From positions 1 through 53,237 of the forward strand of contig CAMVMK010000011.1 in the NCBI GenBank assembly GCA_947168585.1: a DNA stretch of 53,237 nucleotides, in the 5' to 3' direction. The notes under the pieces were generated by a model. It did not search any database. It was not told where the DNA came from and saw nothing but the letters and a program-made list of their open reading frames with translations. The number at the start of each line of letters is the position of its first letter. Positions within the stretch are counted from its first letter, which is position 1. Shown piece by piece: positions 1-53,237 of this stretch. Origin of the DNA: an uncultured Fretibacterium sp. Lineage in GTDB: Bacteria; Synergistota; Synergistia; Synergistales; Aminobacteriaceae. The translations under genes were made by a program, and so were the position numbers.

Positions 1-85
1 CCTGCTCCGTCAGCCACATTACAGCAACTGAAGTATCAAGACCGCCGCTGTAAGCGAGCACAGCTTTTCCTTTTTTCTCGGGCAT
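1..85 (-). CDS. argG: Argininosuccinate synthase, N-terminal fragment
   Basis: The reverse strand from 85 reads MPEKKGKAVLAYSGGLDTSV and continues to the window edge. The AYSGGLDTSV stretch is the ATP-pyrophosphatase P-loop (SGGxDTS) of argininosuccinate synthase, which joins citrulline and aspartate in arginine synthesis. Only the first 28 codons are present, so nothing can be said about the rest. It is transcribed away from the restriction-enzyme gene on its right; the AT-rich stretch 86-180 presumably holds its promoter. tRNA-thiouridylases share a similar loop, but LAYSGGLDTSVAV is characteristic of ArgG. Confidence 0.88.
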   Translation of the reverse strand, partial: MPEKKGKAVLAYSGGLDTSVAVMWLTEQ

Positions 86-182
86 GTTAAAAAAATTCCT
101 TCTTTCTAAAAATTTCAAAAAAAATTCAAGAAAATATTTTTTAATTTATATTTATGATAATAACATAAAATTAAATAAAGAT

Positions 183-250
183 TAGGAGGTTTTAAGAGAC
201 AGGCAGCGAGGCAGTGCGAAGTCTTTTACTTCCTACTTCCTGCGTCCTAA
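183..250. repeat. Degenerate heptad-repeat tract, two opposed arms
   Basis: The left arm (about 180-223) starts GATTAGG and continues in loose 7-bp units. The right arm (about 231-250) holds CTTCCTA, CTTCCTG and CGTCCTA, the same type of unit on the other strand. It lies just upstream of the restriction endonuclease start. This is one member of a repeat family scattered over the window (consensus RRTTAGG); here the units have drifted. Family membership is my inference from the 7-bp period. Confidence 0.5.
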
Positions 251-284
251 TGCCGCTTTGCGGGAGGCCTACTTGTTATAACTC

Positions 285-1040
285 ATGACAAAATTAATCA
301 CGGCTCTTGAATTTTACAGGCTTCTAATTTTAGATTACAAGATAAAATGCTTAACAGGCAGCATAAAATTTCAATTAGGAAATATCGATGTAGGAGTAAA
401 ACGCCGCGATGTAATAGGCGAGATTATTCAGGACTGGGTATGCGAGTGTCTGAGGCGTTCCGAAATAGATTTTATAGCTAACCCACTGCCTCAAAAGTCG
501 CCGGATATTTATTTGAACCCTCAGAATTTGCGCAGTGATTGGCTCGAAGTAAAGGCTTTCAACCGGTCAGACAATCCGAGATTCAGCATAGCGGTATTTG
601 ATTTTTTCGTTGAAGACTGCGTTAAGCGGCCTTGGCATCTTGACACTGATTATTTAATTTTCGGCTATGAAATGAACACGGAGACCGGCGAATTAAAAAT
701 TAAAGATTTATGGCTCAAAAAAATTTGGGAAATTACAAAACCCATGACTAAATGGCCTCTGACAGTTAAGACTTCCTGCGGCACTGCTGTCGAAATACGT
801 CCGTGCACATGGTACGCAACGAAAACTAACACGAAAGTTTTTGAAGGTCTTGAGGATTTTTTAGCGGCTTTAGAAGCGGCGGTCTTTCAAAATCCTGAAA
901 CACGTCCAAAATCTTATCTATGGCGGAACAGATTTTTAAGAAATTATGAAAGACATTACGGCAAAAAAATAAAATTCCCCAAATGGGACGAGATTAAACA
1001 CAAATATAAAAAAGACAGTTATAGTAACAACACTAAATAA
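285..1040 (+). CDS. NgoBV-family type II restriction endonuclease (solitary)
   Basis: A 251-aa protein resembling the NgoBV/NlaIV restriction endonuclease family, whose known members recognise GGNNCC. The sequence shows KRRDVIGEIIQDW near residue 40, a PD-(D/E)xK-like core made of SPDIYLN and then LEVKAFN around residues 68-92, and the family-typical DYLIFGYEM and IKDLWLKKIWEI further on. The start has only a distant GGGAGG (about 18 bases upstream), so translation may be weak. No DNA methyltransferase lies beside it: argG is on the left and a vWA gene on the right. The recognition site is inferred from the family and not visible in the sequence. Heptad repeats on both sides hint at insertion. 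Confidence 0.8.
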   Translation: MTKLITALEFYRLLILDYKIKCLTGSIKFQLGNIDVGVKRRDVIGEIIQDWVCECLRRSEIDFIANPLPQKSPDIYLNPQNLRSDWLEVKAFNRSDNPRFSIAVFDFFVEDCVKRPWHLDTDYLIFGYEMNTETGELKIKDLWLKKIWEITKPMTKWPLTVKTSCGTAVEIRPCTWYATKTNTKVFEGLEDFLAALEAAVFQNPETRPKSYLWRNRFLRNYERHYGKKIKFPKWDEIKHKYKKDSYSNNTK

Positions 1041-1057
1041 TTAACATTAACATAGAA

Positions 1058-1124
1058 AGTGAGGGGTTAGGAAAAACAATGAGAAAAATTCTCACCCCTC
1101 ACCTCTCACCCCTAACTTTTAACT
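1058..1124. repeat. Inverted pair of heptad repeats, possible terminator
   Basis: The forward units AGTGAGG GGTTAGG (1058-1071) face reverse units (1090-1124) that read, on the other strand, as AGTTAAA AGTTAGG GGTGAGA GGTGAGG GGTGAGA. GTGAGGGG at 1059-1066 is perfectly complementary to CCCCTCAC at 1095-1102, so the transcript of the endonuclease gene could fold here. There is no clean U-run, so termination is uncertain. Confidence 0.6.
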
Positions 1125-1179
1125 TTTATTATGAAATCGAATGTTATTTTTTAAGTGCTTTGAGTATAGAGAATAAAAA

Positions 1180-1214
1180 AACGAGGCGTTAGGAGAGAGG
1201 AATTAGAAATTAAA
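1180..1214. repeat. Heptad repeat tract, five units
   Basis: Five consecutive 7-bp units read AACGAGG, CGTTAGG, AGAGAGG, AATTAGA, AATTAAA. It sits just past the 3' end of the leftward vWA gene. This is the clearest evidence that the units are tandem with a strict period of seven even when their sequence has drifted. Confidence 0.75.
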
Positions 1215-1231
1215 ACATCAGAAAAGGAGTG

Positions 1232-1897
1232 CTAAAACGCTCTATCGTCATCAAAATCATTTTCGCCTGTTTCGCGTGACTCGTAGTCTTCGGCAATTGC
1301 CTCGCAACAATCTGCCATAGTTTCTTCAAATAGCTCTGGGCTTTCTGCATTGCGGAAACTTGAGACGGCTTCGGATAAAACGCTGTAATTAAGTCTTGTT
1401 CCGCGCCTGTCGGAATGATAATTCATTGCTCTTTTTGCGCTGATACCGAAACGTGCGCCTGTTGAAACCGCGTCAATGTTCGCGCCTAAAAATATAAATT
1501 CCCAGCCGTATTTTGATTTTTCAAGTTCAATCATTGTTTTAACTTTCTCGTAGCTGTAAATGCAGCTTGAATTTTCCATGCCGTCAGTCGTTATTATGAA
1601 AATAGTTTTTGCGGGTCTGTCCTCTTCACGGGCATATTTGTGAACGTTAGCGATGTGATGGATAGCTTCTCCGACAGCGTCAAGCAAAGCAGTTCCGCCG
1701 TAAGCCTGATATTGAGCGTCAGTCATGGGTTCAATTTTGCTGACGGAAACTCTGTCGTAAATTACTTGATTTTCAGTGTTGAAAAGGACTGTGGAAATAT
1801 AAGCCTCGCCGTCTTCTTTCTTTTGCTTCTCTATCATGGAATTGAATCCGCCGATTGTGTCTGCTTCGAGACCTGCCATTGAGCCGCTTCTGTCCAA
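1232..1897 (-). CDS. von Willebrand factor A domain protein (start frameshifted or TTG)
   Basis: A 221-aa cytosolic vWA protein. The MIDAS metal site is complete: DRSGSM at the start, GGTALLDA near residue 70 and TTDGMEN near residue 105. Family members of this type usually carry a few residues before the first strand. Here the good Shine-Dalgarno (AGGAGG, about 1928) leads to ATG at 1916, which reads MRKDLHF in the wrong frame. Removing one base (the G at 1907 on this strand) would give MRKIYILDRSGSM. Either translation begins at TTG 1897 without a well-placed ribosome site, or the gene carries a one-base frameshift (real or an assembly error). The role is unknown; tellurium-resistance-like and ATPase-chaperone partners are known for other vWA proteins, but none is seen here. 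Confidence 0.8.
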   Translation of the reverse strand: MDRSGSMAGLEADTIGGFNSMIEKQKKEDGEAYISTVLFNTENQVIYDRVSVSKIEPMTDAQYQAYGGTALLDAVGEAIHHIANVHKYAREEDRPAKTIFIITTDGMENSSCIYSYEKVKTMIELEKSKYGWEFIFLGANIDAVSTGARFGISAKRAMNYHSDRRGTRLNYSVLSEAVSSFRNAESPELFEETMADCCEAIAEDYESRETGENDFDDDRAF

Positions 1898-2045
1898 AAT
1901 GTAAATCTTTACGCATAATTAAAAAGCCTCCTGACTGAAATGTTTTAATGCTTAATTTCAAATTTCAATGAGGCAATTATAAAATTCTGCTTTCAAAAAA
2001 CGGTCGTTTGAAAAGCGACATTTTACAAAAATGAAGAATCAAAAA

Positions 2046-2096
2046 AATCTCCCTCTGAGATTTAATTTTTCAAAGAGAGATTTTTTCTAAAAGAGA
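2046..2096 (-). terminator. Intrinsic terminator after the response-regulator gene
   Basis: AATCTC at 2046-2051 and GAGATT at 2087-2092 form the base of a hairpin flanked by an A-run on the left and a T-run on the right, so it can work in either direction. It lies 30-75 bases beyond the stop of the leftward response regulator and separates it from the vWA gene. Confidence 0.65.
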
Positions 2097-2120
2097 AAGA
2101 GCGTTTTGAATGTTTTTGTT

Positions 2121-2999
2121 TTAATGTCTGGATCTGAAAAAGTCGTCAATGCTTTCAAGAACGTCTTTCGGCAGCATTGTCTTTAATAAATATTTTTCAG
2201 GCTTAAATCTCAAAACTTCCATAATGCTCCGCTTATCGCCTTTCGCCGTCAAGAACATTACAGGAATATTCGACGTGTTAGGGTCGGAGCGGATCATTTC
2301 AAGAACTTTCGGGCCGTTTACGACAGGCATTTCAAAATCAAGCAGAATTAAATCTACTTTATTTTTCGCAAGAATAGTAATCGCGTTCATGCCGGAGTTA
2401 GCAACTAAAATTTTATAGTGCGTCGCTAAAAGATTTTTCATTGAGCGCAAAGCCGTAGCATCGTCATCAACGATTAAAATACTCTTAAATTCTTTTAACT
2501 TGTCAACGGCCTCGCCCTCTTTTTGAAGACGCTTGATTAACTCCGCTAAATCAACCGGACGTGTGTAAAGTTCGGCGACATAGTCAGCTTTCTTGCCGAT
2601 AACGGTGTCAAGTTCTTCTTGAGTTCCGATGACGAAAAATCTAATACCGCGATCCTCGACCAAATCTTTAATATAGCCGAGAACATCAATCATTAAATTA
2701 TCTTCGCCCTGAAGATAAAGAATGAAAATTCGCGGAATATCTTTCTTGATTTCTTCTTTCTTTTCTTCTCCGCCTTCACCCTCTTCACCTTCAGCTTTTT
2801 CGCTTTCCTGGCTTAATAACGCCGCGACTTCGGGATCTATTGCTTCTTCGTCGTTAGCGTTGTCGTCTTTCAGGAAATTTGCGATCGCCGTAACGTCAGG
2901 CTTGACTGTTAAGACTTCAAAATCCTGAGCCCTCAAATGATTGATAATGCCTTCTGATATAAAGCTTACCTTCTCATTGATGAATAAAACCTTACTCAA
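2121..2999 (-). CDS. Response regulator: pseudo-receiver plus true receiver
   Basis: A 292-aa protein made of two receiver-like domains and no DNA-binding domain. The C-terminal domain (about 172-292) is a standard CheY-like receiver: ILIVDDDAT acid pocket, phospho-acceptor Asp in LILLDFEMP, and the LTAK and KYLLK switch residues. The N-terminal domain (1-165) has the same strand pattern (KVLFINEK, IPRIFILYLQGE, YTRPVDLAEL) but lacks the acid pair and acceptor Asp, and is interrupted by an acidic insert (about residues 45-80). The start is TTG at 2999 behind an AAGGAAGG-type site. It follows the hybrid kinase by 45 bases on the same strand, so the pair is probably one operon, with this protein taking phosphate from that kinase's HPt domain (inference). 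Confidence 0.85.
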   Translation of the reverse strand: MSKVLFINEKVSFISEGIINHLRAQDFEVLTVKPDVTAIANFLKDDNANDEEAIDPEVAALLSQESEKAEGEEGEGGEEKKEEIKKDIPRIFILYLQGEDNLMIDVLGYIKDLVEDRGIRFFVIGTQEELDTVIGKKADYVAELYTRPVDLAELIKRLQKEGEAVDKLKEFKSILIVDDDATALRSMKNLLATHYKILVANSGMNAITILAKNKVDLILLDFEMPVVNGPKVLEMIRSDPNTSNIPVMFLTAKGDKRSIMEVLRFKPEKYLLKTMLPKDVLESIDDFFRSRH

Positions 3000-3044
3000 T
3001 TTCCTTCTTCCTTCCTTAAAGATTTTTATTTAATTAATAATTTA

Positions 3045-5540
3045 TTATAGCAATTCTTCAAGACTTCCCCAGTCGGCATTAGTAACACATTCTTTAATTT
3101 TTTCAAATTTTTCGCGTTCCGCCTCAGGGATTCTGAATTTCTTTGCTTCCTCCATCATCTTGTCTATATTATCAAGATCAAAATCATCAGCAAAGCCCTT
3201 TATTAACGAATACATCTCGTGAAGATCAGCAACTGAAATTTCCGGAAGAGACGTATCTTCTTCACCGCCTCCGAAGACTTTAGCAAGAACAGGCTTATAA
3301 GAACGGTATTTTGAAAGCAGTGCGGGAGTCTTCTGTTCAATTTCGTGAACGTCATTATTATCTCCGGCAGCCTCAAGGTGTTTAGCGTCTTCTGAAAGTT
3401 CCAAAGCTCCGACTAAACGCGCCGCACTCTTTAATGCGTGAACTTTGACCGTGTAATTTTTAATATCTTTCTCGCGTTCATAAGTTTCAATTTCGTCGGC
3501 TTTTTTGTCGAGAGAATTATAGAAAATTTCGAGAGCCTGAATAAAAGTATCTTCCGTTCCGCAGTTCGTTACAGCAGCGTCAAAATCAATTCCGGGAATA
3601 TCTTTATATTTCGCGTACTCGTCTTCTTCGGGCTCGGCTTCGTCTTCTTGATCTTCTTCGTAAGTCGACTCGAAATTAGTCGGGCTTGCGAAACTTATTT
3701 CTTTAACTGACGGTGTCGGGATATTTTCAGGAGAATCTGCAGGAATTTCCTCGCCCTTAATAATATAATCTTTCGGGAGATATTCAAGCAGAACTTGCTC
3801 AAGTCTCACAGTGTCAATCGGTTTTGAAATATAATCGCTGAACCCCTCGTCCATGTAAAGCTGACGCGCTCCCAAAACTGCATTCGCCGTCAAAGCTACG
3901 ACCGGAGTATTGTAATTAATTCCGTCAGTGATTTTTTTCATAGCGTGGAATGCTTCAATTCCATCCATTCCGGGCATTCTGTGATCCAAGAAAATTATGT
4001 CGTAGTGGTTCATTCTTATCATTTGCAGCATTTCAAGACCGCTCGTAGCTGTGTCGATTTTGATTTTAGTTTTCTTGAGCAGGTTAGCAAAGACCATCAA
4101 GTTAATATCTGCGTCATCGACAACTAAAACTTTAGCTTTCGGGGCTTGGAACGACTGCATGAATTTTTTATTCTGCCTGTTAGTAGCGACAGTGTAAGCG
4201 CGTTCATAATCTCCGATCGGTTCCCATTTAATTACAACTTGAGGAACGTCAAACGAGAATGTCGAGCCTTTATGAAAAACGCTTTCAACTTTTAATTCCG
4301 AACCCATTAAGGAAAGCAATTTTTGAACGATAGGCAGGCCGAGTCCTGAACCGTCAGAGCTAAATCTTCGTGTCGATTCAAGGTGTTCAAAAGGCTGGAA
4401 AATATATTCGAGGTCGTCGGACTTAATTCCAATTCCGGTGTCTGCAACGGCGCATTGAAGCATGATGTTATAGTCGTCAGTCTTTTCGTAAGTTATTGAG
4501 ACAGTAACTCCTCCGCGTTCGGTGTATTTGATAGCGTTGTTCAAAATATTAAGCAGAACTTGACGGATATGATATTCATCGCCCTCTAAAATTCGCGGAA
4601 TTGATTTATCGACATTAACAGTGAACGTTAAAGATTTTTTCTTGGCACTTTCCGCCGCAATGTTTACGATGTCGTTAATAAGCGAACTTAAATCGTAACG
4701 CACCGGCATTATTTCCATTTTGCTGTCCTGAAGTTTCGAGAAGTCAAGAACGTCGTTAATAATTCCGAGCAAAGCCCTGCCGCTTCGTTGAATAACTGAA
4801 GCATATTCTCTAATTTCCGGCCGGTCTTCTTCGCGCAAAATCATTTCGTTCATTCCTAAAATCGAATTCATAGGAGTTCTAATCTCGTGAGACATACTGT
4901 TAAGGAAAGAACTTTTAGCTTCGTTCGCCGTCTTTGCTTCCGTGATTGCCAAGTCTAACTGCTCCTGCTGCTTTCTGAATATATAAGTGTATAACAGGCA
5001 GAGGATAGCAAGCGCAATGACTACAGAAACGCTCGAAAATATTATGCTGAAATCATGAAGACGTACGGGATTAACTGACTCGGGATAATGATAGGAAAAA
5101 TAAATATTCAAAGCAAATGCTGCGACTTCAAGCGCGGACATCACAACAGCGTCATTCGGTTCAAGAAGCCACGGTGTAATTACGACAGCGAGTATAAAAA
5201 ATAATGGCACACCTCCATTTATTCCGCCGTCTAAAAAGAAAAGACACGTAAGCCCGAATATAAAACCTATAACGACAATCGGGAAAGAAAGTTTTTTAAG
5301 ATTGTTCGCTTTGCCGCGTTTAACGTTTATTAGTGCATAAACAAGCATCACCGCCGATATTAAACCAAAAACTAATGAGCCCCAGCCCGCCGGATAATTT
5401 CCATTAAGAAATTTCACTACGCCGACAATAGCCGTAGCAATTACGGAAAATATTCCGCAGGCGCAAACATAGAACGCCATAACCTTCCCGTTATTACGGT
5501 CGGGATCTAAAAAAAAATCTTTGAATAATTGTGTGTTCAT
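3045..5540 (-). CDS. Membrane hybrid histidine kinase with receiver and HPt domain
   Basis: An 831-aa inner-membrane sensor. Residues about 20-190 form roughly six hydrophobic helices with no large periplasmic domain. HisKA follows (SHEIRTPMNSILGMNEM, His near 217), then HATPase with N box (LLNILNNAIKYTE), G1 (DTGIGI) and G2 (GSGLGL). A receiver comes next (VLVVDDADIN, Asp in IIFLDHRMPGMDG), then an acidic linker and an HPt domain whose His lies in VHALKSAARLVG (about residue 711). It is the only protein of the cluster with an HPt domain and could serve the two neighbouring hybrid kinases as well. It is divergent from the kinase at 5741 and shares a 200-bp AT-rich promoter region with it. No clear ribosome site precedes ATG 5540. 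Confidence 0.92.
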   Translation of the reverse strand: MNTQLFKDFFLDPDRNNGKVMAFYVCACGIFSVIATAIVGVVKFLNGNYPAGWGSLVFGLISAVMLVYALINVKRGKANNLKKLSFPIVVIGFIFGLTCLFFLDGGINGGVPLFFILAVVITPWLLEPNDAVVMSALEVAAFALNIYFSYHYPESVNPVRLHDFSIIFSSVSVVIALAILCLLYTYIFRKQQEQLDLAITEAKTANEAKSSFLNSMSHEIRTPMNSILGMNEMILREEDRPEIREYASVIQRSGRALLGIINDVLDFSKLQDSKMEIMPVRYDLSSLINDIVNIAAESAKKKSLTFTVNVDKSIPRILEGDEYHIRQVLLNILNNAIKYTERGGVTVSITYEKTDDYNIMLQCAVADTGIGIKSDDLEYIFQPFEHLESTRRFSSDGSGLGLPIVQKLLSLMGSELKVESVFHKGSTFSFDVPQVVIKWEPIGDYERAYTVATNRQNKKFMQSFQAPKAKVLVVDDADINLMVFANLLKKTKIKIDTATSGLEMLQMIRMNHYDIIFLDHRMPGMDGIEAFHAMKKITDGINYNTPVVALTANAVLGARQLYMDEGFSDYISKPIDTVRLEQVLLEYLPKDYIIKGEEIPADSPENIPTPSVKEISFASPTNFESTYEEDQEDEAEPEEDEYAKYKDIPGIDFDAAVTNCGTEDTFIQALEIFYNSLDKKADEIETYEREKDIKNYTVKVHALKSAARLVGALELSEDAKHLEAAGDNNDVHEIEQKTPALLSKYRSYKPVLAKVFGGGEEDTSLPEISVADLHEMYSLIKGFADDFDLDNIDKMMEEAKKFRIPEAEREKFEKIKECVTNADWGSLEELL

Positions 5541-5592
5541 GGCTTGAATAATATCACATTTTTATTTTTTATTAAGTTTATTTTTTATTTTT

Positions 5593-5621
5593 AATTCTTA
5601 AATTAATTCACGTGTTATACT
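5593..5621 (+). promoter_or_regulatory. Extended -10 promoter candidate for the rightward kinase operon
   Basis: TGTTATACT at 5613-5621 is a TGnTATAAT-type extended -10; no good -35 is visible. The intergenic region is bounded by an 8-bp inverted pair, GCTTGAAT at 5542-5549 and ATTCAAGC at 5641-5648, which could be regulator sites serving both divergent kinases. Confidence 0.4.
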
Positions 5622-5740
5622 TTCAATTAAAATTATTTTTATTCAAGCACGTAATTTTGAACTTGAAAAAAATTTTTAATCTTTCTGATTTCTAAAATTA
5701 AATTAAAAAATAAATCTTCGGGCGAAGGAGTAACAAAAAT

Positions 5741-7672
5741 TTGGACACTAATTACATAATAGAAGCTGAGATTGCCGTATTTTTATTGAGTTTAATCTTA
5801 AGCGTATATCTTTATCTTATTTATTCCGGGACTTCGACAGACAAACGGGGTCTTCAGCATTACAGCTACATGACGACATTGGGCGGGCTGGCTGAAATTT
5901 TATTTTTATTCGTTACTTCGGAGCACAGCAGGTTTTCTATCGAAGCGAAATATGTTTTCTCGATAATATCGCAATGTTCAATGAGTATGGTTTTCTTTAT
6001 GTTCATGCGGTATATTTCCGGCTTCGGAATTCATACGCCTGGCAAAAATAAAATGATCTATGCTCAGAATGTAATGCTCGGCATTTATTTTTATCTTCAA
6101 GTCGTAGGAATTTTCACAAGCGCGAACTTCGCAATTTCTCCTGACCGAACGGAAATTTTAAGAGGCGACATTAATGAACTTTTGAGTTTCAGTTTTATTT
6201 TATTATGGACTTTATGGACATGGTTTGAACTTTATCTTTACCGCCGTGCTTTCACGAAAGGCCAGATGTGGGCGTTAGTTATTGACATTGCTATATGCTG
6301 GTTCATAATCGCCGTAAACGCGGAATTTTTCGCGGACATTCCTTTAATGTTCATAATTAATGCAGTAAACGTTTATTATTATTTCTTCTTATTAGAAACT
6401 CCGGCCTATAGAGACCTCGAAATGACTCTTGAAAGACTCCGCCGTGCTAAAGCAATCGCAGACGAAGCTAACTCCGCTGCTATTGCCGCAGACGCAGCTA
6501 AAGGCGAATTTCTTGCTAATATGTCTCACGAAATCCGAACGCCTTTGACTACGATTTTAGGAATGGACGAAGTAATTTTAAGAAAATACGAGGCCGGTCC
6601 GATTTATGAATATGCCCGCGACATTCAGAGCGCAGGAAATACTCTGCTTCATATTATCAACGATATTCTTGACTTCTCTAAGATTGAATCGGGACACTTG
6701 GAACTTTCTTCAGAAAATTACGATTTAGGCCAAGTCTTACGCGACGTTGACAACATGGTCAAACTTAAAGCCGAACAGAAAGGCTTGAAATATATTATGC
6801 AGGTCGATAATGCGCTTCCTGATGAATTATTCGGCGACAGAGTACGAGTACATCAAGTTATGGTAAACATTTTGAACAACGCCGTTAAATACACGAAAAA
6901 AGGCAGCGTTAAATTTACCTTGACGGGCGTTAGGGGCGATGATCCCTCCTTAATCGTTCTTCATATTACAGTAACGGATACCGGCATTGGTATTCACGCG
7001 GAGGACATTCCAAAATTATTTAAGTCTTTCCAGAGAATTGACGCTAAAGAAACTCACAACATTGAGGGCACCGGACTCGGCCTCGCTATAACTGGACGCT
7101 TGATTGAATTAATGGGCGGCAACGTTGAAGTTACATCGACTTACGGGCAGGGCTCAACGTTCCATGTTGTAATTCCTCAAAAAATTGTCGGCGAAAAAAC
7201 TCTCAAAGATTTTGAACAGAGCGCAGGACATAAAAAGAAAGTCGCAAGAAAAATTCTTAAAGCTCCTACAGCCCGTGTCTTAATCGTTGATGACAACGAC
7301 ATGAACAGAATAGTTTTGCGTTCATTGATGAAAGAAACTGAAATTAAAATTGATGACGCTGAATCAGGCGAGGAATGTCTTGCGAGAGTTGCGGAAAATT
7401 CTTACGATGTTATTTTAATGGACTACATGATGCCTCATATGGACGGAAAACAAACGTTAGCTAACTTCAAAGCTATGACTAACTCTCCGAGCGCGAATGC
7501 TAAAGTCATAGTCTGTACAGCTAATGCTCTTGTCGGAGTCAGGGCTGAATTATTAGCGGCAGGTTTTGATGATTTCTTGAGCAAGCCGGTAAACGGCAAA
7601 GAACTTGAAGGAATGTTAGCTAAATATATTCCGCCTGAAAAAGTTTCACAGGTTGAAGGGAAAATGTCTTAA
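5741..7672 (+). CDS. Membrane hybrid histidine kinase with receiver (no HPt)
   Basis: A 643-aa sensor kinase. About seven membrane helices occupy residues 1-225. A short coiled region follows, then HisKA (SHEIRTPLTTILGMDE, His near 263), HATPase (N box VNILNNAVKYTK, DTGIGI, GTGLGL) and a C-terminal receiver (VLIVDDNDMN, Asp in VILMDYMMPHMDG). There is no HPt or output domain, so phosphate must pass to another protein. The start is TTG at 5741, chosen because GAAGGAG at 5724-5730 is ideally placed. The next kinase begins directly at its stop codon. Confidence 0.92.
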   Translation: MDTNYIIEAEIAVFLLSLILSVYLYLIYSGTSTDKRGLQHYSYMTTLGGLAEILFLFVTSEHSRFSIEAKYVFSIISQCSMSMVFFMFMRYISGFGIHTPGKNKMIYAQNVMLGIYFYLQVVGIFTSANFAISPDRTEILRGDINELLSFSFILLWTLWTWFELYLYRRAFTKGQMWALVIDIAICWFIIAVNAEFFADIPLMFIINAVNVYYYFFLLETPAYRDLEMTLERLRRAKAIADEANSAAIAADAAKGEFLANMSHEIRTPLTTILGMDEVILRKYEAGPIYEYARDIQSAGNTLLHIINDILDFSKIESGHLELSSENYDLGQVLRDVDNMVKLKAEQKGLKYIMQVDNALPDELFGDRVRVHQVMVNILNNAVKYTKKGSVKFTLTGVRGDDPSLIVLHITVTDTGIGIHAEDIPKLFKSFQRIDAKETHNIEGTGLGLAITGRLIELMGGNVEVTSTYGQGSTFHVVIPQKIVGEKTLKDFEQSAGHKKKVARKILKAPTARVLIVDDNDMNRIVLRSLMKETEIKIDDAESGEECLARVAENSYDVILMDYMMPHMDGKQTLANFKAMTNSPSANAKVIVCTANALVGVRAELLAAGFDDFLSKPVNGKELEGMLAKYIPPEKVSQVEGKMS

Positions 7673-9601
7673 ATGCTTACATATGGATTTAATATATGGA
7701 TAGAAGCTGCCATAATTCCGTTTTTGGCAGTTATGGTGTTTTTTCTTTACGCACGCTACGGAACTAATGCAGAAGTCAACAGGCGTTTCAGAGCCTTGAC
7801 AACTACAACATTTTTAGCGGCTATTCTTGAAGTTGTCTCGACTATGTTAATCGAAGGCTGGGGGCATGAACGGATCGTTAATTTAATAGCCGTTACTGTC
7901 TTTCACGCTGTCGTAAATATAAACGCTTATTATCTTATGCGTTACGTTGAGGCTTATGTAAATGTCAGCGATAAAAAATTTGATAAATTCAACCGCTTTT
8001 TGATGCTTTCAAGTGTAATCATGTTATTTGCGAACACTGTTCCTAAAATCGGAGGATTTTTCTTTATTATTTCGACTGACGGAGCTATGTCTTACGGTGC
8101 TTATAACACATTATGCCGGAGTGTTTACGTAATTTATTTTGTCGTTATGACCTTGTATCTTCAAATGACGAATAAGCAGGCTTATCAGGATAAAAAACAA
8201 TATTTTATTTTTAATTCTTTAGTCGCTTTCTTAGTCGTAGCGAGTTTTGTCCAGTATATGTTCGTCAGAATGGTTTTATTTACATATGCTGCGTACTGTT
8301 TAGTTTTGTTCGTAACGTTCTTTTATTATCAGGCTCCGACTTACAGGCGGATGCACACGGTTGAAAAAGAACTTGAAGATGCCCGCGTACAAGTTGAGCA
8401 GTCGACACGAATAACTAACGCCGCGAATAAAGCTAAAAGTAATTTCTTAGCTAACACTTCCCACGAAATTAGAACGCCCATGAACGCAATTTTAGGAATG
8501 AACGAAATGATTTTGAAAGAGAGCAAAGACTCTGAAATTCATCAGGCCGCCTTAGATATCCGCAAGGCCGGAAATCATTTGCTTTCTATTATTAATAATA
8601 TCTTGGACATTTCTAAAATCGAGTCGGGAAAAATGGAACTTTATCAGGCTGATTATCATCTTTGGCAGCTTTTACGCGACATTGAAGAAAGTCATTTCGA
8701 GATAATTCACGAGAAAAATCTTGAATTTGTTATCGACGTTGATAAATCTATCCCGGAACATCTTTACGGCGATGAAGATAAACTCCGGCAAATTCTCGAT
8801 AATCTAATTGAAAACGCCGTGAAATACACAGAAAAAGGCAGAATTACTCTCAAAGTCAACGGAGTTCTTGAAGTTCATGACAGATTCAAATTAAGAATGT
8901 CCGTTGAAGATACAGGCATAGGAATAAGAAAGCAGGATTTAGGAAAATTATTCCAGTCTTTCGAGCGCGTAAACTTAAACGAAACTCAAAATATTCAGGG
9001 CGCAGGGCTCGGACTTACTCTTGTCCGTTATCTTATTGAATTAATGAGCGGAAAAGTCGGAGCTCAAAGCGAATACGGCAAAGGAAGCGTTTTCACTCTC
9101 GTTGTTCCTCAACTGCTTGCTCAAGAGGGCTTCAGAGGGACTTTTGAAGAATATGAATTAAATTACGCTAAAGAACGCGCCGCCCAAGAAGACGAAGGTA
9201 AATTCATATGCCCGGACGCTGAAATTTTAATTGTCGATGATACTCCGGTTAATTTAGTCGTAGCTAAAGGAATGTTGAAAGATTCTCAGGCAAAAGTTAC
9301 AACCGCCGAGAGCGGTGAAGATTGTCTCGAATTAATTAAGACAAAACACTACGACATAATATTTTTAGATCATAAAATGCCTGGCATGGACGGAATTGAA
9401 ACCCTTAACGCCGCCCGCGAAATGGAAGGCCCTTCACAGCTTTCTAAATATATTGCTTTAACGGCGAACTCTGGAGCAACTCTCCGTGAAGAATATATTT
9501 CAAAGGGATTTAATGATTATCTGCCCAAGCCTATAAAAGCCGACGCTTTGAAAAAAATTCTCTCTAATTATCTGCCGGATAATTTGAAAATTAGAGCGTA
9601 A
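7673..9601 (+). CDS. Membrane hybrid histidine kinase with receiver (paralogue)
   Basis: A 642-aa paralogue of the preceding kinase with the same plan: about seven membrane helices (1-225), HisKA (SHEIRTPMNAILGMNEM), HATPase (N box LDNLIENAVKYTE, DTGIGI, GAGLGL) and a receiver (ILIVDDTPVN, Asp in IIFLDHKMPGMDG). The ATG abuts the previous TAA, so the two are translationally coupled. The membrane halves differ more than the kinase halves, suggesting different signals feeding one output. HPt is again absent. Confidence 0.92.
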   Translation: MLTYGFNIWIEAAIIPFLAVMVFFLYARYGTNAEVNRRFRALTTTTFLAAILEVVSTMLIEGWGHERIVNLIAVTVFHAVVNINAYYLMRYVEAYVNVSDKKFDKFNRFLMLSSVIMLFANTVPKIGGFFFIISTDGAMSYGAYNTLCRSVYVIYFVVMTLYLQMTNKQAYQDKKQYFIFNSLVAFLVVASFVQYMFVRMVLFTYAAYCLVLFVTFFYYQAPTYRRMHTVEKELEDARVQVEQSTRITNAANKAKSNFLANTSHEIRTPMNAILGMNEMILKESKDSEIHQAALDIRKAGNHLLSIINNILDISKIESGKMELYQADYHLWQLLRDIEESHFEIIHEKNLEFVIDVDKSIPEHLYGDEDKLRQILDNLIENAVKYTEKGRITLKVNGVLEVHDRFKLRMSVEDTGIGIRKQDLGKLFQSFERVNLNETQNIQGAGLGLTLVRYLIELMSGKVGAQSEYGKGSVFTLVVPQLLAQEGFRGTFEEYELNYAKERAAQEDEGKFICPDAEILIVDDTPVNLVVAKGMLKDSQAKVTTAESGEDCLELIKTKHYDIIFLDHKMPGMDGIETLNAAREMEGPSQLSKYIALTANSGATLREEYISKGFNDYLPKPIKADALKKILSNYLPDNLKIRA

Positions 9602-9634
9602 TTATTTTATTTCTTTATTAAAGGAAGTGTGTTT

Positions 9635-11299
9635 ATGTTCAATGAAAATAATTGCATGACCCTTGAAAAAATCTCCGCAAATATGCCAGGTGCTTTGCTC
9701 GTTTATAAAAAAAATGAGGGCGAAGAAATTATTTTTGTCAGCCGTGAAATAGTGCGGATTTTCGAGTGCGATTCTATCGAAGATTTCATGAAGTTCACGG
9801 GCGGAAGTTTTTCGACTATCGTTTATCCCGAAGACATAGAAAAAATTGAAGACAGCATTAAGTCTCAAGTTTCAGCGACCGGCGGCTATGATTATATTAT
9901 TTACAGAATAATCACAAAGAACGGTAACATTAAAACCGTCGAAGACTGGGGACACTGCGTCCATGACGATCAGCTCGGCGATTTATATTACGTTTATCTT
10001 CATGATATGGCAATGGGCGAGCCCTTTGAAGATACAGCAAAAATTCATGAATTAATTGACCCTGTTGCAAACGCTACTGACGATTTAACGGGCTTGTTCA
10101 GCATGAACTCATTTAGAAAGCAGGCTCCGAAATTAATCGTAAATCTTTTAACGAGCGGAGAAACTCCTCACTGCGTTTATTTTAATATCAGGAACTTCCG
10201 CACTTATAACGAAATTTACGGCTTGGCCGGAGGCGACAGAATGTTAAAATCTTTCGCAAGGATTTTAATGGACGTTTTCCCGGACAGTCTTTTATCGCGT
10301 TTCGATAAAGATCACTTTGTCGTCATTGCTCCAAGCAAAGATTTACGCGAGAGAATTAACAGAATGAGCGTGAGAATTAATAACTTAAGGCGCGGTGCTG
10401 CTGTCGAAATGAAAGCCGGAGTTTATATCATCAATGACGCAAATCTCGATGTAAGCGTTATATGCGACTGTGCAAGATTTGCCTGCGAGAGCACTAAACA
10501 CGAATACGGCTCAGTTATTCAATTCTATGACGGAAAACTTGACCAGAAAGCTAAACTTCAAAAATATATCATTGAAGCTTTCCCGAAAGCCTTAGAGAAC
10601 GGCGAACTTAAAGTTTATTCACAAAACGTCATCGACATAGACACAGGCAAACCTGCTTCGACGGAAGTTTTCACGCGGTGGGAAGACGCGACGCACGGAA
10701 GATTATCGCCTCTTGAATATATTTACGTCCTTGAAGAAAATCATTTAATTCATAGGCTCGATACTTTTGTAATTCATGAAGTCGCAAAAGAAATTAAACG
10801 CCGTAAAGATTTAGGCAAGGAAGTTGTCCCGGTTTCAATTAACCTTTCCGGCCTTGATTTTGAATTAACTAATGTCGTTCAGGTTATCGAAGACGCTGTG
10901 AGAGAAAATGAAATTTCGCAGGATATGCTGATGTTTGAAATAACTGAAAGTTTAATCGCTGTCGATATGGACTCCATGCAGAGAGAAGCTCATAAATTAC
11001 GCGAACACGGTTTCAAAGTCTGGATGGACGCATTCGGGACGGGCTACTCGTCTTTGAAAGTCTTGAAAGATTTTCCGCTTGACGGTATTAAAATCGACAT
11101 TGACATGATAAAACTCGGCGATAACACTCAACGCGGCGCGGTAATAATCGCGGCAATGATCGACTTAGCTAAAAAATTAGGAATACCGGCTTTAGCTAAG
11201 GGCGTTGAAACTCAAGAGCAGTTAGCATTCCTCAAGAGCGTTGACTGTAATCTTGCTCAAGGATATTTATTCGGTAAGCCTAAGCCGATTAAAGATTAA
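9635..11299 (+). CDS. PAS, degenerate GGDEF, degenerate EAL protein
   Basis: A 554-aa cytosolic protein. A PAS-like domain occupies about 1-125 (FVSREIVRIF, TIVYPEDIEKIE). A GGDEF fold follows (DDLTGLFSMNSF), but the signature loop reads FDKDHF, so cyclase activity is not expected. The EAL domain (about 305-554) keeps E in STEVF, N in SINLSG, EITES and KID, but has DAFGTG where catalytic enzymes have DDFGTG, and AKGVET where they have AEGVET. It may bind cyclic-di-GMP or sense without hydrolysing it (inference). ATG 9635 is preferred over the in-frame GTG at 9629 because AAGGAAG (9621-9627) is correctly spaced for it. It follows the two kinases and overlaps polA by one base. Confidence 0.85.
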   Translation: MFNENNCMTLEKISANMPGALLVYKKNEGEEIIFVSREIVRIFECDSIEDFMKFTGGSFSTIVYPEDIEKIEDSIKSQVSATGGYDYIIYRIITKNGNIKTVEDWGHCVHDDQLGDLYYVYLHDMAMGEPFEDTAKIHELIDPVANATDDLTGLFSMNSFRKQAPKLIVNLLTSGETPHCVYFNIRNFRTYNEIYGLAGGDRMLKSFARILMDVFPDSLLSRFDKDHFVVIAPSKDLRERINRMSVRINNLRRGAAVEMKAGVYIINDANLDVSVICDCARFACESTKHEYGSVIQFYDGKLDQKAKLQKYIIEAFPKALENGELKVYSQNVIDIDTGKPASTEVFTRWEDATHGRLSPLEYIYVLEENHLIHRLDTFVIHEVAKEIKRRKDLGKEVVPVSINLSGLDFELTNVVQVIEDAVRENEISQDMLMFEITESLIAVDMDSMQREAHKLREHGFKVWMDAFGTGYSSLKVLKDFPLDGIKIDIDMIKLGDNTQRGAVIIAAMIDLAKKLGIPALAKGVETQEQLAFLKSVDCNLAQGYLFGKPKPIKD

Positions 11300-13686
11300 T
11301 GAAAATTCTTATTATTGACGGACACGGCCTCGCTCACAGAGGCTTTAGTGCTATGCGCGATAAAAAATTAAACGCTCCTGACGGAACTCCGACTAACATG
11401 ATTTATGTTTTCATGAACATGTTATACAAAGTTCAGAGCGAATATAATCCCGACTGCACTGTCGTAGTCTTTGACGCTGGCGGAAAAACTTTCCGTCATG
11501 AACTTTTGCCGGATTATAAAGAGGGCCGTCCGGCTTTAGATGACGATTTCAAAATTCAGCTGCCTATATTGCAGGATTTATTAAAATTTCACGGGCACGA
11601 AATTATAGCGCGTCAATGTGTCGAAGCTGATGATATTATTGCGTCGCTTTCAAAAATAGCGCAGTCAAAAGGCTATGAAGTTTTAATTTTAACGTCGGAC
11701 AAAGATTTTTTTCAGTTATTAAATCCCGATATAAAAATCATTAGAACTATCAAACAAGGCATCAGCGAAGCAAAACTTTACGACATTGAAGAATTTTTCA
11801 AAGAATTTAATTTTAAGCCGGAGTCTTTTACGGATTATTTAGCGATTTTGGGCGACAAAGTTGACAACATTCCCGGCATTAAAGGCGTAGGAGAAAAAAG
11901 CGCGCTGAAAATTTTGTCGCAGTTTCCGAGCCTCGAAAAAATTTTTGAGAATGTCGAGAGCCTTGACACACGCAACAAAAAAAATTTCTTGGCCTCAGAC
12001 TTAGAGAAAGCCGTTTGGACACGCGATAATTTAATTAAATTTAGATACGATGTTTTTGACGGTGAAGAAAATATTTTAGACGAATGTTTGAATTTTAAGC
12101 CCGACTATGAAAGTGCTTTGAAATTAGCTGAACGTTTAGCTTTGACACGGGTTATAAATCATCTTAAAAAAATTTTAGGAATTGAAGCGGATTTTGAAAT
12201 CGAAACCGAACCGAAATTTTTAGCCCCCGAAGTCAAGAGAAATATTGAGGCTGTTGCTCCCGTCTGTGATTTAATTACAAAAGATTATAAAGCCGAATTA
12301 AAAATCAATCCCGAAAATTTCAGTGATGATAAAAAAATTTGGGATTTCAGGACAGCTTATTATATGCTTCATCCGGACGCGGGCGGTAAAAAATTTCAAA
12401 ATATAATTGACGAGATTAAAACGCCGGAAATTCTTGAAGAAATTTCAGCAAAATTAGAGGGCGAAATTCTTTCATATGAAAATCTCCACGATGTTATGAC
12501 TGAAATAGATCTGCCTTTAATTCCTGTCTTAAATCAAATGGAAAATCGCGGAGTAAGACTCGACCCTAAAAAATTTTCTGACGTTCAAAACGAATTAGAA
12601 GAAAAAATTTTGAGCCTCGAAAAAGAAATCGCTGATAAATCCGGCGCAGATATAAATCTTAAATCGCCTAAACAGGTTTCTTGGCTTTTATTTGAAAAAT
12701 TAGGCTTTACTCCCGAAACTTTGACAAAAGGTCGCAGCTCTTATTCAACTGATGCCGCTGTCCTTGAAAAACTTTCAAAACTTCCTGACGGCCAAGTCCC
12801 AGCTCTTTTACTCGAACACCGCGAATTAACGAAAATGCTCACGGGTTTTGTCGTTCCTTTGCAGGAAGCAGCAGACGGGGACGGAATTATTCATACGACT
12901 TTTTTACCGACTTCAACAGGAACAGGCCGCCTAAGCAGCAAAGACCCTAATCTCCAAAATATTCCGGCTTACGGAAATTGGGCGGAAAAAATTAAATCGG
13001 GTTTAATTCCTGTTAATTCCGAAAATGTTTTCGTGTCAGCTGATTATTCTCAAATTGAATTAAGAGTTTTGGCTCATATGTCGGGCGAAGAAAAATTAAT
13101 TGAGGCTTTCAAAAACGGCCGCGATATTCACACGGAGACAGCCTCATGGGTCTTTGAGACTGCGCCGGAATTAGTTTCGCCGGAATTAAGACGCGCCGCT
13201 AAAATGATTAATTTCGGATTAATTTACGGCATGAGTTCATTCGGACTTGCTGAAAGACTCGGAATTGCGCGCGGAGAAGCCTCGAAAATCATAAAAAAAT
13301 ATTTTGCAGCTCTGCCGGGTATTCAAGAATTTTTAGACTCGACCGTAGAAATTTCTAAACATCGCGGATATTCAGAAACTTTAGCCGGACGGATCAGACC
13401 CGTTAATGAAATTCCCGTGAGGGGTGCTGCTCTCGACCGTGCTTTGATTAATTCGCCTATTCAAGGCACAGCGGCAGATATAGCACGGCGGGCAATGATT
13501 GAATTTGAAAAAAAATGTCCCGGAAAATTATTTTTGCAGGTTCATGACTCTTTAGTCTGCGAATGTTCAAAGCAGGAAGCTGACGATGTCGCAAAGATTT
13601 TAAGCTCAGTCATGAAGTCTTCGGGCGGCGAAATAACTCATCTTGAAGTTCAAATTAAAACCGGCGGAGCTCTTAATGAAGTTTAA
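11299..13686 (+). CDS. polA: DNA polymerase I, compact form without proofreading domain
   Basis: A 795-aa family A DNA polymerase for repair and Okazaki fragment processing. The 5' nuclease domain spans 1-290 (LIIDGHGLAHRGF, EADDIIA, GDKVDNIPGIKGVG). The polymerase domain spans about 400-795 with motif A (DYSQIELRVLAHMSGE), motif B (RRAAKMINFGLIYGM) and motif C (QVHDSLVCE). Only about 105 residues lie between, against about 190 for the exonuclease domain of the E. coli enzyme, and no DxE or other metal ligands are visible, so 3'-5' proofreading is probably lost. Its ATG shares one base with the stop of the EAL gene. Confidence 0.95.
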   Translation: MKILIIDGHGLAHRGFSAMRDKKLNAPDGTPTNMIYVFMNMLYKVQSEYNPDCTVVVFDAGGKTFRHELLPDYKEGRPALDDDFKIQLPILQDLLKFHGHEIIARQCVEADDIIASLSKIAQSKGYEVLILTSDKDFFQLLNPDIKIIRTIKQGISEAKLYDIEEFFKEFNFKPESFTDYLAILGDKVDNIPGIKGVGEKSALKILSQFPSLEKIFENVESLDTRNKKNFLASDLEKAVWTRDNLIKFRYDVFDGEENILDECLNFKPDYESALKLAERLALTRVINHLKKILGIEADFEIETEPKFLAPEVKRNIEAVAPVCDLITKDYKAELKINPENFSDDKKIWDFRTAYYMLHPDAGGKKFQNIIDEIKTPEILEEISAKLEGEILSYENLHDVMTEIDLPLIPVLNQMENRGVRLDPKKFSDVQNELEEKILSLEKEIADKSGADINLKSPKQVSWLLFEKLGFTPETLTKGRSSYSTDAAVLEKLSKLPDGQVPALLLEHRELTKMLTGFVVPLQEAADGDGIIHTTFLPTSTGTGRLSSKDPNLQNIPAYGNWAEKIKSGLIPVNSENVFVSADYSQIELRVLAHMSGEEKLIEAFKNGRDIHTETASWVFETAPELVSPELRRAAKMINFGLIYGMSSFGLAERLGIARGEASKIIKKYFAALPGIQEFLDSTVEISKHRGYSETLAGRIRPVNEIPVRGAALDRALINSPIQGTAADIARRAMIEFEKKCPGKLFLQVHDSLVCECSKQEADDVAKILSSVMKSSGGEITHLEVQIKTGGALNEV

Positions 13687-13846
13687 TTTTTAAGTAATTT
13701 GAGTGTGATTATTTTCATAATATGCTAAAATTCTTTTCATAAAAAATACGGAGTTATTTATAGTTAAGAATGACGAAATAAAATCGTTAATTTTGACTTT
13801 GACTCCTTGCCATTAAAAATTAAGAGAGAGAGGGTTTTAATTTATT

Positions 13847-15439
13847 ATGTTAGATTTTCTGCGCAAACAAATGAAATTAGTTATGGCTATTGTCGTCGTT
13901 GCGTTCCTGCTTTCGACGTTCTTTATGTATGAGGGTCGGAGCACACGCCGTTCTCCGTCTGTCAATGAGGACGGAACTATGACAGATTACGAAGTCGCTC
14001 AAATTAACGGCCGTTCCTTTATGCGTTCAGAACTTGAAAACAGAACGAGAAGTTATATAAGCAGCTTAGGAGTAAGAAATGTAGCATCGCTCGACATGGC
14101 TGCAGTTTATCAGACAGTTTTGAATCAGGCTGTTCTTGAGTCTCAGCTTGTTAAAGAAATTGACGAGCAGGGTATCAGAGTTTCAGATGCAGACGCTGAG
14201 CAGGCTATGAAAGTTTATGCCGATACTTATTATCCTACGCGCGAAACTTTTTATCAGGCTCTTGCAAATTCAGGAATTAAAGTCGAGGATTATCAGAGAA
14301 ATTTAGCGCGTCAAATTGCTGTCGACCAGTTAATGACGAAAGCTATCGGAGAAATTGAAATCAGCGAAGATAAAGCCCTTGAGTTTTATGATTCTATGAA
14401 GAAAATTTATTTCACTCAGCCGGAAGGTTTCATGGTTCACATGGCCGACTTCAATAACAGTGCCGATGCGGAAGCATTCAGAGCAAAACTCGTGGCCGGT
14501 GAAAGCTGGGACGTTATAGCTTCAGCTGATAATAAATCGGAGGGTGTTGTGAACATTACTAAAGCTCCCGTTTTCCTGCATTCAAGCACTCTTAAAATGG
14601 GAACGCTCAGCGTTTTAGATTCTCTTGACATTGCAGAGCCGAGCGAAGTTTTCGAGGTTTCAAGCACAGATTTCGGCGTAGGTCTTAAAGCAAGCCGTGT
14701 TGAAGAAACTACGCGCCCTTATTCAGAGGTCAGCGGAGATATTAAATCTCTTTTAACTCAGGAAGAACAGCGTAAGAGACTTGCTGACTATGAAGAAACT
14801 TTGAGAAATAAGGCTCAATTAGTGATTAACGACAAAGATTTATTCACAAGCAAAGCGGTTTCAAAGGACGAAACTCCCGCTCCGGCTATCGAAATTGAAG
14901 AAGTAAAAGAAGATTCAAAGCCGGAAGAAAAAGCCGAAGAAGCAGTTAAGAGTGAAAAGACTGAAACTCCTGAGTCTGCCACTGAAACTAAAACTGAAGA
15001 AGTAAAGCCTGCCGAAGAAGTCAAAGAGCCTGAAACTAAACAGGAAGAAGTAAAGGCCGAAGAAACTCCTGCACCTGTCGAGGAGGTCAAAGAAGAAACT
15101 AAAACCGAAGAGCCTAAAGAAGAAGTAAAAACTGAAGAAGTAAAGGAAGAAACTCCGGCAGTAACGGCTGAATCACCAGAAAAAACAGAAGAAAAAGTCG
15201 AGACTCCTGCGCCCGTTGCTGAACCTGAAGTAAAAGAGGAAGAAGTTAAGGCTGAAGAAACAAAGCCGGAAGCAGCAGCAACGGAAGTAAAAGACTCAGC
15301 AGTTGAAACAGCGGGCGAAGTCAAAGAGGAAGTTAAGGAAGTTAAAGAAGAAATTAAAAACGAAGTCGAAAAGGCTGTCGAAACAATGACAGAGTCTCTC
15401 GATTCTAATAAATTAGAAATTCCTTCAGAAACAAAGTAG
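13847..15439 (+). CDS. SurA/PpiD-like envelope chaperone with Glu/Lys-rich tail
   Basis: A 530-aa protein. Residues 10-27 form an N-terminal membrane anchor (MAIVVVAFLLSTFFM). A SurA/PpiD N-terminal chaperone region follows (about 45-185: VAQINGRSFMRSEL, YQTVLNQAVLESQL), then a poorly conserved parvulin-like region (about 190-310). From about 345 to 520 it is low-complexity, rich in E, K, P, T and V with repeated EEVK and AEET blocks, probably an extended linker facing the periplasm. The peptidyl-prolyl isomerase active site is not convincing, so chaperone function is more likely than isomerase. GAGAGAGAGGG precedes ATG 13847. A strong terminator follows, so it is probably a single-gene unit. 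Confidence 0.8.
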   Translation: MLDFLRKQMKLVMAIVVVAFLLSTFFMYEGRSTRRSPSVNEDGTMTDYEVAQINGRSFMRSELENRTRSYISSLGVRNVASLDMAAVYQTVLNQAVLESQLVKEIDEQGIRVSDADAEQAMKVYADTYYPTRETFYQALANSGIKVEDYQRNLARQIAVDQLMTKAIGEIEISEDKALEFYDSMKKIYFTQPEGFMVHMADFNNSADAEAFRAKLVAGESWDVIASADNKSEGVVNITKAPVFLHSSTLKMGTLSVLDSLDIAEPSEVFEVSSTDFGVGLKASRVEETTRPYSEVSGDIKSLLTQEEQRKRLADYEETLRNKAQLVINDKDLFTSKAVSKDETPAPAIEIEEVKEDSKPEEKAEEAVKSEKTETPESATETKTEEVKPAEEVKEPETKQEEVKAEETPAPVEEVKEETKTEEPKEEVKTEEVKEETPAVTAESPEKTEEKVETPAPVAEPEVKEEEVKAEETKPEAAATEVKDSAVETAGEVKEEVKEVKEEIKNEVEKAVETMTESLDSNKLEIPSETK

Positions 15440-15470
15440 AAAAAATTTCTTGGGGTTTTTAGGGGATATG

Positions 15471-15506
15471 GGATCGGGATAATAAAAAATCCTGATCCTT
15501 TTTTTT
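15471..15506 (+). terminator. Intrinsic terminator after the SurA-like gene
   Basis: GGATCGGGAT (15471-15480) pairs with ATCCTGATCC (15489-15498) through ten pairs including one G-U, with an 8-base A-rich loop, followed by eight T residues. Confidence 0.92.
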
Positions 15507-15573
15507 ATTTTAATAAATTTCTAATATAATTTATTTTTTTGAAGTTTGTATTTTTGAAAGAAGTGTTTTAAGT

Positions 15574-18500
15574 ATGAAAAAAGTTTTAATAATCGGCTCC
15601 GGTCCTATCGTCATCGGTCAGGCCTGCGAGTTCGATTACTCCGGAACACAAGCCTGCAAAGCCCTGCGTTCTTTAGGCTATAAAATTGTCCTCGTCAATT
15701 CTAATCCCGCAACTATCATGACTGACCCCGAAATGGCAGACATTACTTATATAGAGCCTCTCAATCTTGAAAGACTTGAAGCAATAATCGCGCGCGAACG
15801 TCCTGACGCTTTGCTCCCTAACTTGGGCGGACAGTCGGGATTAAATCTCTGTGCGGAACTTCACAAGGCCGGAATTTTGAAAAAATATAACGTTGAAATT
15901 ATCGGAGTTCAGGCTGACGCTATCGAGCGCGGTGAAGACAGAATAGAATTTAAGAACACTATGAACAAACTCGGAATTGATATGGCGCGTTCAGAAGTTG
16001 CTTATTCTGTCGATGAGGCTCTGAAAATCGCTGAAAAATTAAATTATCCTGTCGTTGTCCGTCCGGCTTACACTATGGGCGGAGCAGGCGGCGGCCTCGT
16101 TTACAACCGCGAAGAATTAAAAACAATCTGCGAGCGCGGTCTTCAGGCGAGTATAGTCCATCAGGTTTTAATTGAAGAATCTGTTTCAGGCTGGGAAGAA
16201 TTAGAACTTGAAGTTGTCCGCGACAAAGATAACAACATGATAACGGTCTGCTTTATTGAGAACGTTGACCCTATGGGAGTTCACACCGGCGACTCTTTCT
16301 GCGTTGCTCCTATGCTTACGATTTCGGAAAATTTGCAGAAAAAACTGCAGGAAATGGCCTATAAAATCGTTGAACATATCGGCGTTATCGGCGGTACTAA
16401 CGTTCAATTTGCCCATGATCCTAAAACAGATAGAGTTATCGTAATTGAAATTAATCCGAGAACTTCACGCTCTTCGGCTCTTGCTTCAAAGGCTACGGGC
16501 TTCCCGATTGCTTTAGTGTCGGCAAAACTTGCGGCGGGCTTATCACTCAGCGATATTAAATGCGGAAAACATGAAACTCTCGACAAATATAAACCCGGCG
16601 GAGATTATGTCGTTGTAAAATTTGCACGGTGGGCTTTCGAGAAATTCAAAGGCGTTGAAGATAAATTAGGAACTCAAATGCGTGCTGTCGGCGAGGTCAT
16701 GAGCATCGGAAAAAATTTCAAAGAGGCTCTTCAAAAAGCTGTCCGTTCTCTCGAAAAAGATAGATACGGGCTCGGCTTCGTTAAAAATTTCAATGAGCTT
16801 TCAAAGCAGGAATTATTAAAGCTGCTCGAACACCCAAGCAGTGAAAGATATTTCATAATTTACGAGGCTTTAAGAAAAGGCGCGACAATCGAAGAAATTT
16901 TTAATTTGACTCACGTCAAAGAATATTTCTTGACGCAAATTAAAGAATTAGTCGATGAAGAAGAAAAAATTTTGAAGTTCAAAAATTCAAATCTTCCCGA
17001 CGAAATTTTAATTCAGGCCAAACGCGACGGCTTCAGCGATAAATATCTTGCTAAAATTTTAGGCGTTCCTGAAGCAAAAATCAGAGAGCAGCGCGAGAGT
17101 CTTAAAATTTTCGAGACTTGGAGCGGAGTCCACGTCAGCGGCACAGAAAACGGAGCTTATTATTATTCAAGCTATAACGCCCCCGATGTTGTCAATGAAG
17201 TTTCAAACAACAAAAAAATCATGATTTTAGGCGGCGGTCCTAATAGAATAGGTCAGGGAATTGAATTTGATTACTGCTGCGTTCATGCTGCACAGTCGCT
17301 TAAAAAATTAGGCTTTGAAACTATCATGATTAACTGCAACCCCGAAACAGTCTCGACTGATTACGATACTTCAGACAAATTATATTTTGAGCCTTTGACA
17401 CTCGAAGACGTTTTGAGCATTTACAGAGCTGAACAGCCCGTAGGAGTTATCGCTCAATTTGGAGGCCAGACACCGTTAAATTTAGCTTCGGAACTCGAGA
17501 AAAACGGCGTAAAAATTTTAGGAACTTCCCCCGAAATTATAGATTTAGCTGAAGATCGCGGACGCTTCAAAAAAGTCATGGACGATCTGAATATCCCAAT
17601 GCCGGAGTCCGGGACGGCTTCAAACTTAGACGAAGCACGAAAAATCGCAAATAAAATCGGTTATCCCGTAATGGTCAGACCGTCATATGTTTTAGGCGGG
17701 CGCGGAATGGAAATAGTTTATGACGAGGAAAGTTTAGCGCGTTATGTTAATGCCGCTGTAGGAGTTACGCCGGACAGACCGATTTTAATTGACAGATTTT
17801 TGAACCACGCTCTCGAATGTGAAGCTGATGCAATTTGCGACGGTACTCACGCTTATGTCCCTGCCGTAATGGAACATATCGAACTTGCCGGTATTCATTC
17901 TGGAGACTCGGCCTGCGTTCTTCCGTCAAGAAATATTAAGCCCGAAGCCTTAGCAACGATTAAAGACTACACCCGAAAAATCGCGGAAGCTATGCACGTT
18001 GTAGGTTTAATGAATATTCAATACGCTATTGAAAATGAAAAAGTTTTCGTTCTTGAAGCTAATCCGAGAGCCTCGCGTACAGTGCCGTTAGTCTCGAAAG
18101 TCTGCGGAATTAAAATGGTACCGCTCGCAGTCGAAGCTATAACACGCGAATTAACAGGAAGAGAATCTCCGCTTGCGTCATTAGGTGAGAGAAAAATTCC
18201 TTATTACGGAGTTAAAGAGGCTGTGTTCCCGTTCAATATGTTCCAGGAAGTTGACCCTGTTTTAGGGCCTGAGATGAGAAGCACGGGGGAAGTTTTAGGA
18301 CTTGCCTTTGAGCCCGGCGAGGCTTATTTCAAAGCCGAAGAAGCAGCTAACGCTAAACTACCGCTTTCAGGAACTGTTTTAATGTCAATCAGCGACAGAG
18401 ACAAGCCCGAAATTTCAGAAATTGCAAAGAAATTTATTTCAGCAGGTTTTAATATTCTTGCGACTGAAGGAACTTATGAATTTTTGAAAAAATCCGGCAT

Positions 18501-18765
18501 CGAATGTGAAAAATCCGGCTCACAGCGTCCGAGTATTTTTGATAAAATCATTAACGGCCAAGTTCAATTAGTTGTGAACACTCCGAGAGAAAAAGCCTTG
18601 ACTAATACGGGCTCATTATTAAGACGCAGCGCAATTAAAGCCGGTATTCCTTACATCACGACAACAGCAGGAGCAGACGCGGCTGTAAAAGGCATTATCG
18701 CCGTGAAAAATAAAAATTCAGAGTCATTAAAATCTGTTCAGGAATGGCACGCCTTAATTAGTTAG
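15574..18765 (+). CDS. carB: Carbamoyl-phosphate synthase large subunit
   Basis: A 1063-aa enzyme making carbamoyl phosphate from bicarbonate, ATP and ammonia for arginine and pyrimidines. It has two homologous ATP-grasp halves: [20 protein letters not shown] at the start and [20 protein letters not shown] near residue 551. ADP-binding loops of the [13 protein letters not shown] and [13 protein letters not shown] type follow in each half, and a C-terminal MGS-like allosteric domain (about 935-1063). Length is normal. The small subunit carA is not adjacent. The TAG stop lies inside the first unit of a heptad repeat, and the repeat supplies the terminator that follows. Confidence 0.97.
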   Translation: [1063 protein letters not shown]

Positions 18766-18790
18766 GAGTGAGGAATTAGGAGTTAGGAAT
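18760..18790 (+). repeat. Heptad repeat tract overlapping the carB stop codon
   Basis: The units AGTTAGG, AGTGAGG, AATTAGG and AGTTAGG run from 18760 to 18787. The carB stop codon (TAG, 18763-18765) is part of the first unit. Confidence 0.8.
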
Positions 18791-18818
18791 TATAATTTTC
18801 CTAATTCCTATTTTTTTA
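18771..18818 (+). terminator. Terminator for carB built from the heptad repeat
   Basis: AGGAATTAGGA (18771-18781) is perfectly complementary to TCCTAATTCCT (18799-18809) over 11 bp, followed by a T-rich run. The left arm is heptad-repeat sequence. Confidence 0.8.
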
Positions 18819-18851
18819 TTTTTCATTTTCAAAAGGAGAAATTTTCTAAAA

Positions 18852-19610
18852 ATGTTTATATTCAGTCAGGATAAAATTTTAGTTAAAGATAAAATTTATA
18901 ATTTCAGCGAAGATTATTTGAATAACTATAAAAACTTAAAAATTTTAAGCTCATCTAAAAATCTTCCGGCGGTATGGCAAAATCTTCCGGCTTGGATTGA
19001 CGCAGAGGAAATTAAAATTGAAGACGGCGAAAAATTATTAACTCTGCGCGATTTTCTTCACGATTTTGATGACAAAGCTATGACGGTAACGAGTAAAGCG
19101 TGGCAGTTTTATAAATGGTTTAAGAATATAAAATTCTGCTCTCATTGCGGAAGCGTTTTAGTTCCGAGTGAAACTGACTACGGACGAAAATGTGAATCTT
19201 GCGGAATGACTTTTTACGCTCCTATTTCTCCGGCTGTGATTGTTGCGATTGAAAATAACGGAAAATTACTGCTTGCTCATAATACGGCGTGGCCTGAAGA
19301 GCGTTACAGTATTATCGCAGGTTTTGTCGAGCCTGGCGAAAGACTTGAAGAAACGGTTAGGCGCGAAATTCACGAGGAAGTTTCAATCGATGTAAAAAAT
19401 ATAAAATATTTCGGCTCTCAAACTTGGCCTTTCCCTAATTCTTTAATGTTAGGATTTACGGCTGAATATGAAAAGGGCGAAATTAAACCCGACGGCGTTG
19501 AAATTTCTAAGGCCGGATTTTATTCGACCAATGAAATTAGAAAAATGAATCTCCCTAACCATGAAAGCATAGCAAGAAAATTAATTGAGAATTTTTTAGA
19601 AAAACATTAG
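18852..19610 (+). CDS. nudC: NAD+ diphosphatase / RNA deNADding Nudix hydrolase
   Basis: A 252-aa NudC-type hydrolase that splits NAD(H) into NMN(H) and AMP and, in studied members, removes NAD caps from RNA. The zinc ribbon is CSHCG then CESCG (about residues 97-120). The Nudix box begins GFVEPGERLEETVRREIHEE, ending EEV where many members have EEXG. The NudC signature SQTWPFPNSLMLGF (about 198-211) separates it from other Nudix enzymes. The N-terminal 90 residues are poorly conserved, as usual. AAAGGAG at 18833 serves ATG 18852. Confidence 0.93.
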   Translation: MFIFSQDKILVKDKIYNFSEDYLNNYKNLKILSSSKNLPAVWQNLPAWIDAEEIKIEDGEKLLTLRDFLHDFDDKAMTVTSKAWQFYKWFKNIKFCSHCGSVLVPSETDYGRKCESCGMTFYAPISPAVIVAIENNGKLLLAHNTAWPEERYSIIAGFVEPGERLEETVRREIHEEVSIDVKNIKYFGSQTWPFPNSLMLGFTAEYEKGEIKPDGVEISKAGFYSTNEIRKMNLPNHESIARKLIENFLEKH

Positions 19611-19656
19611 ATTTTTCAACTTTACAATAAAAATTAAATAAAAAGATAGAGGTTTG

Positions 19657-19665
19657 TGCTATAAT
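19657..19665 (+). promoter_or_regulatory. Extended -10 promoter for the methyltransferase locus
   Basis: TGCTATAAT is a perfect extended -10 (TGnTATAAT); no -35 is recognisable, as is normal for this class. AAGATAGAGG at 19643-19652 upstream is repeated inverted at 19718-19727 and again upstream of the binding-protein array (26779-26788), and may be a regulator site. Confidence 0.6.
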
Positions 19666-19671
19666 TAACTT

Positions 19672-19800
19672 GTTTGAATTTTTTATCTTAAGCACAACGG
19701 AGTGAAATTCTCACGTCTCCTCTATCTTATCTTTTATTATACCATAAGATTGGGGGAGACGGTAATGTGCTTATGGAAAATTAAAATTTTTTCATAGGAG
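19672..19800 (+). promoter_or_regulatory. Structured 5' leader of unknown class
   Basis: The expected transcript folds with an outer stem TAAGCACA (19689-19696) to TGTGCTTA (19766-19773). Inside is a small hairpin GTGA-AATTC-TCAC and a longer arm starting GTCTCC that pairs with GGGAGAC (about 19713-19760). The three-way layout resembles a riboswitch or regulatory RNA, but I cannot match it to a known class. AGGAG at 19796-19800 serves the methyltransferase. Confidence 0.5.
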
Positions 19801-19808
19801 TTGTTTTC

Positions 19809-20490
19809 ATGCAATTATTACAAACATGGAAAGGCAAACTGTTTACAGCCTCTTTATTTTTTCATCGTCTCCTTCTCAAAAGATACGGCCTTGATATTTT
19901 TTTCGCCTACAATAATAGAATAAAACTGAATGATCATGAGCCGCGATCGGCAACACTCGAGTTAATGTCTCGGGAAATTTACCGCTACAATATTCAAGGT
20001 TCTTGCGCCGAAGTCGGAGTTTTTCGCGGAGATTTTGCAAGAGAAATCAACCATTATTTTCCAGATAGAAAATTATATTTATTCGACACTTTTGAAGGCT
20101 TCGATAAGCGGGACATCGAAACGAAGCGGCCAAACGAAACTACTGTAGCTGCTTGGGATTGTTCCGACACGTCAATAGAAATTGTTCTGAGTAAAATGGA
20201 ACACAGAGAAAATTGTATCGTCAAAAAAGGCTGGTTCCCCGAAACAGCTGACGGAGTTGAAGATAAATTCTGCTTCGTAAGTCTTGACGCAGATCTCTAC
20301 AAACCTATTAAAGCCGGGCTCGAATTTTTTTATCCGAGACTTGTAAACGGCGGCATAATCATGGTGCATGATTTCAATTATAATTAATTATCAGGGTGTC
20401 CGCGATGCCGTCAAAGAATTTTGCACTGCTAATAACATCGGCTATGTTTGCATATCTGACAGTGCGGGCTCGGCAGCGATAGTCAAATAA
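19809..20490 (+). pseudogene. TylF/macrocin-O-methyltransferase-like gene, frameshifted near its 3' end
   Basis: The first 192 codons encode a class I SAM-dependent methyltransferase of the TylF type: AEVGVFRGDFA (SAM loop, about residue 60), LYLFDTFEGFD, FVSLDADLYKP and GGIIMVHDFN. Frame 1 ends at TAA 20385-20387. The expected continuation (YQGVRDAVKEFCTANNIGYV to SAAIVK, stop 20488-20490) lies in the next frame. Removing one 4-bp unit from the AATTAATT duplication at 20382-20391 restores a full 226-aa protein. It may be a recent pseudogene, a slippage-prone site or a sequencing error. Sugar O-methylation is the role of relatives; no glycosylation genes are near. Its own promoter and leader look intact. 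Confidence 0.8.
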
Positions 20491-20498
20491 AAAAATTA

Positions 20499-20527
20499 TT
20501 GACAGATTTAATTTTTAAGTTTATTAT
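20499..20527 (+). promoter_or_regulatory. Consensus sigma-70-type promoter of the dap operon
   Basis: TTGACA (20499-20504), a 17-bp spacer and TATTAT (20522-20527). Transcription would start near 20534 and cross a leader ORF and a terminator before dapA. Confidence 0.8.
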
Positions 20528-20575
20528 TTCTCGTTGTAGTTTTTAGTTAGAAAATTGAAAGGAGAAGAAAAATTA

Positions 20576-20674
20576 ATGCTGAATTTAAGTGTAAATTTTG
20601 CTGAAAAATTTTTTATGTCTCCTTGTGCGTCTTCACCAAAAATGAAACGTGAGTATATATTTTTGCCTTTATGA
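20576..20674 (+). CDS. Putative 32-residue leader peptide upstream of dapA
   Basis: ATG at 20576 with AAAGGAG (20558-20564) opens a 32-codon frame that begins MLNLSVNFAEKFF and ends KMKREYIFLPL, stopping at TGA 20672-20674. It lies between the operon promoter and the terminator, and the stop codon is three bases before the strand that can pair with the terminator loop. Lysine codons occur (positions 11, 22, 24) but not as a run, so control by lysine supply is only a guess. It resembles no known protein. Confidence 0.5.
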   Translation: MLNLSVNFAEKFFMSPCASSPKMKREYIFLPL

Positions 20675-20746
20675 ATTGTGAATGACGACACAAATATATA
20701 TTTATTGCATAGATGAAAAGGCCGCTCATTCACAGAGCGGTTTTTT
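20653..20746 (+). promoter_or_regulatory. Attenuator-like alternative structures before dapA
   Basis: Three mutually exclusive pairings are visible. The first is a hairpin of GTATATATTT (20653-20662) with AAATATATAT (20692-20701), reinforced inside by TTGTG (20676-20680) with CACAA (20689-20693). The second is TGTGAATGA (20677-20685), perfectly complementary to TCATTCACA (20726-20734), which is the loop and arm base of the terminator. The third is the terminator itself. This is the layout of a transcription attenuator. No lysine riboswitch or T-box consensus is seen. Confidence 0.55.
20722..20746 (+). terminator. Intrinsic terminator in the dapA leader
   Basis: CCGCTC (20722-20727), a 7-base loop and GAGCGG (20735-20740), followed by six T residues. 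It stands between the promoter and dapA, so it must be read through or controlled for the operon to be expressed. Confidence 0.88.
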
Positions 20747-20790
20747 CGTGTATAAATTTTTTTTAGAATTTTTAAGGAGGAGAGTTTTTT

Positions 20791-21678
20791 ATGGCATCAA
20801 GTCATATTTTCAAAGGCGCGGCAACTGCTCTTATTACCCCTATGACCGCTGACGGAGTCGATTATAATTCGCTCGCAAAATTGCTCGATTGGCAGTTAGA
20901 ACAAGGCATTAACGCCCTCGTAATTGCAGGCACAACCGGTGAAGGTTCAACGCTCACTGATCCGGAACACGAGAAAGTCATAGAATTTTCAGTTAAAAGA
21001 GTTGCAGGAAGATGTCCCGTTGTTGCTTCAACAGGCTCGAACGACACAGCACACGCAATTTATTTGACGAAGTTCGCGTGTGATGCCGGTGCCGACGGAA
21101 TTTTGGCCGTAACTCCTTACTATAATAAAGCTACTCAAAACGGCCTCGTTAAAATGTACACGGCTATTGCGGACGCTTCGACAAAGCCTTTAATTCTCTA
21201 CAATGTTCCTTCAAGAACAGGAATTAACATTGAGCCCGAAACTTACGCCAAACTTGCAGATCACCCTATGATTTCAGGCATTAAAGAAGCTAACGGAAAT
21301 ATTTCAAAAATCGTTCAGACTTTCCAATTAGTCGGCAATAAATTAGATATTTATTCCGGCAATGATGATCAGATTGTCCCGATTTTATCAATGGGCGGGC
21401 AGGGTGTTATCTCGGTTTTATCAAATCCAATGCCGAAAAAAACTGTTGAAATTTGCGATAAATTTTTTGCAGGCGATGTCAAAGGCGCGGCGGCTCTGCA
21501 GTGTGAACTGCTCCCGTTGATTAATGCTTTGTTCAGTGAAGTCAACCCGATTCCCGTAAAAGCTGCGATGTCGGCAATGGGATTTTGTGAAAATTATTTG
21601 CGTCTTCCTTTAGTCCCGATGGAAGAGGCTCACTGGCTGAAACTTCAAGCACTTATGAAAGAGCAGGGTTTAATCTAA
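20791..21678 (+). CDS. dapA: 4-hydroxy-tetrahydrodipicolinate synthase
   Basis: A 295-aa TIM-barrel aldolase condensing pyruvate with aspartate semialdehyde, the first step of the lysine/DAP branch. It shows GTTGEGSTL (about 47-55), YNVPSRTG (about 136) and the Schiff-base lysine in ISGIKEANG (about residue 164). Length is normal. AAGGAGGAGAG lies 10 bases before ATG 20791. It is the first gene of an operon that runs to leuB and overlaps dapB by one base. Confidence 0.97.
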   Translation: MASSHIFKGAATALITPMTADGVDYNSLAKLLDWQLEQGINALVIAGTTGEGSTLTDPEHEKVIEFSVKRVAGRCPVVASTGSNDTAHAIYLTKFACDAGADGILAVTPYYNKATQNGLVKMYTAIADASTKPLILYNVPSRTGINIEPETYAKLADHPMISGIKEANGNISKIVQTFQLVGNKLDIYSGNDDQIVPILSMGGQGVISVLSNPMPKKTVEICDKFFAGDVKGAAALQCELLPLINALFSEVNPIPVKAAMSAMGFCENYLRLPLVPMEEAHWLKLQALMKEQGLI

Positions 21679-22400
21679 TGCAAATTATAATTAACGGTGC
21701 TAACGGCAAAATGGGGCATATGATTGCTGAAATGGCCGGAGAAGAAAATATAGCTGCCCGCGTTGACGTAACAGGCGGAGAGTGTTTCAAGACGCTTGAC
21801 GAGTTCACCGGCGCGGCTGATTGCGTCATAGATTTTTCCAATCATAAAGCAGTCGAAAATTTGTTAAATTATTGCATGAAAAAAAATTTGCCCGTCTTAA
21901 TTGCGTCTACAGGCCATACGGAAGACGAGATTAAAAAAATTCACGAGGCGGCAAAAAAAATTCCTGTATTTTTCTCGCCTAATATGTCAATCGGAGTTGC
22001 TCTCGTTGCTGATTTAGCTGAAAGAGTTACTAAAGTTTTCGGCTCTTGCGACATTGAATTAATCGAAACTCATCATAACCAAAAATTAGATGTTCCGAGC
22101 GGTACTGCTTTAATGTTAGCGCAAAGAATTAAGGACGCGAAGCCGGATTTAGTTTTTAATGTAGGCCGACATGAGAACGGTAAACGTTCAGGAAATGAAA
22201 TTGGTATTCACTCATTGAGATACGGTTCGGAAGTCGGAACTCACGAGATAATTTTTTCAAACGGTCTTGAAACAATTACAATAAAACATGACGCTAAAAA
22301 CCGTGCTTTATTCGCTAAAGGCGCGCTCTCGGCTGTAAAATGGCTCGTTAAAAAAGGCGCGGGGCTTTATACAATGAAAGAATTTTTGGCGGAGGTGTAA
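21678..22400 (+). CDS. dapB: 4-hydroxy-tetrahydrodipicolinate reductase
   Basis: A 240-aa NAD(P)H-dependent reductase, the second step of the pathway. The nucleotide loop is INGANGKMGHMI at the start; the substrate site ETHHNQKLDVPSGTA is near residue 137. ATG 21678 overlaps the dapA stop (TAATG). Slightly shorter than the E. coli enzyme (273 aa), as in many anaerobes. Confidence 0.97.
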   Translation: MQIIINGANGKMGHMIAEMAGEENIAARVDVTGGECFKTLDEFTGAADCVIDFSNHKAVENLLNYCMKKNLPVLIASTGHTEDEIKKIHEAAKKIPVFFSPNMSIGVALVADLAERVTKVFGSCDIELIETHHNQKLDVPSGTALMLAQRIKDAKPDLVFNVGRHENGKRSGNEIGIHSLRYGSEVGTHEIIFSNGLETITIKHDAKNRALFAKGALSAVKWLVKKGAGLYTMKEFLAEV

Positions 22401-22403
22401 AAA

Positions 22404-23108
22404 TTGGAAGCTCAGGAAATTATAAAATTCATTGCTGACGCTAAAAAAGTAACGCCTGTAAAGATTTATTTGCGTGAAAAAGCCGGCGAGAAAATTGATT
22501 TTGCAAATACAAACGTTAAAATTTTCGGTGAACGCGACAAAATTATTTTCGGCGACTGGGCGGAACTTGAGCCTGTAATCAGCTTAAATAAATCAAAAAT
22601 TGAAGAAATTGTAATCGAAAATTCTTCAAGAAACAGCGCAATTCCTTTGCTTGATTTGAAAAATATTCAGGCAAGAATTGAGCCCGGTGCAATTATCCGC
22701 GACAATGTTACAATCGGGAAAAATGCTGTAATTATGATGGGAGCAATTATAAACATAGGCGCGGTCATAGGCGACGGCACTATGATTGATATGGGCGCAG
22801 TTTTGGGCGGCCGTGCTACAGTCGGCAAAAGCTGCCACGTTGGAGCAGGAGCAGTCTTAGCAGGAGTTATAGAGCCTGCGAGCGCAAAGCCCGTCATAGT
22901 TGAAGATAATGTTTTAATCGGAGCTAACGCCGTTGTAATTGAGGGTGTTCATATCGGTGAAAATTCTGTTGTTGCTGCCGGTGCTGTTGTAATTGAAGAT
23001 GTTCCGGCGGGTAAAGTTGTAGCAGGCTGTCCTGCGCGGATTATTAAAGATAAAGACGCTAATACAACACAAAAAACCGCGCTCGAACAATCGTTAAGGA
23101 AATTGTAA
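22404..23108 (+). CDS. dapH: Tetrahydrodipicolinate N-acetyltransferase
   Basis: A 234-aa left-handed beta-helix acyltransferase. It closely follows the DapH plan: [55 protein letters not shown] and [17 protein letters not shown]. It commits the cell to the acetylase variant of DAP synthesis. The start is TTG 22404, chosen because GGAGGTG (22391-22397, inside the end of dapB) is ideally placed. A succinyl (DapD) role is less likely given the size and the partner deacetylase downstream. Confidence 0.93.
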
Positions 23109-24269
23109 ATGAAAATTAATTTTCTTGCTGAGGCTCGGGAACTTGCTCCCAAACTTAATTTAATTCGGGAAGAATTACACAAAACTCCTGAGCTCGGTAC
23201 TCACGAATTTAAGACGGCGGAAATAATTGAAAAATATCTTGACGAAATTGGTATTTCTCACCGCCGTGTCTTAGATACGGGCATAATAGCGCGTATTGAC
23301 GGGGCTTTACCGGGCAAAAATTCTGCTGTCCGTTCCGATATTGACGCTCTGCCTATTAACGAAAATACGGGAGTTAATTTTGCGTCAAAAAATCCCGGTT
23401 GTATGCACGCCTGCGGCCATGATGTTCACATGACTGGAGTATTAGGCGCGGCAATGATTTTAGCTAAACACCGCGAAAATTTACACGGCTCAGTTACTTT
23501 TATATTTCAGCCTGACGAAGAGGGCGAGGGCGGTTCGGATAAAATGATAAAAGCCGGAGCTCTTGACGGTATTGACGCTGTTTTCGGTGCTCATGTCGAC
23601 CCTGCTCTGCCTGCTGGTCAAATTGGTATAAAATACGGAAATTTTTACGCTGCTTCAGAAATGTTCAAAATTATTGTAACCGGCAAATCTTCTCACGGGG
23701 CTCAGCGAGACAAAGGCATAGACGCTATCGAAGTTTCTGCGAAAATAATCACGGAAGTTTTGAAAATGAATAATCCTGACGGCGTTGTAACTGTTGGAAT
23801 TATTAACGCCGGTACAGCTGGAAATATTTTAGCAGGACGTTCAGAATTTCGAGGCATAATCAGAACTTTCGGTGTAGAGAAACGTGCAGAAATGTGCAGG
23901 GAATTTGAAGAAATTACAACTAAAATTTGTAAATCTTTCGGAGCAAAATGTGAATGTGATTTTAGCGAGGGTGCGCCCGGAATAGTAAATAACAACGATA
24001 AATTAACGTCATTGGTTGAAAATTCAGCGCGTGAAGTTTTAGGCTCTGAGCGTGTTCATGTTATAGAAAAGCCGTTATATATCAGCGAAGATTTCGGATA
24101 TTACATAATGAACAAAACCGGAAGTTTTTATCACATCGGAGCAGGCTGTGAATATCCTCTTCATAGCGATAAATTCCTGCCGAAAACTGACGCGTTTATA
24201 ACAGCTTCAGCAGTGCATGCCGCTGCAGCATATAATTTTAATAAATTAGGAATGATAGAACTTGAATAA
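23109..24269 (+). CDS. M20 amidohydrolase, probable N-acetyl-diaminopimelate deacetylase
   Basis: A 386-aa zinc/manganese M20D peptidase-family hydrolase. Metal ligands are visible in GCMHACGHDVH (about 97-107), the catalytic DEEGEGG (about 138), the GAHVD histidine (about 158) and the C-terminal HSDKF. Hippurate hydrolases and IAA-amino acid hydrolases share this fold. Its place directly behind dapH (ATG abuts the TAA) makes N-acetyl-DAP deacetylase the best call. The aminotransferase that acts between the two is not in the window. Confidence 0.85.
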   Translation: MKINFLAEARELAPKLNLIREELHKTPELGTHEFKTAEIIEKYLDEIGISHRRVLDTGIIARIDGALPGKNSAVRSDIDALPINENTGVNFASKNPGCMHACGHDVHMTGVLGAAMILAKHRENLHGSVTFIFQPDEEGEGGSDKMIKAGALDGIDAVFGAHVDPALPAGQIGIKYGNFYAASEMFKIIVTGKSSHGAQRDKGIDAIEVSAKIITEVLKMNNPDGVVTVGIINAGTAGNILAGRSEFRGIIRTFGVEKRAEMCREFEEITTKICKSFGAKCECDFSEGAPGIVNNNDKLTSLVENSAREVLGSERVHVIEKPLYISEDFGYYIMNKTGSFYHIGAGCEYPLHSDKFLPKTDAFITASAVHAAAAYNFNKLGMIELE

Positions 24270-25581
24270 TTTAGTAGTATTAAAATTCGGCGGGACATCG
24301 CTTGCTGACGCTTCCCAGATTAAAAAGGCCGCCGGTATTATAAAAGCAAATCCGGCGCGTAAATTTGTAATTTTATCTGCACCGGGCAAAAGATTTAGCG
24401 ATGATATTAAAGTTACAGACCTGCTTTATAAATGTCATCAGGAGGCTCAAAACGGCGGGGATTTTTCTCAAACTCTCGCGAAAATTTCCGACCGTTACTC
24501 CGAAATTATAAAAGATTTGGGCGTTGATTTTGATATTAAATCCGAAATTGAGATTATTAAAAAAAATCTTGAAGCCGGAATAACTCCCGACTATCCGGCA
24601 AGCCGCGGCGAATATATAAATTCCAAAATTATTGCAAAATTTTTAGGCTGGCCTTTTGTTGACGCTGCTGAAATAATTTTCTTTAATGAAAACGGAATTT
24701 TAGACGAAGAAAAAACTTTTTCAGCAGCGGGCGAAAAATTAAAATCTCTTGAAAATGCTGTGATACCCGGATTTTACGGTGCAATGCCGGACGGAAAAAT
24801 CAAAACTTTTTCACGCGGAGGCTCTGATGTTACAGGCTCAATTATAGCGCGTTCTGTTTCAGCGGATCTTTATGAAAACTGGACGGACGTTTCAGGAATG
24901 TTAAGTGCTGATCCAAGAATTGTAAAAAATCCCAAAGTTATTGAGTATATAACTTACACCGAACTTAGGGAACTCAGCTATATGGGTGCAAGCGTTCTTC
25001 ATGAAGATGCGGTTTTTCCCGTTAGAAAGGCCGGAATACCGATTAATATCCGCAACACTAACAAGCCCGATGATAATGGTACGTTAATAGCTGCTTCTCT
25101 GCCTAAAAATATTGAAAAACGTGCAGTTACTGGCATTGCAGGGCGTAAAGGTTTTACAAGTATCCGCGTTGAAAAATCCATGATGAACGTTGAAACAGGT
25201 TTCGGAGCAAAATTATTGTATATTTTTTCGCGCAACGGAATACCTTTTGAACATTGTCCGACCGGCATTGACGCTATTTCCGTTGTAATAAACAGCGAAC
25301 TTTTTGACCAAAAACGCGAGACTGTATTACGCGAAATTAAATCTGAATTAAATCCCGATTTCATAACTATCGAGAAAAATTTAGCTTCTATTGCAGTCGT
25401 CGGCGAGGGAATGATAAGCGTTAAGGGCATGGCCGCACGGGTTTTTGACGCTTTAGCTAAAGCCGACATCAATATCCGAATGATTGATCAAGGCTCTGAC
25501 GAATTAAATATTATAGTTGGTATTGACGAAGCTGAATACGAAAAAGCTATAAACGCTCTTTATTCTAAAATGATAGCTTAA
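24262..25581 (+). CDS. lysC: Aspartate kinase
   Basis: A 439-aa aspartokinase starting the aspartate family. The kinase domain is at the N-terminus (VVLKFGGTSLAD) with TRGGSDVTG-type loops (FSRGGSDVTGSI, about 182), followed by two ACT regulatory domains (about 300-439) where end-product inhibition would act. It starts at TTG 24262, eight bases inside the preceding gene, with AGGA about ten bases upstream. It overlaps its neighbour, so it is co-translated with the dap genes. Which end product inhibits it cannot be read from the sequence. Confidence 0.93.
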   Translation: MNNLVVLKFGGTSLADASQIKKAAGIIKANPARKFVILSAPGKRFSDDIKVTDLLYKCHQEAQNGGDFSQTLAKISDRYSEIIKDLGVDFDIKSEIEIIKKNLEAGITPDYPASRGEYINSKIIAKFLGWPFVDAAEIIFFNENGILDEEKTFSAAGEKLKSLENAVIPGFYGAMPDGKIKTFSRGGSDVTGSIIARSVSADLYENWTDVSGMLSADPRIVKNPKVIEYITYTELRELSYMGASVLHEDAVFPVRKAGIPINIRNTNKPDDNGTLIAASLPKNIEKRAVTGIAGRKGFTSIRVEKSMMNVETGFGAKLLYIFSRNGIPFEHCPTGIDAISVVINSELFDQKRETVLREIKSELNPDFITIEKNLASIAVVGEGMISVKGMAARVFDALAKADINIRMIDQGSDELNIIVGIDEAEYEKAINALYSKMIA

Positions 25582-25611
25582 ATTATTTTTATTACGAAAG
25601 GATTTTTTACA

Positions 25612-26682
25612 ATGTCAAAGAAAAATGTTGCAGTTATCCCCGGCGACGGCATAGGCCCTGAAGTTATCAATGCAACTCTCGAAGTTCTTGAAAAAACCGC
25701 GCCCGGTCAGTTTGATTTTACTGAAGTAGCTATGGGCGGCAACGCTATAGATAAATACGGCGAGCCTCTTCCCGATTTCAGTTTGAAAACTTGTCAGAAC
25801 GCCGAAGCAACTTTATTAGGCGCAGTAGGAGGCCCTAAATGGGACAATCAGCCGCCCGAAAAACGTCCTGAACGCGGTTTATTAGGTGTCCGTAAAGGTC
25901 TTGAAGTTTTCGCAAATATCAGACCGGCAAAAATTTTTGCTCCCTTAGCTTCAGCCTGTCCTCTCAGAAAAGATATTGCCGAAAAGGGAATTGATTTTAT
26001 TATCGTCCGTGAACTCACCGGCGGAATTTATTTCGGAAAACATGAAGCCTTCAAAACCGAAAACGGCGAAAGAGCCGCCCGTGATGTCATGGAATACAGC
26101 GAGAGCGAAATTAAACGCATTGCTCACGTAGCTTTCAAAACTGCCATGAAAAGACGCAAAATCGTTACGTCAATAGACAAAGCTAATATTTTAACGTCCT
26201 CAAGACTTTGGCGAGAAATCGTTGAAGAGGTCGCTAAAGAATATCCCGAAGTAAAATTAAATCATTTATATGTCGATAACGCCTCGATGCAGTTAATTAG
26301 AGTTCCGTCAGAGTTTGACGTTATCGTAACTGAAAACACTTTCGGCGACATTCTTTCAGATGAAGCAAGCCAAATCGTCGGCTCAATCGGAATGATACCC
26401 AGCGCAAGCGTGGGCGAGGGCAATCGCGGACTTTACGAGCCCATTCACGGTTCTGCTCCGGACATTGCAGGGCAGGACAAAGCTAACCCGATCGGGACTA
26501 TCTTAGCGGGTGCGATGATGCTTCGGTATTCTTTCAATATGAATAAAGAAGCCGATAAAATTGAAAACGCCGTTGACGAAGTTTTGAAAAACGGTCTGAG
26601 AACCGGCGATATTTACACCGAAGGCACGAAATTAATTTCAGGCTCTCAAATGAAAGAAGAAATTATAAAAGCACTTCACTAA
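25612..26682 (+). CDS. leuB: 3-isopropylmalate dehydrogenase
   Basis: A 356-aa NAD-dependent decarboxylating dehydrogenase of leucine synthesis. It shows IPGDGIGPEV, LLGAVGGPKWD, the substrate arginines in RPERGLLGVRK and NIRPAKI, VDNASMQLIRVP, and the metal/NAD region TFGDILSDEAS with EPIHGSAPDIAGQ. It lies 30 bases after lysC with its own AAGGA site, so it is probably the last gene of the operon. leuA, leuC and leuD are not nearby. Homoisocitrate dehydrogenase is less likely given the GVRKGLEVFANIRP context. Confidence 0.93.
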   Translation: MSKKNVAVIPGDGIGPEVINATLEVLEKTAPGQFDFTEVAMGGNAIDKYGEPLPDFSLKTCQNAEATLLGAVGGPKWDNQPPEKRPERGLLGVRKGLEVFANIRPAKIFAPLASACPLRKDIAEKGIDFIIVRELTGGIYFGKHEAFKTENGERAARDVMEYSESEIKRIAHVAFKTAMKRRKIVTSIDKANILTSSRLWREIVEEVAKEYPEVKLNHLYVDNASMQLIRVPSEFDVIVTENTFGDILSDEASQIVGSIGMIPSASVGEGNRGLYEPIHGSAPDIAGQDKANPIGTILAGAMMLRYSFNMNKEADKIENAVDEVLKNGLRTGDIYTEGTKLISGSQMKEEIIKALH

Positions 26683-26697
26683 AAATTTTTTCTGACA

Positions 26698-26711
26698 CCT
26701 AACTCCTAAAT
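26698..26711 (-). repeat. Short heptad repeat, reverse orientation
   Basis: CCTAACT CCTAAAT (two units, other-strand AGTTAGG type) directly after leuB. Confidence 0.55.
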
Positions 26712-26720
26712 TCTACTTAA

Positions 26721-26761
26721 AAAATTTCAATTTATGATAAAATTCACGGGATTGAAATTTT
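26721..26761. promoter_or_regulatory. Perfect 11-bp inverted repeat over a possible -10 box
   Basis: AAAATTTCAAT (26721-26731) and ATTGAAATTTT (26751-26761) are perfect inverted copies. The 19-base centre holds TATGATAAAAT, which could be the -10 region of the binding-protein array, making the arms a likely operator. It might also terminate leuB transcripts, but the trailing T-run is short. Confidence 0.5.
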
Positions 26762-26801
26762 AATAAGCTAAAAAGCTGAAGATAGAGGCAATAATAAACT
26801 A

Positions 26802-27626
26802 ATGAAAAACTTTTTTTTAATCTCGGTCTTGCTGCTCGGACTTTCAATTTATGCCGGAATACGTTTTAATGATAGTAACGGCCGTCTTCTTCGTGTCGGA
26901 ACTGAATGTGATTACGCCCCCCATAACTGGCAGGAAGACCATCCTACAGACAGCAATGTCCCGATAGTTAATAATGAAGGTTTTTACGCCGAAGGTTATG
27001 ATATTCAAATTGCTAAAATCGTTGCTAAAGATGTCGGAGCTAAACTCGAAGTCAAAAAAATAGCTTGGGACGATTTAATCCCGGCTCTTAACCGCAGAGA
27101 AATTGATGTAATTTTTTCAGGAATGTTAGACAGCCATGCACGCAGGCAGGTTATAGCTTTTTCTGATATTTACGAGGTCAATAAAATAGAGTACGGCGTT
27201 TTAGTCCGCAAAGACGGGCCTTTTGCAAAAGCTAAAAAAATGACGGACTTTCAAGGCGCGCGTTTCGTAGGCCAGGAAGATACGAATTTAGACAGAGGAA
27301 TATATCAGCTTCCCGGTGCCGTAAGACTTCCGGCAGTCAAAACTACTCAGGAAATGTTCGATAAACTTTTGAATAACGAAGTTGACGGAATAATAATAGG
27401 CTCTGAAAAAATAGATTTAAGCGTAAAAGCTAATCCCGAACTCGTTGGAATAAATTTCCCGCCCGAAAGAACTTTTATTTTTGATTACACAGGCATCTGC
27501 GCCGGAATACGTAAAAGTGATACCCAGCTTCTAAAAGAAATTAATAATGCTCTAAGCACTCTTTCTCACAGAGACAGGCAAAAAATTATGGACCGCACTA
27601 TCGCAAGAGACTGGAACAATATTTAA
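26802..27626 (+). CDS. Periplasmic amino-acid-type binding protein, array copy 1
   Basis: A 274-aa solute-binding protein of family 3 (SBP_bac_3). The N-terminus is a hydrophobic signal (FFLISVLLLGLSIYAGI) without a lipobox cysteine. The binding fold starts at LRVGTECDYAPHNW; the carboxylate-binding arginine of the family is in SGMLDSHARRQVIAFSD. It is the first of six tandem paralogues that share EGYDIQIAKIVAK and the ending RQKIMD. No permease or ATPase gene lies in the array, so it must borrow a transporter or act as a receptor. It differs from copies 2-4 more than they do from each other. Confidence 0.9.
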   Translation: MKNFFLISVLLLGLSIYAGIRFNDSNGRLLRVGTECDYAPHNWQEDHPTDSNVPIVNNEGFYAEGYDIQIAKIVAKDVGAKLEVKKIAWDDLIPALNRREIDVIFSGMLDSHARRQVIAFSDIYEVNKIEYGVLVRKDGPFAKAKKMTDFQGARFVGQEDTNLDRGIYQLPGAVRLPAVKTTQEMFDKLLNNEVDGIIIGSEKIDLSVKANPELVGINFPPERTFIFDYTGICAGIRKSDTQLLKEINNALSTLSHRDRQKIMDRTIARDWNNI

Positions 27627-27631
27627 TGAAA

Positions 27632-27659
27632 AGTTAGGGATTAGGAGTTAGGGGTTAGG
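27632..27659 (+). repeat. Heptad repeat tract, four perfect-period units
   Basis: AGTTAGG, GATTAGG, AGTTAGG, GGTTAGG between array copies 1 and 2; the last units provide the purine-rich site before ATG 27668. Confidence 0.85.
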
Positions 27660-27667
27660 AAGTTAAA

Positions 27668-28495
27668 ATGAGAAATTTTCTTTTTATTGCAATATTTTTA
27701 ATATCTATTTCAGTTTATGCAGTCATTCATTACAGTATAAATAATCATCATAATAACCGCGTTCTCCGTGTCGGAGTTGAATGCGACTATCCGCCTAATA
27801 ACTGGGAAGAAGAAAGGCCGACAGACAGCAACGTCCCTTTAGCAAATAAAGAAGGTTTTTACGCCGAAGGTTACGATATTCAAATCGCTAAAATCGTTGC
27901 TAAATCGATCGGAGCAGAACTCGAAATTAAAAAATTGGCGTGGGACGATTTAATCCCGGCGTTAAACAGAAATGAAATTGACGTGATTTTTTCAGGAATG
28001 TTAGACACCGCCGAACGCAGAAAATTAATTGATTTCACAGAAACTTATGAAGAAACAATGACAGAATACGGCGTTTTTGTTCATAAAAACGGAAAATGGG
28101 CAGACGCTAAAAATTTAACGGATTTTGCGGGAGCTCGTTTCATTGCTCAAAAAGATACGAATTTAGATTCCGCTATAAATCAGCTTCAGGGAGCCGTGCA
28201 TCTTCCGCCGGTTGATACTGTCAGCAATGTTTTTGATACTATCGTTAAAAATGAAGCTGACGGGACAGTCGTTGATATTCAATTTATGAATTCTTATAAA
28301 AAAACTTACCCAGAACTTAAAGGCTTAAAATTTCCTAAAGATAACGGTTTTGTACTCAATCATTCGGGAATATGCGCAGGTGTCCGCAAAAATGATACGA
28401 AACTCTTAAACGAAATTAATAATGTCTTAAAAAAAATTCCGCTGCATGAACGTCAAAAAATCATGGATATTTCAATACTGAAGAGTGAGGGTTGA
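27668..28495 (+). CDS. Periplasmic amino-acid-type binding protein, array copy 2
   Basis: A 275-aa SBP_bac_3 protein with an N-terminal hydrophobic signal (FLFIAIFLISISVYAVI). It shares CDYPPNNWEEERPTDSNVPL and IGAELEIKKLAWDDLIPALN with copies 3 and 4, so these three look like recent duplicates. The ligand arginine lies in DTAERRKLIDF. Its ribosome site (GGTTAGGAAG) comes from the heptad repeat. The ligand cannot be told; polar amino acids are usual for the family. Confidence 0.9.
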   Translation: MRNFLFIAIFLISISVYAVIHYSINNHHNNRVLRVGVECDYPPNNWEEERPTDSNVPLANKEGFYAEGYDIQIAKIVAKSIGAELEIKKLAWDDLIPALNRNEIDVIFSGMLDTAERRKLIDFTETYEETMTEYGVFVHKNGKWADAKNLTDFAGARFIAQKDTNLDSAINQLQGAVHLPPVDTVSNVFDTIVKNEADGTVVDIQFMNSYKKTYPELKGLKFPKDNGFVLNHSGICAGVRKNDTKLLNEINNVLKKIPLHERQKIMDISILKSEG

Positions 28496-28502
28496 TTTAG
28501 GA

Positions 28503-29324
28503 ATGAAAAGTTTTTTGCTGGTTGTAGTTTTATTAATTGGCATTACGTTTTATTTCGAAGTTCATTATGCACTAAATAATGATAGTGAGCGTGTTCTGCG
28601 CATCGGAATTGAGTGCGACTACCCGCCTAATAACTGGGAAGAAGAAAGGCCGACTGACAGCAACGTCCCTTTAGCAAACAAAAAAGATTTTTACGCCGAA
28701 GGTTATGACGTTCAAGTTGCTAAAATCGTAGCTAAATCAATCGGAGCTGAACTCGAAATTAAAAAAATAGCGTGGGAAGACTTAATTCCGGCATTAAATA
28801 ATGATGAAATTGACGCGATTTTTTCAGGAATGTTAGACACTAGCGAACGCAAAAAATTAATAGCTTTCTCAGACGTTTACGGAGTTCAATTTATATATTC
28901 AGTTATGGTTAAGAACGGCAGTAAATATTCGCAGGCTAAAAATTTAACGGATTTCGACGGAGCCCGCTTCGTCGGCCAAAAAGATACAAATTTAGACACA
29001 GCTATAAATCAGCTTACGGGAGCAATTCATCTTCCTCCGGTCAACACGGTCAGCGAAATGTTCGAGACACTTTTAGCAGACAACGCAGACGGAATTGTCG
29101 TAGATTCAGAAACTGTCGGCTTATATCACAAAACATATTCCAATCTTAAAGAAATTAAATTTCCTGAAAGTAAAGGCTTCGTCTTTGATTACTCGGGTGT
29201 TTGCGCCGGAATTAATAAAAATAACACGAAACTCTTAAATGAAATTAATACCGTCTTAAAAAATATTTCCCAGCAGGAACGTCAAAAAATCATGGATAAT
29301 TCAATAATGAGGAGCGAGGGTTAA
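28503..29324 (+). CDS. Periplasmic amino-acid-type binding protein, array copy 3
   Basis: A 273-aa SBP_bac_3 paralogue. ATG 28503 (MKSFLLVVVLLIG) is preferred over the in-frame ATG 28485 because it begins the signal sequence, as in the other copies, and avoids overlap with copy 2. The mature part starts LRIGIECDYPPNNW. It lacks the GKWADAK stretch of copies 2 and 4 and carries GVQFIYSVMVKNGSKYSQAK there, so the cleft lip differs and the ligand may too. Confidence 0.9.
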   Translation: MKSFLLVVVLLIGITFYFEVHYALNNDSERVLRIGIECDYPPNNWEEERPTDSNVPLANKKDFYAEGYDVQVAKIVAKSIGAELEIKKIAWEDLIPALNNDEIDAIFSGMLDTSERKKLIAFSDVYGVQFIYSVMVKNGSKYSQAKNLTDFDGARFVGQKDTNLDTAINQLTGAIHLPPVNTVSEMFETLLADNADGIVVDSETVGLYHKTYSNLKEIKFPESKGFVFDYSGVCAGINKNNTKLLNEINTVLKNISQQERQKIMDNSIMRSEG

Positions 29325-29326
29325 TA

Positions 29327-30142
29327 TTGAAAAATTTTCTTCTTGTTGCAGTCTTGCTGCTTTGCGCTTCAATTTTTGCGGCTGTTCATTTTAATGCTAA
29401 TGAGCGTATTCTGCGTGTCGGAGTTGAATGCGATTATCCTCCAAATAACTGGGAAGAAGAACGAATGAGCAATATTAATGTCCCGATTGTAAATAAAAGC
29501 GGTTTTTATGCTGACGGCTATGATATTCAAATTGCTAAAATCGTAGCTAAATCAATCGGAGCTGAACTCAAAATTAAAAAAATAGCGTGGGAAGATTTAA
29601 TCCCCGCGTTAAACAGACATGAAATTGACGCGATTTTTTCGGGAATGTTAGACACCTCCGAACGAAAAAAATTAATTGATTTTTCTGAAAGCTACGAAGA
29701 ACGAATGACTGAATACGCAATTCTTGTTCAAAAAGACGGAAAATGGGCAGACGCTAAAAAATTAACGGATTTCGTTGGAGCTCGTTTTGTCGGTCAGGAA
29801 AACTCTAACTTCGATGACGCTATAGAACAGATAACGGGAGCAATTCATCTTCCGCCGGTTGCGACTGCCTCAAAAATGCTTGAAAAACTCCTTAAAAACG
29901 AGGCTGACGGAATAGTTACTGATGTTGAATTAATAAATTCTTACGTGAAAAATAATCCTTCGCTTACCGGAATAATATTTCCTAAAGATAAAAGTTTTGT
30001 CTTTGATTATACAGGAGTTTGCGCTGGTGTCCGCAAGAGCGATGTAAATTTAACAAAAGAAATTAACGTAGTTTTGAAAAATATTCCCATGCAGGAACGT
30101 CAAAAAATCATGGATAATTCAAGACTGAGAAGTGAAAATTAA
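29327..30142 (+). CDS. Periplasmic amino-acid-type binding protein, array copy 4
   Basis: A 271-aa SBP_bac_3 paralogue beginning at TTG 29327 behind GGAGCGAGGG, only two bases after copy 3's stop. The signal is FLLVAVLLLCASIFAAV; a cysteine is present but not in a normal lipobox. The core matches copies 2 and 3 (SIGAELKIKKIAWEDLIPALN, SGMLDTSERKKLIDF). Confidence 0.9.
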   Translation: MKNFLLVAVLLLCASIFAAVHFNANERILRVGVECDYPPNNWEEERMSNINVPIVNKSGFYADGYDIQIAKIVAKSIGAELKIKKIAWEDLIPALNRHEIDAIFSGMLDTSERKKLIDFSESYEERMTEYAILVQKDGKWADAKKLTDFVGARFVGQENSNFDDAIEQITGAIHLPPVATASKMLEKLLKNEADGIVTDVELINSYVKNNPSLTGIIFPKDKSFVFDYTGVCAGVRKSDVNLTKEINVVLKNIPMQERQKIMDNSRLRSEN

Positions 30143-30218
30143 TTTTTTTAACGCCTCACTGTTTTTACTGATTTTCACAGCGGCTTTTTTTCTGATAGAA
30201 TTTATATTAAATTCCAGA

Positions 30219-30247
30219 TTGTTATTCATGAAAAATTAAAATATAAA
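30219..30247 (+). promoter_or_regulatory. Candidate promoter before array copy 5
   Basis: TTGTTA (30219-30224), 17-bp spacer, TATAAA (30242-30247), in the only sizeable gap (132 bp) within the array. Copies 5 and 6 may therefore be expressed separately from copies 1-4. Confidence 0.45.
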
Positions 30248-30274
30248 TTATAAAAAGAAAAGAGGCCTTTTTTA

Positions 30275-31099
30275 ATGAAAAATTTTGCTTTAATCGGAGT
30301 TTTGTTTTTAGCCATAGTTCTTTACGTGAGTTTTCATTTAAGTCTCGGCGACCAGAAAATTTTGCGTGTCGGCTCTGAGTGCGACTATCCGCCCAACAAC
30401 TGGGAAGAAGAAAGACAGACTGACTCAAATATTCCGATCGCTAATAAAAAAGGCCGTTTTGCTGAAGGCTATGATATTCAGATTGCTAAAGCCGTAGCCG
30501 ACTCAATGGGAGCAAAATTAGAAATTTATAAACTCGATTGGAATGATTTAATTCCGGCCTTAAACGAAAAAAAAATCGACGCTATTTTTTCGAGTATGCT
30601 CGACACGGACGACCGCAAAAAAGTTGTTGATTTTTCAGAAGTTTATGAAGACCGTTTAGCAGAATATAACGTCGTCGTGAACAGAGCCGGAGAATTTTCA
30701 AAGGCAACGAAAAAAACTGACTTCAACGGAGCAAAATTTATCGGCCAGCACGGAACAAATTCAGACAGCGCGATTAATCAGCTTCCGGGCGTAGAGCATC
30801 TTCAGCCTGTCGACAGTATCAACGAAATGTTAGAAAAACTCAGGGATAAAGAAATTGACGGAATTATTCTTGATGTCGAAATTTTTAACATGTATCATCA
30901 GTCATACCCAAACATGATGATGATAAAATTCCCGAAAGGCGAGGGCTTTAACTTCGGTTACACAGGAGTATGCGCAGGTGTCCGCAAAAACGACACGAGA
31001 TTATTAAATGACATTAACAGCGCATTAAAAGGACTTTCTAAACGCGACCGCCAAAGAATTATGGATCGTTCAATCGCGCGCGAATGGGATAATTTTTAA
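30275..31099 (+). CDS. Periplasmic amino-acid-type binding protein, array copy 5
   Basis: A 274-aa SBP_bac_3 paralogue with signal FALIGVLFLAIVLYVSF and core LRVGSECDYPPNNWEEERQT. The usual SGMLD motif is SSMLD here, and the arginine is in DTDDRKKVVDF. It has diverged from copies 2-4 and has its own promoter candidate. Confidence 0.9.
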   Translation: MKNFALIGVLFLAIVLYVSFHLSLGDQKILRVGSECDYPPNNWEEERQTDSNIPIANKKGRFAEGYDIQIAKAVADSMGAKLEIYKLDWNDLIPALNEKKIDAIFSSMLDTDDRKKVVDFSEVYEDRLAEYNVVVNRAGEFSKATKKTDFNGAKFIGQHGTNSDSAINQLPGVEHLQPVDSINEMLEKLRDKEIDGIILDVEIFNMYHQSYPNMMMIKFPKGEGFNFGYTGVCAGVRKNDTRLLNDINSALKGLSKRDRQRIMDRSIAREWDNF

Positions 31100-31102
31100 T
31101 TT

Positions 31103-31123
31103 AATGAGGAGTTAGGAATTAAA
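31103..31123 (+). repeat. Heptad repeat tract before array copy 6
   Basis: AATGAGG, AGTTAGG, AATTAAA; the units provide the ribosome site of the gene starting at 31125. Confidence 0.7.
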
Positions 31124-31124
31124 A

Positions 31125-31955
31125 ATGAAAAAATATCTCTGCCGGCTTTTAATATTTATAGTTTCTTTGTACGGCTTTTATCAATTTTTTTCAGAAAAAG
31201 AACCGGTGATCTTTCGTGTCGGCTCGGAATGTGATTACGTTCCTAATAATTGGGAAGAAGACAAGCCTACTGACTCGAATGTTCCGATTGCAAATAAAGA
31301 AAATCTCTACGCTGAAGGTTATGATATTCAGATTGCAAAACTCGTAGCTAAATCAATGGGCGCAAAGCTCGAAGTCGTAAAACTTCCGTATCAGTATTTA
31401 ATTGAAGCGTTGAATAAACATGAGATTGACGCGATTTTTTCAGGAATGTTAGACACTAAGGCTCGTAGAAATTTAATTTCTTTTTCAGACGTTTACGATG
31501 TTCATGTTGCTTCATATACTATATTAGTTCATAAAGACGGAAAATATGCGGAAGCAAAAACTTTGAAAGATTTTATAGGCGCGTCATTAGCAGCTCAGAA
31601 AGGCACAAAATTCGATTGGGCAGCGGCTCAAGTTAAAGGTGCTATTCACCTTCCCTCAGCTTCAAATATTCAGGAAATTTTTGAGAAACTCAAAAAGCAG
31701 GAAATTGACGCTACCATTGTAGATTCGGACATGGCTCAAACTTATGCGAGAGTTTTCCCGGATTTTAAGATAATAAAATTTCAAGAAGGGCAAGGCTTCA
31801 AATTTGATTTCACGGGTGTTTGTGCAGGAGTACGGCGCGGCGATACTAAATTAATAAAGGCAATTAACAGAGCATTAGAAGAAATTTCCGGGCGGGATCG
31901 TCAAAAAATCATGGATCAAACCATCTTAAGAAGTTGGGGAACGTCAATAAAATGA
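31125..31955 (+). CDS. Periplasmic amino-acid-type binding protein, array copy 6
   Basis: A 276-aa SBP_bac_3 paralogue, the most divergent: the signal region is YLCRLLIFIVSLYGFY. The stretch that reads AWEDLIPALN in the others is PYQYLIEALN here, while SGMLDTKARRNLISFSD keeps the ligand arginine. It is the last host gene before the phage boundary. Confidence 0.88.
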   Translation: MKKYLCRLLIFIVSLYGFYQFFSEKEPVIFRVGSECDYVPNNWEEDKPTDSNVPIANKENLYAEGYDIQIAKLVAKSMGAKLEVVKLPYQYLIEALNKHEIDAIFSGMLDTKARRNLISFSDVYDVHVASYTILVHKDGKYAEAKTLKDFIGASLAAQKGTKFDWAAAQVKGAIHLPSASNIQEIFEKLKKQEIDATIVDSDMAQTYARVFPDFKIIKFQEGQGFKFDFTGVCAGVRRGDTKLIKAINRALEEISGRDRQKIMDQTILRSWGTSIK

Positions 31956-31959
31956 ACTA

Positions 31960-31980
31960 CCTCCGCTTTAGAAGCGGGGG
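31960..31980. repeat. Hairpin resembling an IS200/IS605-type end
   Basis: CCTCCGCTT (31960-31968), loop TAG, AAGCGGGGG (31972-31980), nine pairs with one T-G. ACTACCTCCGC followed by GCGGGGGATT is the look of the subterminal hairpin of some IS200/IS605 elements, but no transposase is present. It may be a remnant or simply the terminator of the array, although a T-run is lacking. Confidence 0.4.
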
Positions 31981-32119
31981 ATTCATAATTCATAGAGGCT
32001 GGCGTGAATAAATATTTTTGTCTTTGTTTTACGCTTTTTAATTTGAGGCTTGTTTTATATAGTGATAATTAACCTTATTGGGATTAAAAATTGAGATAAA
32101 CATTGATAAAGGTAAGAAA

Positions 32120-32195
32120 TGGTGGACGAGAGGATTCGAACCTCCGACCCCCTGCACCCCATGCAGATGCGCTAGCCAGACTGCGCTACGTCCCG
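32120..32195 (-). tRNA. tRNA-Pro (GGG), acceptor stem defective
   Basis: The reverse strand from 32195 reads CGGGACG then a D arm (GCGC..GCGC), an anticodon arm with loop ATGGGGT (anticodon GGG), a GGGTC variable loop, a T arm (GGAGG TTCGAAT CCTCT) and CGTCC directly followed by ACCA. A normal 3' strand would be CGTCCCG and then ACCA, so two bases (CG) are missing and the top two acceptor pairs cannot form. It lies exactly between the host array and the first phage gene, so it probably marks the attachment site. A stretch from 31981 to 32119 holds nothing I recognise. Confidence 0.75.
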
Positions 32196-32258
32196 TTCCA
32201 CACCCCTGCGTTTTCGTCTTTCCACACCTTTTCCATACTTTCCCGTATTTAGCACTCA

Positions 32259-32813
32259 CTAAGTAACAGTGCTAATAGTTTGCTTTACGTTGCCGCTATT
32301 GTCGATAATGTCAGCGTGAATATTCGCCCCGCGTTTCTCTGTCTGCTTACCCTCCGAGCCGGTGATAGCGTCGACCGCCATGCGCAACATCATCAAGGCG
32401 GCGGCTTTCTCTTGCTCCGTTCCACTTTTAACCAATCGCCGTGCATTATTAAGCACACCGCCCCAGTAGGCCATATTTAACTCTTGCGGTGTATTCGGGT
32501 CATACTCCCTTTCAGTCCCAAGCAACGGGTCTGTGATTTTTTCTTTCTCTTTAATAGGTAAAGACTTCGTTAGATTTTCAAGCAGCTGCTTCAATGGCGT
32601 TTCCGGCGGCGCGTCATCGGTCAAGCCCATTAGATACTCTACGGACGTGTTCAACGCCTCCGCGAGTTTAGGAAGCATTGAAGCACTCGGGCTTGTATTT
32701 CCCCATTCCCACCTGCGAACGGTCATTAATGAAACTCCTATTAAATCCGCTAATCTTTCTTGAGTAATTCCTATTCTTTTTCGTATCTCTTTTATCTTTA
32801 TTCCTACTGACAT
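32259..32813 (-). CDS. CI-like phage repressor (XRE family HTH)
   Basis: A 184-aa protein. HTH domain in residues 1-65 (IKEIRKRIGITQERLADLIG, recognition helix SLMTVRRWEWG), then a helical region and a polar tail with no S24 autoprotease. The start at 32813 is set by AAAGGAGGGAGT just upstream; the longer frame to 33092 is antisense to the leader. It faces a consensus rightward promoter across a region with direct repeats, the classic immunity layout. Without the S24 domain, induction may depend on the antirepressors encoded downstream (inference). It shares its recognition helix with the HTH protein at 35169. Confidence 0.87.
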   Translation of the reverse strand: MSVGIKIKEIRKRIGITQERLADLIGVSLMTVRRWEWGNTSPSASMLPKLAEALNTSVEYLMGLTDDAPPETPLKQLLENLTKSLPIKEKEKITDPLLGTEREYDPNTPQELNMAYWGGVLNNARRLVKSGTEQEKAAALMMLRMAVDAITGSEGKQTEKRGANIHADIIDNSGNVKQTISTVT

Positions 32814-32866
32814 ATTACTCCCTCCTTTTGAAATGATACCGTAATGAACCATTTTTATAAAGAACA

Positions 32867-32934
32867 TAAAAGAATTTATCTCGGTACTTAAAAGAATTAA
32901 AATAACTTGACAATCCAAAAAAGTATTATATAAT
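32867..32934 (+). promoter_or_regulatory. Early rightward phage promoter with candidate operators
   Basis: TTGACA (32907-32912), a 16-bp spacer and TATAAT (32929-32934) give a near-perfect promoter. TAAAAGAATT occurs at 32867-32876 and again at 32889-32898, 22 bp apart (two helical turns), as likely repressor sites. The rest of the gap 32935-33121 is an untranslated leader; a 20-codon TTG frame (MKTNRNEMSLTRRRTRKATN) is present but unsupported by a ribosome site. Confidence 0.75.
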
Positions 32935-33121
32935 TCATTCATAAACGAATTACGAAGCACTAAGTAAATTGAAAACCAATCGAAACGAGATGAGCCTAAC
33001 AAGGCGGCGCACTCGCAAGGCCACGAATTAAACAGCGGAGCAAGAAAAGCAGGGCGCAAATACAAGGCAACAACGCATAGAGCCTCCCGCAAGGGTTGTA
33101 GAGGAGAGGAAGGGAAAATTT

Positions 33122-33331
33122 ATGAGCGACAGTCTTTATTTAATCCAAATTCAAGGCTTCGATAAAGGAGAGGTTAGGTTGACATTTTCTTTTAATCCTG
33201 TGTATCACGACACAAGCAAAGCCGAATTAGAAGAAATTATCGGTATTGCCAAAGAATTACAGCGAGCGTTACAGAAAATTGACGAAGCTAAATTCAAGGC
33301 GCAACTAAGACGGAATAACGGAGGGGACTAA
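33122..33331 (+). CDS. Hypothetical phage protein (69 aa), first early gene
   Basis: A small protein with a beta-rich front (LYLIQIQGFDKGEVRLTFSF) and an amphipathic helical tail rich in K and E. GAGGAGAGGAAGGG precedes the ATG. It overlaps the next gene by one base. I do not recognise it; in this position phages often place Cro-like or anti-host proteins, but no HTH is visible. Confidence 0.7.
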   Translation: MSDSLYLIQIQGFDKGEVRLTFSFNPVYHDTSKAELEEIIGIAKELQRALQKIDEAKFKAQLRRNNGGD

Positions 33332-33570
33332 TGTATAAGCCGTTAGGTTACGAAAAAATGAACCCCGTGCAGTTGGCACTGGCTAATGCTGATTTGCATT
33401 TATCTTTTATACACGGGGCATTATTGGATTCAAAAACTCCTGAACTTGCAGAAATTAATCTCGAAGTTCATAAGTTGATTGATGAAGCTAACGATTGGCT
33501 TGAAGAACAAGGTTTTCCTTGTACTTACCGTAAACGTGTTGACGGAAAAATTGTTCGTCAAAGCCATTAA
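33331..33570 (+). CDS. Hypothetical phage protein (79 aa)
   Basis: A mostly helical small protein (MNPVQLALANADLHLSFIHG, INLEVHKLIDEANDWLEEQG). ATG shares one base with the previous stop (TAATG). Its last 83 bases overlap the leftward KTSC gene in antisense, so the two cannot both be highly transcribed without conflict. Function unknown. Confidence 0.65.
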   Translation: MYKPLGYEKMNPVQLALANADLHLSFIHGALLDSKTPELAEINLEVHKLIDEANDWLEEQGFPCTYRKRVDGKIVRQSH

Positions 33571-33715
33571 CTAACTCTAGCTCAATGTAGGCTTCAATCG
33601 AAAAATCTAGATACTGAATAACGCTATGGTCGCGGAACTCCACTTCCAAGACCTTAAGTTCAGCGTCATAACCTACTGAGACAACAGTATTAGCTATAAC
33701 AGGATTACGTTTCAT
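33488..33715 (-). CDS. KTSC-domain protein
   Basis: A 75-aa protein that follows the KTSC pattern: MKRNPVIANTVVSVGYDAE, a LEVEFRDHSVIQY strand pair, and a C-terminal YGKY. KTSC proteins are short and widespread in phages; some are fused to lysyl-tRNA synthetase-like proteins, and their role is not settled. An excellent GGAGGTGATG site precedes its ATG. It runs against the surrounding early genes and overlaps the end of the 33331 gene. Confidence 0.75.
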   Translation of the reverse strand: MKRNPVIANTVVSVGYDAELKVLEVEFRDHSVIQYLDFSIEAYIELELVNGFDEQFFRQHVYGKYKENLVLQANR

Positions 33716-33870
33716 TTTTCATCACCTCCCTTGCTGAGATTTTCATAATTTTAGCAGGGAGATATTTAAGGCAAAGGCCGAAACGCGGTCTTTCACGCGC
33801 TGCTCCGTTCTTGTTGATTAATTTCCGAGAACACCCGCAAGGGACAGTGAGGGGCGCAAAAAAAGAAAGA

Positions 33871-33946
33871 CCCGTCCGAGTGTCAAGCACTCGCTGACGA
33901 GGCCGTTATTCGTCCGTCAATATTTTTTAAGCAGTACCCAGACGGG
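33871..33946 (+). ncRNA. Structured RNA candidate, hammerhead-like in part
   Basis: CCCGTC (33871-33876) can pair with GACGGG (33941-33946). Directly after GTC (33874-33876) comes a 6-bp hairpin CGAGTG-TCAAG-CACTCG, immediately followed by CTGACGA (33894-33900), which fits the hammerhead CUGANGA box, with GUC as the cleavage triplet. The third core strand (GAA) is not intact (CAG at 33939-33941) and stem II is poor. A competing GACGA/TCGTC hairpin is also possible. The rest of the gap 33716-34004 holds no gene I can support. Confidence 0.35.
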
Positions 33947-34004
33947 CAAGGGGTAACAAGCTGAATCAGAAAAAAATTTAGGTAATTACACAGGAGGTAA
34001 TTAT

Positions 34005-34319
34005 ATGGTAGATATTTCCACTTTTCAAGAAGAGATGACCTCGTATGAGTTCGCCGATGACAACAAGTACGTCTGGTACAAGTTGGACGACATTTTAAGG
34101 TTGACCGAATTAACGGAGAAAGACCTTCAAGAACTTCCTGAAGAGGAAAGAAATGTCCGTGAATTAATTGACGGGACTAAGGTTATTCAAGAACCCGCCG
34201 CTTATCTTCTGATTTTCTTTATAAGCAAATCGAAGAAGGTCAAAAAAATGCAGGATTGGCTTTTTAATAAAGTCTTGCCCGACATCGAAACAAAAGGTTA
34301 TTACATTAAAGGAGTGTAA
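34005..34319 (+). CDS. BRO-N-like phage protein (104 aa)
   Basis: A short protein with features of the BRO N-terminal fold: YVWYKLDDILRLTEL, a VRELIDGTKVIQEPAAYLLIF strand region, and the ending KMQDWLFNKVLPDIETKGYYI, where the LPxIxxxGYY motif is typical of BRO and antirepressor N-domains. It has no C-terminal partner domain and precedes the full-length antirepressor by three bases, so it may work with it. An ACAGGAGG site sets the start. Confidence 0.75.
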   Translation: MVDISTFQEEMTSYEFADDNKYVWYKLDDILRLTELTEKDLQELPEEERNVRELIDGTKVIQEPAAYLLIFFISKSKKVKKMQDWLFNKVLPDIETKGYYIKGV

Positions 34320-34322
34320 ACA

Positions 34323-35156
34323 ATGAACAGTGAATTAAAACTTTTAACAACGCGCGAATTTAACGGTGTAGCACTCGACTGCTACAAGGCTGACAACGAA
34401 GACGACGGCTTCTGGGCAACAAGAGAGCAAATAGGACGGCTTTTAGGATATTCCGAACCGCGAATTGCAATCGGGAAAATTCATCAGCGAAATCAAGAAC
34501 GTCTCGATAAATTTTCGGGGGTAGTCAATTTGGTTACCCCCTCCGGCGGAACGCAAGCCACAACGGTTTATAACTTCAAAGGGTTTCTTGAAATTTGCCG
34601 CTTCTCAAATCAACCGAACGCGAATGATGTCATGGATTTTGCTTGGCACGTCATGGACGAAATTCATCAAAAAGGGATTTACATGACACCGGCAAAAGCT
34701 GAGGAAATTATCAGCAACCCCGACTTAATCATCAGGCTGGCGGAAGAAGTCAAAGCGGAGCGGGCAAGAGCGGCGGAACTCGAAATGCAGAAAACAGCAC
34801 TCGCCGCCAAGATTGAAGCGGATAAATCCAAAGTGATTTTTGCAGAGGCAGTCGGAGAAAGCAAGGACGGAATGGTAATAGGGACATTCGCAAAACTGCT
34901 CAAACAAAACGGAATTGACGTAGGACAACAGCGGCTTTTTGTATGGTTTAGGGAACACGGCTGGCTCATGAACACGTGGGACTGCAGACGCAACACCCCG
35001 ACCCAAAAGGCATTAAATAAGGGATTTTTTATAGCCCGTGAGAATGTCATTTATACGGATTCCGGAATAAGGACACCCGCTCCCACGCCGCTACTCACAG
35101 GGAAAGGGAGGATTTACTTCCTTAACGGATTTAAGAGCGGGGAGTTTCAGATTTAA
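34323..35156 (+). CDS. BRO-N / KilAC antirepressor
   Basis: A 277-aa antirepressor. The N-domain (about 1-125) shows FWATREQIGRLLGYSEPRIAIGKIH. A helical linker (125-170) is rich in A, E and K. The C-terminal KilAC domain (about 175-277) shows IGTFAKLLKQNGIDVGQQRLFVWFREHGWL and ends SGEFQI. Relatives inactivate CI repressors directly. Since the repressor here lacks an autoprotease, this is a good candidate for the induction switch. Confidence 0.88.
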   Translation: MNSELKLLTTREFNGVALDCYKADNEDDGFWATREQIGRLLGYSEPRIAIGKIHQRNQERLDKFSGVVNLVTPSGGTQATTVYNFKGFLEICRFSNQPNANDVMDFAWHVMDEIHQKGIYMTPAKAEEIISNPDLIIRLAEEVKAERARAAELEMQKTALAAKIEADKSKVIFAEAVGESKDGMVIGTFAKLLKQNGIDVGQQRLFVWFREHGWLMNTWDCRRNTPTQKALNKGFFIARENVIYTDSGIRTPAPTPLLTGKGRIYFLNGFKSGEFQI

Positions 35157-35168
35157 GGAGGCGGTTAC

Positions 35169-35636
35169 ATGCCGGACAATGAAACTTTCGGACAGCGGCT
35201 CGCAAGGCTTAGGAAGAAAGCGGGCATTACGCAGGAGAAACTCGCTGAAATGCTTGATGTTTCTTATATGACAGTCAGACGGTGGGAGTGGGGCAAAAAC
35301 GCTCCCCGTCTTGACGAAGCTAAGAAAATCGCCGCCGCGCTGAATGTGAGCGAAGAGGAACTATTGAACGGAGCACCCGAGCAAGGAGGCTGGGTGCTTC
35401 AAATCAAAATCGCAACTGAATTTAAGGAGGAAATTATAGACATGAGAGCAAAAGTATTACCAAGTATATCAAACCTCACCTGCACACCGCAGGGAGCGTG
35501 TTTAACACTTTCAGCAAATTATGACCTTTGGGGGGACATCAAGCAGTTCAAAGCGTTCATAAAACAGCTGGAGCAAGGTCGCAATCTCGTACTCCAAAAC
35601 GGGAAAGCACTCGGCGGAATTAAGGAGGAGAAATAA
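35169..35636 (+). CDS. XRE-family HTH regulator sharing the repressor's recognition helix
   Basis: A 155-aa protein. The HTH (about 8-65, RLARLRKKAGITQEKLAEML) has recognition helix SYMTVRRWEWG, the same MTVRRWEWG as the repressor at 32259. The C-terminal half (about 75-155) is a different small domain (LTCTPQGACLTLSANYDLWG). It probably binds the same operators and could act as the Cro-like counterpart. GGAGGCGG precedes ATG 35169. Confidence 0.82.
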   Translation: MPDNETFGQRLARLRKKAGITQEKLAEMLDVSYMTVRRWEWGKNAPRLDEAKKIAAALNVSEEELLNGAPEQGGWVLQIKIATEFKEEIIDMRAKVLPSISNLTCTPQGACLTLSANYDLWGDIKQFKAFIKQLEQGRNLVLQNGKALGGIKEEK

Positions 35637-35639
35637 ATC

Positions 35640-35849
35640 ATGGTGTTAAGGAAGTTTTTAAGCTGGTGTTACAAGAACGCAGACGACAAGCGAGAACTTG
35701 TCTTGCGTAAGAAAACGGCGTTGCGCAACAGACTGCTTTATGTACACGACATCGACACGGAGATAGAGCGGGGATTTTGCACTATCAGCACTCACTTTAG
35801 GAACGGGCTCGGATATTTTTACGCCCTTAATTTATCGGGGAAACATTAG
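35640..35849 (+). CDS. Hypothetical phage protein (69 aa)
   Basis: A basic small protein (FLSWCYKNADDKRELVLRKKTALRNR in two parts) beginning three bases after the preceding stop, with AAGGAGGAG inside the preceding gene's end. No recognisable domain. Confidence 0.6.
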   Translation: MVLRKFLSWCYKNADDKRELVLRKKTALRNRLLYVHDIDTEIERGFCTISTHFRNGLGYFYALNLSGKH

Positions 35850-35864
35850 AAAGGAGAAATTATC

Positions 35865-36203
35865 ATGACTGAAAAAGAAAAATGCGAAGCTGAAGAAATG
35901 CGCGATTTTTGGGAAGACACCGCCGTTGAAGAACTCGAGGGGGTCCAGAGGGACGTTGAAAGCCTGCAGTATGAACTTTTGAGTAAGTATAAAGGCGACA
36001 GCGAGGCAATACATGAAATAGCCTTTAGGTTAGACGAGGTCATCAAGATTGCTAAAAAACGTCTTGAGCATTGGAAAGAAATTTGCAGCGAGATTGAAGC
36101 CGAAGAAGACGACGAGGACGACACGCCCTACGAGCCCTACGACTGCGTGCTTGACCCCGTGAGCGAGCCTTTTGATTATGTTGCGTTAGGAATGGGGGTT
36201 TGA
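35865..36203 (+). CDS. Hypothetical acidic coiled-coil phage protein (112 aa)
   Basis: Helical throughout, with a strongly acidic stretch (EIEAEEDDEDDTPYEPYD). GAAAGGAG precedes the ATG. Such acidic proteins in early phage operons are sometimes DNA mimics or inhibitors, but nothing specific supports that here. Confidence 0.65.
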   Translation: MTEKEKCEAEEMRDFWEDTAVEELEGVQRDVESLQYELLSKYKGDSEAIHEIAFRLDEVIKIAKKRLEHWKEICSEIEAEEDDEDDTPYEPYDCVLDPVSEPFDYVALGMGV

Positions 36204-36205
36204 GA

Positions 36206-36691
36206 ATGGGAATGAGCATAGAAGAGCTGCGGGAACTGAGAATACAGCTTAAAATTTCACAAAGAGAAGTCGCAAAAGCATTGTATTATTCGAATAGTTA
36301 TTTCAGCGCGAAAGAAATAGGGAAAGGTAAAGCTGATACAAATTTTCTTCATAGGTATGAAAAATTCCTCACAGATGTCATTGACGGCAAAATAGAGGTT
36401 AAACGTTCTCTATATACAGGGATAAATTCAGCAGAATACAACACTATAAAAAATCCTGTTCCACGTGAAAAAGTTGCGGAGTTAAAAACAATACGAAAAA
36501 AATTAAAGTTAATTCTTCGTGTTGTTGCCTCGCAAATAAATATGCCGAAAGCTACATATTCGGGGAAAGAAAACGGGAAGTTCCCAACTTCACAGGAAGA
36601 GTACGACCGCTTCATGAAGTACTACAAGCAGGTGAAGCTGCAGCGGATTTTCGGTGCGAATTACAAGGAGAAAAAACATGACGCTAATTAA
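36206..36691 (+). CDS. Phage protein with two XRE-like HTH segments (161 aa)
   Basis: The first HTH-like segment is LRELRIQLKISQREVAKALYYSNSY, given in two parts here (residues 8-35); the second is KTIRKKLKLILRVVASQINM (about 97-120). Each is followed by a Y-rich helix (HRYEKFL, YDRFMKYY). ATG 36206 is favoured over an in-frame TTG at 36200 because GGGGG at 36194-36198 is well placed for it. The same two-segment plan recurs in the next gene, so the pair looks like a tandem duplication that has diverged widely. Confidence 0.65.
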   Translation: MGMSIEELRELRIQLKISQREVAKALYYSNSYFSAKEIGKGKADTNFLHRYEKFLTDVIDGKIEVKRSLYTGINSAEYNTIKNPVPREKVAELKTIRKKLKLILRVVASQINMPKATYSGKENGKFPTSQEEYDRFMKYYKQVKLQRIFGANYKEKKHDAN

Positions 36692-37184
36692 AGTGAAAGA
36701 CTTGCGCGGCCTCCGTGAACAGCGCGGATTGTCGCTCAAGGAAGCCGCTGAGAAGTTGAAGATGTCTGAGAATACTCTGAGCAGTATCGAGCGGGGACTT
36801 TACGCCACGAGTACCCGACACGAAATTGTGAGGAATTATATCAGATTTCTTCTAACTCGCTCAGAAAAGCAAGGCGAAGAAATTAAGCCGTCCAAAAAAC
36901 AACCCGCTACGCCGGAAATGAGGACAGCTGAACGCAAAGAGCCTACGAAGAATAAATCCCGCATAGAGCAAGTCTCGGTCGAGGAGGGGCGAAAGTTAGG
37001 GCAATGGCGGCTGAAAGTCGGAGTTACGAAACGCTACGCGGCACAGCTAATCGGGAAGTCTACGGTCTCGATAACGAACAAGGAGCGCGGATCGTACCTT
37101 TTCACACGGGAAGAATACAACACGCTTAAGGCGGTCTATGAAGCAAAAGAGAAATATCAAGGAGGACTAAACAATGATATTTGA
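36678..37184 (+). CDS. Phage protein with two XRE-like HTH segments (168 aa)
   Basis: The first HTH (about 7-40: LREQRGLSLKEAAEKLKMSE, then NTLSSIERG) and the second (about 110-140: KLGQWRLKVGVTKRYAAQLI) are separated by a basic linker (about 68-98). ATG 36678 is chosen because AAGGAG (36665-36670) fits it; it overlaps the previous gene by 14 bases. A double HTH may bind two half-sites as a monomer. The target is unknown. Confidence 0.7.
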   Translation: MTLIKVKDLRGLREQRGLSLKEAAEKLKMSENTLSSIERGLYATSTRHEIVRNYIRFLLTRSEKQGEEIKPSKKQPATPEMRTAERKEPTKNKSRIEQVSVEEGRKLGQWRLKVGVTKRYAAQLIGKSTVSITNKERGSYLFTREEYNTLKAVYEAKEKYQGGLNNDI

Positions 37185-37512
37185 TTGTATGCCAGTATGT
37201 CATTACTACACCTACAGCACGACAAAAGGTCAACGGAGAAGCGAAAAAGCGCACAGAGAACTCGATAAATTACACATGCTTTTGGACAAATTCGCAAGAC
37301 TCCGTAATCTGATTTTTGAACTTCGCGCGGACGCAGAGGACATTGACTTAGGGCTTGTTACTAATAGTGCTTATAAAAGCATTGCTGAGTTCAATTTAAT
37401 TTACCCCGTCATCAAAAAACTTTCTGACACTGCAGAATTTATCAACGACAGAGAGTATCGGGAGTGGGAACTTGAAGTAGAGGCACAGGAGAAAGAAAAG
37501 AGGACTAAATAA
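37174..37512 (+). CDS. Hypothetical phage protein (112 aa)
   Basis: A helical protein (KAHRELDKLHMLLDKFARLR, a charged C-terminus EVEAQEKEKRTK). AAGGAGGAC precedes the ATG; it overlaps the genes on both sides (11 bases and 1 base). No known domain. Confidence 0.65.
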   Translation: MIFDCMPVCHYYTYSTTKGQRRSEKAHRELDKLHMLLDKFARLRNLIFELRADAEDIDLGLVTNSAYKSIAEFNLIYPVIKKLSDTAEFINDREYREWELEVEAQEKEKRTK

Positions 37513-37757
37513 TGAGTGAGTTAAGACGGCGCGCCGCGTTCTGGCGCAACATGGAGTATTCGCTTGACGGAATGTTAGAGGAAGTCAATTCGCGGTCGGG
37601 CGACAAGTGGTTCAACGATGAAGATAAACACTATTCGGAAGAATTAACGCGGGAATTAGGGGACGCGCTTGCAACAGTCAGAACCCGCTACGTACAAGTT
37701 CTAAATGACCAAATCGATGAGTGGGGAAAATGGGAAAAGTTAGATAAGGAGGATTAA
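37512..37757 (+). CDS. Hypothetical phage protein (81 aa)
   Basis: A small helical, W-rich protein (FWRNMEYSLDGMLEEVNSRS, IDEWGKWEKL), coupled by one base to the previous gene and four bases before the recombination ATPase. Function unknown. Confidence 0.62.
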   Translation: MSELRRRAAFWRNMEYSLDGMLEEVNSRSGDKWFNDEDKHYSEELTRELGDALATVRTRYVQVLNDQIDEWGKWEKLDKED

Positions 37758-37760
37758 ATC

Positions 37761-38669
37761 ATGGAATTTAGGAAAGCAGAAAAACGCAAGGCAAAATTAC
37801 GTTTAGGCATTACCGGCGCGGCAGGAAGCGGCAAGACATACGGGGCTCTTTTAATCGCTAAGGGGCTCGGAGGTAAAACAGTATTACTCGACACGGAAAA
37901 CGGCTCAGGAGACCTCTACGCTACCCTTTTTGACTATGACGTGGGAGCAATCCAAGCTCCCTACACCATAGACAAATACATCGAGGGCATTAAGCAAGCT
38001 GAAAGTCTCGGTTACGACATAATCATCATAGACAGTCTCTCTCACGCTTGGGCGGGTGAGGGCGGTCTCTTAGAGCAGGTCGACAACATAGCCGCAGGAA
38101 GCCGGAGCGGGAACAGCTACACAGCGTGGCGGCAGGTTACCCCTCAGCACAACAAACTGATTGAGACCATGCTTAACTCCCCGTGCCACATTATAGCCAC
38201 CATGAGGAGTAAAACGGAGTACGTCATCGTAGAAAACGACAAAGGACGCAAAGAACCCCGCAAGGTAGGTCTTGCCCCCGTACAGCGCGAAGGCATGGAC
38301 TACGAGTTCGGCGTAGTGTTCGACTTAGGGCAAAACCACATGGCCGCCGTAAGCAAAGACAGAACAAGCCTTTTTGACGGTAAGACGTTCCAGCTGTCGG
38401 AACAGACGGGCGAGACGCTCAAACAGTGGCTTGAAAGCGGCGTTGACTTAAGACAGCGCAAGGAACTTTTAGCTAAGCTATGGTCGCGTCTTTTAGCGGT
38501 TTGCGACGGCAAACAGCAGCAGGCAAAGGAAATCATGCTCTCAATCACTCACGGCAAGACTTTGGCGATTGACTTCTCGGAAGACGAAATGCAGGCACTT
38601 ACAGCTGATATTGAACGCCGCGAGAATGAAGCAATAGCAGACACACAGGAGGAGGAAAACAATGAGTAA
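37761..38669 (+). CDS. RecA-like AAA ATPase (Sak4-type recombination protein)
   Basis: A 302-aa single-domain ATPase with Walker A GAAGSGKT (about 20-27), an aspartate/glutamate strand LLDTENGSGD and Walker B DIIIIDSLSHAW (about 90). A C-terminal helical region (about 225-302) ends in an acidic tail. It matches phage AAA_24/Sak4-like proteins that act in single-strand annealing with SSB. Its setting beside an SSB-like protein, a primase-helicase and RusA supports a role in recombination-coupled replication. The AAGGAGG site lies before ATG 37761. Confidence 0.85.
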   Translation: MEFRKAEKRKAKLRLGITGAAGSGKTYGALLIAKGLGGKTVLLDTENGSGDLYATLFDYDVGAIQAPYTIDKYIEGIKQAESLGYDIIIIDSLSHAWAGEGGLLEQVDNIAAGSRSGNSYTAWRQVTPQHNKLIETMLNSPCHIIATMRSKTEYVIVENDKGRKEPRKVGLAPVQREGMDYEFGVVFDLGQNHMAAVSKDRTSLFDGKTFQLSEQTGETLKQWLESGVDLRQRKELLAKLWSRLLAVCDGKQQQAKEIMLSITHGKTLAIDFSEDEMQALTADIERRENEAIADTQEEENNE

Positions 38670-38883
38670 CAATTATTACACGGGGCGCAACGGCATGGAA
38701 GTTATAGACTTCATCGAGGCGTTTGACTTGAATTTTAATTGCGGGAATATTGTGAAATACATCGCCCGCGCTGGTAAAAAAGACGGTGAAACACGCTATA
38801 GGGCACTTCAGAAAGCTAACGACTACTTACTGCGCGAAATGACTAGAGCAAGATTAGAGGAGGGCGCAAATGCCGAAGGCTAA
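38662..38883 (+). CDS. DUF3310 phage protein
   Basis: A 73-aa protein with the DUF3310 pattern: NYYTGRNGMEVIDFIEAF, LNFNCGNIVKYIARAGKKDG, then ALQKANDYLLREM. This small family is common in phage replication regions; its role is not established, though a nucleotide-related function has been proposed. It overlaps the ATPase gene by eight bases. Confidence 0.88.
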   Translation: MSNNYYTGRNGMEVIDFIEAFDLNFNCGNIVKYIARAGKKDGETRYRALQKANDYLLREMTRARLEEGANAEG

Positions 38884-39139
38884 GACGATTGACCGCGTTG
38901 AACTTACAAAAAAGAAAATGGCCGCCCGCGAGCGCATGAAAGCTAATGCTCAAACCGTAAGACCGCCGGAATACACAAAAGAAAATTCGCGCTTCTTGAA
39001 AATGGTCGCGGAGATGAAACAGGAACACCCAGAACTTGCCGCTCTTGATGATGAACACACATGCCCAGTCTGCGGCGGCGAAGTAATCCCCTACGAGGGC
39101 TGCTACAGGTGTAAGAAATGCGGCTGGGCGAGATGTTGA
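38870..39139 (+). CDS. Zinc-ribbon phage protein (89 aa)
   Basis: A basic helical front (KKKMAARERMKANAQTVRPP) and a C-terminal four-cysteine zinc ribbon (CPVCGG, then CYRCKKCG). It overlaps DUF3310 by 14 bases. Function unknown; nucleic acid binding is plausible. Confidence 0.72.
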   Translation: MPKAKTIDRVELTKKKMAARERMKANAQTVRPPEYTKENSRFLKMVAEMKQEHPELAALDDEHTCPVCGGEVIPYEGCYRCKKCGWARC

Positions 39140-39162
39140 CACTGGTATAAATCACCTGCCCG

Positions 39163-39189
39163 TCTGCCTACAGGTAGGCCTTAGGCAGA
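39163..39189 (+). terminator. Hairpin after the zinc-ribbon gene
   Basis: TCTGCCT (39163-39169) pairs with AGGCAGA (39183-39189), followed by TGTTTT. A weak terminator or an RNA structure in the 39140-39332 gap. Confidence 0.45.
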
Positions 39190-39283
39190 TGTTTTATATA
39201 AATTTTTTAGAAAGGGTTTGTATAAAAAACTCTTTCGACACACAAAAAAGCACGCAGAGAGAGTTCGTGTATTAACAAGACTT

Positions 39284-39312
39284 GCCGGTAGGTTTCGGCT
39301 TACCGGCTTTTT
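39284..39312 (+). terminator. Intrinsic terminator in the early operon
   Basis: GCCGGTAGG (39284-39292), loop TTTCGG, CTTACCGGC (39299-39307), then five T residues. It splits the early region in two; genes downstream need read-through, antitermination or their own promoter. Confidence 0.85.
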
Positions 39313-39332
39313 ATTCAAGAAAGGAGTAAAAG

Positions 39333-39512
39333 ATGAGTGAGGAGTTAGGAGTTAGGGGTGAGGAGTTGAAACTCAAACCCTGTCCGTTCTGCGGACATGA
39401 AGCGCAAATTAACAAAGATGAGTGGAGTATCCAATGCTCTTATTGCCCGGCTTATATGGGTTATTTCAGTACAGCGCAGGAAGCAGTCGAGGCTTGGAAC
39501 AGGAGAGTGTGA
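39333..39512 (+). CDS. Lar-family restriction-alleviation-like zinc protein, N-terminus made of heptad repeat
   Basis: A 59-aa protein. The core LKPCPFCGHEA, CSYCPAYMG and AVEAWNRRV is the Lar (restriction alleviation) pattern with two CxxC pairs. E. coli Lar modulates type I restriction; many phage relatives are uncharacterised. AAAGGAG precedes ATG 39333. Codons 2-13 coincide with five heptad units (39336-39370), so MSEELGVRGEEL is repeat-derived and not part of the family. This could protect the phage against host restriction (inference). Confidence 0.82.
   Translation: MSEELGVRGEELKLKPCPFCGHEAQINKDEWSIQCSYCPAYMGYFSTAQEAVEAWNRRV
39336..39370 (+). repeat. Heptad repeat tract inside a coding region
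   Basis: AGTGAGG, AGTTAGG, AGTTAGG, GGTGAGG, AGTTGAA with exact 7-bp spacing, translated as the N-terminus of the Lar-like protein. Its presence here shows the repeat is in the phage as well as in the host. Confidence 0.85.
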
Positions 39513-39513
39513 A

Positions 39514-39708
39514 ATGTCAATAATCATCGCTTTTTTCTGCGGAATGGCTTTAATCACTCTCGCAGACGCTATCGCGGACTACATCAGCGCAAAGGCTCAC
39601 GAAATCGAAGCTAACTCGCAATATCTCAAAAACCTTGCCTCCTATTACGGCTTAAAGGCAAGGAATGAACTACAGAATACGCATGAGGAAATCACGGGAG
39701 GAGAATAA
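39514..39708 (+). CDS. Small membrane phage protein (64 aa)
   Basis: The N-terminal hydrophobic helix IIIAFFCGMALITLADAI is followed by a polar helical tail. The start at ATG 39514 is chosen over an in-frame upstream ATG because it lies one base after the Lar-like stop, with AGGAGAG just before. Function unknown. Confidence 0.65.
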   Translation: MSIIIAFFCGMALITLADAIADYISAKAHEIEANSQYLKNLASYYGLKARNELQNTHEEITGGE

Positions 39709-39711
39709 ACC

Positions 39712-40170
39712 ATGTTATCCAGTAAGTTAATAGAACAACTCATAAGTGCAGGTCTAACAAAACAACAAGCCACAAGTGTTACTGCTGAAGCTGTAACAAA
39801 TTTTTTAATGAATGAAGACGGGAAAAAACTCATTCAAGAAGCTCAGTGGCAAGTATCGGAAATGCAGGCATTAGTCAATGAGTTAAAAAGCTCTTATGTT
39901 GAGTTACAGAAAAAGATAGCTGACGTTTCCCAAGAACTGCTCAGTATTATAAAAGCTCAAGCAGAATATGGGGGCGTTACTGACGAAAAAGCAAAGAATG
40001 TCGTAGCTTTATATGCCGCTTTGCTCAAAATGAATGAAGGCACAGGAGCTAAACCAGCTGACATAGTTAATAATGCTGGCTATGTTGTATACGCTTATCT
40101 CGGAGGACAAGCAAAACAGAATATTAGATATACAAATCAAGAAGAAAACGACACTCGTAACGTTTATTAA
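39712..40170 (+). CDS. Hypothetical coiled-coil phage protein (152 aa)
   Basis: A helical protein with a coiled-coil centre (VNELKSSYVELQKKIADVSQ). ACGGGAGGAG lies before the ATG. Base composition is more AT-rich than its neighbours, hinting at a recent acquisition. No domain recognised. Confidence 0.65.
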   Translation: MLSSKLIEQLISAGLTKQQATSVTAEAVTNFLMNEDGKKLIQEAQWQVSEMQALVNELKSSYVELQKKIADVSQELLSIIKAQAEYGGVTDEKAKNVVALYAALLKMNEGTGAKPADIVNNAGYVVYAYLGGQAKQNIRYTNQEENDTRNVY

Positions 40171-40192
40171 AAATCAGAAACGGAGGAAATAA

Positions 40193-40414
40193 ATGAGCAG
40201 TGAAATTCATCAAATTGTAGATATTGAACTAAAAGGCGGAGCAGAACTCCACAGGTTTAACAATGTTTGCGGCGTTGCATACTCGGCTATTTATCTTGAC
40301 GGCCGTGAAGTATTCAGCTGTGAACGGGAACGCGAAAGTTCAATGATTGTTTATTGGCAAAAGTCTAATTTAGGGAAAATCAAAGAAACGGAGGAAAATA
40401 CTAATGTCAACTAA
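40193..40414 (+). CDS. Hypothetical phage protein (73 aa)
   Basis: A small beta-rich protein (IVDIELKGGAELHRFNN, YSAIYLDGREVFSCERE). CGGAGG precedes its ATG. It overlaps the SSB-like gene by 11 bases. Unknown function. Confidence 0.6.
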   Translation: MSSEIHQIVDIELKGGAELHRFNNVCGVAYSAIYLDGREVFSCERERESSMIVYWQKSNLGKIKETEENTNVN

Positions 40415-40775
40415 ACTCTATGACTGCATGGTCGCGGTCTCTAAATACAAAGACCAGCAAGGCAACGACAAAACAAAATGGGAAAACATCGGCGCAATCT
40501 GGCAGAACACCGACCAAAGCGGCAACACCTACGAGACCCTCATGATTAAGCGCACGTTCAACCCCGCAGGACTTGACGCTAAAGAAGGCGCAGACAGCGT
40601 CAGAGTGTCCCTGTTTAAGCCCAAACCGGCGCAGGGCGGCAGCGGTCAAGGACAGCAGGGTCAGCAAACCGCAGGACAGGCCGCCTATAACCCGCAGACC
40701 TCTCAGACATTCGGGGGCTATCAGCAACAACAGCAAAGCGGTTTCGGACAGCCTATAGTCGATATACCTTTTTAA
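40404..40775 (+). CDS. SSB-like protein with DIPF tail
   Basis: A 123-aa protein. The N-terminal 70 residues form a short beta-rich domain (KWENIGAIWQNTDQSGNTYE, then RTFNPAG) that recalls DUF736/OB-like proteins and not canonical SSB. A Gly/Gln-rich linker follows (about 75-115) and the chain ends VDIPF, the SSB tail that recruits replication and repair proteins. Position before the primase-helicase and after the Sak4-like ATPase agrees with single-strand DNA binding. ACGGAGG serves ATG 40404. Confidence 0.72.
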   Translation: MSTKLYDCMVAVSKYKDQQGNDKTKWENIGAIWQNTDQSGNTYETLMIKRTFNPAGLDAKEGADSVRVSLFKPKPAQGGSGQGQQGQQTAGQAAYNPQTSQTFGGYQQQQQSGFGQPIVDIPF

Positions 40776-40816
40776 TCCGCCAAGCTGAAAATGCTCAGAA
40801 AGGGGCTTAATCATCT

Positions 40817-42730
40817 ATGGAATATATCTTTAGCCCTGAGAAAATTAGAGACGAAGTGCTTGCGTTCATGCGCGATAAGGGTATGTATCCCGCGCGTGAG
40901 CGCGACACATGGCTCATCTTAGACGACCGTATCCACCGCTACCAGATTGAGGGGCACAAAAACGGCTCTACTAACGGCGCGTATGTCATTCACACCGACG
41001 GCATTCCCGCCGCCTTTATCCAAGACTGGAGCAACCCGAACTCACGCTACACGTGGAGCATGAAAGGATTTAAGAAAGCGGATTTTGACAGCACGGAGTG
41101 GAACAAAAAACGCGCCGAACGTGAGGCTGAACTCTACCAAAAACAGCAGCAGGCTGTAGAGGACGCTTACGCGCTCTACGACAAGTCTTTCAACGGCGAA
41201 ATATGGCACGCCTACCTCGACCGCAAAGACGTCCGGGCCTACGAGGGTGTCCGCCTCGATAACCCCACAGGGCACCTGTTAATCCCGCTGCGCGACATCG
41301 GGGGGAGCTTCAAGGCAGTCCAAACTATCGACCGCGACGGGCAAAAACGCTTCTTTTACGGCACGTCCTACAAAGGCAACTTCTACTCTATCGGGCTCGA
41401 CATGTTACGCGAGGGAGACGGCAAACCGATTTTCGTCTGCGAGGGCTACGCTACTACCGCGAAAGTCTTTCAGCTGACCGACCTCCCATGTGTGGCCGCT
41501 ATATCCTGTAACAATCTCGAAGCGGTCATCACAGCTTTGCGCGGACGCTACGGCGGCAGACCGATTATTCTCATGGCCGATAACGATTTAGCTACATTCA
41601 ACAAGCACGGTTTTAATCCAGGCATTGATGAAGCTAAAAGGCTCTTAGAGAAAAAGCTGATAACGGGCTATGTTACCCCTCCTTTTGACCCCGCTAATCC
41701 AGAGGGGTCAGACTGGGACGATTTCGCGCTCAAATTCGGGAATGAAGCGGCACGGGAACTGATAAAGAAACAACTCCGTTACGCTCTTCTGCCGGATGAT
41801 AAGAAAAAACTTCTTTCACGGGTCGAATGTATCAACGCTCAAGCTCTCAGAACAAAAGTCTTTCAACCTATAGTCTGGGCTGTTGACGGCTTCCTACCCT
41901 CCGGCCTCTCTATCCTCGCTGGCGGCCCGAAAGTCGGGAAAAGCATTTTATCTCTGCACCTGTCGCTCGCTGTAGCTATCGGAGGCTGTGCGCTCGGAAA
42001 AATCAACGTCCAACAGGGCGATGTTCTCTATTTAGCTCTCGAAGATACTCAGCGCAGACTGCAGGAACGTATTGACGGCTCAGGACTTTCCGATAACTGC
42101 GACCTATCGCGGCTCGACTTAATCACAACTATCCCGCGTCAGCATGAGGGAGGCCTCGCATTCATTCGCTGGTGGCTCGAAGAACACAGGCAGGCGCGCC
42201 TCGTTATCATAGACACGCTTCAGAAATTCAGGAAGCAGTTATCAAGCAAAGGCAACGTCTACAGCGAGGACTATGACGCAGTAAGCGAGATTAAGAAAAT
42301 CGCCGACTGGTTTAATGTCCCGTTCCTCCTTATACATCACCTTAAGAAAGCTATGCAGGACGACTGGCTTAATGAACTCTCAGGCTCGCAGGGCATTGCC
42401 GGAGCAGCTGATACGATTTTCTCACTGAAACGCGCAAGGACTGACTATCACGGCATACTGCACCGCACGGGGCGCGATGTCGAAGAGACCGACTTCAACA
42501 TGGAACTTGACGGCTTTAACTGGATACTCATGGACGAGATAGACAACACTTCAACCTCCGAATGGAAAAAGGCTATTATCGACTACCTTAAGTATCGTGA
42601 GAGTGTTACGCCAATGGATTTAAGTGTAGCTCTGAACATAGATACACAGACCGCTCAACAGCAGTTACACAGGCTCGCAAGAGACGGGATAATTAAGAGA
42701 ATAAGACGCGGAGTGTATTCACTTTCTTAA
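40817..42730 (+). CDS. Toprim primase / RepA-like helicase fusion
   Basis: A 637-aa replication protein. The N-terminal region (about 1-150) has an AFIQDWSN-type motif of phage primases. The Toprim domain (about 205-300) has VCEGYATTAKV and LMADND. A RecA/RepA-type ATPase (about 355-545) has Walker A GGPKVGKS, the LALED strand, Walker B VIIDTLQ and LLIHHLKK. A C-terminal winged helix (about 585-637) reads VTPMDLSVALNIDTQTAQQQ. It resembles plasmid and phage RepA-type primase-helicases that start at iteron origins, and the iteron cluster lies immediately downstream. Confidence 0.88.
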   Translation: MEYIFSPEKIRDEVLAFMRDKGMYPARERDTWLILDDRIHRYQIEGHKNGSTNGAYVIHTDGIPAAFIQDWSNPNSRYTWSMKGFKKADFDSTEWNKKRAEREAELYQKQQQAVEDAYALYDKSFNGEIWHAYLDRKDVRAYEGVRLDNPTGHLLIPLRDIGGSFKAVQTIDRDGQKRFFYGTSYKGNFYSIGLDMLREGDGKPIFVCEGYATTAKVFQLTDLPCVAAISCNNLEAVITALRGRYGGRPIILMADNDLATFNKHGFNPGIDEAKRLLEKKLITGYVTPPFDPANPEGSDWDDFALKFGNEAARELIKKQLRYALLPDDKKKLLSRVECINAQALRTKVFQPIVWAVDGFLPSGLSILAGGPKVGKSILSLHLSLAVAIGGCALGKINVQQGDVLYLALEDTQRRLQERIDGSGLSDNCDLSRLDLITTIPRQHEGGLAFIRWWLEEHRQARLVIIDTLQKFRKQLSSKGNVYSEDYDAVSEIKKIADWFNVPFLLIHHLKKAMQDDWLNELSGSQGIAGAADTIFSLKRARTDYHGILHRTGRDVEETDFNMELDGFNWILMDEIDNTSTSEWKKAIIDYLKYRESVTPMDLSVALNIDTQTAQQQLHRLARDGIIKRIRRGVYSLS

Positions 42731-42778
42731 CATGGCGTAGGTAATATTACGTAAGTTATTTTTATTTACAGTTTTTTT

Positions 42779-42996
42779 TGTCAGCTTTGTCAGTATTTAG
42801 TATTTATCAATATTTATATGTATTTTTCTTGTCAGCTTCCTGTCAGTTCTTTGTCAGCTTCTGTCAGTTCGTTATTAGTTATTGATGAGAACTGATTTTA
42901 TACGTTCCTGACAATCCTGACAATTAAGCTGACAAGATAATTTTATTAAAAAGTTAGTACTCATCATGATTTAAGTACTAAGCTGACAAGCTGACA
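42779..42996. repeat. Iteron-like replication origin: 11 hexamers in two opposed blocks
   Basis: TGTCAG occurs at 42779, 42788, 42830, 42841, 42852 and 42862. Its complement CTGACA occurs at 42908, 42917, 42929, 42983 and 42991. Many copies extend to TGTCAGCTT. The blocks mirror each other around about 42,887, and an AT-rich tract (42997-43022) follows. No gene fits the gap 42731-43035. Position after the primase-helicase supports an origin. Confidence 0.72.
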
Positions 42997-43035
42997 ATAT
43001 TTTATATATATATTATATTTTTTAAGGAGCGTTTC

Positions 43036-43428
43036 ATGACTAACGAACTCGAAGACAAACAACTCGGGAGCGAACTACTCAGCATAGAGTTAGACGGCCT
43101 ACCCCCGACTGTAAACCACATGCACATGAAAGTCAGAGGCCGCGTATTTCGCACGGAAGAATGTCAAGCCTACCAAGATTACGTCTTGGGGGCTTTGTCG
43201 CGTCTATGGGGCTCTAAACCGCCTTATTCGGGACGCTGCGAATTAAACTTGATTTTCACTGCCTCGAATAAAAAACGCTGGGACATCGACAACAGAGTTA
43301 AGGCTATTCAAGACTGTTTAGCACGCGCAGGAGTTATCAAGGACGACACTCAGATTGATAAATTAGTCGTCGAGCGCGTTTACGGCAAAATCGCAAAAAC
43401 AAGGCTCGTTTTAAGAGAAAAGGATTAA
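43036..43428 (+). CDS. rusA: RusA-family Holliday junction resolvase
   Basis: A 130-aa endonuclease. It shows ELDGLPPTVNHMHM (N-terminal RusA motif) and the metal-site cluster WDIDNRVKAIQDCLARAGVI with KDDTQIDKLVVER (about 82-112). It cleaves four-way junctions left by recombination and replication before packaging. AAGGAG lies 9 bases upstream of ATG 43036. Confidence 0.93.
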   Translation: MTNELEDKQLGSELLSIELDGLPPTVNHMHMKVRGRVFRTEECQAYQDYVLGALSRLWGSKPPYSGRCELNLIFTASNKKRWDIDNRVKAIQDCLARAGVIKDDTQIDKLVVERVYGKIAKTRLVLREKD

Positions 43429-43499
43429 TTACCTTAGGACATAAATTAAAATTCATTTACGGGCATTCTACGCACGTCTTTTAGGGAGTTAAAATCAAA

Positions 43500-43934
43500 A
43501 TGACAGCTAATAATATTTTCAGACTTACAGAAAAGCGGCTTTTTCAATACGGAACGAATATTAAAAAACTTGTTACGCTACAGAACGAATTAAACGAACT
43601 ACAGCACGGCGGCGATATTCACGCCCAAAACTACAGCGCAACGGGCGGAAATAATCACGGCGTTAATAATCCCGTGTTAAATTATGTTGAAAAAGTTTTA
43701 TCAATAGAACATAAAATAACACGGCTTGAGCGGGATATTAAGCCCGTAAAGCGTTTAATTGAAGACTTACAGCGGGATAACTCTCAAAAGGCAAGGGATT
43801 TCATTATCTTATTGCGGGAATTTTATTCCGATAAGCACAGTTTGAAAGAAATAGCAGAGATAATAAAAAAAGGCCGACGGACTTTATATAACCGTCGGTG
43901 CGAACTTGTCAAGAAAGCGGCAAGCTATTTTTAG
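43500..43934 (+). CDS. Phage late-gene regulator candidate (sigma-region-4-like HTH)
   Basis: A 144-aa protein with a coiled-coil middle (IEHKITRLERDIKPVKRLIE) and a C-terminal HTH (LREFYSDKHSLKEIAEIIKK, GRRTLYNRRCELVKKA) of the RinA/ArpU sort. These proteins switch on late genes in other phages, and this one ends the early rightward operon. It probably acts at the promoter near 46,333 (inference). It ends in a 4-base antisense overlap with the next leftward gene. Confidence 0.72.
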   Translation: MTANNIFRLTEKRLFQYGTNIKKLVTLQNELNELQHGGDIHAQNYSATGGNNHGVNNPVLNYVEKVLSIEHKITRLERDIKPVKRLIEDLQRDNSQKARDFIILLREFYSDKHSLKEIAEIIKKGRRTLYNRRCELVKKAASYF

Positions 43935-44242
43935 TCGTCAACGTCTTCAGCTGTGATTATCCTGCAGTCCCATGTCGTGATAAATTCGTAGTTGTTGGGA
44001 GTGTCCCTAATTTCGTATTTGCGCGGCTTTTGATATTCCATTTTATGCTGATAACAGTTATATCCGTATTCTGCAACTGTTACAGTTTTTTTATCTTCAT
44101 TGCGTTCAAGAACTATAAAGCGGCATACTTCATCACGTTGCGATATTGCCTCATAGTCCCATTTATTATTAATATAAGCTGGGGTAGATTTTTGTCCGTG
44201 TTCGATGTAGAGATATTCTTTTCCGATTTCAAACTTCTTCAT
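43931..44242 (-). CDS. Hypothetical protein (103 aa), end of the leftward module
   Basis: A beta-rich small protein (FEIGKEYLYIEHGQKSTPAY, RFIVLERNEDKKTVTVAEYG). AAGGAAGGAG precedes its ATG on the reverse strand. It is the last gene of a leftward operon read against the phage genes. No known domain. Confidence 0.7.
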   Translation of the reverse strand: MKKFEIGKEYLYIEHGQKSTPAYINNKWDYEAISQRDEVCRFIVLERNEDKKTVTVAEYGYNCYQHKMEYQKPRKYEIRDTPNNYEFITTWDCRIITAEDVDD

Positions 44243-44274
44243 GATTTACTCCTTCCTTAAAACAATGAGAGGGT

Positions 44275-44457
44275 TTATCCCCTCTCTTTTTCCTCTTCAA
44301 CTGCGTTATGTTCTCCGAAAACTCTATAGCCTTGCGGAGCATAGCGCATTTTCCATTCTTCGACTTTGGCTCTTAAATCTTCAAGACTTCCTGCTCTGTA
44401 CTTTTTGCGGGAATGTGTTTCGGGATTGAACGCGATAGCGACGTATTCATGAAACAT
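44275..44457 (-). CDS. Hypothetical protein (60 aa), leftward module
   Basis: A small basic protein (FNPETHSRKKYRAGSLEDLR, WKMRYAPQGYRVFGEHN) with a strong AAAGGAG before ATG 44457. Unknown function. Confidence 0.65.
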   Translation of the reverse strand: MFHEYVAIAFNPETHSRKKYRAGSLEDLRAKVEEWKMRYAPQGYRVFGEHNAVEEEKERG

Positions 44458-44495
44458 TGTTTATTCTCCTTTCTGAGGAGTTAGGAGAATGTCCC

Positions 44496-45038
44496 TTAAT
44501 CGTCAGTGATTATGGTTACGACTATTTCAAAGACTTTGTCATCAATGTCGGAAAACGTAAAACTATCTGGGGATTTTGCGACTTCTTTGGCTACGTTCAT
44601 TAATTCAGCTTCAAGCTGAGTAGCGAGTTCTTCGTTTTCCGGCATACCGCTGTCGAGAATACTAACGTCCCAATTTGCACTGGCGGCTTCTGAAAGATAG
44701 TTGAAGATGATATTTTCAAGATTGAAAAATAAATTTTCTTCAATCAGACGAATAAAACCCGAACGCAAGACCGATGATAATTCAAACGTGTCTGTGTCAA
44801 TCCCGATTGCTCCGGATTGTATTCCGGCATTAACATAAGGCTCTAAAAACTCGACAGCGTCATAAAGTGAACTTTCATAACGCGGAGTGTTCTGTATTGC
44901 GACAATGTTAATAGCGTCTTCAACAGTTTGATAGCTTCCGATATAGCGGCTGAGCGTTATTTGTGCGTCGGTTACGGAGTTGTTTATACATTCGTTGCAG
45001 TAGTCGGTGCAAGTTAAATCCAATGTCCTTAATTCCAT
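44496..45038 (-). CDS. Hypothetical protein (180 aa), largest of the leftward module
   Basis: A mostly helical acidic protein with four cysteines near the front (CTDYCNECI) that might bind metal. AAAGGAG precedes ATG 45038. It matches no family I know. A short heptad repeat (44472-44485) lies just past its 3' end. Confidence 0.68.
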   Translation of the reverse strand: MELRTLDLTCTDYCNECINNSVTDAQITLSRYIGSYQTVEDAINIVAIQNTPRYESSLYDAVEFLEPYVNAGIQSGAIGIDTDTFELSSVLRSGFIRLIEENLFFNLENIIFNYLSEAASANWDVSILDSGMPENEELATQLEAELMNVAKEVAKSPDSFTFSDIDDKVFEIVVTIITDD

Positions 45039-45142
45039 GATTAATATCTCCTTTCATAATTCGATGTAACTGTAGTAGTTACAAGTAGTTACACTCTAAG
45101 AACAGTTATTTGCTTTAGTGTGCTAAAGTGATAAAGTGCGCG

Positions 45143-45156
45143 AGTGAGGAGTTAGG
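45143..45156 (+). repeat. Heptad repeat, two units
   Basis: AGTGAGG AGTTAGG between two leftward genes; similar two-unit copies are at 44472-44485 and 45412-45425. Confidence 0.65.
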
Positions 45157-45165
45157 AGCGGACTG

Positions 45166-45387
45166 CTATTCTTGACTTTCTAAGTAGTCTTTGAAGTATT
45201 CAAGCTCGTCAAGTAATTCATCAAGAGCAGAGGACGATATTTCGCCTAATAAGTCTGTCAGACTTTCTGAAATTACTTCGTCTTCAACGTTTGTAACGTC
45301 GATGTCTTCGACATAAGCGTGAGCTTTCGAGATTAACTCGTTAGCTTCGGAAAGGGCTTTATATGCCGCTTTAATGTTCTTTAACAT
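45166..45387 (-). CDS. Hypothetical acidic helical protein (73 aa), leftward module
   Basis: A very acidic, leucine-rich helical protein (LGEISSSALDELLDELEYFK). ATG 45387 is preferred over 45402 because GGAGG falls between them at the right distance. A DNA-mimic or inhibitor role is conceivable from the charge alone, but is not shown. Confidence 0.65.
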   Translation of the reverse strand: MLKNIKAAYKALSEANELISKAHAYVEDIDVTNVEDEVISESLTDLLGEISSSALDELLDELEYFKDYLESQE

Positions 45388-45446
45388 AGTTATAGCCTCC
45401 ATAAGATTAAAATTGAGGAGTTAGGGAGGAGCGGAGATTTCGGGAG

Positions 45447-45620
45447 TTAGTAATAAATCTCCGTGATTACCGTGCAAACCGCTAAATAAATCATTCCGGC
45501 GAATGCAAGACCTTTGAGGAAGTCAACGACTTTCCAGAATTTCCGCTTACGCTGATAGGCTCGTTTTTTGTTGATTGCGATGTAGCCTGCTTCTTTCCAA
45601 GAAGTGCTGTCGTATTCCAT
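45447..45620 (-). CDS. Small membrane protein (57 aa), leftward module
   Basis: A 57-aa frame with AAGGAGG before ATG 45620. The front is basic and soluble (NKKRAYQRKRKFWK), followed by one hydrophobic helix (LAFAGMIYLAVCTVITEIYY). Membrane-anchored small proteins in phage accessory modules often act in superinfection exclusion; this is only an analogy. Confidence 0.68.
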   Translation of the reverse strand: MEYDSTSWKEAGYIAINKKRAYQRKRKFWKVVDFLKGLAFAGMIYLAVCTVITEIYY

Positions 45621-45633
45621 GATAACTGCCTCC

Positions 45634-45849
45634 TTAGAAGAAAACCGCAGTTGCGAGGGCTATGCCTGCCGCGATTGCGCCGCCGACTGTGAAGAGTACG
45701 AATGCTACTGCGAGTTCGAGCTTAGTCTCTTTGCGCTGTTCGTGCTTCTGCTGAGCGATGAGGGCTTCGAGAAGAGCCGCGTAGTCGGGAGTGAACTTTC
45801 TTGCCACATATTCGGAGTTGAACTGAGTTGATTTCTTGTTAGAAAACAT
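45634..45849 (-). CDS. Small membrane protein (71 aa), first gene of the leftward module
   Basis: A polar helical N-terminus (ALIAQQKHEQRKETKLELAV) and a C-terminal hydrophobic helix rich in A, G and V (FVLFTVGGAIAAGIALATAV). TAGGAGG precedes ATG 45849. It is the promoter-proximal gene of the module. Confidence 0.7.
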   Translation of the reverse strand: MFSNKKSTQFNSEYVARKFTPDYAALLEALIAQQKHEQRKETKLELAVAFVLFTVGGAIAAGIALATAVFF

Positions 45850-45940
45850 GTAAAATTACCTCCTAAGATTTTAATTTACTTTAACCTCGATGAGGGCTTT
45901 CCCTTGCGAGGGCGTTTTGCTATACAGCTCACGCAAGTCA

Positions 45941-45969
45941 ATTATACCACACAAAATGGATTTTGTCAA
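45941..45969 (-). promoter_or_regulatory. Perfect consensus promoter of the leftward module
   Basis: On the reverse strand: TTGACA (45969-45964), 17-bp spacer, TATAAT (45946-45941), with TGG before the -10 giving an extended -10 as well. Such a strong promoter suggests expression in the lysogen, independent of the phage cycle. Confidence 0.88.
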
Positions 45970-46310
45970 GGGGGGTAGCTGGTCTCGATGTCCCGACTTC
46001 CTGACCCGCTCCCCTCGCCGCGTGAGTTCTCGCCCGTGAGCCCTGTCAATCCGCGCCCGTGTCGCCGCTCTTACCCGCTCGCGTCGCGCATATATATAGG
46101 AAGACTTCCCAGCCGTAGCCTGAAAGAATATAGAAAAAAGACACCTAAAATCAGTTATCATCGGTCAGCCCCGCCCGCGCGCCCCGCGCCCCCGTAGCCA
46201 TTCAGCCCCGAAGACCCACCACGTACGTAGGCGAAAAAATAAGTACCTCGCCATTCTGCTATACCTCCCCTATTCAGGAAATGGGGCTGTATTTTCATTT
46301 TTAGGAATTT
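45970..46310. other. GC-rich gap upstream of terminase, possible cos/pac region
   Basis: No gene is supported here. 45,985-46,085 and 46,170-46,215 are strikingly C/G-rich compared with everything around (runs such as CCGCCCGCGCGCCCC). An 8-bp palindrome ACGTACGT is at 46221-46228. Packaging sites commonly lie just before the small terminase gene, so a cos or pac site is plausible. The role is inferred from position and composition only. Confidence 0.3.
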
Positions 46311-46338
46311 CCCATTTTTTGGAAAAATGGGTTATAAT
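46311..46338 (+). promoter_or_regulatory. Late promoter candidate with palindromic control site
   Basis: TATAAT at 46333-46338 is preceded not by a -35 but by the perfect 9-bp palindrome CCCATTTTT (46311-46319) / AAAAATGGG (46323-46331). The GAAATGGG motif recurs at about 46279 and 46431. A promoter lacking a -35 but with a palindrome in its place is typical of activator-dependent late promoters. Confidence 0.6.
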
Positions 46339-46457
46339 TTTTACATTCGAGTAGTGTGAGAACCTAAAAATTTTTGAAACATAACTTCATTCATGAGTTA
46401 AAGATTATCTCCTGCTTAAAAATTAAAAAATGGAAATGGGCTTAAAGGATTTTTTGG

Positions 46458-46486
46458 GGAACGTCGGAAACGGGCGTTCCTTTTTT
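46458..46486 (+). terminator. Intrinsic terminator in the late leader
   Basis: GGAACG (46458-46463), an 11-base loop, CGTTCC (46475-46480), then six T residues. It lies between the late promoter and the small terminase gene, so late transcripts must pass it. Confidence 0.82.
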
Positions 46487-46517
46487 ATATCTGGAGTAAA
46501 GAAAGAGGTGAAAAGAG

Positions 46518-46931
46518 ATGTCAGCAATCCCCGAAATAAAGGATAGGAGTGCTACACCAGGTTCATGGAAGCCTGGACAGTGCGGCAACCCGAAAGGCCG
46601 TCCGAAGATGACGGAGGAAGACAGGGAAGTTAAGGCTATATTGAAAGCGGCGTGTCCGAAAGTGGCATTGAAGCTGGTAGAGCTGCTTGACTGCGCGAAC
46701 CCTAAGGTGGTACTGAGCACGTGCGAGGTTATCCTTAACAGGGTCTACGGTAAGCCGCGAGAGAGCGTAGATATGACTGTTACGCAGGAAGATGACACCC
46801 AGTTGAAAGTGCGCAGTGTCATTTTAGAAGAGTTGAAGAGAAAACGTGATGACAACGAGCGAGAATGTAGAAAAGACGATTATTACGACGGCGGCGAGAG
46901 AGACAGCACATTCGCTATCGACTTCGAGTAA
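46518..46931 (+). CDS. Terminase small subunit candidate (DUF5681-like)
   Basis: A 137-aa protein. The basic N-terminal motif WKPGQCGNPKGRPKM is typical of DUF5681/phage small-terminase-like proteins and probably binds DNA. A helical middle (IKDRSATPG is the entry; AACPKVALKLVELLDCANPK) and an acidic, charged end follow. It directly precedes and overlaps the large terminase by 83 bases in another frame. AGAGGTGA is the ribosome site. Confidence 0.75.
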   Translation: MSAIPEIKDRSATPGSWKPGQCGNPKGRPKMTEEDREVKAILKAACPKVALKLVELLDCANPKVVLSTCEVILNRVYGKPRESVDMTVTQEDDTQLKVRSVILEELKRKRDDNERECRKDDYYDGGERDSTFAIDFE

Positions 46932-48375
46932 TGAAGAGGCTGAGATAGACGACAGCGAGATACGTGAGGCGTTAGAGCTGCAGAGCCGTGCGCTGAACTC
47001 GCTTATCGATTTTAGGAGGATATTCATTCCCGACGACGACGACGTAGAGCCCGCGCCGTTCCATTACCAGTGGAGCGACATTTTACTTCATGGCGACAAG
47101 AACTTTGCGATTGAGGCGTTCCGTGAGAGTGCTAAGACACAGATAGTCATCAGGGCTAACCTGTTACACGCGCTGACGTTCCCGCAGGAGCACAGGAGTT
47201 ACTTAGTTATCATCTGTGCTACACAGACAACGGCGAGCAAGAAGCTGCAGGAAGTAACGAGGGAGTTCAACCAGACCCCCGAGATGAGCGGTCTTGTTGC
47301 TAAAGTTATCGAGGATAACGGGGGCGCGTACGAGGTCGTTTACAAGGACGGCGCGAAAGTGCGCCTTGAGGCATACGGTAAGGGCGGCACGGTTCGCGGC
47401 TTATCGTGGGGTGCTAAGAGGCCGGATTTGGTTATCATAGACGACCCGCAGGACGATGAGGACGCGCGTAGCGAGACGACCACCGAGAACAACTGGAACT
47501 GGTTTTTGAGCGATGTTTACTTTCTTGGTAAGAAGACGCGAATTTTCATGATTGGCAACAATCTTGGTGAGCGTTGCATGATAGAGCAGGTAATAAACGC
47601 GGCGGAGCAGTTGAAGTTTGAGGCAATCCGTATTCCGATAATGGACGCTGAGGGTAAGCCCGCGTGGCCGTCGAAGTGGCCGCTTTCCGAGATTGAGCGC
47701 GACCGTGAGAAGTGGGAGCAGTTAGGGAAGATAGACATATGGTATCGGGAGAAGATGTGTCAAGCGTTAAGCCCTGAAAGCCAGAAATTCAAGGAAGAGT
47801 ATTTCAAGTACTACGACAAAGAGCCGGATTTGAATACGCTGAATATCTACACTACTGTAGACTTGGCGATAAGCCAGAAAGTTAATGCTGACTATTCGGC
47901 CATTGTAACGGTCGGTGTTAATTCCGCCGGACATTGGTTTGTGCTTGATGTTGAGTACGGGCGATACGACCCTACGATGACGATAGACGCGATATTTGAC
48001 GCGGTTAAGAAGTGGCACCCGCTGAGTGTCGGAATAGAGAGCGTCGCGTATCAGGCGGCGTTGCAGCACTTTTTAGAAAAGGAAATGCCTCGCAGGGGTG
48101 TGTTCTTTAGGATAGTGCCGCTTAAGGCGGAGAAGAAGAAAGAGATTAGGATAGATAACATTCAACCGCGCTTTGCAGTAGGGACGGTGTGGTTTAGGAG
48201 CGGAGCGTCATGGTTAGACAAGATAAAGGGGGAGCTGCTTGCTTACCCGAACGGTCTGCATGACGACGTGATAGACGCGCTGGCCTACATGGAACAAATG
48301 GCGGTCAGTCCCTACGAATATGACAATAAGGGAGGGGGTTTGAGTGAAGATTGGAACCCGATAATAGGGATTTAG
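46849..48375 (+). CDS. Terminase large subunit
   Basis: A 508-aa packaging motor. The ATPase half has a variant Walker A (FRESAKTQ, about residue 92), Walker B LVIIDDPQDDE (about 195) and a coupling region (MIGNNLGERC). The nuclease half has the acidic YTTVDLAIS (about 315), VGIESVAYQ and the final HDDVIDALAYM. Start ATG 46849 (or GTG 46846) lies inside the small subunit gene, an overlap that coordinates their levels. It packages DNA into the prohead through the portal encoded next. Confidence 0.9.
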   Translation: MTTSENVEKTIITTAARETAHSLSTSSNEEAEIDDSEIREALELQSRALNSLIDFRRIFIPDDDDVEPAPFHYQWSDILLHGDKNFAIEAFRESAKTQIVIRANLLHALTFPQEHRSYLVIICATQTTASKKLQEVTREFNQTPEMSGLVAKVIEDNGGAYEVVYKDGAKVRLEAYGKGGTVRGLSWGAKRPDLVIIDDPQDDEDARSETTTENNWNWFLSDVYFLGKKTRIFMIGNNLGERCMIEQVINAAEQLKFEAIRIPIMDAEGKPAWPSKWPLSEIERDREKWEQLGKIDIWYREKMCQALSPESQKFKEEYFKYYDKEPDLNTLNIYTTVDLAISQKVNADYSAIVTVGVNSAGHWFVLDVEYGRYDPTMTIDAIFDAVKKWHPLSVGIESVAYQAALQHFLEKEMPRRGVFFRIVPLKAEKKKEIRIDNIQPRFAVGTVWFRSGASWLDKIKGELLAYPNGLHDDVIDALAYMEQMAVSPYEYDNKGGGLSEDWNPIIGI

Positions 48376-50237
48376 GGTTGGACAAGGTTAAGATAAAAAA
48401 CACAATCCTAAACGATATAAAGAGAGCGAACAATTTTTTCAATTCAAAGATAGAGCCTACATTAAGAACCCGCCACCAGATATATGAAGCAGACAAGGAT
48501 TATTACAAAAAGCGTTTCAGCAAATTAGGGACGCAGATTGACTTTGTGAGTTATGACTTTTGGGCAATGGTGCAGTGGGCTATCCCTAACATAATGAATG
48601 CGTTTTTCGGGAGCGATGACGCGCTTGTAATAGTCGGTCGGAGCAGCGAGGACGTACCGAGAGCGGAGGTCTTCAAGAAGCTGATAGATTTCCAGCTTAT
48701 GACGCAGAACAAGGGCTTTTTAGTTCTTTGGGACTGGTTTACGGACGCATTCCAGTACAACTTAGGAGCGGTCAAAGTATGGTGGCAGCGTGATGAGGAG
48801 TGGGGCGAGGAGCATTTTGAGTATGCTGACCCTACGCGGCTTATGATGTTGCAGGCCGACCAGTGGTGCGAGATTACGGAAATAAGCCCGCCCGATATGT
48901 ACGGCAATGTAGAGGTCTACTACAGGATAGGGCGGTTAAAGGTAAACAGGCCTGTGATAGAGAATATCAGGGTAACAGATTTGCGGTGGTCTCCCGAAGC
49001 TAAGGGGCTTAACGACGCTAACTTCGTGGCGCACAAGCAGAATGTAACAGCTGACCATTTGAGGAGGCAGGCAGCAGCGGGGGTTTATGACCCTATGGCG
49101 GTAGAGCGTGCTGTATCAGATGAGAGCAGCGGGGTTATTTATTCTGCGTTCGAGACGGAGTTAAACGATGAGTTAGACCAGCGGTTTAAGGAAGACGACA
49201 GCGCGAGAAACCTGTATGAACTTTACGAGTGCTATGTGAAAGTAGACATTAACGGCGACGGGCTTTTAGAAGACGCGATAGTTACTATGGTAGGCGAGGA
49301 GATGTTGAGGGTAGAGGAGAACCCCTACGGGCGTGTTCCTATATTCACGGTATCGCCGATAAGGGACGCTTTCAAGGTCTTAGCTAACCTGTCATTCAGT
49401 GAGATAGTCGGAGAAGTCCAAAGCAGCAAGACGGCGTTAATGCGCCAGCTGATACTGAACACGGTCAACACGAACAATTTACGGTGGTTTGTAAATCCTA
49501 CGGGCATAGACCTTAAGGACTTACAGGAGAACCGCCAGTATATCAAGAACAAATCGGGCGACCCTAAAGCGTCGGTTATGCCGTTCCCGCAGGCCTCGCT
49601 TGCAGGGTGGACAATGCCGCTGTTTGAGTATTTCGAGGGCACGTTAGAGCAGTGGACGGGCAGAACCCGTTACAATCAAGGCACGGACAGTTCGAGCTTG
49701 AACAAGACGGCGACGGGTATCAGTCTGCTTCAACAGGCGAGCGCACAGAGGATAGACTACATAATCAGAGTATTTGCTGAGACTGGTGTAGGTGAAATGG
49801 TGCGCTTCCTGATTGAGTTAAACCAGAAGTACATAGACCAGCCGCAAGTGGTTAGACTGCAGAACACCATGCTGCAGATAAGCCCTGATGATTTAAGCGG
49901 CGAGTTCGACATTGACGTAAACACGGAGGTCGGTGTCGGGAAGAAGAAGCAGATGATTAATAACATGCAGCTTTATCTGAGTGCGATTGCGCCTACGGGA
50001 ATGCAGATAGGAGCAATAACGCCTGGCGAATGGGCTAAAGCGGCGCAGAGGCTTTTAAGCGACAGCGGAGTGAGAGACCCAGAGAGCTACGTACAAGACC
50101 CTGAGATTATCAAGCAGCAGTTCTTTATGAACCTTGCGACGTTGCAGGGGCAAATGGCCACGCAGCAGGGAATAGCGCAGGGTATTCAGCAGGCCGCCGG
50201 TGCAATGCAGCAGCCGCAGCAGGCAAATCAAAGTTAG
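48351..50237 (+). CDS. Phage portal protein
   Basis: A 628-aa portal of the long type. The N-terminal helical region shows YEADKDYYKKRFSKLG and VQWAIPNIMNAFFGSDDAL; a middle wing shows GRVPIFTVSPIRDAFK and SEIVGEVQSSKTALMRQLI. GIDLKDLQENRQYIKN and TRYNQGTDSSSLNKTATGIS follow, and the C-terminus is Gln/Met-rich. It starts at TTG 48351 behind GGAGGGGG (48331-48338), overlapping the terminase by 25 bases. Similar portals occur in podoviruses with DUF5309 capsids. Confidence 0.85.
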   Translation: MEPDNRDLGLDKVKIKNTILNDIKRANNFFNSKIEPTLRTRHQIYEADKDYYKKRFSKLGTQIDFVSYDFWAMVQWAIPNIMNAFFGSDDALVIVGRSSEDVPRAEVFKKLIDFQLMTQNKGFLVLWDWFTDAFQYNLGAVKVWWQRDEEWGEEHFEYADPTRLMMLQADQWCEITEISPPDMYGNVEVYYRIGRLKVNRPVIENIRVTDLRWSPEAKGLNDANFVAHKQNVTADHLRRQAAAGVYDPMAVERAVSDESSGVIYSAFETELNDELDQRFKEDDSARNLYELYECYVKVDINGDGLLEDAIVTMVGEEMLRVEENPYGRVPIFTVSPIRDAFKVLANLSFSEIVGEVQSSKTALMRQLILNTVNTNNLRWFVNPTGIDLKDLQENRQYIKNKSGDPKASVMPFPQASLAGWTMPLFEYFEGTLEQWTGRTRYNQGTDSSSLNKTATGISLLQQASAQRIDYIIRVFAETGVGEMVRFLIELNQKYIDQPQVVRLQNTMLQISPDDLSGEFDIDVNTEVGVGKKKQMINNMQLYLSAIAPTGMQIGAITPGEWAKAAQRLLSDSGVRDPESYVQDPEIIKQQFFMNLATLQGQMATQQGIAQGIQQAAGAMQQPQQANQS

Positions 50238-50257
50238 ATTATTTCTAACTTTCACAT

Positions 50258-50309
50258 GCCGGTTCAAGGTATGGCGGTAATCGTGTGAGTTCAAGTCTCA
50301 TAACCGGCG
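50258..50309 (+). other. tRNA-like mini-element: acceptor stem and T arm only
   Basis: GCCGGTT (50258-50264) is perfectly complementary to AACCGGC (50302-50308), followed by a G in the discriminator position. The T arm is complete: GTGAG, loop TTCAAGT (matching TTCRANT), CTCAT (50285-50301). Only 20 bases join the two arms, so D and anticodon arms are missing (a tRNA needs about 42 or more). The joining piece ATGGCGGTAA resembles the front of a tRNA-Leu D arm. It lies 20 bases after the portal stop and 27 bases before the next start. No CCA is encoded. Confidence 0.65.
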
Positions 50310-50335
50310 ATATTAAATTTCAGGAGGTTTCAACA

Positions 50336-50608
50336 ATGTTATTAGGCGGTTGGAATTATGACGAAGTTAAATCCGCGAATTTGCCGCAGAAAGTTGCGAG
50401 TGCATTTACCGCAATCACGGAAAATCTTATCGGTGCTGAGTATATGCCGATAGCTTACGCGGGAAGTCAAGTCGCAAACGGGATTAATCACTGCATTATC
50501 GCGTTGCAGAGCATTATGTCTCCTGGTGCGGAGAAGCGGTTAGTCAAGATGATTATCAACATCGACACGAACTGCAAGCCCGCGCTTGTATCAATCAGCG
50601 AACTTTAA
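50336..50608 (+). CDS. Hypothetical late phage protein (90 aa)
   Basis: A helical protein (PQKVASAFTAITENLIGAEY, AEKRLVKMIINIDTN). ATG 50336 is chosen because CAGGAGG lies just before it; the longer GTG frame would start inside the tRNA-like element. Between the portal and scaffold genes a head accessory role is likely but unproven. Confidence 0.7.
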   Translation: MLLGGWNYDEVKSANLPQKVASAFTAITENLIGAEYMPIAYAGSQVANGINHCIIALQSIMSPGAEKRLVKMIINIDTNCKPALVSISEL

Positions 50609-50652
50609 TTCAAAAGCCCTGAATTAAGAGCTTTTATTTTTAGGAGTTACCA

Positions 50653-50922
50653 ATGGACGAAGAATATCAGCAGTATCAGCAGCGTTTACGAGAGGACGCA
50701 GAACAGGGGCGTAAGGCCAAAATCGCGCTTGAGTTCATGAGAGATTTTATCTTAAGGGAGCGGGCAAGTGTGATTTACCAGCTGGAGATTAACACAGAGA
50801 TGACCGCTGATGAGGCGTTGTCTAACAAGCGTTGGTTAGAGCTGTTAAGGAAGTTCGAGAACGCAGCACAGGCGTTTATCCAGCTCGGCGAAATGGCAGA
50901 AAAGGAGTTAGAAGACGCTTAA
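50653..50922 (+). CDS. Hypothetical late phage protein (89 aa)
   Basis: An all-helical charged protein (YQQYQQRLREDAEQGRKAKI, WLELLRKFENAAQAFIQLGE). TAGGAG is the ribosome site. It overlaps the next gene by one base. Function unknown. Confidence 0.68.
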   Translation: MDEEYQQYQQRLREDAEQGRKAKIALEFMRDFILRERASVIYQLEINTEMTADEALSNKRWLELLRKFENAAQAFIQLGEMAEKELEDA

Positions 50923-51092
50923 TGTGGACGGCGGAAGACACGTTGCTCAAATATAAATGGAAGACGGAAATATCAGACAAAGAGATAACCGCGCTCCTAA
51001 GAATGGCAGAAATCGGCGTAACGCCGGAACAGAGAGAGCGTTTTAAGAAAAGAATAATAGATATTTTAACGAAAGATAAAGGAGATGAATAA
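50922..51092 (+). CDS. Hypothetical late phage protein (56 aa)
   Basis: A small basic protein (MWTAEDTLLKYKWKTEISDK, then ERFKKRIIDILTKD). ATG 50922 shares a base with the previous TAA (TAATG), with AAGGAG at 50902-50907; the longer upstream frame is antiphase to the previous gene and less likely. Confidence 0.65.
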   Translation: MWTAEDTLLKYKWKTEISDKEITALLRMAEIGVTPEQRERFKKRIIDILTKDKGDE

Positions 51093-51093
51093 A

Positions 51094-51303
51094 ATGCCTA
51101 AAAAAGGTTACGAGATTGACGAGCGGGCATGGGACATTATTAAGAAGAATGTTTTTGATTTAGGAAAGTATTTCCCGACCCCGCAGGACATTAAGATGTT
51201 TGAACGCAAAGCAGCTGAGACACTTGAAAAGACCAAAGTTGAAATTAAGGAGAAGGTGTTAGTCGATGGACGAACAGACAATGCAGCAGACGCAGGAAAA
51301 TAG
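51094..51303 (+). CDS. Hypothetical late phage protein (69 aa)
   Basis: A small helical protein (YEIDERAWDIIKKNVFDLGK, FERKAAETLEKTKVEIKEK). ATG 51094 is preferred over 51085 because GGAG (51081-51084) is better spaced and overlap is avoided. It overlaps the scaffold gene by 38 bases. Confidence 0.66.
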   Translation: MPKKGYEIDERAWDIIKKNVFDLGKYFPTPQDIKMFERKAAETLEKTKVEIKEKVLVDGRTDNAADAGK

Positions 51304-52291
51304 CGTAGATGAAGAAGTTGCCGCGCTCCCCGAAGACGTACCGGAAACAGCCGACGAGCCCGCGCAGGAAGAGCCTGAAATAGGTCTAACGTCCGACGGC
51401 GAGGTCAAATTCAGAGACGGATTTTTCGGAGATTACGGTAAGAAAGAAGACAGCGGAAATGGAGACCAAGCAGGTACAGACGGAGGAGATGAGCAGCTCC
51501 CCCCAGCCGCCGAAAGCAACGTTGACGGCGCACAAAGGTTATATTCGCCCGAAGAACTCAGAACCACCCCGTTTGAACAGTGGGACAGAGCGAGACTTCC
51601 TAAAGAAATCGCGGCCTACTACGACGCAGTTTCAGCACAGCTTACAGCGCGTCAAAAGGCAGCGGAGGTAAGAAATGCTCCTTTGCCTCCTATTTTGGGC
51701 GACGCTCCTAAACCGTACACACCGAAAGAGTTAGTAGCAGACGCTAATAAACTCGCTATGGAGAAGTTAGGCATTACGGACGAAATGGACTTTGACCCCG
51801 AATATGACGCGGAGCAAAGAGCGGCCGTTGACCTCGCGAAAGCTGAGTTAATCCAGCGGCGCAGCTACGATATGGCTTCGTATCAACAGCGGGTGCAGGA
51901 GTTTAGCGAACTGCGAGAATTTAATTCACGTCTTGTAAGCAGTCCTGATTTCGCCTCGTTTGATAAGTGGTACGGCCAGACGCTTAAGAAACTCGGAAAG
52001 ACGAATGAGCAGGTGCAGGCAGGTCTTTATGAGATAGCACGTACACACGGAGGCAGGGCGGTTATTCAGCAGCTTCAGACGTGGTACAGAATGTTTAGAG
52101 ATGAGACGGCAGCAGCACAGCAGCAGGCAGCACAGGTGAAACAGACACCAAGAGTTAAGAGACAACCCCCTAAACTTGAAAGCACGCAGGGCGGCAGCAC
52201 GGGCGGACGCAGGACTTACAACATGCGTGAGTTCAGTCAGCTTGATGATGACGCTCAAGCGCGTGCCTTGATAGATATGGGCTTAGTTTAA
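51266..52291 (+). CDS. Scaffolding protein candidate
   Basis: A 341-aa protein placed right before the capsid gene. The first 95 residues are acidic and disordered (EEVAALPEDVPETADEPAQE). The centre is helical (DAEQRAAVDLAKAELIQRRS). A Gln/Ala-rich stretch and a basic segment (VKRQPPKLES) come next, and the end YNMREFSQLDDDAQARALID may contact the capsid. Composition and place are typical of scaffolds; identity with a known family is not claimed. Confidence 0.7.
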   Translation: MDEQTMQQTQENSVDEEVAALPEDVPETADEPAQEEPEIGLTSDGEVKFRDGFFGDYGKKEDSGNGDQAGTDGGDEQLPPAAESNVDGAQRLYSPEELRTTPFEQWDRARLPKEIAAYYDAVSAQLTARQKAAEVRNAPLPPILGDAPKPYTPKELVADANKLAMEKLGITDEMDFDPEYDAEQRAAVDLAKAELIQRRSYDMASYQQRVQEFSELREFNSRLVSSPDFASFDKWYGQTLKKLGKTNEQVQAGLYEIARTHGGRAVIQQLQTWYRMFRDETAAAQQQAAQVKQTPRVKRQPPKLESTQGGSTGGRRTYNMREFSQLDDDAQARALIDMGLV

Positions 52292-52310
52292 TTAAAAGGA
52301 GAGGGTTTTT

Positions 52311-53237
52311 ATGGCAAGCAATACTTACGAAGCAGTAGGAAATAAGGAGGACATCAGCGATGTTATTACTAATATATCGCCTGATAAGACGCCGTTATTT
52401 TCGAGAATTGGAAGAACTAAGGCTACTCAGACTATTCATGAATGGTTGGAAGATAGCTTAGGAGAAGCGGAAGACAACGCACAGCCCGAAGGCTACACCT
52501 ATTTCACGGTCAACGGCGAGCCGCGTGTCAGACTGAATAATTACACTCAGATTATGCACAGAGGTATTCAGGTTACCGACACACAGGAAGTCGTTTTGAA
52601 ACACGGCGTACAGTCGGAACTTGCGTATCAAATGCAGAAGAAAATGAAAGAACTTGCGTTCGACTGCGAGAAAGCATTAATTGAGCAGGATACGAAGTTC
52701 TTAGGAACGTCCATTAATGACGTTAGACGTTTCGGCGGTCTGCCTTATTGGATTATCACCAACGTATTAACTAACGGCGGAACACCGAGAGCGTTGACAT
52801 TCGACCTTATTAACAACGCGTTAGAGCAGGTCTGGCTTTGCGGCGGCAAACCTACGATATTGTTAGTATCGCCGCGCAACAAGCGTGTTATCTCAACATT
52901 CACAGCAGGCAATACGAAATATATGGACGGCAACCAGACCACGAAATTAAAGCAGGTTATTTCGGTACTTGAAACCGATTTCGGTACAGTTCAATGTCTC
53001 GTAGATATATTTATGCCTAACGACATTATTTATGGATTAAGCCCTGAATATATCAAAAAGGCGTTCTTACGTAACTTCAAGACGGGCGACATGCCGAAAA
53101 TTAGCGACATGGGACGCAGGATTGTAAACGGCGAATGGACGCTTGAAATGAGAGCCGAAAAAGCGCACTTCAAGATTGAAGACTTAGAGGCTGTTTTCAC
53201 AAACGTAATAATAATGTGTGAATATGTGATAATTTCA
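52311..53237 (+). CDS. Major capsid protein (SU10/DUF5309 type), 3' end outside window
   Basis: 309 codons are open to the window edge. The sequence begins MASNTYEAVGNKEDISDVIT and shows the family features: NISPDKTPLFSRIGRTKATQ, EWLEDSLGEA, NYTQIMHRGIQVTDTQE, CEKALIEQ, then LVSPRNKRVISTF and MPNDIIYGLSPEYIK. It follows the AAAAGGAGAGGG site. It forms the phage head shell. The stop codon is not present. Confidence 0.88.
   Translation, partial: MASNTYEAVGNKEDISDVITNISPDKTPLFSRIGRTKATQTIHEWLEDSLGEAEDNAQPEGYTYFTVNGEPRVRLNNYTQIMHRGIQVTDTQEVVLKHGVQSELAYQMQKKMKELAFDCEKALIEQDTKFLGTSINDVRRFGGLPYWIITNVLTNGGTPRALTFDLINNALEQVWLCGGKPTILLVSPRNKRVISTFTAGNTKYMDGNQTTKLKQVISVLETDFGTVQCLVDIFMPNDIIYGLSPEYIKKAFLRNFKTGDMPKISDMGRRIVNGEWTLEMRAEKAHFKIEDLEAVFTNVIIMCEYVIIS

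Follow-up and report, generated by a model that had tools for sequence, protein, structure and literature searches.

We have identified, between the genes of phages of rumen Synergistaceae, a family of tRNA-like elements that share a conserved structure, a conserved leader and a recurrent placement between genes. One copy lies near the right-hand end of the window, the whole 53,237-nt stretch of DNA analysed. Our preferred reading, which we hold at somewhat better than an even bet, is that the element, a tRNA mimic lacking the anticodon, punctuates the mRNA in cis for host RNase P. On this reading the element would be transcribed, would be cleaved by RNase P and probably RNase Z, and would affect expression of the genes on either side.

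The window copy and its neighbors are arranged as follows:

48351-50237, + strand, SU10-type portal gene, upstream (Pfam PF23899; start codon as listed, the gene may begin later)
50230-50252, + strand, 9-bp hairpin (AAAGTTAGA/TCTAACTTT, 5-nt loop) that overlaps the portal stop and ends 5 nt before the element
50254-50257, + strand, leader ACAT (A-4 C-3 A-2 T-1), one form of the conserved AYAT; RNase P is predicted to cut after 50257
50258-50264, + strand, acceptor stem, 5' strand GCCGGTT (sequence read, covariation, computed fold)
50265-50284, + strand, 20-nt linker without D or anticodon arm, where most relatives have a D arm and a linker of 8-24 nt
50285-50301, + strand, T arm (stem GTGAG 50285-50289 / CTCAT 50297-50301, loop TTCAAGT 50290-50296)
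50302-50308, + strand, acceptor stem, 3' strand AACCGGC (sequence read, covariation, computed fold)
50309, + strand, discriminator G with no CCA after it; the predicted 3' cut (RNase Z) would fall behind it
50322-50327, + strand, Shine-Dalgarno-like AGGAGG of the 90-aa gene, read by eye
50336-50608, + strand, 90-aa phage gene, downstream, whose product is predicted to have a cystatin-like fold

The initial annotation had described a perfect 7-bp acceptor stem, 20 bases between the arms and a complete T arm with a consensus loop. Reading of the sequence confirms the stem and the spacing (50258-50308, with 50309 as the discriminator), and all seven acceptor pairs (50258-50264 with 50302-50308) are Watson-Crick. 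The T arm has its five pairs and, in RNA, the loop UUCAAGU; it is complete yet not perfect, because the first pair is a G-U wobble. An acceptor stem and a T arm with a TTCRA loop are therefore present, as in a tRNA, and the window copy lacks both an anticodon arm with a 7-nt loop and U33 and a D arm with the two D-loop guanines of a mascRNA-like elbow. ARAGORN run on the window reported neither the 50258-50308 element nor any tmRNA, and Rfam searched at the gathering threshold, including the tRNA model RF00005, did not report the element. By tests for tRNA (anticodon arm, CCA, Rfam threshold) the element is not a tRNA. In the computed fold of the excised 51 nt, mean pair probability was 0.92 for the acceptor and 0.93 for the T stem. 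With the flanks included, the minimum-energy fold is a different hairpin, CAUGCC/GGUAUG, which takes up the leader, so that the window copy could be a poor or a regulated substrate.

A strict structural descriptor (7 Watson-Crick pairs, 5 T pairs, a TTCRA loop and a gap of 8-60, on both strands) matched once in the window and twice in 60 first-order Markov windows, or ~0.03 per window. The earlier argument that two perfect arms imply selection is thus weak for this copy alone, which stands at a borderline chance level and is only suggestive; comparison with relatives has to decide, and the family carries the argument. A covariance model (R1), made from seven D-armed members with the window copy left out, finds the window copy at 26.4 bits (E ~1e-4 in 165 kb, the E-values of this model being rough).

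In total, 32 members were assembled, from phage loci in rumen Synergistaceae together with a small number of other viral contigs. They include three that were found by pattern (L147, L166 and L171) and two in L206, and they are not all independent, with near-copies in L008 2917/L075 and L008 4886/L077. Near-copies of L166 (L169, L170) and of L009 (L010, L011, L151, L152, L173) were dropped, as were copies of L008 (L168, L202) and of the window (L007, L013, L201). Two candidates, L139 and L165, were dropped because the structure was not matched or the sequence was an ordinary tRNA. Four short tRNA-likes on other viral contigs (L091, L106, L120, L121) carry CAT rather than AYAT and were left out, and the further short tRNA-likes held by 32 + 16 stretches found without a leader condition were left out unless already members. 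Pattern scans of viral sequences (9 and 30 stretches) gave mostly ordinary tRNAs whose T-arm pattern matched early.

The initial annotation had proposed to look at the same position in related phages, and related tRNA-like elements are often present there. Relatives of the 90-aa gene occur on 7 viral contigs and in 17 of the 43 genomes of the window's genus, and directly upstream of many of them lie tRNA-like elements of 57-73 nt that keep acceptor, D and T arms around a middle that is either not long enough or too unusual to form a normal anticodon arm. Among 20 genus loci with this gene (from 21 rows, two of which are halves of one gene), the element is upstream in 9, downstream only in 2 and absent from the stretch taken in 9; L030 shows only a 16-bit fragment. 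The covariance model also finds members before ParB/DNA-methylase genes, Rha-like regulators and an XkdF-like protease. Copies occur on four contigs of the window's own genome (C3, C8, C11 and C92), and a scan of the genus found members in at least 11 of 43 genomes. When 185 Synergistota genomes were searched at E 1e-9 or better, all those <71 nt among the matches listed fell in the window's genus, and the remaining rows among them were, by eye, 72 nt, the length of ordinary tRNAs; these filters are strict, and the E cut excludes weak members like the window copy. ARAGORN names 5 of 30 members and passes over the other 25, so others may sit unseen in phage genomes.

Members of 57-58 nt with an ATAT leader were seen on contigs of other phage types (L166 5924-5980, L169, L170; L171 12127-12184), one of them near a terminase small subunit gene, and the family may reach beyond Synergistaceae phages. 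Separately, tRNA-likes of 56-58 nt with no room for an anticodon arm occur on other viral contigs, at L097 9458-9515, L105 3192-3249 and L107 221-276; these are followed by ACC or ACCA, unlike the AYAT-leader family. A DUF3800-VIII RNA (RF03075, 48.1 bits) was found at L026 709-775 (+), ~600 nt upstream of a tRNA-like element.

The initial annotation had suggested covariation of the acceptor stem as a check, and covariation is found. An alignment built on the model comprises 30 elements plus a genuine tRNA-Gly (L147 8267) that the model also caught; it is fitted to the model and so leans toward its structure. Across its 31 rows, 99.0% of cells pair, against 82.2% after shuffling and at most 59.4% in slid controls, and 93 cells are doubly changed, against 28 shuffled and at most 23 slid. 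Double changes occur in 6 of 7 acceptor pairs, 3 of 4 D pairs and 4 of 5 T pairs. Counting at fixed positions in the 30 elements, 207 of 210 acceptor pairs form (maximum 183 in 10,000 permutations), as do 147 of 150 T-stem pairs (maximum 129 in 10,000 permutations); this count leans as well, because the descriptor scan could find only members that pair. A MAFFT alignment put the D arm wrongly, and the counts are not based on it. Of the 30 members whose length allows the tRNA core U8-A14-A15-U48, 26 have it; L070, L076 49, L206 4325 and L206 3901 do not, and the last of these has the compensated pair G15-C48. The D-loop GG is present in 29 of these 30, following A14 within 7 nt. Together, the covarying helices, the core and the GG indicate that the upper half of a tRNA, with its elbow, is maintained by selection.

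Most members have no usable anticodon arm. The stretch from D stem to T stem varies from 8 to 24 nt across members, whereas a usual tRNA has 22-23 nt between these stems, and the window copy and L073 1588-1640 have also lost the D arm. Read by eye, none of the middles of 30 members holds a canonical U33 anticodon loop. The longest copies (L074 2214 and L068 10620) retain anticodon-arm-like hairpins, and L074 2214-2286 has, by eye, a 5-bp, 7-nt anticodon arm with A in place of U at position 33; these hairpins and the ARAGORN names make descent from a tRNA likely. No encoded CCA was found in any of the 32 elements, compared with CCA near the end of 47 of 52 host tRNA genes. RF00005 scored >29 bits (36.9-49.7) for 8 of 12 members in the seven loci searched. 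Acceptor pair probability was at least 0.85 in 29 of 32 members and lower in 3, and T-stem pair probability was <0.5 in 12 of 32; these values reflect secondary-structure energies without the elbow and would not settle the T-stem question.

These comparisons bear on the two readings offered in the initial annotation, a processing signal or a relic of a tRNA-Leu with an internal deletion. The Leu half is not supported: none of the relatives examined has a tRNA-Leu at this position, and the names given by ARAGORN are two Thr, two Gln and one Glu. The full tRNA that relatives would carry if the window copy were simply a deletion is seen in small part, as the D arm of relatives and the A33 anticodon arm of L074 2214-2286, and not otherwise. 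The processing half is the best supported, with the cleavage itself predicted from structure, leader and placement.

The leader AYAT occupies positions -4 to -1 in 28 of 32 elements (exceptions L012, L070, L072 2619 and L206 3901) and in 0 of 52 distinct host tRNA genes, which are redundant, coming mainly from one Thr-Tyr-Thr cluster in many genomes. The pattern behind L147, L166 and L171 contains TATG and is leader-biased; the count is 25 of 29 when these three members are removed, and 28 of 36 when L091, L106, L120 and L121 are included. T(-1) is present in 32 of 32 and A(-2) in 31 of 32, and the conserved stretch reaches no further than -4. According to excerpts of PMC9433436, U(-1) is optimal for bacterial RNase P, the nucleotide at -2 stacks on A333, the one at -4 contacts RnpA, and leader positions before -4 matter little; at -4, U or A is preferred by one enzyme and C by E. 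coli RNase P. Bacterial RNase P is also described as tolerating extensive tRNA truncation (PMC4919922, in excerpt). On our reading, elements that lack the RCCA contact would benefit most from a favorable leader. Of the two flanks, the 5' one shows the stronger conservation, the 3' flank beyond the discriminator having been read by eye only. Two other explanations of the leader were rejected. As a promoter -10 box it does not fit, because conservation is absent at -5 and weak at -6. A three-codon ORF, formed in many members by AT/G and the tRNA UAG (ATG-NNN-NNN-TAG), was rejected as a constraint: it is broken in L072 1424, which has a shorter acceptor, and in L078, the ATG is absent in L012 and L072 2619, and no Shine-Dalgarno sequence was seen by eye before it.

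As for t-elements, judged from gene boundaries, the tRNA-like fold sits between genes. Both nearest ORFs are on the strand of the element in 26 of 30 members, and the downstream ORF is so in 29 of 30; of the rest, two have no upstream ORF in the stretch taken, L009 4079 has an opposite gene upstream, and L078 has an opposite, probably spurious ORF downstream. Some elements begin 2-20 nt past a stop codon. The window element begins 20 nt past the portal stop (gene end 50237), and 27 nt separate its acceptor end at 50308 from the ATG of the 90-aa gene at 50336. The 90-aa gene is flanked by elements on both sides in L065, L066, L074 and L206, and a Rha-like gene is bracketed by them in L068.

A strong hairpin (z < -3) lies upstream of 11 of 32 elements, compared with 6 of 43 other co-directional gaps in the same loci (Fisher p 0.051); this figure comes from new shuffles, earlier ones having given 12 of 30. 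Such a hairpin with a tail of 4-8 nt precedes 9 of 32 elements and is found in 1 of 43 control gaps (Fisher p 0.0015), where the tail cut-off was picked after the first hairpin scan and the control stretches stop 20 nt before the next start. The hairpin at 50230-50252, with z -6.4 against dinucleotide shuffles, is a candidate for the 3' end that cleavage would leave on the upstream mRNA. Of eight inspected sites at which the 90-aa gene has no element upstream, six (L020, L021, L022, L024, L027 and L028) show in its place a hairpin that resembles a terminator and carries a T run; because either an element or a terminator-like hairpin is in place, the position upstream of this gene seems to be a transcript boundary either way. 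At the same six sites the hairpin and T run are followed by ATG[CG], which resembles the leader plus the first base of the element and may be a deletion scar, a start codon or chance.

The portal matches 663 cultured-phage records, all at <60% identity; a DNA search gave only two weak matches to cultured phages (E 0.5), in two records of one Erwinia phage, and the 90-aa protein had no match in Pfam, PHROGs, PDB sequences or INPHARED. To the left, a tRNA-Pro(GGG) at 32121-32195 adjoins an HTH gene (32259-33092) and, further on, a KilAC antirepressor gene (34323-35156); the late genes lie to the right, and the left end of the prophage may lie at this tRNA. The host genome encodes an RNase P RNA (276.7 bits) and RnpA (82.2 bits). 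An RNase Z-like fragment at a contig edge scored 51.3 bits, below the family cut-off, and the host probably has RNase Z.

According to the punctuation reading, a long phage mRNA would be read through the element, whose acceptor stem, T arm and, in most copies, D-loop/T-loop elbow would take the shape of a tRNA's upper half. Host RNase P would then cut at the A-Y-A-U/G junction and free the upstream mRNA, which in roughly one case in three would have a strong hairpin close to the 3' end so made. RNase Z (probably) or trimming nucleases would free the downstream message just ahead of its ribosome-binding site. Genes of one phage operon, often accessory ones, would thereby gain separate mRNA ends. 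In the window, a cut after 50257 would leave the portal mRNA ending in the hairpin plus a 5-nt tail, and a second cut after 50309 would give the next message a 26-nt leader that includes the Shine-Dalgarno sequence. Several findings speak against this reading. The window copy has neither the RCCA with which bacterial RNase P pairs nor the D-loop GG, T-stem pair probability is low in 12 of 32 members, 9 of 20 genus loci of the 90-aa gene have no element nearby, the best computed fold with flanks is the other hairpin, and the E. coli enzyme prefers C at -4.

Four other explanations were weighed against the same observations. The element might be excised as a small RNA that acts in trans, perhaps after receiving CCA, as a free tRNA mimic, for instance a decoy for a host factor that binds or cuts tRNA; with the anticodon missing, anticodon nucleases could not touch such a mimic. 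Conservation of the elbow and core beyond the cleavage helices (core 26/30; GG 29/30) and the copies on C3, C8, C11 and C92 are in keeping with this idea, which we nonetheless regard as doubtful, since stop-to-start placement at many loci and the conserved leader point to action on the flanking mRNA and the D half of the elbow is missing from the window copy. That the elements are instead decaying, now functionless tRNA genes picked up by phages is improbable: compensatory changes occur in all three helices, 28 of 32 members have the leader in common, no canonical U33 loop was seen by eye in 30 middles, and placement recurs at many loci. What this explanation accounts for are the anticodon-arm-like hairpins of L074 2214 and L068 10620, the five of 30 members named by ARAGORN, and the short tRNA-likes in other viral contigs, some beside tRNAs.

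About equally improbable, in our estimation, is a leader element that regulates the downstream gene, in which tRNA mimicry would bind a synthetase, EF-Tu or the ribosome and so control translation. Elements do lie ~25-31 nt before the ATG of the 90-aa gene in the window, L008, L009, L012, L065, L066, L067, L069 and L074, close to the Shine-Dalgarno sequence; however, the distance to other next ORFs varies (27 nt in L072, mostly 47-94, 209 in L066), the downstream genes are unrelated (the 90-aa gene, ParB/DNA-methylase, Rha regulator, XkdF protease), and it is the 5' flank that is conserved best. The bracketing of the 90-aa gene in L065, L066, L074 and L206 and of the Rha-like gene in L068 could also suggest a DNA-level element, a recombination seam or target around accessory genes. 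We consider this the most remote of the four, because pairs covary rather than the sequence being conserved, and because the two L065 copies differ in several acceptor and T-stem letters.

The wider form of the punctuation reading, to which we give even chances, is that phages of one rumen Synergistaceae genus have made a tRNA into dispersed, anticodon-less punctuation marks that bring their own RNase P leader, and left the cutting to host RNase P. We know of no bacterial virus that uses tRNA mimics as repeated mRNA processing signals, and a search of titles and abstracts in the open-access literature found nothing on anticodon-less tRNA-like elements between phage genes. If true, this would be the first known case. 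It would show which tRNA parts are enough for RNase P under natural conditions (acceptor, T arm and leader, with the anticodon arm dispensable), and would offer natural minimal substrates and a ready-made cutting element for synthetic operons.

Among known systems, minimal model substrates of bacterial RNase P consist of an acceptor stem and a T arm. The window copy, with 12 bp of acceptor plus T stem and a T loop, is nearly one of these, but in contrast to the laboratory substrates it is natural, lies in an operon and lacks the 3' RCCA. The tRNA-like domain of tmRNA also has acceptor and T arm without an anticodon arm; tmRNA differs in encoding a tag, and none was found in the window by ARAGORN. 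To our knowledge, the RNase P sites of bacterial polycistronic mRNAs do not form a family of dispersed, conserved tRNA mimics. The likeness there is that RNase P acts on operon mRNA, as in the lac operon and others (PMC4919922, in excerpt).

The mascRNA is ~60 nt long. Like the present elements, mascRNA and menRNA, from MALAT1 and MEN-beta, have an acceptor stem, a T arm and an elbow, and excerpts of PMC11693755 describe an RNase P cut, followed by RNase Z, that leaves the 3' end of the upstream RNA. They differ in that in mascRNA, an RNA of the human nucleus, the D arm is reduced and there is a stem equivalent to the anticodon arm, whereas most of the phage elements have retained a 4-bp D arm but no anticodon arm. 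Plant mitochondrial t-elements set mRNA ends. They too are tRNA-like structures in a transcript, here mitochondrial, that are cut by a tRNA-processing enzyme (PMC4919922, in excerpt). The phage family differs from them in lying in phage operons, in a bacterium with an RNA-based RNase P, in many copies, with an AYAT leader and no usable anticodon arm. In mode of action, the element would resemble the t-elements and the mascRNA precursor. The reading likens it, in a comparison that could equally well hold or fail, to mitochondrial tRNA punctuation, carried over to a bacterial virus with the decoding part discarded.
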